Shown here: piece after piece, positions 1-35,102 of the stretch
How the letters are laid out: every line of letters begins with the position of its first letter
How positions within the stretch are numbered: position 1 is the stretch's first letter
Notes under the pieces: model-generated
Told to the model about the DNA's origin: nothing
What the model saw: the letters and a program-made list of their open reading frames with translations, nothing else
The model's database searches: none
Translations under genes and position numbers: made by a program
NCBI GenBank assembly: GCA_020719045.1
Contig: DYQY01000014.1
Coordinates: forward strand, 1-35,102
Length of the DNA stretch: 35,102 nt
Reading direction: 5' to 3'
Source of the DNA: Candidatus Termititenax sp.
Lineage (GTDB): Bacteria; Margulisbacteria; Riflemargulisbacteria; GWF2-35-9; DYQY01

Positions 1-2
1 TG

Positions 3-1172
3 CTTCTAACTGTCTCAGAGATGCTTCTTAGCGAGTCTAATCGAGAAAATATCTTTCATAAAGTTCTAGATACCTTGGATGAAGCTTTAGAGTTGGAAGA
101 AAGTACCTTTATTATTGCTAAAAGGGACACAGCAGACAAGCTAACTGGCTACCAGATACTTTCCAACAACTACCAAAACTTAGAAGAAATAGCTACCATT
201 AGCCCGCTTATTAAGTTCTTCCAAACAGACCAGACTATTCATAAAATAGAAGAACTAGATGAGGCTCTCCAATCTGCTTTAACAGAGCTAAACTATACCA
301 AAAACTCTATAATATTTCCGCTACACTCACCAGAGATGCTTGAAGGTATCTTGATACTCGGCAAAAGAAGCTCAGGTAAATCTTACAAAAACGAGGACAT
401 CGACTTACTTAAACAACTACGGGCTATCCTTTCTTCTGCGTTCTACAAGCTCACTCCATATGAAAAGATAGAGAAAAACTTTCTAGAGACTCAGAAGCAA
501 CTTTATGATGCTGAACGTAACCTTGCTCGCACAGAACGTATTGCCTCGCTTGCTAACCTTATCCAAGAATACAACCACGAAATAAAGACACCGTTAGCAG
601 TATTAATCGGACTAATTGATAACCTCGACATTCCAGAAGATAAGAAGAAAAAAGCGTTTTCTCAAACCTCAAGGATTGGCGATATTGTCAGAACAACGCT
701 CAGGCTATCGTCTAATCAGGAAGGTGTTATGTCACAGATAAATGTTAATGACATTATCAAACAATCGTTACACCTACTACCATTAAGTGGTGTTACGATA
801 AATGAAGAATTGTCCCTTATGCCTACCATCAATGGTCATGCTGATGATATCCAAATAATGCTCACCAACCTTCTTCAGAACGCTAAAGAAGCCATGCCAA
901 ATGGTGGAGTAATTACTATTAAAACTAGCTCAGATGAAACCAATATTATTATTAGTGTCTCAGACACTGGACATGGGATACCTAAAGAGATTCAGCAAAA
1001 GATATTCGAACCTTTCTTTTCTACCCATGTAACCAAAGGCAGAGGACTTGGACTATCCATTGTATTTAGAATAATCAGAGAACACCTTGGTAGCATCGAG
1101 ATCACCAGCGAGGTTAATAAAGGTACGACATTTATAATTAAGTTGCCCATCAGTAATCCCCCGTCAGTCTAG
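3..1172 (+). CDS. GAF-domain sensor histidine kinase, 5'-partial
   Basis: Soluble two-component sensor kinase: it would autophosphorylate on histidine and pass the phosphate to a response regulator. The frame is open to the left edge with no stop before the first ATG (base 21), so the N-terminus probably lies outside the window. Numbering from that ATG: a GAF-like sensory region at about 8-145, a helical linker at about 150-175, the H-box HEIKTP with phospho-accepting His186, the N-box NLLQNAKEAM near 283, the G1 box DTGHGIP near 315, and the G2 box GRGLGLS near 340. No membrane segment is visible in this part. The gene runs head-on into a response regulator whose stop is 3 bp away, so the two may be partners although they are not co-transcribed. 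The kinase assignment is firm; its signal is unknown. Confidence 0.9.
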   Translation, partial: LLTVSEMLLSESNRENIFHKVLDTLDEALELEESTFIIAKRDTADKLTGYQILSNNYQNLEEIATISPLIKFFQTDQTIHKIEELDEALQSALTELNYTKNSIIFPLHSPEMLEGILILGKRSSGKSYKNEDIDLLKQLRAILSSAFYKLTPYEKIEKNFLETQKQLYDAERNLARTERIASLANLIQEYNHEIKTPLAVLIGLIDNLDIPEDKKKKAFSQTSRIGDIVRTTLRLSSNQEGVMSQINVNDIIKQSLHLLPLSGVTINEELSLMPTINGHADDIQIMLTNLLQNAKEAMPNGGVITIKTSSDETNIIISVSDTGHGIPKEIQQKIFEPFFSTHVTKGRGLGLSIVFRIIREHLGSIEITSEVNKGTTFIIKLPISNPPSV

Positions 1173-1178
1173 GGATTA
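1154..1178. terminator. possible bidirectional terminator at the kinase/regulator junction
   Basis: A 7-bp perfect stem (TAATCCC 1154-1160 / GGGATTA 1172-1178) encloses an 11-nt loop and overlaps both convergent stop codons. The plus side is followed by a short T/C-rich run (TTCTTCC). The stem is short, so terminator function is only plausible. Confidence 0.35.
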
Positions 1179-2048
1179 TTCTTCCTGAAGTTCCTGCATA
1201 CGATAGTTTCCGCTTAGGTAGGCGTTAGTTACCATATCTCTATCTTTGCCAGAGAAAACACTATCTATCGCAGATAGCAGTTCCTCATAATGTTCTGGCT
1301 TTTCTGGCTTCATAATATACCTTGCTGCTTTACCAAGCTTTGGATGTGTTACATCAGTTATCTTCTCAACGTCTTCATAAGCAGAAAGAATAATAACTGG
1401 TATCTGCTGGAATGCACCACTATCCTTAAACATTAGTGCGCCTTCTCGTTTCCTAAGCTCTTTAAGGAACTGAATCCCATTCATCTCTGGCATTTTGATA
1501 TCTAAGACAATACATCCAACCCTATTCTCAGCTATCCCTAAAAATCTTTCGTTTTTTTCCAGTATTCTGAGCGCTTCCTTACCATTATACGCAATAGTTG
1601 TTGCGTATTTGCCTGCACTAAGAATTTTACCTGAAACATAGTCAGCTAAATCTATCTCATCCTCAACCACTAAAACCAATGGTTTGAGTCCTACTTTAAC
1701 TTTTTTATATTTTAACAAAGTACCTTCAACTAGATACTGCTTTATTCTTACAATCTTTCCATAAGCTCTAAATGGCCCAACAAATATGCAAGCAACAAAA
1801 GATAAACTACAAATAAAAAAGAAGATATATATTACAAAAAAAGCCCTTAAAACCAAAAAGAAAAGCTCATTCTGACAACCTATCTTATTTGACAAAAGAA
1901 ACCTATATGCTTTCTGTACACCCCAAACGAAGCCACCAATCGCACAAACAATTGGCCCATAAACAAATAGGTACAATATAAGTAATGGGGAAAAAATAAT
2001 CATAGTAACCATCAACAATGGTTTATTTTTTAAAATATACTTAATCAT
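1176..2048 (-). CDS. response regulator with N-terminal membrane helices
   Basis: The C-terminal half is a canonical receiver domain (about 122-268): acidic pocket VVEDE (129-131), phospho-acceptor Asp183 in LDIKMPEMNG, switch Ser222 in ILSAYED, and conserved Lys247 in MKPEKP. The first ~120 residues are very hydrophobic, with apparent membrane segments at about 10-45 and 62-92 and a basic stretch (about 97-120) leading into the receiver. There is no DNA-binding output domain. This layout, an inner-membrane-anchored lone receiver, is uncommon; most receivers are soluble. The 498-residue gene upstream on the same strand ends 58 bp before this start, so the two may be one operon. Output could be protein-protein signalling at the membrane, but nothing in the sequence shows the target. 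Confidence 0.8.
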   Translation of the reverse strand: MIKYILKNKPLLMVTMIIFSPLLILYLFVYGPIVCAIGGFVWGVQKAYRFLLSNKIGCQNELFFLVLRAFFVIYIFFFICSLSFVACIFVGPFRAYGKIVRIKQYLVEGTLLKYKKVKVGLKPLVLVVEDEIDLADYVSGKILSAGKYATTIAYNGKEALRILEKNERFLGIAENRVGCIVLDIKMPEMNGIQFLKELRKREGALMFKDSGAFQQIPVIILSAYEDVEKITDVTHPKLGKAARYIMKPEKPEHYEELLSAIDSVFSGKDRDMVTNAYLSGNYRMQELQEE

Positions 2049-2106
2049 ATGAATATCTTATCTATAATTAAACAAAGTTTCCAGAGATGAAAACTATTTT
2101 CAAGAT

Positions 2107-3597
2107 TCATTTCCCAGAGGAATTAACTTTTCTTTTCTTATAAACTGTTATCGCTACATCTATTGCTCTATCAACCTTCTTATTCTCAGCTTTTTGAGCA
2201 AACCTTAGCTTAAAATCGATTATCATAGAAGCGATGTTATTGTCTAAAATCTTTTTAATATTATTTAAGTTTGAATTATCTTGTCTTGTACAAAACAGCA
2301 TACTTTCAATCAAGATTTTCGCAGTATTTTTTGCCTCTTTACCAAAGAAATCTACAATACTTACCTTAATATCTTCAAAATAGTTCCTTAATGTAGCTTT
2401 AGCCTGTTCATATTCTTCTTGAATCCTTAGTGTTTCTATTCTTTGCAATTGGGTGTTAATATCCTTCATTAACACATCCAGCTCTTTGTCAGAAGCCTCT
2501 AACTGAGCAGATAACCTTTCTAATTCTCGTTCTTGTAATGCGTCCTGAATACGACCAATTACTTCAGCCACTGCCTCTTCCTTACTTAATCCACGTCTCA
2601 TACGTCTCTCAACTGCTCTTTGAAAATAAACATTATTAGTATCTACTGCAACTTCACCTGTTTCTGTATTAAAAGAAAACACAGCTTCCAATAAATGTCC
2701 TTTAACAAACCCACGATTATGCCCAAACTTGTGCTTAACTTCTACAGAGTCAGCTTCTTTATAGTCTAAACACTCGGTACTTTCTTCTCGCATCCCATTA
2801 TTTACAAAATGATTTTCATGACCTTCCTTAAAATGTTGACTATACTCTATAGCATCATAGCCCTTAGCCATAGCATGCTGTAATACTCCCTTTACCTTAC
2901 TCAGTTTATCTACATCATCTGTATTTAGATTCATACTGCTAGCCACTTTGTTCAGTCGGATAGCTTCTCTTTGTTTTATAATAGATTGTGTACGATCACT
3001 AACTGTTTTAATAAAACTAAATTTATTACTTGTCTCTCCACCATTATCTGCCGATTGAGTTTCTGGTGTCATATTTGCTTGGTCTACCATAGAGCTCTCT
3101 GTTGCTTGTTTTTTTGGACTAAAGACTTTATCAAATCTTTGCATTGCTGTTTTATCTTCCAGCTCAGCAAGCACTTGCTTAACTGCTTCTTTAAGCTCAG
3201 GATTCTCACTTAGAAGCTTAACAACTTCTGCCATCTTATGGTCATTCTGTTCTAGCACCTTATCAAACAAAAACTTCATCGCAAATCTCGCAAGGATTAT
3301 TTCCTTATTATCTACTGAAGTAAATTGATTGGAAAAAGCCGATGACAAAGATGGGAGACTTTTGCCACCACCGAATACCGACCTAAGCATACCGTCAACA
3401 TCGCTAGCTTCACTAGAATTCTCTGCAATAGTAATATTATGCATACTCACTAAAACATCTCTAGTTAAAGGATCCAATCCTGTCTGCTCTACTGGTAGCT
3501 GTACTAAAGTATTTTTGGGTTCATTAGGTTTAATAGTATTATTATAATTATTTAAAAAAGCAACTACTTGTGATGTATTTAGATTAACTGAACTCAA
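2107..3597 (-). CDS. unknown coiled-coil protein, about 496 aa
   Basis: I do not recognise this family. There is no signal peptide or membrane segment. The N-terminus is Ser/Asn/Thr-rich and probably disordered (1-100); residues 105-150 and 350-498 look helical, with a heptad-like Glu/Leu/Gln-rich coiled coil at about 350-408. An in-frame stop immediately precedes a TTG at 3603, so only TTG starts are available. The GGAGG sits 3 nt from that TTG but 9 nt from the TTG at 3597, so I prefer 3597. A 29-bp sequence repeated elsewhere in the window lies about 37 bp upstream and may be promoter DNA. The Ser/Thr-rich start without a Sec signal would suit a substrate or component of a type III-like apparatus, but that is inference only. 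Confidence 0.6.
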   Translation of the reverse strand: MSSVNLNTSQVVAFLNNYNNTIKPNEPKNTLVQLPVEQTGLDPLTRDVLVSMHNITIAENSSEASDVDGMLRSVFGGGKSLPSLSSAFSNQFTSVDNKEIILARFAMKFLFDKVLEQNDHKMAEVVKLLSENPELKEAVKQVLAELEDKTAMQRFDKVFSPKKQATESSMVDQANMTPETQSADNGGETSNKFSFIKTVSDRTQSIIKQREAIRLNKVASSMNLNTDDVDKLSKVKGVLQHAMAKGYDAIEYSQHFKEGHENHFVNNGMREESTECLDYKEADSVEVKHKFGHNRGFVKGHLLEAVFSFNTETGEVAVDTNNVYFQRAVERRMRRGLSKEEAVAEVIGRIQDALQERELERLSAQLEASDKELDVLMKDINTQLQRIETLRIQEEYEQAKATLRNYFEDIKVSIVDFFGKEAKNTAKILIESMLFCTRQDNSNLNNIKKILDNNIASMIIDFKLRFAQKAENKKVDRAIDVAITVYKKRKVNSSGK

Positions 3598-3633
3598 GCG
3601 CAATTACCTCCATTAGTTATATCTAATTGAAAG

Positions 3634-3662
3634 TATGCCCAAAATATCATATTTTAAACATA
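3634..3662 (-). repeat. 29-bp repeat, copy A, possible promoter element
   Basis: This 29-bp stretch recurs at 6598-6626 with two mismatches. Read on the minus strand it ends in GGGCATA and lies just upstream of the coiled-coil gene, with about 30 bp from GGGCATA to the ribosome binding site. That position suits a core promoter, perhaps for an alternative sigma factor. A similar GGGCATA in an A/T-rich setting precedes the small ORF at 34775. Confidence 0.5.
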
Positions 3663-3874
3663 TGATTTTATTCAATTATTATCCATGAGTAATTTTAGCA
3701 AATATAGAATTGTAAAAATTTTGCAATCATTTAAAGACAAAAACTAAAAAAATGAATAATAAAGCAATGCTCCCGCAGGCTCAAACATATATTTCAAAGA
3801 TGTTCACGAAATCACAGGGTTATAAAAAACTTTCCAAATTTTAATGTAGCGAGTTTACTCAATGAGAGAGGATT

Positions 3875-3897
3875 ATAAGGGCTGCGGAAGCCCTTAT
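3875..3897 (-). terminator. hairpin downstream of twin gene 1
   Basis: A perfect 9-bp stem (ATAAGGGCT / AGCCCTTAT) with a 5-nt loop starts 10 bp after the twin gene 1 stop. The run that follows on the minus strand is only moderately T-rich (AATCCTCTC), so this is a weak intrinsic terminator or an RNA 3'-end stabiliser. Confidence 0.55.
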
Positions 3898-3906
3898 ACT
3901 AAAATG

Positions 3907-5355
3907 CTATTTGTATTTAATATCATAAAACCCAGAATCAACTTCTTCTTTTGGAGCTGCGTCACAATATTCTAATAATTCAAACAAATACTCTTGACCT
4001 AATGGGATATCTCCACCTTTATAAGTTTCCTTAACAGCTTCAAGCTTTCTAACCGCTTCATCCTTAGCTTTTGCTACAGATTTTTCTTTAGTAAGAATTC
4101 TTAATACCATTAAATCTCCTTTAAACATATCTTCAATCTGCCTATATTCAGGCATCCAGCCCTTAGTCCTAGAAGAAAAATCACTATAAAAGTATTGCTC
4201 TGACATACTAGATAGTGTATCAATAAATAGTGACCGCGCAACCATTCTCATTGTGCTACCCTCAACCACATCATCTCTGTAGCTTATCTTTAAATTATCA
4301 TATTTTTGAATAAATGACTCATCTCGCTTTTTGCCATTCTGTATTGATATAAGGTAATTAACTAACTTATCCTTATAATTTGGAGATACATTTAAACTAT
4401 TTACTAGTTCCTTAACACTCACATTACTAGCTACTTCTAGCCATTTGTTGCTAGTCTTATCTGTTACTATGCCCTTATTACCTTTTTGTTTCCAATTATA
4501 ATCAGTTATTAATCCTACTCTATCTAACTCTTTCCACAAGGAATATAGCTCAACTCCATCTATCTTTAGTTCTCTACCTAGCTTTCCAACTGTACTTACT
4601 CCACTATATTCCTTTAATAAATCCTCATATTTAACTAAGCATCCTAACATCTCCACAATACCACTATCAATTTCAAGCAAACCTGATCTAACTTCACGAT
4701 CAATTACTGGCATTGTTAAATAGTCCATATCCATACCATAGTCTTCCAGCTTTCTATGTGAAGCATAATAATAATAATATTTCTTTGCTAATAACTCAGT
4801 TTTATCCGTAAGCCATTTTGGTCCACTACCACCTTCAGGAAATGCTCCATTTTCAGCTTTCCATTTTAATATTTCATCAATTTTGTTTTGGTTTTCTTTA
4901 GTAAATTTCAGTATTATCTTATGAGAATCATTACCGAGTGGTCCTTTTTCTACTAGTCCCTTGCCTAGTACCATACTTGCTGGAGGCATTAAATATAAAT
5001 CTGCTTTAGTGATGTTTGGATAAAGAAGCCTTCTAGTATCTGTAACCATTTTGAATTCCTCTTCTAAATCCAAATAAGTAGTTTTAAAGTACTTACTAAC
5101 ATCCACTACAAACTCAGGTTTAACTGGCTTTACAGCTTCTGTTTTGGCAACCTCTGCTGTAGCTTGTGCTTCATTTGCTTGTTTAGCAACTATTACATTT
5201 GGAGGGGTTATTGGGTTAGTCGCTACAGATACTTTAATATCTGGGTTTTGAGTTACAGTTGTTGTGGTTGGAAGGCTGTAGTCATTTGGCAAACGAATCC
5301 CTCCTTTAATAATTGGATATTTAACTCCACCTACTGTTATTGTATCGTCTGCCAT
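3907..5355 (-). CDS. twin gene 1: unknown 482-aa protein with variant C-terminus
   Basis: I do not recognise the family. The protein looks soluble, without signal peptide or membrane helix. Residues 1-80 are Thr/Pro/Ala/Val-rich and likely disordered. Residues 85-404 look folded; about 251-290 (TVGKLGRELKIDGVELYSLW and onward) resembles a winged-helix unit, though that call is weak. Codons 1-404 appear identical to twin gene 2, while residues 405-482 match it only loosely, keeping IPLGQE and the terminal IKYK. A clear GGAGG lies 6 nt before the ATG. The abrupt change from identity to divergence inside codon 405 points to recent gene conversion or a recent recombination-driven duplication between older paralogues. 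Effector, surface-export and regulatory roles all remain open. Confidence 0.75.
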   Translation of the reverse strand: MADDTITVGGVKYPIIKGGIRLPNDYSLPTTTTVTQNPDIKVSVATNPITPPNVIVAKQANEAQATAEVAKTEAVKPVKPEFVVDVSKYFKTTYLDLEEEFKMVTDTRRLLYPNITKADLYLMPPASMVLGKGLVEKGPLGNDSHKIILKFTKENQNKIDEILKWKAENGAFPEGGSGPKWLTDKTELLAKKYYYYYASHRKLEDYGMDMDYLTMPVIDREVRSGLLEIDSGIVEMLGCLVKYEDLLKEYSGVSTVGKLGRELKIDGVELYSLWKELDRVGLITDYNWKQKGNKGIVTDKTSNKWLEVASNVSVKELVNSLNVSPNYKDKLVNYLISIQNGKKRDESFIQKYDNLKISYRDDVVEGSTMRMVARSLFIDTLSSMSEQYFYSDFSSRTKGWMPEYRQIEDMFKGDLMVLRILTKEKSVAKAKDEAVRKLEAVKETYKGGDIPLGQEYLFELLEYCDAAPKEEVDSGFYDIKYK

Positions 5356-5465
5356 TTCTTTCCTCCAAATTTAAATTTCTACTGTTTCTTATCAGTGTTC
5401 TGTTCCTTTATCGTTTTCTTTTCTCATTTATTGCAGTTATTTTATATGGATATTTTTTGATGGGT
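4143..5465. repeat. 1,323-bp direct repeat, left copy
   Basis: It runs from codon 405 of twin gene 1 through the start codon and 110 bp of upstream DNA. It matches 6878-8200 at a constant offset of 2,735 bp, and I found no mismatch or indel in the stretches compared by eye. Both copies face the same way, so homologous recombination between them would delete 2,735 bp, including the zeta-like gene. Confidence 0.9.
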
Positions 5466-5483
5466 ATTGGAAGGCTCGTTTTT

Positions 5484-5541
5484 ATCCCCCTCTTAATAAT
5501 TGTATTACTCCAATTATTAAGTATCCCCCTTATAAAGGGGG
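5484..5541. repeat. C/G-rich palindromic cluster left of the DUF559 remnant
   Basis: Two adjacent hairpins. The first is an 11-bp perfect stem (CTTAATAATTG 5492-5502 / CAATTATTAAG 5511-5521) flanked by direct ATCCCCCT repeats at 5484 and 5523. The second is CCCCCTT-ATA-AAGGGGG at 5525-5541. The second is almost the same as the hairpin right of the DUF559 remnant (5722-5738), so the two probably belong to one inserted unit. Confidence 0.7.
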
Positions 5542-5566
5542 AATATTTTCATGTATAATTTATTTT

Positions 5567-5719
5567 ATGACTTATTACATAGATAAAGATTGGTTAAAAA
5601 ATAATGGTCTCATTTCTAACGGAAAGACACCGCCATATAATCCAAAACTTATTGATAGAGCGAAGCAACTTAGAAAAGAAATGACTAAAGCAGAATGTAA
5701 ACTATTAACAACCATATAA
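5567..5719 (+). pseudogene. truncated DUF559-family gene, N-terminal remnant
   Basis: The 50-codon frame contains YNPKLIDRAKQLRKEMTKAE, which closely resembles the N-terminal signature of DUF559 proteins (a small restriction-endonuclease-like fold, usually about 110-150 aa). The frame stops at TAA as it enters the right-hand C/G-rich palindrome, so the catalytic part that should follow is missing. Palindromes lie on both sides. In my recollection DUF559 genes are often found with such C/G-rich palindromic repeats; I treat that as unproven. The gene is probably non-functional here. Confidence 0.65.
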
Positions 5720-5768
5720 TTCCCCCTTCATAAGGGGGATACCTTTGCTGAAGCAAAGGAGGGGGATT
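5720..5768. repeat. C/G-rich palindromic cluster right of the DUF559 remnant
   Basis: Hairpin CCCCCTT-CAT-AAGGGGG (5722-5738) is followed by CCTTTGC-TGAA-GCAAAGG (5742-5759) and then AGGGGGATT (5760-5768). The last run can also pair with the first CCCCC to enclose the inner hairpin. The first hairpin differs from the one at 5525-5541 only in its loop region. Confidence 0.7.
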
Positions 5769-5796
5769 AATTCAATATAGAAGCTGTAGGGATTAT

Positions 5797-5812
5797 ATAA
5801 AGATTGAACTTA
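5797..5812. repeat. 16-bp match to the S1-gene promoter region, copy A
   Basis: ATAAAGATTGAACTTA occurs here and at 8202-8217, where it supplies the TTGAAC -35 box of the S1-protein gene. Its position beyond the DUF559 segment suggests that the twin duplication originally extended into the S1 promoter. Confidence 0.6.
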
Positions 5813-5843
5813 CTTATAGGTTCTATTATTTGAGTTTCAGCCC

Positions 5844-5852
5844 TGATATAAT
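5844..5852 (+). promoter_or_regulatory. extended -10 promoter of the zeta-like gene
   Basis: TGATATAAT is a perfect extended -10 box. Its last base is 6 nt before the ATG at 5859, which puts the expected transcription start at the start codon, and no Shine-Dalgarno sequence precedes it. The mRNA is therefore predicted to be leaderless. Confidence 0.5.
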
Positions 5853-5858
5853 AACAGA

Positions 5859-6428
5859 ATGAAAATGAACCCTGTATGTTATATAATATCTGGACCAAAT
5901 GGCTCAGGAAAAACAACCTTTGCAACCGAATATTTACCTAAAATTGTAAACTGCAAAAATTTTGTAAATGTAGATATGATTGCCCATGGCTTATCACCTT
6001 TCAATTCAGAATCTGTCAACATTAAAGCTGCAAAACTTTTTCTGCCTATTATCAATGAGTTAGCTGAAAAAAAAGAAACTTTTGCATTTGAAACAACTCT
6101 ATCAGGACTAACCTATATAAGATTCATCAAAAAACTTCATTCTCTAAATTACAAAATAGTCCTCTTTTATCTATGGATCCCAAGCGCATCATTCTCTGAA
6201 AAAAGAGTAATATCTAGAGTACAAATGGGCGGACATAGTATTCCAAGAGAAGCTATTTATCGTAGATATAAAAAGTGTAATAAAAATCTTTTAGAACACT
6301 ATATGCCTATATGTGAAGAAATTTATATTTATAACAATGCATCTATCAATCCAGTAATGATTGCTGAGAAAATAAATAATAAATTATCTATTTTAGATAA
6401 TTCGATATATAATAAACTTTATGAATAA
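5859..6428 (+). CDS. zeta-toxin-like P-loop kinase
   Basis: A 189-aa protein of the zeta toxin/AAA_33 type. Zeta toxins phosphorylate UDP-N-acetylglucosamine and so poison cell-wall precursor supply; many chromosomal relatives are uncharacterised small-molecule kinases. Visible features: Walker A GPNGSGKT near residues 12-19, Asp in NVDMIAHGLSP near 39, the FAFETTLSG segment near 78, and a basic region with RVISRV and RRYKK near 120-145 where the family has its arginine-bearing lid. It overlaps a 43-codon gene whose type usually accompanies these kinases. The pair lies between the two 1.3-kb direct repeats, so it would be lost if they recombined. The fold is confident; toxicity is not established. 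Confidence 0.8.
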   Translation: MKMNPVCYIISGPNGSGKTTFATEYLPKIVNCKNFVNVDMIAHGLSPFNSESVNIKAAKLFLPIINELAEKKETFAFETTLSGLTYIRFIKKLHSLNYKIVLFYLWIPSASFSEKRVISRVQMGGHSIPREAIYRRYKKCNKNLLEHYMPICEEIYIYNNASINPVMIAEKINNKLSILDNSIYNKLYE

Positions 6429-6552
6429 TACGAAAAATAAAAGTATTTTTGGACTTACTGCAGAAAAAGCATTAAAGGAAGCTGTAAAAAAAGCGGTATC
6501 CGAGCATAAAAGAAAAGGCATTCCAATAGTTAGCATTAATAAAACAGACTAA
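6421..6552 (+). CDS. small companion of the zeta-like kinase, putative antitoxin
   Basis: A 43-codon gene that begins 8 bp inside the kinase gene, so the two are translationally linked. It contains AEKALKEAVKKAVSEHKRKG followed by IPIVSIN. This is close to the pattern of small proteins commonly found beside AAA_33/zeta-like kinases: an Ala/Glu/Lys-rich helix, then a GxPI-type strand, usually ending in a short W-R-D-G-K tail. That tail is absent here, where the protein ends INKTD, so it may be C-terminally shortened. An antitoxin role is inferred from size, helix and position. Confidence 0.65.
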   Translation: MNNTKNKSIFGLTAEKALKEAVKKAVSEHKRKGIPIVSINKTD

Positions 6553-6644
6553 TCTAACCATCCACATACCGCCTAATCAATATTTATTAATTAGGAATAT
6601 GCCCGAAATATCAGATTTTAAACATACTTATTTTTTATTGTTTA
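6553..6644. other. spacer between the kinase pair and twin gene 2
   Basis: It carries a weak 6-bp inverted repeat (CCTAAT 6572-6577 / ATTAGG 6590-6595) and the second 29-bp repeat at 6598-6626. Nothing else is recognisable. Confidence 0.4.
6598..6626 (-). repeat. 29-bp repeat, copy B
   Basis: It matches 3634-3662 at 27 of 29 positions in the same orientation. It lies 18 bp beyond the stop of twin gene 2, whereas copy A lies 244 bp beyond the stop of twin gene 1. No minus-strand gene follows copy B closely, so if the element is a promoter this copy looks orphaned. Confidence 0.55.
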
Positions 6645-8090
6645 TTATTTGTATTTAATCTTATATATACCACGGTCAAGATCTTCTTGCGGAAGATTGT
6701 CCATATTCTCTAAAAATGAAAAAAGAAACTCTTGTCCTAAAGGAATCTTTCCCTTAAATTTTTCCGTTGTTTCAGAAATCATCTCGTCTATACCAGCTTT
6801 ACTACGACTTGCAAATTCTGGTCTTGAAACACGATTCAATGTATGGAATCTTGCGTTAAATAACTCTTCAAATTCAGTATATTCAGGCATCCAGCCCTTA
6901 GTCCTAGAAGAAAAATCACTATAAAAGTATTGCTCTGACATACTAGATAGTGTATCAATAAATAGTGACCGCGCAACCATTCTCATTGTGCTACCCTCAA
7001 CCACATCATCTCTGTAGCTTATCTTTAAATTATCATATTTTTGAATAAATGACTCATCTCGCTTTTTGCCATTCTGTATTGATATAAGGTAATTAACTAA
7101 CTTATCCTTATAATTTGGAGATACATTTAAACTATTTACTAGTTCCTTAACACTCACATTACTAGCTACTTCTAGCCATTTGTTGCTAGTCTTATCTGTT
7201 ACTATGCCCTTATTACCTTTTTGTTTCCAATTATAATCAGTTATTAATCCTACTCTATCTAACTCTTTCCACAAGGAATATAGCTCAACTCCATCTATCT
7301 TTAGTTCTCTACCTAGCTTTCCAACTGTACTTACTCCACTATATTCCTTTAATAAATCCTCATATTTAACTAAGCATCCTAACATCTCCACAATACCACT
7401 ATCAATTTCAAGCAAACCTGATCTAACTTCACGATCAATTACTGGCATTGTTAAATAGTCCATATCCATACCATAGTCTTCCAGCTTTCTATGTGAAGCA
7501 TAATAATAATAATATTTCTTTGCTAATAACTCAGTTTTATCCGTAAGCCATTTTGGTCCACTACCACCTTCAGGAAATGCTCCATTTTCAGCTTTCCATT
7601 TTAATATTTCATCAATTTTGTTTTGGTTTTCTTTAGTAAATTTCAGTATTATCTTATGAGAATCATTACCGAGTGGTCCTTTTTCTACTAGTCCCTTGCC
7701 TAGTACCATACTTGCTGGAGGCATTAAATATAAATCTGCTTTAGTGATGTTTGGATAAAGAAGCCTTCTAGTATCTGTAACCATTTTGAATTCCTCTTCT
7801 AAATCCAAATAAGTAGTTTTAAAGTACTTACTAACATCCACTACAAACTCAGGTTTAACTGGCTTTACAGCTTCTGTTTTGGCAACCTCTGCTGTAGCTT
7901 GTGCTTCATTTGCTTGTTTAGCAACTATTACATTTGGAGGGGTTATTGGGTTAGTCGCTACAGATACTTTAATATCTGGGTTTTGAGTTACAGTTGTTGT
8001 GGTTGGAAGGCTGTAGTCATTTGGCAAACGAATCCCTCCTTTAATAATTGGATATTTAACTCCACCTACTGTTATTGTATCGTCTGCCAT
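6645..8090 (-). CDS. twin gene 2: unknown 481-aa protein with variant C-terminus
   Basis: Residues 1-404 appear identical to twin gene 1, so the same description applies: disordered Thr/Pro/Ala N-terminus, mixed helical body, possible winged-helix stretch near 251-290. Residues 405-481 are its own. They begin TEFEELFNARFHTL where twin 1 has RQIEDMFKGDLMVL, and both return to IPLGQE(F/Y)LF and end IKYK. The two tails are therefore homologous but long diverged, in contrast to the rest of the gene. The upstream region is shared to base 8200, so the core signals should match, although the DNA beyond differs (S1 promoter here, DUF559 insert for twin 1). The gene is divergent from the S1-protein gene. 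Confidence 0.75.
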   Translation of the reverse strand: MADDTITVGGVKYPIIKGGIRLPNDYSLPTTTTVTQNPDIKVSVATNPITPPNVIVAKQANEAQATAEVAKTEAVKPVKPEFVVDVSKYFKTTYLDLEEEFKMVTDTRRLLYPNITKADLYLMPPASMVLGKGLVEKGPLGNDSHKIILKFTKENQNKIDEILKWKAENGAFPEGGSGPKWLTDKTELLAKKYYYYYASHRKLEDYGMDMDYLTMPVIDREVRSGLLEIDSGIVEMLGCLVKYEDLLKEYSGVSTVGKLGRELKIDGVELYSLWKELDRVGLITDYNWKQKGNKGIVTDKTSNKWLEVASNVSVKELVNSLNVSPNYKDKLVNYLISIQNGKKRDESFIQKYDNLKISYRDDVVEGSTMRMVARSLFIDTLSSMSEQYFYSDFSSRTKGWMPEYTEFEELFNARFHTLNRVSRPEFASRSKAGIDEMISETTEKFKGKIPLGQEFLFSFLENMDNLPQEDLDRGIYKIKYK

Positions 8091-8200
8091 TTCTTTCCTC
8101 CAAATTTAAATTTCTACTGTTTCTTATCAGTGTTCTGTTCCTTTATCGTTTTCTTTTCTCATTTATTGCAGTTATTTTATATGGATATTTTTTGATGGGT
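6878..8200. repeat. 1,323-bp direct repeat, right copy
   Basis: Partner of 4143-5465. Its left end falls within codon 405 of twin gene 2, and its right end lies 110 bp upstream of the ATG, next to the promoter of the S1-protein gene. Confidence 0.9.
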
Positions 8201-8201
8201 G

Positions 8202-8237
8202 ATAAAGATTGAACTTATACCCTATACATAGTAGAAT
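8202..8237 (+). promoter_or_regulatory. sigma-70-type promoter of the S1/der operon
   Basis: TTGAAC (8209-8214), a 17-bp spacer and TAGAAT (8232-8237) give a good vegetative promoter with a short leader before AAGGAGGT at 8253-8260. The first 16 bases repeat at 5797-5812. Confidence 0.65.
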
Positions 8238-8267
8238 TTACGATAGTATTGTAAGGAGGTATTGCAA

Positions 8268-9566
8268 ATGATTGATAATTTTGAAGCGACTAAAATCGGT
8301 GGAACAGAAAACGAACTATTCCAAACTAACACATCTACTCAAGAAAATTTTTCAGTAAATCTATCGCTAAAAGGTACTACTATTGGTAGTGAATCTGAGT
8401 TTGAAAAATCCTTAAAAGATAGCTTACCACAAGAAGAAACTGCAGAAACAACACAAGTTGAGCCAACTGTAATTAAACATGAAGAAAAACCTTTTGTTCC
8501 GAAGGTAATTGAAGCAGAAGAAAAAATGTACGGAATGTCGATAAAAGATCACGTTCAAGGTGACATCATTATGGCAACAATCCTTACTATTGAGAAAAGT
8601 GGCATCTTCGTAGACATTCAATTCAAATGTGAAGGATTTGTCTCTAACGAAGAATTAAACATGGTTGCAGAAGAGAGAGACCAGCTTAAAGTTGGAGAAA
8701 CTATTAGACTTATGCTAGTCCAACTTGAAACAAAAGAAGGTTATTCACTACTTTCTAAGAAAAAAGCTGACTGGGAAATGGCTTGGGATGATGCACTAAT
8801 AGCTTCGCAACAAGGCGACATTGTTTATGCAGACATCGTTGGAGCTGTTAAGGGTGGTCTAGTTGCTAATTATAAAGGATTAAAAGGTTTTATCCCTGCT
8901 TCCTTAGTTAACAGGTCAAAGGATGAATCACTAAAAGGATTTGTTAACAAAAAGATTAAAGCTAAGTTGGTTGAAGTTGATCAAAAAAGAAAGAAAATTA
9001 TTCTTTCTAACAAGATTTCTGATAGCGCAACACCTGAACCAGTTAACTCAAAACAATTAGATAATATAGAAGTTGGACAAGTACTAAAAGGTAAAGTAAC
9101 TAGCATTAAAAACTTTGGTGCTTTTGTTAACATAGATGGTGTTGAAGGTCTAATCCACATATCTGAAGTATCATGGGATAGAATAGATAGAGTTGAAGAC
9201 GTTCTTACTGTTGGTGAAGAAATAGAAGTATTCGTGCTTGGTGTAGATAAAGAAGAACAAAAGGTTTCTCTTGGTCTAAAACAACTAAGTGCTGACCCTT
9301 GGGAAACAGTTGTAGAAACCTATCCTATTGGACAAATAGTTACAGGAACTATCAACAGACTAGCAACTTATGGTGCTTTTGTTAAATTAGGTAAAGGACT
9401 TGAAGGACTAATCCATATCTCTGAACTAAGCCATGAGCATGTGAAAAGTGTAGAAGATGTTGTTAAAGTTGGACAGGAAGTAACAGTAAAAGTACTTAGG
9501 ATTATTCCAGAACAACAAAAAATTGGATTAAGCCTTAAACAAGCTCAGGAAACACCAGAAGCTTAA
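8268..9566 (+). CDS. rpsA: S1-domain RNA-binding protein, ribosomal protein S1-like
   Basis: A 432-aa protein with four S1 (OB-fold) repeats at about 97-165, 183-248, 269-338 and 355-424. Repeats 3 and 4 carry the classic GAFV and EGLIHISE motifs; repeat 2 has GLKGFIPASLV. The first ~90 residues are Glu/Thr/Ser-rich and probably disordered. Four repeats is fewer than the six of E. coli S1 and closer to shorter S1 forms. It should bind mRNA at the small ribosomal subunit. The ATG at 8268 is chosen because AAGGAGGT sits 7 nt upstream; a TTG two codons earlier would lie too close. It is co-transcribed with der, 2 bp away. Confidence 0.88.
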   Translation: MIDNFEATKIGGTENELFQTNTSTQENFSVNLSLKGTTIGSESEFEKSLKDSLPQEETAETTQVEPTVIKHEEKPFVPKVIEAEEKMYGMSIKDHVQGDIIMATILTIEKSGIFVDIQFKCEGFVSNEELNMVAEERDQLKVGETIRLMLVQLETKEGYSLLSKKKADWEMAWDDALIASQQGDIVYADIVGAVKGGLVANYKGLKGFIPASLVNRSKDESLKGFVNKKIKAKLVEVDQKRKKIILSNKISDSATPEPVNSKQLDNIEVGQVLKGKVTSIKNFGAFVNIDGVEGLIHISEVSWDRIDRVEDVLTVGEEIEVFVLGVDKEEQKVSLGLKQLSADPWETVVETYPIGQIVTGTINRLATYGAFVKLGKGLEGLIHISELSHEHVKSVEDVVKVGQEVTVKVLRIIPEQQKIGLSLKQAQETPEA

Positions 9567-9568
9567 AA

Positions 9569-10921
9569 ATGTCTACACCTTCTATCCTGATAATCGGGAG
9601 ACCTAATGTAGGTAAATCTACATTATTTAACAGGCTTAACAAGCAAAGAAAAGCTATTGTTCACGATTTTCCAGGTGTAACCAGAGACCTTATCTTCTCC
9701 TATTGCAATTATGAAGGCAAAAACTTTGTCTTAATAGATAGTGGCGGGATTGGCATGGAAGACTCAGTAATGATTACGCAAGACGCCTTCCAGAAGCAAA
9801 TAGAGGAAAACGTCAAAGGGGCAATTGAGTCCTCTGACATGATTATCTTCCTAACAGACTCACAAGAAGGATTAAACCCTTATGATAATGTTATTGCTAA
9901 TAGCCTTAGACCATATAAGAAAAAGGTAATTTTAGCTGTAAATAAAACCGAAAACGAATCTCAAGAGCTAGGAGCTTCCGAGTTCTTCAAACTAGGTATT
10001 GAGGATGTGTTCTTTATTAGTTCTACCCAAGGCATTGGCATAGATAATATGATGACAGTAATCTTCAAAAAGCTAAAAATAACCAATAAAACAAGTGGTT
10101 TCGTTGACAGAGAAAACATTAAGAAGGTTGCTATTATTGGAAGACCAAATGTAGGAAAATCCTCTATCTTCAACGCATTAGCTGGTAAAGACTTGATGAT
10201 TGTTAGCGATGTTGCTGGCACTACCAGAGACAGTGTTGACCACCTAATAACTTACTATCAAAGAGAATACCTATTTATTGATACAGCTGGCCTTAAAAAG
10301 AAAAACCAACACACTAAAGATGCCATAGACTTCTATAGTTATGTTAGAACCATTAAAGCCATCGGTGACTGTGACATCTGCTTATTTGTCATTGATGCTG
10401 CTGATGGTGTAACTAATATGGACAAACACATTGCTGACCTTATTATTGAAGAAGGTAGAGCAATGGTTATCCTGGTTAATAAATGGGATAAGGTGGAAAA
10501 AGACACTAATTCTATGATTAACTATACAAAGTATATTTATCAACAACTAAACTTTGCAGACCACGCTCCTCTTATCTTTACCTCTGCTAAAACCAGACAA
10601 AGACTAATAAATGTGTTTGATACAATCGATAGTATCTATAGCAACTACATTAAACGAATATCAACACCGAATATAAATAAATTTCTCGACACACTCAAAT
10701 CAAGACCTGGGTTTAACTCAGTATTTAAATCTCAGGGTAGAATCCTATACCTATCTCAGGTTGAAAAGGCTCCACCAAGATTCGCTGTATTTGTTAACAA
10801 AAAAGAATACTTTAAAGAAAACTTTACTAGATTTCTAATGAAACACATCAGAGAAACTTTTGGTTTTGCTGGTTGTACTATAAAGATTAATTATAAAGAA
10901 AAAACTAAACCTAACCCCTAA
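9569..10921 (+). CDS. der: ribosome biogenesis GTPase Der
   Basis: A 450-aa tandem GTPase that assists large-subunit assembly. Two G domains are seen: the first with GRPNVGKS (near 9), DSGG and NKTE, the second with GRPNVGKS (near 191), DTAG and NKWD. A C-terminal KH-like domain (about 350-440) is followed by a Lys-rich tail. Length and order are typical. The first domain has DSGG where DTGG is commoner, a mild change. It starts 2 bp after the S1 gene, and its 3' end overlaps the ftsZ 3' end by 11 bp. Confidence 0.96.
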   Translation: MSTPSILIIGRPNVGKSTLFNRLNKQRKAIVHDFPGVTRDLIFSYCNYEGKNFVLIDSGGIGMEDSVMITQDAFQKQIEENVKGAIESSDMIIFLTDSQEGLNPYDNVIANSLRPYKKKVILAVNKTENESQELGASEFFKLGIEDVFFISSTQGIGIDNMMTVIFKKLKITNKTSGFVDRENIKKVAIIGRPNVGKSSIFNALAGKDLMIVSDVAGTTRDSVDHLITYYQREYLFIDTAGLKKKNQHTKDAIDFYSYVRTIKAIGDCDICLFVIDAADGVTNMDKHIADLIIEEGRAMVILVNKWDKVEKDTNSMINYTKYIYQQLNFADHAPLIFTSAKTRQRLINVFDTIDSIYSNYIKRISTPNINKFLDTLKSRPGFNSVFKSQGRILYLSQVEKAPPRFAVFVNKKEYFKENFTRFLMKHIRETFGFAGCTIKINYKEKTKPNP

Positions 10922-12227
10922 CAGGATCAGATTTTAATACTTTCATTTTTCTTAAATAAGCTGGTATCTCTATATCGTCACCGAAGCTATCATCCATCTC
11001 TTCATCTGAAGAATAAATAACAGGATCTTCTTTACGAATAGGCGCAGAATACTCTTCTACTTCCTCTGCTTCGCTAATCATCTCTTCTGGTTCTTCAGCT
11101 ATAAAAGCTGGCTTAATAATCTCTCTTGGTAGTTCTACTGCTTTCTCAACAAATTCCTCTTGCTCTTGTACTGGGAGCTTGCTTGATAAAAAAGCTGGTC
11201 TTTCAACTTCTTCTTCCTTCTTCCTAACAGATGCATAAGGAGTAACAACAATAGCTTCTTCTTTAACTTTAGGAGCTACTCTAAGGTTAGGTTTAAATCC
11301 AGTAGCAATAACTGTAACAACTACTTCATCACCTAGGCTCTCATCAATGCCTGCACCCCAAATAATGTTTGCGTTTGGATCAACTGCATCACAGATAACA
11401 TCAGCAGCTTCTTGAACTTCAATCATTGATAATGCTTCATTACCAGAAATATGAATAATTACACCAGTAGCACCGGTAATAGATTCTTCTAACAATGGGC
11501 TATTAATTGCAGCTTCTGCAGCTTCAACTGCTCTCTGATTACCACTACTCTTACCAATACCAATCATAGCTGAACCAGCGTCTTTCATAACCTTCTTAAT
11601 ATCTGCAAAGTCTAAGTTGATTAAATCGCACTTTGTTATAAGCTTAGAGATACCTTCAACACCTTGCAATAAAACATCATCAGCAATAGAGAAAGCGTCC
11701 TTCAGTGGAGTGTTTCTCTCTACAACTTGTAATAATTTGTCATTTGGGATTACGATTAAAGCATCTACATTCTCACGAATCTTATCTATACCAATATCAG
11801 CTTGTCTTTTTCTTACTGGACCTTCGAATCTGAAAGGCTTTGTAACAACGCCTATTGTTAATACGCCTGATTCTTTAGCAAGCCTTGCAACAACAGGTGA
11901 TGCACCGGTTCCAGTTCCGCCACCCATACCGCAAGTTACGAATAACATGTCAGCATCAGCAACTGCTTCTTTTAAATCTTCTTCATTCTCTATTGCTGCT
12001 CTTTCTCCTGTTTCAGGATCAGCACCAGCACCTAAACCCTTTGTTAAATTTTTACCAATATGTAGAATATTTTCTGCAAGTGTACTAGTTAATGCTTGGG
12101 AATCTGTATTTACTGACCAGAATTCAACTCCATCTAATCCCATTCTGACCATTCTGTTAACAGCGTTATTTCCACCACCTCCAACACCAATTACTTTAAT
12201 TCTTGCAAATTGTTTTATTTCTTCCAT
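10911..12227 (-). CDS. ftsZ: cell division GTPase FtsZ
   Basis: A 438-aa tubulin-like GTPase that forms the Z ring. The N-terminal GTPase domain has IGVGGGGNNAVNRM and the tubulin signature GGGTGTGA near 104; the polymerisation domain follows to about 315. A long acidic linker (about 320-410) ends in the C-terminal peptide EIPAYLRKMK that binds FtsA. The ATG at 12227 has GGAG 6 nt upstream and is preferred over a GTG four codons earlier. It is the last gene of the dcw-type cluster, with a possible promoter of its own inside the end of ftsA. Its last 11 bp overlap the der 3' end on the opposite strand. Confidence 0.97.
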   Translation of the reverse strand: MEEIKQFARIKVIGVGGGGNNAVNRMVRMGLDGVEFWSVNTDSQALTSTLAENILHIGKNLTKGLGAGADPETGERAAIENEEDLKEAVADADMLFVTCGMGGGTGTGASPVVARLAKESGVLTIGVVTKPFRFEGPVRKRQADIGIDKIRENVDALIVIPNDKLLQVVERNTPLKDAFSIADDVLLQGVEGISKLITKCDLINLDFADIKKVMKDAGSAMIGIGKSSGNQRAVEAAEAAINSPLLEESITGATGVIIHISGNEALSMIEVQEAADVICDAVDPNANIIWGAGIDESLGDEVVVTVIATGFKPNLRVAPKVKEEAIVVTPYASVRKKEEEVERPAFLSSKLPVQEQEEFVEKAVELPREIIKPAFIAEEPEEMISEAEEVEEYSAPIRKEDPVIYSSDEEMDDSFGDDIEIPAYLRKMKVLKSDPVRG

Positions 12228-12267
12228 GACACACTCCACATATTGAGATTATTCATCACCTTTTTCA

Positions 12268-12295
12268 AGTATATCATATTAAAACAAATCTTCAA
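12268..12295 (-). promoter_or_regulatory. possible internal ftsZ promoter
   Basis: On the minus strand, TTGAAG (12290-12295), a 16-bp spacer and TATACT (12268-12273) with an extended TG (TGATATACT) would start transcription about 34 nt before the ftsZ ATG. It lies across the ftsA stop. Confidence 0.45.
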
Positions 12296-13472
12296 CTGCT
12301 CTATATATCCTTGTAAATAAACCTTTTTTAGTATCACTAGCATCGTATAAAAATATTTCATTATTTTGTGAGTAATGAATGTTCCCTACAGCATATATAT
12401 GTTCAGGCTGACTAGAGATAGTTGCTACATCAAAAAGTTCTAAATCCCAACGTTCACTAAGGAATTTATCGGCACCTACTGGATTACCTTTACCTAACAG
12501 TAACAGCTTTGGCCTATTGTCAACGATTGTTGATACCTCTATCTCATCCTCTATCATAGTAATTATTTCTTCATATCTAGCTTCAACTATCTTGTTAATA
12601 TCCTTTAATGAATAATTGAAGTCTTTATTTATCATATCTTCACTCTCAATCTCTGTGTTAATAGAAGAATATGTTACTTTCATTCTTTCTGCGTCCGACA
12701 ATTTTGTCTTTAATACATACGCTAAGTCTCTACTAATAATCTCTCCGCCGTATGGTAGTGAAATAAAATTACGAAGAAGTCCATTGCTAATATAATATGC
12801 ATACGTAACCTCTCCACCCATATCAATACAGAAAATATCTTGTTCTTTATCTTTGACACCTGCTTTATTTAAAAACAAATTAATAAAAGAAAATGGTGGT
12901 GCTATAAACTTTCCTAACTGCATATTAAGTGAGGTGATAATATTATTAAACTGCTCATAGATGAATTCATTATAGGAAACAACAAACAAATCCATTGATA
13001 ACGCTGAACCTGTTCTGAATATTGGATCTTTTATTACTTTACCATCAATCTTATACATCAAAGGAGCTGTGTGCAAAATAACGCCATCCTTACACTTCTC
13101 TCTCGCTAAGCTAATAAGCTCTACCTTATGCTCATGCTCTACTCTATTACCACTTATGGGCATAGATACTTGCACTACACGAGAAGTATAGTAACTCATA
13201 GGCAACGTAACCAACACTTTTCTCTCTACTAGTGCTGTTTCATCTACGTCACCATCTATTTTGTTAAAAGAACGTATTATAAAGTCACGAAACTGACTAA
13301 AATCTACAACTTTTTTAGTTAAAGGCTCAGGGTAACGAATACGTAAATAATCAATTACTTTAAAATCATGTGCGTCTACTAATTCATTTTTAGATATCTT
13401 TAGTGATGTTGTTCCGAAGTCTAGACCATATATAATATTTTTCTTATTGAGCTTAGTGTTTTTTACATTCAT
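12279..13472 (-). CDS. ftsA: cell division protein FtsA, divergent
   Basis: A 397-aa actin-like ATPase that tethers FtsZ to the inner membrane. Visible: phosphate-1 motif YGLDFGTTSLKIS (near 15-27), CIDMGGEVT as phosphate-2 (near 216), LLLLGKGNPVG near 324 (the adenosine motif region), and a C-terminal amphipathic helix GLFTRIYRAVEDLF suited to membrane binding. Overall similarity to textbook FtsA looks low; context (ftsQ upstream, ftsZ 51 bp downstream) and the terminal helix decide the name. AGAGG lies 7 nt before the ATG. Confidence 0.85.
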   Translation of the reverse strand: MNVKNTKLNKKNIIYGLDFGTTSLKISKNELVDAHDFKVIDYLRIRYPEPLTKKVVDFSQFRDFIIRSFNKIDGDVDETALVERKVLVTLPMSYYTSRVVQVSMPISGNRVEHEHKVELISLAREKCKDGVILHTAPLMYKIDGKVIKDPIFRTGSALSMDLFVVSYNEFIYEQFNNIITSLNMQLGKFIAPPFSFINLFLNKAGVKDKEQDIFCIDMGGEVTYAYYISNGLLRNFISLPYGGEIISRDLAYVLKTKLSDAERMKVTYSSINTEIESEDMINKDFNYSLKDINKIVEARYEEIITMIEDEIEVSTIVDNRPKLLLLGKGNPVGADKFLSERWDLELFDVATISSQPEHIYAVGNIHYSQNNEIFLYDASDTKKGLFTRIYRAVEDLF

Positions 13473-13490
13473 TATTTAACCTCTTTTCTG

Positions 13491-13499
13491 ATTATATCA
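13491..13499 (-). promoter_or_regulatory. possible extended -10 promoter before ftsA
   Basis: TGATATAAT on the minus strand lies in the gap between gmhB and ftsA, with TTAGTA about 17 bp upstream. It would give a very short leader containing the ftsA ribosome binding site. Confidence 0.4.
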
Positions 13500-13504
13500 C
13501 AAAG

Positions 13505-14050
13505 TCAACCTAGTACTAAATGGATATCTGAACTTAACTTTTTTAAGGAAGGAAATACAAAATTGTAATTACTATTTAGCTCGCTATCACTATTGGCAAT
13601 CATAACATTAGTTGCTCCAATATTTTTACCAAAGCCCATATCCGACTTAGTATCACCTACCATATAGTAGATTGAATCCTTAATATCAGGATAATCCTTT
13701 AAGGCTTGCAAAAACATTCCATTTTTAGGCTTTCTGCATTCACAATTATCAAGTTTATGGTGATGACAATAATATACTGCATCTATATTCCCACCATTCT
13801 GTTCTATCTGAGCTAACATATGTGCATGGATTTTCTTTAAGTCATCTTCGGTCATTAACCCCTTAGCTACGCCTTGCTGGTTGGTAACTATAAAAATCCT
13901 ATCAAACAATTTAGAAAAAGCAGCAATAGCTTCTAATACACCAGGCAAAAACTGAAACTGTTCTATCTTCGTAACATAATCATCAATTAATCGAACATTA
14001 ATCACACCATCTCTGTCAATAAATAGCACTCTGTTATGTTTAATAGACAT
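13505..14050 (-). CDS. gmhB: D-glycero-heptose-1,7-bisphosphate 7-phosphatase-like HAD enzyme
   Basis: A 181-aa HAD subfamily IIIA phosphatase. Motif I is FIDRDGVIN (nucleophile and acid Asp), motif II is VTNQQG, and the zinc loop is CHHHKLDNCECRKPKNGM with its Cys/His ligands and conserved Arg-Lys-Pro. The final motif is MVGDTKSDMGFGKN. GmhB removes the C7 phosphate in ADP-heptose synthesis, the sugar of the lipopolysaccharide inner core. HisB-N (histidinol phosphatase) is the close alternative. Its position between ftsQ (11-bp overlap) and ftsA is unusual and suggests cell-envelope coupling. Confidence 0.85.
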   Translation of the reverse strand: MSIKHNRVLFIDRDGVINVRLIDDYVTKIEQFQFLPGVLEAIAAFSKLFDRIFIVTNQQGVAKGLMTEDDLKKIHAHMLAQIEQNGGNIDAVYYCHHHKLDNCECRKPKNGMFLQALKDYPDIKDSIYYMVGDTKSDMGFGKNIGATNVMIANSDSELNSNYNFVFPSLKKLSSDIHLVLG

Positions 14051-14777
14051 ATTTCACCACTGGATAAGCTGGATACCTTACATCAATGTACAAAATATCG
14101 TCTTTTTTATCTTTCAGCTTCTTGAATAGCACCTTAAAAACTTTTAGTTTTTCATCTATATTCTCAATATCTCCTATTTTGATGTCAAAAATATCATCTG
14201 TCATTACTACAATATCGTGTTTACTTGAAACATCTAGTTTAAGTGTCTCTTTACCGAAAAATGAAAAAAATTTACGAAGAATACGATTCAATAACTGAGT
14301 ATACTCAAGCGGAAGCTTCTTCTGGTTTATTAGTAATGACTCTTCTATACCAGTGAGTATAGGCAACTCAAGCAATTGATCTAGATCATATACATTTCCG
14401 GAAGGATCAACATTTAATAGGATTCCTTCCTCGCTTACTACATAATAATTTGGATAAAAGATAATATTAACAAACGGCTCTTTTTCCTTAACTTTCACAG
14501 TAAGTGTATGAGTAAAAATATTTTTTCTAATCGTCACCCTTCTAAGTTGTGGGATATTATCCATCAGCACTTTACGAACCTTTGCACTTGGATAATACAA
14601 AATATTATCGCCATAATTCTGTGTAGATACTCTATTAGTTAAAATCCTTGTAGTAACAAAGGCATTATTCTTCACTTGAATTTTTTTAATGGTCCAAAAG
14701 TCTAATTTACTTAAAAGCCACAAACTAGAAATAACAACTATAAATAATAAAACTAAAAGCTTATTTTTCTTAGTCAT
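14040..14777 (-). CDS. ftsQ: cell division protein FtsQ
   Basis: A 245-aa bitopic protein: a short Lys-rich cytoplasmic start, one membrane helix at about 7-25, then a POTRA domain (from IKKIQVKNN, about 32-105) and a beta-rich domain to the C-terminus. FtsQ links FtsA/FtsZ to FtsL/FtsB and the septal synthase. Its ATG overlaps the ddl stop by 1 bp and its end overlaps gmhB by 11 bp. Sequence conservation in this family is low; fold pattern and neighbours support the name. Confidence 0.82.
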   Translation of the reverse strand: MTKKNKLLVLLFIVVISSLWLLSKLDFWTIKKIQVKNNAFVTTRILTNRVSTQNYGDNILYYPSAKVRKVLMDNIPQLRRVTIRKNIFTHTLTVKVKEKEPFVNIIFYPNYYVVSEEGILLNVDPSGNVYDLDQLLELPILTGIEESLLINQKKLPLEYTQLLNRILRKFFSFFGKETLKLDVSSKHDIVVMTDDIFDIKIGDIENIDEKLKVFKVLFKKLKDKKDDILYIDVRYPAYPVVKYVY

Positions 14778-15667
14778 TATAATGAGGTAGTTATAATAAG
14801 TTCCAGTAGTTGCTCAAAATCTATACCAGCCTCTTTTGCCTGTGCAGGCAAATCACTAGTCTCAGTCATTCCTGGAGAAGTATTTAACTCTAATACAAAA
14901 GGTCCTTCCTTTGCATCTATAATCATATCTACCCTTGCTGCTCCTCTGCAACCAATAGCATCATAGGCTTTCTTCGCTATTTCCTTAACCTGTTGTTCAA
15001 CTTTTTCACTTAATTCAGCAGGCAGAATGAAATCAGTCATGCCCTTAGTATATTTAGCTTCAAAATCATAAAACCTATTCTTTGGTCGTAATTCTAAAAT
15101 TGGTAATACTTTGTCGCCAACAATACTAACCGTAACCTCTTTCCCAGATACAAATTTCTCAACAAACAAATTCGAGAATTTACTACTAAGTCGCTTATAG
15201 GCATCAAGTGCTTGGTTATAATCATCAACTATCTCAACACCAATACTTGAACCCTCAAGCGCAGGCTTAATCACAGCAGGATAACTCTTTATCTTTGCAA
15301 CGTCTGATTCTGAGTTCACCAAAACAAACTCAGCAGTAGGTACACCGTAAAGGCAAAGGACTTTCTTAGTTAAAAGCTTGTCAAAGGCAAGAACAGACGC
15401 TGTTACAGCAGAACCAGAGTATGGTATCTTCAACTTATCTAACTTAGCCTGAACAGCACCATCTTCCCCGCCTTCTCCGTGTAAGGCAATAAACACAAAG
15501 TCAACTTCTGCAGGAATCTCCTGAAACTCTGGATCAATTTCGATAACTTCATAACCAGATTGTTTTAATGAATCTGCAACATTTCTACCAGAACGAAGCG
15601 AAATCTCCTTCTCTGATGAAATACCACCTTTTAGAACTACTATTTTATTTATACCTTTAACTTTCAT
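14777..15667 (-). CDS. ddl: D-alanine--D-alanine ligase
   Basis: A 296-aa ATP-grasp enzyme joining two D-alanines for the peptidoglycan stem peptide. The N-terminus VVLKGGISSEKEISLRSG matches the family's GG-S-E-E-S signature; ALHGEGGEDGAVQ and the C-terminal LELNTSPGMTETSDLP carry substrate and Mg-binding residues. I use the ATG at 15667, because MKVKGINKIVVLKGG is where the family begins. A longer frame reaching back into ftsI has no support. It lies 37 bp after ftsI. Confidence 0.95.
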   Translation of the reverse strand: MKVKGINKIVVLKGGISSEKEISLRSGRNVADSLKQSGYEVIEIDPEFQEIPAEVDFVFIALHGEGGEDGAVQAKLDKLKIPYSGSAVTASVLAFDKLLTKKVLCLYGVPTAEFVLVNSESDVAKIKSYPAVIKPALEGSSIGVEIVDDYNQALDAYKRLSSKFSNLFVEKFVSGKEVTVSIVGDKVLPILELRPKNRFYDFEAKYTKGMTDFILPAELSEKVEQQVKEIAKKAYDAIGCRGAARVDMIIDAKEGPFVLELNTSPGMTETSDLPAQAKEAGIDFEQLLELIITTSL

Positions 15668-15704
15668 AACAATATTGTATCCTTTCTTGGTTTCTAGTGT
15701 CCAG

Positions 15705-17357
15705 CTACACTGGGTCAATTCGCAAATAACGAATAATCCTTTCAGCAGCTTCTTTAAAAATAGGAACAGCAGAAGTAGATGCGTACTTCATTGTTGCTGG
15801 GTCGTTCACCATAATAACCATTGCAAACCTTGGCTTCTTAACAGGGAAAACGCCTAAAAATGTAGTATTATATTGTCCTGGCATGTAACGATTAAATTCT
15901 GATGAAAACAATCTAGCAGTCCCTGTTTTACCGCCTATTGTATATTGGTCAATAATTGTAGCAACACCTGTACCTTCCTCAACTGTTCTTTGCATTGCCT
16001 TCATCATAAAGGCAGAAGTACGTTTACTAAGAACCCTTTCTTTTCGTACATTTTCTCCTTTTAAAACATGAGGATGAACCAAATCACCACCATTAGCAAA
16101 AACAGCCACAGCTCTAACTAATTGTAACGGTGTCGCTGTTAAACCATAACCAAAAGCCATTCTGCTTAGGTCAACCTTATACCAACTAGAATAATGTCTA
16201 AGAGAACCTGGGCTTTCACCTGGAAGCTCTATGCCTGTCTTCTTGCTAAAACCAAACTTAATTAATCCTTTATATAGCTTCTGTGCACCTAACTCCAAGC
16301 CTATCTTTGCAGTGGCTACATTAAGTGACTTCATGATTATCTCCGTAATGTCTCTTGTTAAAGATTCATCAACTTGTGCATCATGAGCTTCTTCGATTAC
16401 CGAGTTATCAACAACTATCCTGTTAGGCGAATAGATTCTATCTTTTTCCTTAATAACACCCTCTTCAAGAGCTGTAGAAATACTAAACAACTTCATAACA
16501 CTGCCTGGCTCATAGTCCATAAAAATGGCTCTATTCCAAAAACAAGTCGGGTCCTTAATGAAATCTGGTGAATAATTATTTGGATTAAATGATGGATAGT
16601 TAGCCATAGCATATATCTCACCTGTATAGACATCCATAATTATCCCTGAAGCGCTTCTTGCTCCAACATTTGCTACGCCTCTTTCGAGTGCAACCTCTAA
16701 AATAAATTGCATATATCTATCGATTGTGGTTTCTATATTCTTTCCATCTTTTACTGGAAAAACTTTCTTCTTGTCACTGTAAATAATCCTACCCTTTAAA
16801 TCGCTTTCAAGCACCATTGAACCTGATTTACCTGCCAACTTCTTATCAAAAGCTTTCTCCAAACCATCTTTACCATCATTATCCCATCCAACAAAGCCTA
16901 TGATTTGTGCAGCAGTTCGTTTGGAAGGATAAATTCTAATAGAGTCTGGAAGTAAATCAAATCCCTTTGCAGTAAGCTTCATTGCAGATGGTTTATCTAC
17001 TTTTGATTTAACTAAAATGTAAGTATTCCTTGCCATTAATGAATTGATCCTATCGTAGCTTAGCCCTAAGATATCTCGCATCTCTTGTCTAACTAAACCA
17101 GGATTCTTATATTTATAACGAGGATCAAGGTAAACCTGATAAGCCTTTGAAGAAGTAGCCAAATACAAGCCATTTCTATCTAAAATATCGCCTCTGTTTG
17201 GATAAAGTGTAATTTTCCTTTTTTGCTGTGCTACAGATTGGTTTTTAAAAAAGTCATATCGTATAACCTGCAGATAGAACATTCTTAAAACGATAAGTGC
17301 AACAATGGCAACAAATACAACACCAACAAAAACTATTCTATCGTTGTTTTTATTCAT
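15705..17357 (-). CDS. ftsI: septal peptidoglycan transpeptidase FtsI (PBP3)
   Basis: A 550-aa class B penicillin-binding protein, D,D-transpeptidase of the divisome. One N-terminal membrane helix (about 9-28), a pedestal region with RGDILDRNG, then the catalytic domain: Ser286 in GSVMK (SxxK), SLN near 344, and KTGTA near 477. No PASTA repeats are seen, so it resembles Gram-negative FtsI rather than Gram-positive SpoVD forms. The ATG at 17357 overlaps the ftsL stop by 8 bp and has GAG 7 nt upstream; a TTG four codons earlier is the alternative start. Confidence 0.95.
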   Translation of the reverse strand: MNKNNDRIVFVGVVFVAIVALIVLRMFYLQVIRYDFFKNQSVAQQKRKITLYPNRGDILDRNGLYLATSSKAYQVYLDPRYKYKNPGLVRQEMRDILGLSYDRINSLMARNTYILVKSKVDKPSAMKLTAKGFDLLPDSIRIYPSKRTAAQIIGFVGWDNDGKDGLEKAFDKKLAGKSGSMVLESDLKGRIIYSDKKKVFPVKDGKNIETTIDRYMQFILEVALERGVANVGARSASGIIMDVYTGEIYAMANYPSFNPNNYSPDFIKDPTCFWNRAIFMDYEPGSVMKLFSISTALEEGVIKEKDRIYSPNRIVVDNSVIEEAHDAQVDESLTRDITEIIMKSLNVATAKIGLELGAQKLYKGLIKFGFSKKTGIELPGESPGSLRHYSSWYKVDLSRMAFGYGLTATPLQLVRAVAVFANGGDLVHPHVLKGENVRKERVLSKRTSAFMMKAMQRTVEEGTGVATIIDQYTIGGKTGTARLFSSEFNRYMPGQYNTTFLGVFPVKKPRFAMVIMVNDPATMKYASTSAVPIFKEAAERIIRYLRIDPV

Positions 17358-17610
17358 TAATGTACTCAATCTTTTTAGGGAAAATCATTCCTAATTCTTC
17401 TTCTGCCCTCTTTCCAATAACCTTCAAGTCGTTGGCTGATTCAATCTGCAAAAAAAGTATCTTATTGTCTTCTAGTAACTTAGTATGGGTATTCTGCTTC
17501 TCTTGTAATGAATAATTATAATTTACATTAAATGTGTTCATAACGACAAAAAGGACAATTAATACAAAAAGAATTAGTACCATGAGTAAGTTAAGCTTAA
17601 TACGTTCCAT
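17350..17610 (-). CDS. ftsL: cell division protein FtsL-like
   Basis: An 86-aa bitopic protein: short cytoplasmic start, one strongly hydrophobic helix at about 8-26, then a heptad-like periplasmic segment (LQEKQNTHTKLLEDNKILFL) ending in LGMIFPKKIEYI, which resembles the family's usual end. FtsL pairs with FtsB/DivIC by coiled coil and activates FtsI. Size, topology and position between rsmH and ftsI identify it; the sequence alone would not. Confidence 0.85.
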   Translation of the reverse strand: MERIKLNLLMVLILFVLIVLFVVMNTFNVNYNYSLQEKQNTHTKLLEDNKILFLQIESANDLKVIGKRAEEELGMIFPKKIEYINE

Positions 17611-18482
17611 TATTTCTTTTGTATCCCTCTTAGTCTCGCGCTCTTTGATCTACTATTAGTTTTAACTTCTTCCCACTTTGGAGGAAGGGCACCTTTGGTT
17701 AATTTTAAACCATCACCATTATTAAGAAAAGTTTTAAAAGTATTCTTCACAACCCTATCCTCTAAAGAATGAAAGGTTATGATTAATATTCTTCCACCAC
17801 TACGCAGTCTTGACCAAATATCATTAATGGCCTCTGAAAGTATACTAATTTCACCATTTACTTCTATTCTTAATGCCTGAAATACTCTCTTAACCGAACT
17901 CTGCTTTTGTTGATAGCTACCAAAAATAACATCATGAATAAGACTTACAAGTTCAGTTGTTGTCTCAAGTGGTTTAGTGGCTCTAATTGTAACAACTTCA
18001 GCGGCAATAATCCGACTTTTTCTTTCCTCACCATATTCATAGATAACATTTGCTAATCTTTCCTCATCATAATCCTTTAATATATCATAAGCTGTAAGGC
18101 TCTTTTTAGTTTGATTCATTCTCATATCTAGTGGCCCCTCATGCATATAAGAAAAGCCTCTTTTTGCTTCATCTAACTGAAAAGAAGAAACACCTAAATC
18201 AATCAACACTCTATCAAACATTTCATTATTATTAAAAACACTTAAAATCTCTGAAAAGTTCCCATGAACTAACTTAAGTCGTTTATCATTAATTCGAGTT
18301 TTAACAAAATTCAAAGCATCCATATCCTGATCTAAGCCATAATATGTTATATCAGGAAACTTTTCTAATATTAAGGAAGCATGACCACCACCACCAAGAG
18401 TACAGTCCAATATGATATTTCCTTGGTCTGGTTCTATATACTTAAGAACCTCTTCTGCGAGTACTGGTACATGGTATGTCAT
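17610..18482 (-). CDS. rsmH: 16S rRNA (cytosine-1402 N4) methyltransferase RsmH
   Basis: A 290-aa SAM-dependent methyltransferase (formerly MraW) that modifies C1402 in the ribosomal P site. It starts HVPVLAEEVL, has the SAM loop DCTLGGGGHA near 26-35, then YGLDQD, DLGVSSFQLD and the C-terminal LIITFHSLEDR and SARLRGI motifs. Length is slightly below the usual ~310. It overlaps the unknown gene upstream by 4 bp (ATGA) and ftsL by 1 bp. The classical upstream neighbour mraZ is absent. Confidence 0.97.
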   Translation of the reverse strand: MTYHVPVLAEEVLKYIEPDQGNIILDCTLGGGGHASLILEKFPDITYYGLDQDMDALNFVKTRINDKRLKLVHGNFSEILSVFNNNEMFDRVLIDLGVSSFQLDEAKRGFSYMHEGPLDMRMNQTKKSLTAYDILKDYDEERLANVIYEYGEERKSRIIAAEVVTIRATKPLETTTELVSLIHDVIFGSYQQKQSSVKRVFQALRIEVNGEISILSEAINDIWSRLRSGGRILIITFHSLEDRVVKNTFKTFLNNGDGLKLTKGALPPKWEEVKTNSRSKSARLRGIQKK

Positions 18483-19141
18483 TTCTTTGCTATAAACTTT
18501 AGAAAGGCACGAATGCCAGTGTTGATGTTCTGAAAATACTGCTTGTTAGTATAAAAGAACATAAGTAACGCAAAAAAATTACAACTCATAGAAAATACTA
18601 TTGCCTTCTCTGGCAAGTATGGGTCCTTAACAACCTTAATATCTTTAATGCTTTCTTTCTTTATATAGTTATCATGCGAAAAGAAAACAAGACCTACCTT
18701 CAGAAACTTTGCAAACTCTATATTATGTTTATCATAGTCCCACCAATTTTCACTTTTAAGCAAATTTAAAGTTAACCCAGAAGCAAAAATCTCTGCCTGA
18801 TTATCACCACTTTCAAAAAAAATTGTAGGAATAACAATTGGCAATGTTTTAGTGTAAAAAACCACAAACTCGTCCTGAGTTGCTGGCAACATTCCAGGCT
18901 CAAACAGTTGATTGTCTAACCCAAAAAATACTCTCTTTAGTGGACCTGCTTCTCTTTGTATCTTTTCAAAAGTATCTTGGGGAATAGTTACTCCCTGCTG
19001 AAGAATTTTAGTCATCATATGATTATGTGTATTTAATAACTTATCCATTTGCTGATTTTGAGCATGCTGATGAGTTTGTTCAGAACGAGTAGATTGATTC
19101 GTCTGCTTTACACTATAAGAACCTATATTTTCTAAACTCAC
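18479..19141 (-). CDS. unknown 220-aa protein of the dcw operon
   Basis: I do not recognise this family. The first ~45 residues are Gln/His/Ser/Thr-rich and probably disordered; 50-190 is mixed with several aromatic residues; a short hydrophobic stretch near 186-202 (IVFSMSCNFFALLMFFYTN) could insert in a membrane or form a core helix. It overlaps the FliJ-like gene before it and rsmH after it by 4 bp each, so it is translationally coupled to both. A part in export-apparatus or septum function is inferred only from position. Confidence 0.7.
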   Translation of the reverse strand: MSLENIGSYSVKQTNQSTRSEQTHQHAQNQQMDKLLNTHNHMMTKILQQGVTIPQDTFEKIQREAGPLKRVFFGLDNQLFEPGMLPATQDEFVVFYTKTLPIVIPTIFFESGDNQAEIFASGLTLNLLKSENWWDYDKHNIEFAKFLKVGLVFFSHDNYIKKESIKDIKVVKDPYLPEKAIVFSMSCNFFALLMFFYTNKQYFQNINTGIRAFLKFIAKK

Positions 19142-19617
19142 TGCTCTTCCTTATTTGCTCTAAAATATCTTGTTACTGAAATGTCATCTAGGAACTTAGA
19201 CTCTTCCTTTTCCATCATCTTTTTCCATTCTATACGCTTCTTTTCTTTATCTTTATCCAGAATTTTTCTATCTTTTACTGCCTTAAGAAGCTTTTTATCT
19301 TCTTCTTTTTTTCTTTCTTCAGCTCTAATTGTTCTCTTCTTTTGTTCTTCAAACCTTTCTTTCAGAACCTCTAGATGATATTTTCTAAGTTGAATCTCTG
19401 TAAAATCAAAAGGTTTAAGACCATTATATATATCTAGTATATTATTATTTTCTTGGTTTTGCTCTTCAATAATTACTCGTTCTTTTTCTCGTTCAACCTC
19501 AACAGCTTTCTGAGCTTTAGCAACCTCTTCCTTTTGGAGTGCCTCACGAATATTTCTTACCTTTAATACTGCCTCTAACTTATACTTATATCGTTTGCTT
19601 TTCTTTTGCTTAACCAT
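19138..19617 (-). CDS. fliJ: FliJ/YscO-like coiled-coil protein
   Basis: A 159-aa, almost wholly helical, Lys/Glu-rich protein. The N-terminus YKYKLEAVLKVRNIREALQK matches the typical FliJ opening (F/Y-x-L-E-x-V-L-x-x-R), and the rest is a long coiled coil, as expected for the stalk protein of flagellar or type III export ATPases. FliJ/YscO genes normally sit beside fliI/sctN, but here the gene heads a division-gene operon, so the symbol is tentative. It could instead be a generic coiled-coil protein. Its likely promoter leaves almost no 5' leader. Confidence 0.6.
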   Translation of the reverse strand: MVKQKKSKRYKYKLEAVLKVRNIREALQKEEVAKAQKAVEVEREKERVIIEEQNQENNNILDIYNGLKPFDFTEIQLRKYHLEVLKERFEEQKKRTIRAEERKKEEDKKLLKAVKDRKILDKDKEKKRIEWKKMMEKEESKFLDDISVTRYFRANKEEQ

Positions 19618-19623
19618 AAGTAT

Positions 19624-19653
19624 AGTATAGCCTTCATTGCTTTGCTAAGACAA
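19624..19653 (-). promoter_or_regulatory. promoter of the dcw-type operon
   Basis: On the minus strand, TTGTCT (19648-19653), an 18-bp spacer and TATACT (19624-19629). Only 6 nt separate the -10 from the ATG, so the transcript would be leaderless or nearly so. Confidence 0.5.
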
Positions 19654-19701
19654 GCTTGGGGCATTTGGTAAATATTTTCTTTTATTTTTAAAAATATATT
19701 T

Positions 19702-19707
19702 TATAAT
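19702..19707 (+). promoter_or_regulatory. -10 box of the first symporter gene
   Basis: A perfect TATAAT lies 30 bp before the GTG start in an A/T-rich stretch; no good -35 is visible. AGAGG lies 7 nt before the GTG. Confidence 0.4.
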
Positions 19708-19737
19708 GTAAAAAAACTTACGAAAAGAGGTGTTTTT

Positions 19738-21168
19738 GTGTCAAATGAATTAATCGTATTAATGGTAATCAGTGTCTATATGTTAGGGATGATTGGTATA
19801 GGCTTATGGTCTAGCAAAAGAATTACTGGTCTAGCAGACTACTTTGTTGCAGGACGTAATGTTGGCTTCTGGTTCAGCTTAGCGGCCATGTTCTCTGTAT
19901 GGTTTGGAGCATGTAGCTCTGTAGGTACAGCTGGCACAGTGTATAGTCAAGGTTTACGAGGTGTTATATCAGATCCATTTGGAGCAAGTATTTCACTACT
20001 ACTTGCTGGTATCTTTTATGTTGCACTATTCCGCAAACTTAAATTTTTCACAGTAGTAGATATCTTTGGCAGAACCTATAGTAAAAAATCAGAAGTATTT
20101 GCGGCTTTATTAATGATACCTGTTTATATTGGTTGGCTTGGAGCACAAATAGTTGCGATAGGTACTATCTTCCAAGCACTAACTGGTTATGATGCAAACC
20201 TTGGCATGATTATTGGAGCAATTGTAGTTTTAACTTACACTTATGCAGGAGGAATGTGGGCAGTAACCATTACTGACTTCTATCAAGCAATTATCCTTAT
20301 TATTGGTATTGTTGCGGTATTCTTCTTCATCCTTCAAGATGTTGGTGGAATAGCTGCTGTTTATGCTCAAACACCTGGTGAACTACTTAATTTTCTTCCA
20401 GCTGTATCATCCTCATCGGATATAATCAGCTGGATAGGCCAATGGTTAATCATGGGACTAGGATGTATCGTTGGACAAGACCTTATTCAAAGGTCGCTAA
20501 GTAGCAGAACTGAAAAAACTGCAAAATGGAGTACAATTGGAGCTGGCCTCATGTATTTTGTTATGGGCTTAGTTGTAATAACAATAGGTCTTGCAGGAAG
20601 AATTCTTGTTCCTGACTTAGCAGACCCTGAGTCTCTTATTCCCACACTTGCTTTACAATATTTTCCACCACTATTAGTTGGGCTATTTATAAGTGCGTTA
20701 CTTTCAGCAATTATGAGCTCTGCTGACGGGGCACTTATTGCAACAACATCGCTACTTATACATAATGTTATCCATAAAGTATTTCCAAAACTACACGAGA
20801 AAGACCTTCTGAAATGGAGTAAAGTTATTACTGTTGTGGCTACTATTCTTGCAATGATAATTGCCTTATATGTAGGACAGGTTTATAACCTCATGATTAA
20901 CTCTTGGACTACCTTACTTGTAGCAATATTTGTTCCAGTAACTGTTGCTTTATTCTGGGAAAAATATGCGTCTGTAGAAGCATGCTGGATTTCAATGATT
21001 GCTGGACTTAGTACTTGGATTCTTTTCACAATAATCCAACTAGGAGCATTTATTATTAGCAATGAAACAATGGCTACACTTTATCAGGCATCTTTCTATG
21101 GATTTTTTGCAAGCGTTGTTTCTTATGCACTTGTAACTCTTATTAAATTTGGTATTTTAAAGAAATAA
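19738..21168 (+). CDS. sodium:solute symporter (SSS family)
   Basis: A 476-aa inner-membrane transporter with about 13 hydrophobic segments. Family marks include the N-terminal GLADYFVAGRNVGFW after the first helix, the TYAGGMWAVTITDFYQ segment near 175-195, and LLSAIMSSADGAL near 320-335, which holds the Na+-site serines. It uses the sodium gradient to import an organic solute; the substrate cannot be read from the sequence. The start is GTG with AGAGG upstream. It ends 4 bp from the stop of the convergent radical SAM gene. Confidence 0.9.
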   Translation: MSNELIVLMVISVYMLGMIGIGLWSSKRITGLADYFVAGRNVGFWFSLAAMFSVWFGACSSVGTAGTVYSQGLRGVISDPFGASISLLLAGIFYVALFRKLKFFTVVDIFGRTYSKKSEVFAALLMIPVYIGWLGAQIVAIGTIFQALTGYDANLGMIIGAIVVLTYTYAGGMWAVTITDFYQAIILIIGIVAVFFFILQDVGGIAAVYAQTPGELLNFLPAVSSSSDIISWIGQWLIMGLGCIVGQDLIQRSLSSRTEKTAKWSTIGAGLMYFVMGLVVITIGLAGRILVPDLADPESLIPTLALQYFPPLLVGLFISALLSAIMSSADGALIATTSLLIHNVIHKVFPKLHEKDLLKWSKVITVVATILAMIIALYVGQVYNLMINSWTTLLVAIFVPVTVALFWEKYASVEACWISMIAGLSTWILFTIIQLGAFIISNETMATLYQASFYGFFASVVSYALVTLIKFGILKK

Positions 21169-21172
21169 CTAA

Positions 21173-22885
21173 CTATAAATATGAAGCGTCTATCGTATTA
21201 GATGCTTCATATTCTCTGACTAAATAATCCGAAGCAACTCCCATATCGATAAAACTCCAAGGAAGCTCTTCATTTAACTCATAACCCTTCAAATACTTAT
21301 CAACATCTAGACCAATTTCTTCTGCTGACTTATCCCAAATACTATATTTGAACTTATCGTACCAAGAATCAAAACTTGCTCCATTTCTATATGCCTGCAG
21401 TACTAAATCAGCAACCTTTTCATCACCACGACTAAGAATAGACTCAAGCTTACTAAGATGAGTATCTGTCCATCTAAGCTCTAACTGCCTATGTCTTAGA
21501 TTAGACTTTAAAAATGAAAGCTTCTTTTCTAACATATCTACACTATCCTGCTCACACCACTGAAATGGAGTAAATGGCTTTGGCACAAAATTAGAAACAT
21601 TAACGATTAGCTTATTCTTCTTTGGCTTAATATGATCCATTATTTTATACACCAAAGCTACTAACTCTTCTAAATCCTTCATAGTTTCACGTGGTAGTCC
21701 TATCATGAAATACATTTTAATACTCTTACTACTATTGTCTGATGCAAACTTAGCTGTACGCAAAATATCTTCCTCGGATACTTGCTTCTTAATAACATCT
21801 CGTAAAAACTGGCTACCAGCTTCTGGAGCAATAGTAACGCCAGTTTGACGAACCTTATTCATCATAGAAGAAAGATCATCTGTAAAAGAATCAACTCGAA
21901 GCGATGACAAGCTAAGGGAAACATGACGTTCATAGCATTTCTGATTAAGCTCCTTTAATAATGGAATAATCTGAGGATAATCACCAGAACTTAAAGATGA
22001 CAAAGAAAGCTCCTCATAACCAGTTTGCTCTATGACCTTCATTCCTTGCTCAATAAGCTTATCTTTATCTCTTACCCTAAGTGGCTTATTAATATATGAT
22101 GCCTGACAGAATCTACAGACTCTTGGGCAACCTTTCATAATTTCTAAGCTGAATCTTCCATGCACAACATCAATCAGTGGAACTAGTGGATGAATTTGCA
22201 ACTGTTCATCAGCAAAACCATTATAAATATTTCTTTTAATCTGCTTCTTTCCTAAGCTTGGAACATATGCCCACTGCTTTTTATTAATCTCTTGCAAAAT
22301 CTGTTTTTTAGAAAACTCCTTTATATTCTTTAATTCATAAATAATATCTGCTATTTCTACAAAAACATCCTCGCCATCACCGATAACTAAGAAGTCAAAA
22401 AACGCACTCATTGGTAAAGGATTAGAAACACCTCCACCTCCACCATACACTAATGGAATTGACTCATCATCTTCTCTATCTTTAGCTAATAAAGGAATAA
22501 AAGATAAATCTAAAGCAAGCAAAGCATTAGTAAAGCTAAGTTCTGTCGAAAAAGAAAAAGCCAGAGCAGCAAATTCCTTAAGCCCCTTATTAGACTCTAA
22601 AGAAAATAATGAAACATTTTTCTCCTTAAGTAACTGAATCATATCATCATCTGGCAAAAAGCATCTTTCAAGCACATGCTCGGATTTTCTATTCATCAAA
22701 TCATAAAATATCTGTAATGCTAAATTGCTCATCCCAATCTCGTATCTGTCTGGATACACTAAACATATCTTTGATTTAACATTAGCCCAATCCTTCTTAA
22801 CCATGTTCATCTCATGGGCAATATACTGTGAAGGTGTTCTTACCTTAATTAAATTTCTCTGTATAAATTCTGCTATGCTCGACAT
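21173..22885 (-). CDS. B12-binding/radical SAM protein, TIGR03960-like
   Basis: A 570-aa protein. The N-terminal region, with YPDRYEIGMSNLALQIFYDL, FAFSFSTELSFTNAL and VIGDGEDVF, resembles the cobalamin-binding-type domain of TIGR03960 proteins. The radical SAM cluster motif is GCPRVCRFCQA (CxxxCxxC), followed by LSLSSLSSGDY and MYFMIGLPRET in the barrel. It would cleave S-adenosylmethionine with a 4Fe-4S cluster; the substrate is unknown. In many bacteria the partner (TIGR03936/DUF2344) follows or is fused, but neither is seen here. It overlaps the comF-like gene by 13 bp. Confidence 0.85.
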   Translation of the reverse strand: MSSIAEFIQRNLIKVRTPSQYIAHEMNMVKKDWANVKSKICLVYPDRYEIGMSNLALQIFYDLMNRKSEHVLERCFLPDDDMIQLLKEKNVSLFSLESNKGLKEFAALAFSFSTELSFTNALLALDLSFIPLLAKDREDDESIPLVYGGGGGVSNPLPMSAFFDFLVIGDGEDVFVEIADIIYELKNIKEFSKKQILQEINKKQWAYVPSLGKKQIKRNIYNGFADEQLQIHPLVPLIDVVHGRFSLEIMKGCPRVCRFCQASYINKPLRVRDKDKLIEQGMKVIEQTGYEELSLSSLSSGDYPQIIPLLKELNQKCYERHVSLSLSSLRVDSFTDDLSSMMNKVRQTGVTIAPEAGSQFLRDVIKKQVSEEDILRTAKFASDNSSKSIKMYFMIGLPRETMKDLEELVALVYKIMDHIKPKKNKLIVNVSNFVPKPFTPFQWCEQDSVDMLEKKLSFLKSNLRHRQLELRWTDTHLSKLESILSRGDEKVADLVLQAYRNGASFDSWYDKFKYSIWDKSAEEIGLDVDKYLKGYELNEELPWSFIDMGVASDYLVREYEASNTIDASYL

Positions 22886-23478
22886 AAAAATAAACCTTCA
22901 ACTTTCATTGGAGAATACTTTTCCAATTCTTTCTTTAATTCTTTATAAGTAGTTCCTGAAGTAAATATATCATCAACTACCAAAATTTTCTTTCCTTTTA
23001 TTTCTTTTCCATCAATTACCTTAAATACTTCTCTCATAACTTTCTCTCTTTCAGTTCTTCCTAACTTATACAAACTTTCAGTATACCTTTTTCTTACAAC
23101 TAACCCTTCTTTGTAGTTCTGAACCCCATTAAATAGTTCTCTTAGATGAAAAAACCCTCGAATGAGCACCCTTAACCAGTGACAAGGAACAGGAATTACT
23201 AAGTCATAATCTTTAAAAAACTCTTTGTCTATTTTACTTACAAATAACTTTGCTAAACTTTTTTCTTTCTCAAACTTTAATAAATGCATTAGTCTTTTAA
23301 CTGAACCAGAATAGGTATACAAATAAAACAACCCTTCTCCAAACTTTGTCATAGTAACTAATTTTGGTTCACACTCATTACATACCTTAGCTGGCGATAC
23401 TTTCCCACAACTCCTACATTTGCGAGGGAAGAAACTATCAACTAACTTTAATATCAATTTTCGCAATTCGCTCAACAT
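22873..23478 (-). CDS. comF: ComF-family phosphoribosyltransferase-like protein
   Basis: About 201 aa. An N-terminal zinc-ribbon pattern CRSCG...CNEC is followed by a PRTase-type domain with the PRPP-binding signature ILVVDDIFTSGTTYKEL. ComF proteins take part in DNA uptake (linked to ComFA) or, as GntX, in carbon use; which applies here is unclear. The ATG at 23478 has GAGG 9 nt upstream and beats a TTG five codons earlier. The gene starts 41 bp inside the 3' end of prmC. Confidence 0.87.
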   Translation of the reverse strand: MLSELRKLILKLVDSFFPRKCRSCGKVSPAKVCNECEPKLVTMTKFGEGLFYLYTYSGSVKRLMHLLKFEKEKSLAKLFVSKIDKEFFKDYDLVIPVPCHWLRVLIRGFFHLRELFNGVQNYKEGLVVRKRYTESLYKLGRTEREKVMREVFKVIDGKEIKGKKILVVDDIFTSGTTYKELKKELEKYSPMKVEGLFLCRA

Positions 23479-24301
23479 GGTTAAAATCCTCAAATAAAGT
23501 TACATCAGTTATCATTAGTTTCTCACAAATATAACGCAAATCCTCTGCTTGATCATAACCAATTTCCATGAAAATACTAACATTACATTTCAAATTAAGT
23601 GCCTTTACCAAGATATCTTTTATAACAGTTAATCCATCCTCGCCACCATCTAAAGCAAGCATTGGCTCAAAATCCTTTACTTCTGGCTGAAGAGTAGCCA
23701 CATCAGCCGTACGAATATATGGTGGGTTGGTAACAATAACTAATGGAAGATTCTCACTCAAATGTTCATATTCCGGGAAAAAGGTATTCTGAAAATTTAT
23801 GTCTACTTTATTATCCGTTGCATTCTGTTTAGCAATAGCTAAAGCATCAAGTGAGATGTCAGTAGCAAAAACTGGAATATCAGGGAATATCTTCTTCAAA
23901 TATATCGCGATAACTCCTGAACCAGTCCCAATATCTACAATCGCTTGAACCCCTGGCATTCGGTTAATATAGTGCTCAGCTTTTACTACCAATTCCTCTG
24001 TTTCTGGTCTTGGAATAAGCACTCCCTTAGCAACCTTGACTGGAAGCCCCATAAACTCCGTATAACCAGTAATATACTCAAGTGGCTCATGCTCTGCTCG
24101 TTTAAGCAGTAATCGCTTATATTCTGCAAGCTCAGAGGCACTAAGCGGTCTATCAAACTGCAAAAACAAATGTAACTTAGGTAGCTTTAAAACATGAGAC
24201 AGTAAAAGTTGAGAAGTAAGTTTAGCTGGTTCTATTTCTTTATTCTTAAAGTAAGAAGCTGACCAATCCAGTAATCTCTTTACTGTCCAGACTTCATCCA
24301 T
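23438..24301 (-). CDS. prmC: release-factor glutamine methyltransferase PrmC
   Basis: A 287-aa methyltransferase that methylates the Gln of the GGQ motif in RF1 and RF2. A helical N-terminal domain (1-80) is followed by the SAM-binding loop VDIGTGSGVIAI near 120-131 and the catalytic NPPYI near 188-192. It follows prfA, its substrate gene, with a 1-bp stop/start overlap, which is the classic arrangement. Confidence 0.96.
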   Translation of the reverse strand: MDEVWTVKRLLDWSASYFKNKEIEPAKLTSQLLLSHVLKLPKLHLFLQFDRPLSASELAEYKRLLLKRAEHEPLEYITGYTEFMGLPVKVAKGVLIPRPETEELVVKAEHYINRMPGVQAIVDIGTGSGVIAIYLKKIFPDIPVFATDISLDALAIAKQNATDNKVDINFQNTFFPEYEHLSENLPLVIVTNPPYIRTADVATLQPEVKDFEPMLALDGGEDGLTVIKDILVKALNLKCNVSIFMEIGYDQAEDLRYICEKLMITDVTLFEDFNHVERIAKIDIKVS

Positions 24302-25371
24302 TAAATATTCTTGAGTTTCTCTAACTGGTCTGCTGATTGAAGCCCATCAATCAACTCATCAAGGTCACCATTCATAATATAGTCTAGTTTATATAGAGTT
24401 AAGTTTATACGATGGTCTGTAACCCTATTCTGTGGATAGTTGTACGTTCTAATTTTCTCGCTTCTGTCACCAGAGCCAACCATTTGCTTACGTTGTGCCG
24501 ACTCCTTTGACTGTCTGTCCTCTTCTTGTGCTTCCCATATCTTGGACTTAAGAAGACTCATTGCTTTGTCCTTATTCTTATGTTGAGACCTCTCATCCTG
24601 ACAAGCAACAACGATTCCGGTTGGAAGGTGAGTTATTCTGACTGCTGAGTCTGTCTTATTAATATGCTGACCACCTGCTCCACTGGCACGATATGTGTCT
24701 ATTTTTAAGTCTTTATTCTCGATATTTACTACCACGTTATCAATCTCTGGCATTACTGCAACAGTTGCTGCTGAGGTATGCAACCGTCCACTTGCTTCAG
24801 TTACAGGAACTCGCTGAACTCGATGAATGCCACTCTCAAACTTTAAACGACTATAAACGCCATTACCCTTAATATATAAAACTACTTTAGCTAAACCACC
24901 TGCATCAGCTTCATTTTCATCTATAAGCTCAGCTGACCAACCCATTCTTTGTACATACCTACTATACATATCAAACAAATCTCTAGCGAAGATAGCTGCC
25001 TCTTCCCCACCAGTCCCACTTCTAACCTCTAAATAAGCGTTATTTCTGTCATTTGGGTCTTTAGGTATCAACATGACAAGCAACTCTCTATCTAGACGCT
25101 CTTTTTTGTCTTTAAGCGTTGAAAGTTCCTCTCTTGCCATCTCTACTAATTCTTTATCTTCATTAGCATCAATAATGTTTTCAGCATCCGTAAGTCCATC
25201 TAAGACATTTATATATTCACGGAACTTCTTAACAGGTTCTTCTAGTTCTGTTCTTGTTCTATTTAGCTCATTATAGGTTGAAACATCCGAGATAATTGCA
25301 GGATTAGTCATCTGTCTTTCAACATCTATAAATTTTCTTTCTAAATCTTTAAATTTAGAAACAATATCCAT
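24301..25371 (-). CDS. prfA: peptide chain release factor 1
   Basis: A 356-aa class I release factor that reads UAA and UAG. The catalytic loop GAGGQHINKTDSAVRITHLP holds the GGQ that reaches the peptidyl-transferase centre, and the codon-recognition segment is seen before it (REST OF DOMAIN 2, residues about 115-210). Length is typical. Its start overlaps the DUF1385 stop by 1 bp. Confidence 0.97.
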   Translation of the reverse strand: MDIVSKFKDLERKFIDVERQMTNPAIISDVSTYNELNRTRTELEEPVKKFREYINVLDGLTDAENIIDANEDKELVEMAREELSTLKDKKERLDRELLVMLIPKDPNDRNNAYLEVRSGTGGEEAAIFARDLFDMYSRYVQRMGWSAELIDENEADAGGLAKVVLYIKGNGVYSRLKFESGIHRVQRVPVTEASGRLHTSAATVAVMPEIDNVVVNIENKDLKIDTYRASGAGGQHINKTDSAVRITHLPTGIVVACQDERSQHKNKDKAMSLLKSKIWEAQEEDRQSKESAQRKQMVGSGDRSEKIRTYNYPQNRVTDHRINLTLYKLDYIMNGDLDELIDGLQSADQLEKLKNI

Positions 25372-26219
25372 TACACAACTTCCTTCAGTGCAGCTATTGC
25401 AGCTTTAATTTCTTTCTCATCTGGTTCTGCTGTTGTAATCTTCTGAAGCAGTACTCCTGGCCAAACGAAAATATTTAAATACCAAAACTTTTCAAGCTTA
25501 GAACTAAGCCTAATAATCTCATAAGCTATTCCTGCTACAACTGGAAGTAATGCAATCTTTAAAACTACTCTAAGAAGAACTGGAAGCACACCAAAAAAAG
25601 AAAACAAGATAATTGAAACAAATATTAAAACAGCAATAAATGAAGTCCCACACCTCTGATGAACAGGAGAATACTTCTTAACATTCTCAACAGTAAGCTC
25701 AACTTTGTCTTCATAAGCATGAACTGCTTTATGCTCAGCACCATGATAACGATAAATCTCTCTCATATCTTTCATAAACAGTGTGCTTACTAAAAAAAGA
25801 AAAAAAATTGTTAACTTCATAGCACCTTCCATCAAATTCAGAAGAAAAATATTACTTATACCCAAATAAAATGCATATTTAAAAAACAGTGCTGGAACCA
25901 ATAAAAATAAAACTATAGAAATTGAGGCACTTATTAAGAATGAAAAACCAAACTCAGCTTTACTTATCTGCTCTTCTTCTGGCATAGCTATCTTAATAGA
26001 ATGAGTTAAAGAATCCATGCCAATTCTAAACATATCGATTAAATTAAAAACACCTCGAATAAATGGGAACCCGAAAATCTTATTCTTTTGGCTAAAAGAA
26101 ACAAACTTTACTTTATCTACAATAAGGTTACCTTTTTCAGAGTACACAGCTCTTGAAATATAATCCCTACCCTTCATCATAACACCTGAAATAAGAGCCT
26201 GACCGCCTACTGCACCCAT
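25371..26219 (-). CDS. DUF1385 membrane protein (YqhQ-like)
   Basis: A 282-aa protein that opens VGGQALISGVMMKGRDYISRAV in the usual DUF1385 manner (G-G-Q-A-x-x-x-G-V-M-M). It has four or more membrane helices between about 90 and 235 and the conserved YRYHGAEHKAVHAYE and CGTSF segments; the His/Glu cluster suggests a metal or active site. The function is unknown. Location just before prfA/prmC and after rpmE is a conserved neighbourhood in many bacteria, especially Firmicutes. Confidence 0.93.
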   Translation of the reverse strand: MGAVGGQALISGVMMKGRDYISRAVYSEKGNLIVDKVKFVSFSQKNKIFGFPFIRGVFNLIDMFRIGMDSLTHSIKIAMPEEEQISKAEFGFSFLISASISIVLFLLVPALFFKYAFYLGISNIFLLNLMEGAMKLTIFFLFLVSTLFMKDMREIYRYHGAEHKAVHAYEDKVELTVENVKKYSPVHQRCGTSFIAVLIFVSIILFSFFGVLPVLLRVVLKIALLPVVAGIAYEIIRLSSKLEKFWYLNIFVWPGVLLQKITTAEPDEKEIKAAIAALKEVV

Positions 26220-26277
26220 TATAAACCTCTTTCTTTTCTTAAGTTGACTTCAAAATAAATAACGTATTGTTGTGAAT

Positions 26278-26319
26278 ATAGCAAAATATCATCCATATTA
26301 TAGGACTCTATTTTGCTAT
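26278..26319. other. 11-bp inverted repeat between rpmE and the DUF1385 gene
   Basis: ATAGCAAAATA (26278-26288) and TATTTTGCTAT (26309-26319) pair perfectly around a 20-nt loop. Neither side is followed by a long T-run. It could be an attenuator between rpmE and its operon, a 3'-end stabiliser, or an operator for a dimeric regulator. Confidence 0.5.
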
Positions 26320-26362
26320 TATAATTAGATGTTGTGGTCGACATGAATACCTTCATAAAGGC

Positions 26363-26563
26363 TTATTTCATATTGTAACGACGTTTGAATCTCTCTACTC
26401 TTCCTTCAGTATCAATGATCTTTTCTTGACCAGTGAAGAATGGGTGACAAGCAGCACAAATGTCTACTCTTACTTTGTCACTTGTTGAGAAAGTCTTGTA
26501 TTTTGCACCGCAAACGCATTCCGCATCTACTTTATAAACTGTTGGGTGTATTCCTTCTTTCAT
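26363..26563 (-). CDS. rpmE: 50S ribosomal protein L31, zinc-binding form
   Basis: A 66-aa protein, [19 protein letters not shown] at the start, with two Cys pairs (CVCG and CAACHPF) that bind zinc, and the usual FFTGQ and basic RVERFKRRY end. This is the zinc (C+) form, so no zinc-starvation paralogue is implied here. AAGGAG precedes the ATG. It heads the rpmE-DUF1385-prfA-prmC set, with a 143-bp gap before the next gene. Confidence 0.97.
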
Positions 26564-26604
26564 TTCATCTCCTTGTATCTAAAACATATTCCTAGAACTG
26601 TGAT

Positions 26605-26634
26605 ATTATAAAGAGAACAATGGACTTAAGTCAA
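26605..26634 (-). promoter_or_regulatory. rpmE promoter
   Basis: On the minus strand, TTGACT (26629-26634), an 18-bp spacer and TATAAT (26605-26610), then a leader of about 40 nt. It is back to back with the promoter of the divergent symporter gene. Confidence 0.65.
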
Positions 26635-26635
26635 C

Positions 26636-26665
26636 TTGAAAATTCTTATATTCTTCAAGTAAGAT
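26636..26665 (+). promoter_or_regulatory. promoter of the second symporter gene
   Basis: TTGAAA (26636-26641), an 18-bp spacer and TAAGAT (26660-26665). The -35 boxes of this promoter and the rpmE promoter are 1 bp apart. An inverted CTTGAA/TTCAAG pair lies within this promoter. Confidence 0.45.
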
Positions 26666-26698
26666 TATTTGTATATTAATTACAACAGGGGGAAACAC

Positions 26699-28069
26699 AT
26701 GATTGATTTAATAATTGTAGGAACATACCTACTACTAATAGTAATAATTGGAGTAATTGCAGCAAGGAAAAATAATGATAAAGAAACTTTTGCAGTTGCA
26801 GGAAGAGACATTCCTATCCCACTAATAGTTGTATCACTCTCAGCTTTGCTACTATATCAAAACAACACACTAGGAACTACCGAAAAAGTATTTCTTTTAG
26901 GAATATCTCAAGTTTTTGCCTTGTTTGGTTATAGCCTTAAGGAGATTCTCGTCGCCAAATTTATTGCACCAAACATGAATGCATACTCAAAATGTCTAAG
27001 TATTGGAGATATAGCTGAAACTCATTATGGCAAAATTGCTAAATTCCTAACAGGACTACTATCTTTAACCTTTTCTACCCTATTCTTAAGCATACTAATT
27101 ACTGCCTTTGGTTATTTTCTTAATATCTTTTTTGAAATAGAGCCTCTTTATGGCATAATCACATGCACGGTTGTTATTCTTATTTACACATCAATTGGTG
27201 GAATTAAATCTCTATTCTACACTCAGTTACTACACTTTATAATGATAATAATTGCACTACCAATAATTATCTACTTTGGCATACACCAAGCTGAGGGATG
27301 GTCCAATATTGCTAGTTCAGTCCCAAACAAGCATCTTAGTTTTTTCGGAAGCATGTCTTTTCTTTCATTTATATCTCTCTTTTTTAGTTTTATGCTTGCG
27401 GAACTTTTTTTCCCACCATATATCCAAAGATTACTTTCAAATAGAAATACTGACAAAGTATCCATAGCACTTCTAATTAGTGGATTAGTCTCTGTTGTTA
27501 TCTTCATCTTAACTGGTATTATCGGCATTATTGCCTATGCTTTAGTCCCAACCTCTGAATCAAATATGGCACTCCCTGAACTGGTTATAAGCCTAATCCC
27601 AACAGGATTTAAAGGAATTACGATTATCGGCATTCTAGCAATAATCATTTCTTCTGCTGAATCATTTTTAAATGCAGGATCAGTATCTGCATCAAACGAT
27701 ATCATTGGTGTTTTTCTAAAGAAACATAAAAATGACAGCTTAATCCTTGAAAGAATTTTCAATATACTTATTGGAACATCAGCAGCATGTATAGCTATTT
27801 TCGTTAAAGATATTGGAAGTTTTCTTGTTTACCCACTACTGTTTTGGGCACCAATCTTTCTTGTTCCATTAATTGCTCCAATGCTTGGATTTAAAACATC
27901 AAAATCCCAACTATACCAAGGTGCACTTGCTGGCATAATCGCTGCTGCCATTTGGACATTTATCTTAGCTAATCCTTTTGAAATCAATGGACTAATAATT
28001 GGTGTTCTTGCAAACCTCTCAATCTTTTTGCTATTAGCACACGAAAAAAAAATAAAAAAAGTTAGTTAA
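26699..28069 (+). CDS. second sodium:solute symporter (SSS family)
   Basis: A 456-aa membrane transporter with about 13 hydrophobic segments and SSS features: ETFAVAGRDIPIP after helix 1, YTSIGGIKSLFYTQLLHF near 170-188, and ILAIIISSAESFLNAGS near 315-330. It is only distantly similar to the symporter at 19738, so the substrate probably differs. The ATG at 26699 is chosen for the GGGGG 6 nt upstream and the normal family start MIDLIIVGTYLL; an earlier frame extension lacks support. Its last 8 bp overlap tyrA on the other strand. Confidence 0.88.
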   Translation: MIDLIIVGTYLLLIVIIGVIAARKNNDKETFAVAGRDIPIPLIVVSLSALLLYQNNTLGTTEKVFLLGISQVFALFGYSLKEILVAKFIAPNMNAYSKCLSIGDIAETHYGKIAKFLTGLLSLTFSTLFLSILITAFGYFLNIFFEIEPLYGIITCTVVILIYTSIGGIKSLFYTQLLHFIMIIIALPIIIYFGIHQAEGWSNIASSVPNKHLSFFGSMSFLSFISLFFSFMLAELFFPPYIQRLLSNRNTDKVSIALLISGLVSVVIFILTGIIGIIAYALVPTSESNMALPELVISLIPTGFKGITIIGILAIIISSAESFLNAGSVSASNDIIGVFLKKHKNDSLILERIFNILIGTSAACIAIFVKDIGSFLVYPLLFWAPIFLVPLIAPMLGFKTSKSQLYQGALAGIIAAAIWTFILANPFEINGLIIGVLANLSIFLLLAHEKKIKKVS

Positions 28070-28835
28070 TATTATCTCTTAAGGCTTTAAGGAATTTTTC
28101 CATTTCCTCGTGGTCTTTACCTTTAATGATATGTGTTAGGTAAGACAATTTAGCATTAATTAACTCTATTTGCTTCAATGTGTATGGATTAAACATAATC
28201 TCCGCCAACAAATAGTCATCTTCAGAAAGCAACCCTTTAGCTATTTCTAAATGCTTCTTAAATGTTGTTCCAGGAGCTTCCTGATTCTTCATGCAAGCAG
28301 CAAAAACCATAGAAGAAGCAAACGGGGTTGAAAGCGAATAAGCCGTTCTCTCGTCATGTTCCTTAAAACTATAATCATAAATATTAAGATTAAGACTGTT
28401 ATAAAAATCCCTAAAAAATTTCTTACCTGCCTCATCAGACTCAGTGATAATAATTGCATTCTGTCCCTTAAGCGCACTCATGTCTGCAAAGGTTGGACCA
28501 AACATAGGATGCGTTGAAACAAACCTCATGCCCTGTTTCTGATAGTATTCTTGCAAATCATTCTTTACAGAAGTTATATCAGAAATAATACAAGTTTTTG
28601 GCAGATAAGGAATTACTGTATCAAAAACCTCTTTGGTATGTTGAAGACTAACACAGTTTAACAATAACGCTGGAGCAAATTTCTTCAGCTCATCATAAGT
28701 AGCTAGTGGCTTTACTTTACCTATATCCTTAAGTTTTGATGAACTTCTACTAAATAATGCTACTTCGTTCTTTTCGGCAAGCACCTGTGCAAGCCAAGCA
28801 CCCATTTTGCCTGCACCAATTACTGCGATTTTCAT
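28062..28835 (-). CDS. tyrA: prephenate dehydrogenase
   Basis: A 257-aa NAD(P)-dependent enzyme converting prephenate to 4-hydroxyphenylpyruvate in tyrosine synthesis. The Rossmann loop is AVIGAGKMGAWLA (residues 3-15), and the substrate-site motif STHPMFGPTFADM lies near 108. It lacks an ACT or chorismate-mutase domain and is short, like archaeal-type TyrA. Arogenate dehydrogenase is the alternative. It abuts pheA directly (stop TAA then ATG) and ends the operon. Confidence 0.9.
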   Translation of the reverse strand: MKIAVIGAGKMGAWLAQVLAEKNEVALFSRSSSKLKDIGKVKPLATYDELKKFAPALLLNCVSLQHTKEVFDTVIPYLPKTCIISDITSVKNDLQEYYQKQGMRFVSTHPMFGPTFADMSALKGQNAIIITESDEAGKKFFRDFYNSLNLNIYDYSFKEHDERTAYSLSTPFASSMVFAACMKNQEAPGTTFKKHLEIAKGLLSEDDYLLAEIMFNPYTLKQIELINAKLSYLTHIIKGKDHEEMEKFLKALRDNIN

Positions 28836-29894
28836 TTAGGAGCTCGCTTTCTTTTCTTTATAACAACCCATAAGCTTTAAGTCTGTAGTCATTGGTTCCA
28901 ATTCTTTTAATACTTTTACGACTTTCTCATCAGCTGAAGAACCTTCGAAATCTAAAAAGAAAACATAGTCACCTGGTTTTCCTGGAACTGACTCAATTCT
29001 ACTTAAGTTAATATTATTATTTGCAAATAACTCTAATACATGGAAAAGAGTTCCAGCCTTGTGAATAGTTGAAAAAATGATAGAACACTTTGTTCCTTTA
29101 TCTTTTGCCTCCTCTTTCGCAACAACCAAAAATCTCGTTTTATTTGAAGAAATATCTTCAATGTTCTCTTTCAGAACTTCTAAATCATAGAGCTCTGCAC
29201 AGAATCTACTAGCAATCGCTGCAGTAAAATGCTTCTGCTCTTCAGAAATAAGTTTAGCTGATCCAGCTGTATCGTAATAAGCAACTCCATGTAGCTTACT
29301 TCTTTCTAAGAAATGCTTGCATTGTGAAAGAGCCTGAGAATGAGAATAAACCTCTCTTATTTCCCTATGGTCAGCTTCTGGCAGTGCTAATAAACAATGA
29401 TGAATATCTAAATCAACTGCACCAACAACCTTTAATGAGGTATTGATAAGTAACTGATTTACATCACCTAAAACGCCACCTAGTGTATTTTCAACTGGAA
29501 CAATACCGTAGTCAAAGGAACCTTCTTCAACACCTTGGAATATCTCAGCAAAAGTTACGCAAGGGATAGGAACTAACTTTTCGTCCCAAGACTTAGCAGC
29601 AACTTCGCTATATGCTCCGTGTGCTCCCTGGAAAGCAATTAGCTTATAATCCTCTTCTTGGAAGAACTTGCTATCTTTTAAAATAAGGTCGTATATTTTA
29701 GAAATGCTTTCTTTGTTAATTAAACTAGAAGACTTCTTTGAAATTCTCTCTAGCACTTGCTTTTCTCTTTCCTCGTCCTTAACTTCTTTCTTAAACTTCT
29801 TAGAAACTAAAGCATATTCTGTTCTATCGTTTATAAGCTTAAGTATCTGTGAGTCGATTAAATCTATTTTCTTTCTAATATTTTTTAAGTCCAT
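28836..29894 (-). CDS. pheA: bifunctional chorismate mutase/prephenate dehydratase
   Basis: A 352-aa P-protein for phenylalanine synthesis. Residues 1-82 form an AroQ chorismate mutase (IRKKIDLIDSQILKLINDR), 88-265 the dehydratase (FQGAHGAYSEVAA at its start and NKTRFLVV near the end, the TRF motif), and 272-350 an ACT domain for feedback by phenylalanine. The ACT motif is IESVP where ESRP is usual, so inhibition could be altered. GGAG lies before the ATG. Confidence 0.95.
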   Translation of the reverse strand: MDLKNIRKKIDLIDSQILKLINDRTEYALVSKKFKKEVKDEEREKQVLERISKKSSSLINKESISKIYDLILKDSKFFQEEDYKLIAFQGAHGAYSEVAAKSWDEKLVPIPCVTFAEIFQGVEEGSFDYGIVPVENTLGGVLGDVNQLLINTSLKVVGAVDLDIHHCLLALPEADHREIREVYSHSQALSQCKHFLERSKLHGVAYYDTAGSAKLISEEQKHFTAAIASRFCAELYDLEVLKENIEDISSNKTRFLVVAKEEAKDKGTKCSIIFSTIHKAGTLFHVLELFANNNINLSRIESVPGKPGDYVFFLDFEGSSADEKVVKVLKELEPMTTDLKLMGCYKEKKASS

Positions 29895-29947
29895 TATTGT
29901 CTCCTTTATATGCTAAAGGCTAAAAGCGAAAAGCTAAAAGCACTTTG
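29895..29947. other. spacer with iterated GCTAAAAGC units between aroC and pheA
   Basis: This is the longest gap within the aromatic operon. Bases 29912-29941 are imperfect repeats of a GCTAAAAGC-like unit, which can fold weakly on itself. No gene is seen. Confidence 0.5.
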
Positions 29948-30922
29948 CTATTTTTTGTTTACACTAACCAAGTCGGCTAAGACTATTGCAGTCATAGCCT
30001 CTATTACTACTGGCACTCTTAAAGCAAATGCCAAATCATGTCTACCTTCAATTCTTAATTCTTCAATTTTACCTTTTTCAAAATTAAATGTCATTTGTGG
30101 TAATGATATACTAGCTGTCGGTTTAACCGCAACCTTAAAAAATAACTGATTACCGTTAGTAATTCCACCGTTTACACCACCACAGTTATTTGTTGAGGTA
30201 TGTCCGTCTGCGTCTACTATCAGGTCATTATTCTTGCTACCTGTAAGCTCAGCTACTTTAAACCCATTACCAAACTCTATACCTTTGATTCCAGGTATAG
30301 AAAAAACTCCATGAGAAATAACAGATTCAACTGAGTCAAAAAATGGCTCACCAAGACCAACACTTAAACCGTCAACCTTACACTCAATGGTTCCTCCAAT
30401 AGAGTCTCCAGCTTTAATAGCTTTATCTAGTGCTTCTTCTATATTAGTCTGACCACCTAAAGTCGTTAGCTCAGCTTTTACAGACACAGCTGGCATCAAT
30501 TTCTTCGCAACAACACCTGCAGCTACGATTGCAAGTGTTAACCTACCAGAGAAATGGCCACCACCGCGCGGATCGCTCATTCCGTTGTACTTTCTTTGTG
30601 CAACAAAATCTGCATGACCTGGTCTTGGCATATCAATAAACTGAGTATAATCTTTAGATTTAGTATTATTATTTCTAAACTGGATAGTAATAGGAGCACC
30701 AGTTGTTTTACCATCAAATACACCGGTTAAGATTTCAGGGATATCGTCTTCTTGTCTTGGAGTTGTTCCTTTTGCGCCACTCTTGCGCTTGGATAAATCA
30801 TAAAGCATATCTTCTTCAGATAAAGAAACACCTGCTGGACAACCATCAATAACACAGCCGACTACTGGACCATGAGACTCACCGAAAATACTTATTCTGA
30901 ATAATTTACCAAAAGAGTTCAC
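29948..30922 (-). CDS. aroC: chorismate synthase
   Basis: A 324-aa FMN-dependent enzyme making chorismate from EPSP. The signature GESHGPVVGCVIDGCPAG is at the start, RPGHADF near 101, the family motif DPRGGGHFSGRLT near 118, and the terminal RHDLAFALRVPVVIEAM near 295. It is shorter than the usual ~350-390 but all motifs are present. It starts with GTG, overlaps the aroA stop by 4 bp, and has GGAGG 9 nt upstream. Confidence 0.96.
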   Translation of the reverse strand: MNSFGKLFRISIFGESHGPVVGCVIDGCPAGVSLSEEDMLYDLSKRKSGAKGTTPRQEDDIPEILTGVFDGKTTGAPITIQFRNNNTKSKDYTQFIDMPRPGHADFVAQRKYNGMSDPRGGGHFSGRLTLAIVAAGVVAKKLMPAVSVKAELTTLGGQTNIEEALDKAIKAGDSIGGTIECKVDGLSVGLGEPFFDSVESVISHGVFSIPGIKGIEFGNGFKVAELTGSKNNDLIVDADGHTSTNNCGGVNGGITNGNQLFFKVAVKPTASISLPQMTFNFEKGKIEELRIEGRHDLAFALRVPVVIEAMTAIVLADLVSVNKK

Positions 30923-32172
30923 TGCACATTACCTCCTAAGTCCTTCAGATCTTCAAAGAATTCAGGATAGGACTTACTTACGCACTCCGTACCCTCAATA
31001 ATTACTGGGTTTTCGGCGTTAAGACCAGCAACAGCAGTCGCCATAGCTATCCTGTGATCCTCATGAGAAAATACTTCTCCTCCCTTAATCTTACCACCTT
31101 TTACTATCATTGTGTTATCCTCTATGACAACCTCAACTCCTAGTTTTGAAAACTCTTCTATAAGAACTTTGCCTCTATCACTTTCTTTGTGCTTAAGCCT
31201 AGAGACTCCATGAATCTTTGATTTACCACTACAGTTTGCAGCTAAGGCAACAAGTGGTGGAAATAAGTCTGGACAATCAGTTGCATCAAACTCAAACGCC
31301 TTTAATTTCGTCTTAGTTACAAGAACACTATCTCTATCTATCAAAACATCGGCACCGACCAGCTCTAGAACCTCCATGATTGCCATATCAGCTTGCTTAG
31401 AGTCAAAACTCATACCAGAAAGCTCAATACAACCACTTACCGCACCTGCAACTAACAAAAATGCCGCTGCACTCCAATCGCCTTCTGCACGATACTTCTT
31501 TGCCTGAAGAATCTGGTCACCTTGGACCTTGAAAGTCTCGTAATTGTAATTCTCTACTTTGCCACAAAAATACTTAATCATATCAACTGTCATATCAATG
31601 TATGGCTTACTTTTTAGATTATCTACTTTAACGACAGAAAAACCTTCTGCTTTAGTTAACGCAATCAGTAAACCAGTTAATAACTGTGAGCTAACCGAGC
31701 CATCAACCTCAATCTCGGATGGCTCAATAGGCCCTTTAATGACCATTGGAGCAAATCCTTGATTCGTTGTACATTCAACACCTAAATACAAAAGAGCATC
31801 TTGAACCATACCTAAAGGTCGCTTCTTAAGAGAACCTTCCACTTGCAAAGTAACTTCTCTACCAGATAAAGCAATAATTGGAGAAAACATTCTGGCACAT
31901 AGACCTGATTCCCCACAGCTTACTTCTGAAGAAACTGGCAAAACATCACCAGTGCTTTTAACGACTATTCTATCTGACTCAGCCTTTACCTCCGCACCTA
32001 AGTCTTGAATAACATTAATTGCTGCTAAAACATCATCACAATAGTTTGGGTCAATGATTACCGACTTCCCTTTAGCTAGTAAAGCAATAGCTAATGCGCG
32101 TTGCAAATAACTCTTAGAGGTTGGTGTCTTAACTGCACCCTTAATTTCCGAACGCGAAACAACTTTATTCAC
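30919..32172 (-). CDS. aroA: 3-phosphoshikimate 1-carboxyvinyltransferase (EPSP synthase)
   Basis: A 417-aa two-domain enzyme adding enolpyruvate to shikimate-3-phosphate. Visible: the N-terminal TPTSKSYLQRALAIALLA with catalytic Lys and Arg, SGLCARMF near 88, and the C-terminal ATDCPDLFPPL and RLKHKESDRG. The start is GTG, sharing its G with the aroD TAG stop. Glyphosate sensitivity class cannot be judged by eye. Confidence 0.96.
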   Translation of the reverse strand: MNKVVSRSEIKGAVKTPTSKSYLQRALAIALLAKGKSVIIDPNYCDDVLAAINVIQDLGAEVKAESDRIVVKSTGDVLPVSSEVSCGESGLCARMFSPIIALSGREVTLQVEGSLKKRPLGMVQDALLYLGVECTTNQGFAPMVIKGPIEPSEIEVDGSVSSQLLTGLLIALTKAEGFSVVKVDNLKSKPYIDMTVDMIKYFCGKVENYNYETFKVQGDQILQAKKYRAEGDWSAAAFLLVAGAVSGCIELSGMSFDSKQADMAIMEVLELVGADVLIDRDSVLVTKTKLKAFEFDATDCPDLFPPLVALAANCSGKSKIHGVSRLKHKESDRGKVLIEEFSKLGVEVVIEDNTMIVKGGKIKGGEVFSHEDHRIAMATAVAGLNAENPVIIEGTECVSKSYPEFFEDLKDLGGNVQ

Positions 32173-32807
32173 TAAGCATTAATCCTCGTTAAAATGTCAG
32201 CTAATTGTTCTGCAGATAGCTGGCCTGAAGCAGTCTTACTATCTTTATCAAAAGAAACAAAAGTAAATGGAGCACCTAGCTGAACAGAAGCTATTCTTGT
32301 TATTCTCCCAAGCTCTCCCATCCCAATTACAATTAAGGTTAAATCACTATCATATAAAGACATAAGTCTTGCTGAATCTTTCTTGTCATTAACCATACAG
32401 GCAATTTTAATAATATCTGGATTATACTCACCAGCCCATGAAAGTAATTGCTCAAGCTCTCTGCTAAGTGGTGTCTTAACATAATCGTGGTAGGAAATAA
32501 TAATCTTTGTACCTTTTGCTCGAGCATAGTCAATTAGCTCAGACTTATACGCCTCATGATTCTCAATTTCAATATCTATATAAGTTGCGCCTGCATCGAT
32601 TGATTGCTTTAGAGCACTTATCCTATCAGAATCAGAAACACCAGCAACTGGCTTATAAGTAGCAACTGTTTGAACTTTCACTGAAAACAAATCCTTTATT
32701 CTGCCAGCAAAATTAATTTTATCTAATCTATACTCAACAATCTCAAAACCTTTAACAGCTTCAATGCTTTTATCTACTGATTCAAACACTATGCTTAAAC
32801 AATTCAT
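32172..32807 (-). CDS. aroD: type I 3-dehydroquinate dehydratase
   Basis: A 211-aa class I (Schiff-base) enzyme: EYRLDKI holds the substrate-binding Glu and Arg, IISYHDY the catalytic His, and PDIIKIACM the Schiff-base Lys. The ATG at 32807 has AGGAGG 6 nt upstream and is preferred over a longer form. The start lies 26 bp inside the 3' end of aroB, so the two are translationally coupled. Confidence 0.94.
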   Translation of the reverse strand: MNCLSIVFESVDKSIEAVKGFEIVEYRLDKINFAGRIKDLFSVKVQTVATYKPVAGVSDSDRISALKQSIDAGATYIDIEIENHEAYKSELIDYARAKGTKIIISYHDYVKTPLSRELEQLLSWAGEYNPDIIKIACMVNDKKDSARLMSLYDSDLTLIVIGMGELGRITRIASVQLGAPFTFVSFDKDSKTASGQLSAEQLADILTRINA

Positions 32808-33819
32808 TAATATCCTCCTTAAACTCACTAATAGCTACCTTGCTAATTAGCGGCACTCCAATATCTTTTAGATAAATAAAATAAAGATTATCTCCGTCTT
32901 TTTTCTTATCTTTTAATAAAGCTGAAAGCAACTTATCTTTGTCTATTTCTACCTCTGGATACCCGTAGCTATTTATTAATTTATAAATTCTATCTGCAAC
33001 TGAAGCATTTAAATAACCTTTATTTACTGAAAGAATAACTGCATACTTCATACCAATCGCTACAGCCTGACCATGTGGTAATCCATAAACTTTTTCTATC
33101 GCATGTCCAATAGTGTGTCCAAAATTTAGCAATTTTCTCTTGCCATGTTCACGCTCGTCTTCATTAACTATCTTTGCTTTAATTTTCACAGATTTATAAA
33201 CTAGTTTTTCAATAATCTTGTTATCTAAAAACAACACATCATCTTTTTCATTTTCCAGAAGTGAAAACATTTCCTCATCAGCAATTAATGCATGTTTAAT
33301 TATCTCAGCTAATCCGCACAAAATATCATCATCAGATAAAGTATCTAGTAAAACAGTGTCACATATTACAAACTCTGGCTGATTAAAGACACCTAGAATA
33401 TTCTTATAACCATCAAAATTAACACCATTCTTACCACCAACACTCGCATCAACCTGAGATAGTAATGTTGTTGAAACAAATCCAAACCTTAAGCCCCTCA
33501 TGTATATTGAAGCAACAAAGCCAACTAAATCACAAATAATCCCTCCGCCAATTGCCACGATAAACCAGCTTCTGTCTACTCCAAGCTCAAGCAACTTTGC
33601 TATAACATCCTTCACGGAATCTATTGTTTTGAAAGACTCCCCTTGCTCTAAACAAATAATAGGAAAATCAGGAAGCAACTCACCATAAAGGCTTGTAATC
33701 TTATCATCAGTGATAATCAATACTTTCTTTTCTGGAATGTAGTCAGTTAAGTTGAACAGTCTCTCTCCAACATATATTTTAGATGAGCTCTGTTGTCCTT
33801 TTACAGATAACTTCTTCAT
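32782..33819 (-). CDS. aroB: 3-dehydroquinate synthase
   Basis: A 345-aa NAD- and metal-dependent enzyme closing the first ring of the pathway. Visible: AIGGGIICDLVGFVASIYMRG near 89-110, the TLLSQVDASVGGKNGVNF loop near 116-133, EIIKHALI near 170, and the metal ligands in LNFGHTIGHAIE near 230 and GLPHGQAVAIGM near 243. It follows the DAHP synthase gene by 5 bp. Confidence 0.97.
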   Translation of the reverse strand: MKKLSVKGQQSSSKIYVGERLFNLTDYIPEKKVLIITDDKITSLYGELLPDFPIICLEQGESFKTIDSVKDVIAKLLELGVDRSWFIVAIGGGIICDLVGFVASIYMRGLRFGFVSTTLLSQVDASVGGKNGVNFDGYKNILGVFNQPEFVICDTVLLDTLSDDDILCGLAEIIKHALIADEEMFSLLENEKDDVLFLDNKIIEKLVYKSVKIKAKIVNEDEREHGKRKLLNFGHTIGHAIEKVYGLPHGQAVAIGMKYAVILSVNKGYLNASVADRIYKLINSYGYPEVEIDKDKLLSALLKDKKKDGDNLYFIYLKDIGVPLISKVAISEFKEDINELFKHSV

Positions 33820-33824
33820 TTATT

Positions 33825-34640
33825 TTACGAGAGTGCTCTCATACATTCGCGAATCTTATAAGCTGCTTTTGCAATTACTTCAAACTCTTCTGGAATAAGC
33901 GCTTGATCCTTATCACAAAGAGCTTCGCAAGGATTGTTATGTACTTCAATAATAAGTCCATCTGCACCTGCCGCGATTGCTGCATATGCCATTGGAGCGA
34001 TTAAGCTCTTTCTGCCTGTACCATGAGATGGGTCAACAAGAATTGGTAAATGTGTATTTTCTTTTACAGCTGGAATAATGCTTAAGTCTAATGTGTTTCT
34101 AGTATAAGTCTCAAATGTTCTAATACCACGCTCACATAAAATAACATTTGGGTTACCTTCAGCTAAAATATATTCAGCACAATTTAACCATTCTGCCAAA
34201 GTTGAATACATACCTCTTTTAAGAAGAACTGGCTTATTTGCCTTACCTACTTCCTTAAGAAGTGAAAAGTTTTGCATATTTCTAGCCCCTATTTGAAGTA
34301 CATCAGCATACTCACATACCCAAGATACGTCTCTAGGGTCGATTACTTCGGTTACTACTGGTAAACCAGAAGCCTGTTTTGCTTTCTCTAAATACTTTAA
34401 GCCTTTAAGACCTAACCCTTGGAAATCATATGGAGATGTTCTTGGCTTAAACGCACCACCACGAAGCATGTTTGCGCCAACTGCTTTAACCTTAATTGCA
34501 GTATCAACAATCTGCTCTTCTGATTCAACGCTACATGGACCGGCAATAAGAACTAAGTCTTTCCCAATCTCCAAATCGCCTACCTTAACAATTGTTCTGG
34601 TTTTATTACTATCTAATCCACCAAGTTTAAGTTTATTCAC
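33825..34640 (-). CDS. aroF: 3-deoxy-7-phosphoheptulonate (DAHP) synthase, class I beta type
   Basis: A 271-aa enzyme that condenses phosphoenolpyruvate with erythrose-4-phosphate, the entry step of aromatic synthesis. Motifs: LIAGPCSVES near 32, GGAFKPRTSPYDFQG near 61, LLKRGMYST near 140, ILCERGIRTFE near 167 and VDPSHGTGRK near 201. It lacks any ACT or chorismate-mutase domain, so feedback control would need another partner. The start is GTG with AGGAG upstream. It is the first gene of the aromatic operon. Confidence 0.95.
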   Translation of the reverse strand: MNKLKLGGLDSNKTRTIVKVGDLEIGKDLVLIAGPCSVESEEQIVDTAIKVKAVGANMLRGGAFKPRTSPYDFQGLGLKGLKYLEKAKQASGLPVVTEVIDPRDVSWVCEYADVLQIGARNMQNFSLLKEVGKANKPVLLKRGMYSTLAEWLNCAEYILAEGNPNVILCERGIRTFETYTRNTLDLSIIPAVKENTHLPILVDPSHGTGRKSLIAPMAYAAIAAGADGLIIEVHNNPCEALCDKDQALIPEEFEVIAKAAYKIRECMRALS

Positions 34641-34673
34641 TTTAAATTCTCCTCATTACATTAAGTTTGGGAA

Positions 34674-34702
34674 ATTATAGCACTTTTAGCTTTAATTGTA
34701 AT
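34674..34702 (-). promoter_or_regulatory. promoter of the aromatic amino acid operon
   Basis: On the minus strand, ATTACA (34697-34702), a 17-bp spacer and a perfect TATAAT (34674-34679), about 34 bp before the GTG start. No leader peptide, attenuator or T-box is visible in the short leader. Confidence 0.6.
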
Positions 34703-34774
34703 CCTCTACGTTACTATAAAAAGAAACAAAAAACTTCTAAGCATATTTATTGAATTATTGGGCATAATTAAAAT

Positions 34775-34966
34775 ATGAACTATAAAATCATTTCAACACA
34801 AAGGAAATCAAACTCTTCTTTTATTAAAAGACTCTATAGTTTTTTTGTTCAGACACCTTCATCAATATTGCAAAGCAACTCAGCTTCAAACATACTTTCC
34901 CACTTAGAAAAAAATAATAACAGCATGTTTCAACATATCCTTAAACTGGGCTATGTGCCGTTTTAA
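34775..34966 (+). CDS. doubtful small ORF, 63 aa
   Basis: A Ser/Asn-rich, Lys/Phe-containing frame with no recognised motif and no ribosome binding site. An A/T-rich region with TTGGGCATAAT precedes it, similar to the GGGCATA of the 29-bp repeats. It ends in the loop of the hairpin at 34949-34978. It could be a leaderless small gene or chance. Confidence 0.25.
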   Translation: MNYKIISTQRKSNSSFIKRLYSFFVQTPSSILQSNSASNILSHLEKNNNSMFQHILKLGYVPF

Positions 34967-34978
34967 TGGCACATAGCC
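34949..34978 (-). terminator. strong hairpin after the right-edge minus-strand gene
   Basis: A perfect 11-bp stem (GGCTATGTGCC / GGCACATAGCC) with an 8-nt loop lies 4 bp beyond the stop at 34983. Neither side has a strong T-run, so termination is likely but not of textbook form. Confidence 0.6.
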
Positions 34979-34982
34979 TGTG

Positions 34983-35102
34983 TTATCGGTTGTATTTTGG
35001 AGTTTTCTCACTTGCTCCTTCTTTTTTACTAACGGTCGGGTTCGGCCGACTTGCCGAGTTCTGTTGCTCTACAAAGCGCTTTTCAGAATCAGCAATGCGA
35101 TA
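34983..35102 (-). CDS. C-terminal 39 residues of a gene continuing past the right edge
   Basis: One minus-strand frame is open from the window edge to a TAA at 34983. It encodes a Lys/Ser/Pro/Arg-rich, probably disordered tail (with SASRPNPTVSKKEGASEK) and is followed by the strong hairpin. Its G+C content is higher than its surroundings. Too little is present to name it. Confidence 0.5.
   Translation of the reverse strand, partial: YRIADSEKRFVEQQNSASRPNPTVSKKEGASEKTPKYNR

Follow-up and report, generated by a model that had tools for sequence, protein, structure and literature searches.

What are the 331 bases that stand upstream of one member of a gene pair and are missing from the flank of its twin, and are they the mark of a mobile element? 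The window, the whole stretch of 35,102 nucleotides analysed here, contains both twins. Base-for-base comparison shows that their upstream flanks match through positions 5465 and 8200. In twin 1, exactly 331 bases (5466-5796) then precede the 16-bp segment ATAAAGATTGAACTTA (5797-5812), whereas in twin 2 a single G is followed by the same 16 bases (8202-8217). The original prediction, made from the sequence alone, gave this count correctly. It described the extra bases as a DUF559 N-terminal fragment between matching palindromes, inserted in one twin as a palindrome-bounded element and perhaps moved by DUF559-type nucleases.

A putative DUF559 relic upstream of twin 1

The predicted element does not fill the 331-bp segment. 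It spans 289 bp, with ~16 bp at the left and ~26 bp at the right being spacer, and it is defective. Its features, with the basis for each, are as follows:

5482-5770, + strand: entire element, 289 bp, a palindrome-bounded DUF559 element made defective by an internal deletion, with ends TTATCCCCC and GGGGGATTAA (alignment with the intact elements L061 and L062 of genome G001)
5482-5547, + strand: left palindromic arm (sequence; the arms of L061 and L062 also have two hairpins)
5493-5520: left-arm hairpin A, TTAATAATTG/CAATTATTAA
5525-5541: left-arm hairpin B, CCCCCTTATAAAGGGGG
5567-5719, + strand: DUF559 N-terminal fragment of 50 aa, beginning MTYYIDKDWLKNNGLISNGKTPPYNPKLIDRAKQLRKEMTKAECKL, without the catalytic part (open reading frame, DNA match to intact genes, alignment)
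5695-5705, + strand: deletion scar ATGTAAACTAT, with ~247 bp of the gene gone (ATGTAAGCTAT and ATGTAAAACTAT of L061 flank the missing part)
5716-5770, - strand: right palindromic arm, inverted (sequence, pattern search of the same genome)
5722-5738: right-arm hairpin B', CCCCCTTCATAAGGGGG
5742-5759: right-arm hairpin A', CCTTTGCTGAAGCAAAGG
5797-5812, + strand: 16-bp segment ATAAAGATTGAACTTA, common to 8202-8217, ahead of an S1-domain gene (sequence)

The two matching palindromes are real: TATCCCCCTTATAAAGGGGG (5522-5541, + strand) and TATCCCCCTTATGAAGGGGG (5722-5741, - strand) are the sole matches to the pattern TATCCCCCTTN{1,9}AAGGGGG in the 1.75-Mb genome, and the reversed-pattern control has zero matches in that same genome. 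The arms, at ~55-66 bp and with two hairpins each, are longer than the CCCCCTT/AAGGGGG core from which they were first recognised. Matches to a single arm are found elsewhere in this genome at C8:1072-1127 and C20:1860-1899.

Taken alone, the 50-aa fragment is not recognised by Pfam. We assign it to DUF559, as predicted, because at the DNA level it shares 87% and 83% identity, across ~180-190 bp, with intact DUF559 elements in G001, a genome of the same genus. These two elements, L061 and L062, supply the full-length genes with palindromes of the same type by which the prediction could be checked in relatives; they encode proteins of 137 and 142 aa, lie at unrelated sites and measure ~530 bp. 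They share 81% identity over 530 bp, and the limits of this identity are TAATCCCCC (left) and GGGGGAT (right).

In a three-way alignment with these elements, the window copy extends to the KAECKL codons and resumes only in the final few codons, which lead into the right arm. The missing part includes D70 to H87, and with it the near-invariant residues D70, E81-x-D83-G and H87. The scar ATGTAAACTAT is the counterpart of two imperfect repeats in L061, ATGTAAGCTAT and ATGTAAAACTAT, a pattern typical of deletion between short repeats. On the strength of this alignment and the repeat at the scar, we consider the window copy to be a dead, internally deleted relic and not an active element.

No significant target duplication was detected at the window element (p=0.37), nor was an intact gene cognate to its arms found in its own genome. 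The only intact DUF559 gene detected there, L008 (G000:C17:32741-33070), lies between trpB and trpA and has different arms. It meets the Pfam DUF559 (PF04480) model at 87.8 bits, which other intact relatives match too; its element ends in CTCACCCC/GGGGTGAG and is flanked by a 7-bp duplication, TAATGAA. No usable relative was found for the trpB/trpA flank.

Inverted arms accompany DUF559 genes

Across 80 DUF559 loci from relatives, 75 of them inside the phylum, inverted arms exceed the control maximum at 69 (median score 37.5 vs 18), with sequence taken 600 bp away as the control. In a second set, made up of 69 loci in named genomes plus 8 on viral contigs, arms scored above all such shifted controls at 58/77, in groups including Cyanobacteria, Oscillospiraceae/Clostridia, Patescibacteria, Ignavibacteriota, LCP-89 and Stahlbacteria. 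Viral contigs yielded 15 relatives, and phage carriage of these elements looks minor since matching arms were present at only one of the eight such loci tested.

Arms are matched to the protein that they enclose. Within a genome, an element's own pair scores 35.5 against 19 for the arms of other elements (p=2e-16), and between genomes arm similarity climbs with protein similarity (Mantel 0.257, permutation maximum 0.085). The arms co-vary with the DUF559 protein, not with the host genome. Well-defined element ends, read by eye, are CCTCACC, TAATCCCCC and the like, and no gene other than DUF559 lies in the elements examined. A candidate rule that placed a stop codon inside the right hairpin was not upheld (4/34 by simple scan).

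Empty sites and target duplications

Mobility of this class is well supported by sequence comparison. Three pairs of paralogs (L104/L105, L094/L095 and L061/L062) share sequence only inside the element; L104 and L105, both in G033, are alike from CCTCACC to GGTGAGG and no further.

Empty sites, another check on the prediction, were found at two his-operon junctions. The first lies between a ROK-kinase-like gene and hisH (labels that are our own reading of the coding sequence) and is uninterrupted in eight genomes, with an element in two (G051 and G019). Both insertions have a copy of the stop/start overlap on either side, and in G019 the two copies match perfectly (ATGTCTTTAGC). This presence and absence does not simply follow the species tree: G068 belongs to the genus of G051, and its site is empty. 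The second is the hisH/hisA overlap, which in G033 reads ATGTTTGA[CCTCACCCC...GGGATGAGG]ATGTTTGA, an exact 8-bp duplication of ATGTTTGA, and is uninterrupted in G019, G029 and G048. Both hisH and hisA retain their stop and start in G033; we infer that insertions at overlapping stop and start codons are tolerated because the duplication keeps both reading frames. The empty his-operon sites have no palindrome. An ancestral segment in relatives would have refuted the prediction; comparison places the element-bearing state as derived at these two loci, which have comparable relatives, and leaves the window locus undecided.

Other sites are less fully resolved. For L095, only the right flank could be matched in related genomes and no empty site was resolved, and the L122 element is absent in G035, with flanks too diverged for the joint to be read. 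On plasmids of Synechocystis sp. B12, one DUF559 element (L140, CP101712.1) splits a DUF1156 gene, and another (L141) interrupts the BREX gene pglX. Uninterrupted homologs exist in both cases, those of L140 on other cyanobacterial plasmids, and both joints fall in variable linkers. A Pseudanabaena pglX (L152, cyanobacterial plasmid) contains two in-frame, gene-less palindrome pairs, one of them at the position of the L141 element.

With element ends defined by motif, exact repeats of at least 7 bp flank 6/35 elements vs 0.7% of swapped control pairs (p=1.5e-7); L008, from the same genome as the window, is among them. Target duplications are 4-11 bp, vary in length and are detectable in a minority of elements. 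Several long direct repeats at elements proved to be arm repeats and were rejected as target duplications.

Gene-less units and dispersed palindromes

Besides its four DUF559 loci, G033 contains 27 readable gene-less units, 77-193 bp long, whose ends are of the CCTCACC/GGTGAGG type. These contain no other gene. Duplications of at least 4 bp flank 7/27 of them vs 3.3% of controls, including one perfect 10-bp duplication (TGCGTCATCT). Solo arms and pairs exist as well.

A search of 70 genomes from the phylum for two exact palindrome patterns gave 640 matches, and the reversed controls gave zero. Palindromes without a detected DUF559 gene, which would have spoken against the prediction, do occur in some genomes, yet palindromes are strongly enriched with the gene, being present in 35/39 genomes with DUF559 vs 12/31 without (Fisher 8e-6, an optimistic value because related genomes are not independent). 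A palindrome-bounded element is supported for the class by arms, arm-protein matching, paralogs, empty sites and duplications; the 331 bp as such is not the element.

The DUF559 nuclease

Residues of catalytic type (E43, D70, E81-x-D83-G and H87 in L061 numbering) show little or no variation among 70 intact proteins. Pairs of copies have dN/dS of 0.04-0.17, and the nuclease is, by its sequence, under purifying selection. Profile searches return 3HRL (8e-32) and the homing endonuclease I-Bth0305I (PDB 3r3p, 1.5e-5). A structure model (mean pLDDT 86) has the same top structures, with 3r3p at 5e-4 by fold; an R2 retrotransposon protein and Vsr (1cw0, E=0.16) are weak matches only. Vsr is a mismatch-repair nuclease that nicks T:G mismatches next to a site of cytosine methylation. 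Profile and predicted fold together place DUF559 as a single-domain Vsr/EDxHD-like nuclease related to I-Bth0305I. No transposase family matched the tested protein in Pfam (L008) or NCBIfam, and we know of no strand-transfer domain in DUF559.

Neisseria 3hrl and E. coli YcjD belong to the DUF559 family and are read in published work as Vsr-like repair-type nucleases, not as mobile-element genes. Caulobacter VsrA, of the same Pfam family, is likewise read as a Vsr-like repair nuclease and not as a mobile-element gene (PMC12907096).

A proposed mechanism and its alternatives

Our preferred reading, to which we assign a probability of about 0.65, is that the window holds the relic of an arm-nuclease-arm, transposon-like element whose DUF559 protein recognises the arms, nicks, inserts and moves gene-less units in trans. 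The protein would recognise its own arm pair and nick both the ends of the element and, a few base pairs apart, the target; the target would be cut with a short stagger, and repair would leave the 4-11-bp duplication. Host repair or replication would be needed to finish the insertion because DUF559 shows no strand-transfer domain. Gene-less units moved in trans by the same enzyme would give rise to families of REP-like palindromes. In the window copy, a deletion between short imperfect repeats would have removed most of the gene.

Comparison among genomes establishes the arms, their matching to the protein and movement to non-homologous sites, and likewise the empty sites, target duplications, gene-less derivatives and purifying selection on the nuclease. 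The enzyme's part is inferred: there is no biochemical or in vivo evidence for DUF559 as the mobility enzyme, for arm recognition or for nick-and-insert chemistry, and the role is deduced from the absence of any other gene in the elements and from the arm-protein matching. Of the predicted movement by DUF559-type nucleases, then, mobility of the class is supported and the agent is still conjecture. The broader proposition is a phylum-spanning class of transposable elements served by one enzyme alone, a single-domain Vsr/EDxHD (DUF559) nuclease able to recognise palindromic ends and to insert them with short target duplications; we judge it an even bet.

The main rival keeps the elements mobile and makes DUF559 a passenger or accessory, with a host DDE or HUH transposase acting in trans on arm-bounded DNA. 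DDE transposases are compatible with 4-11-bp target duplications, as a matter of general knowledge, and some genomes have palindromes but no DUF559. A Legionella repeated segment that recombines often has both a transposase and DUF559 (PMC12308824), which also suits this account. We nevertheless find it rather unlikely, though it cannot be dismissed: elements examined have no gene but DUF559, the arms match that protein and not the resident genome, and the gene-less units of G033 enclose no other gene.

A separate question is whether the 331 bp were inserted into twin 1 as one piece after the twins arose, which we consider unlikely. The flanks do agree on both sides, but they belong to a tract that is nearly identical between the twins:

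4121-5465, - strand: twin 1 portion of the homogenised tract, sharing 99.4% identity with 6856-8200 (alignment)
6856-8200, - strand: twin 2 portion of the homogenised tract, with no element past 8200 (alignment)

Identity is 99.4% across the 1,345 bp of this tract, against only 69% in the adjoining C-terminal part, and in the sister species (G001) an equivalent twin pair shares ~39% protein identity. From these values we take the twins to be old paralogs that were recently homogenised, with the end of the tract coinciding with the 331-bp heterology. Because the tract stops there, the difference between the twins alone is no proof of a one-piece insertion, and twins 1 and 2 are, as aligned, not a clean filled/empty-site pair by themselves; the predicted insertion in one twin is not demonstrated by comparing them. 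The copy is, moreover, defective, with no cognate gene detected, and the 331 bp include spacer outside the element.

G001 has an intact element of another subtype (L060) upstream of its twin 1. In the spacer of its twin 2, before the S1-domain gene (L060 locus, G001:C33), we noted TATCCCCCTCAGTC, which resembles an arm start and has no partner, at the position where the window's twin 2 has nothing. These two features suggest repeated hits on the twin-spacer region.

The twin genes themselves (3907-5355 and 6645-8090; 482 and 481 aa) have no Pfam match. Their C-termini are diverged, and the sister species has its diverged pair at the same place, adjoining the S1-domain gene. Between the window's twins lies a Zeta-toxin-like P-loop gene (5859-6428; Pfam Zeta_toxin 3.4e-9), absent from the sister species' locus as read, and then a short ORF ending near 6552. 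Beside the twins, 2107-3603 encodes a 498-aa protein with no Pfam family above cut-off. No Rfam families were found in the window.

Homing is also unlikely in our view: here DUF559 would cut at solo palindromes already in place, or at sites like them, and homologous repair via the arms would copy the element in. Homology to I-Bth0305I, the existence of solo arms and pairs, and the same place in pglX holding a full element in Synechocystis and a gene-less pair in Pseudanabaena are all compatible with it; the empty his-operon sites, however, are free of palindromes, and the insertions made target duplications, which palindrome homing would not produce. We set aside as very improbable that the palindromes are ordinary transcription terminators around an immobile gene: G+C-rich hairpins near gene ends often are terminators or attenuators, but the arms match as mirror images, homology ends at their outer limits, elements also lie inside coding genes, and the empty sites and target duplications contradict it.

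Relation to known systems

Several known systems resemble DUF559 elements in part. REP/REPIN sequences with RAYT (TnpA-REP) likewise have a gene between inverted palindromes, dispersed gene-less singles and inverted pairs, and palindromes that co-vary with the protein. RAYT, however, is an HUH Y1 transposase, whereas DUF559 elements have a Vsr/EDxHD-like nuclease and no HUH Y1 gene between their palindromes. REP ends bear GTAG/CGTC tags in place of CCTCACC/GGTGAGG, TAATCCCCC or similar, and unlike REP/RAYT, DUF559 elements have target duplications and several gene copies per genome. By analogy, DUF559 mobilising palindromes would be a nuclease counterpart of RAYT/REP, an inference.

With insertion sequences and MITEs, DUF559 elements share terminal inverted repeats (69/80 and 58/77 loci; the window arms are inverted too), short target duplications (in the class, though not detected in the window copy), internal-deletion derivatives, gene-less units and insertion in and beside genes. 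They differ in having no DDE, tyrosine, serine or HUH transposase, only one nuclease of ~110-140 aa, and in having long palindromic arms rather than simple terminal repeats. The EDxHD homing endonuclease I-Bth0305I (PDB 3r3p), known to drive mobility of its own gene, has a related catalytic domain by sequence and predicted fold. In contrast to it, DUF559 elements lie outside introns and inteins; they occupy many non-homologous sites, among them plasmid genes and his-operon junctions, and have palindromic ends and target duplications. Rickettsia palindromic elements (RPE) resemble the Pseudanabaena pglX case in being in-frame palindromes in coding genes; to our knowledge they have no link to DUF559.

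Our search of the open literature found no description of palindrome-bounded DUF559 mobile elements; an earlier one cannot be excluded because subscription literature was outside the search. The closest pointer in it is the Legionella repeated segment that combines a transposase and DUF559 (PMC12308824). DUF559 is a widespread family that is seldom mentioned in the open literature. Many bacterial genomes have REP-like palindromes without the known GTAG/CGTC tags, for which DUF559 is a candidate explanation. If the preferred reading is true, a small nuclease alone driving insertion with target duplication would be an unusual route of transposition. It would also provide a source for the large families of 'orphan' REP-like palindromes that cyanobacteria, gut Clostridia and candidate phyla carry, account for palindromes inserted in frame into coding genes, and change the annotation of DUF559 genes and short palindromes.
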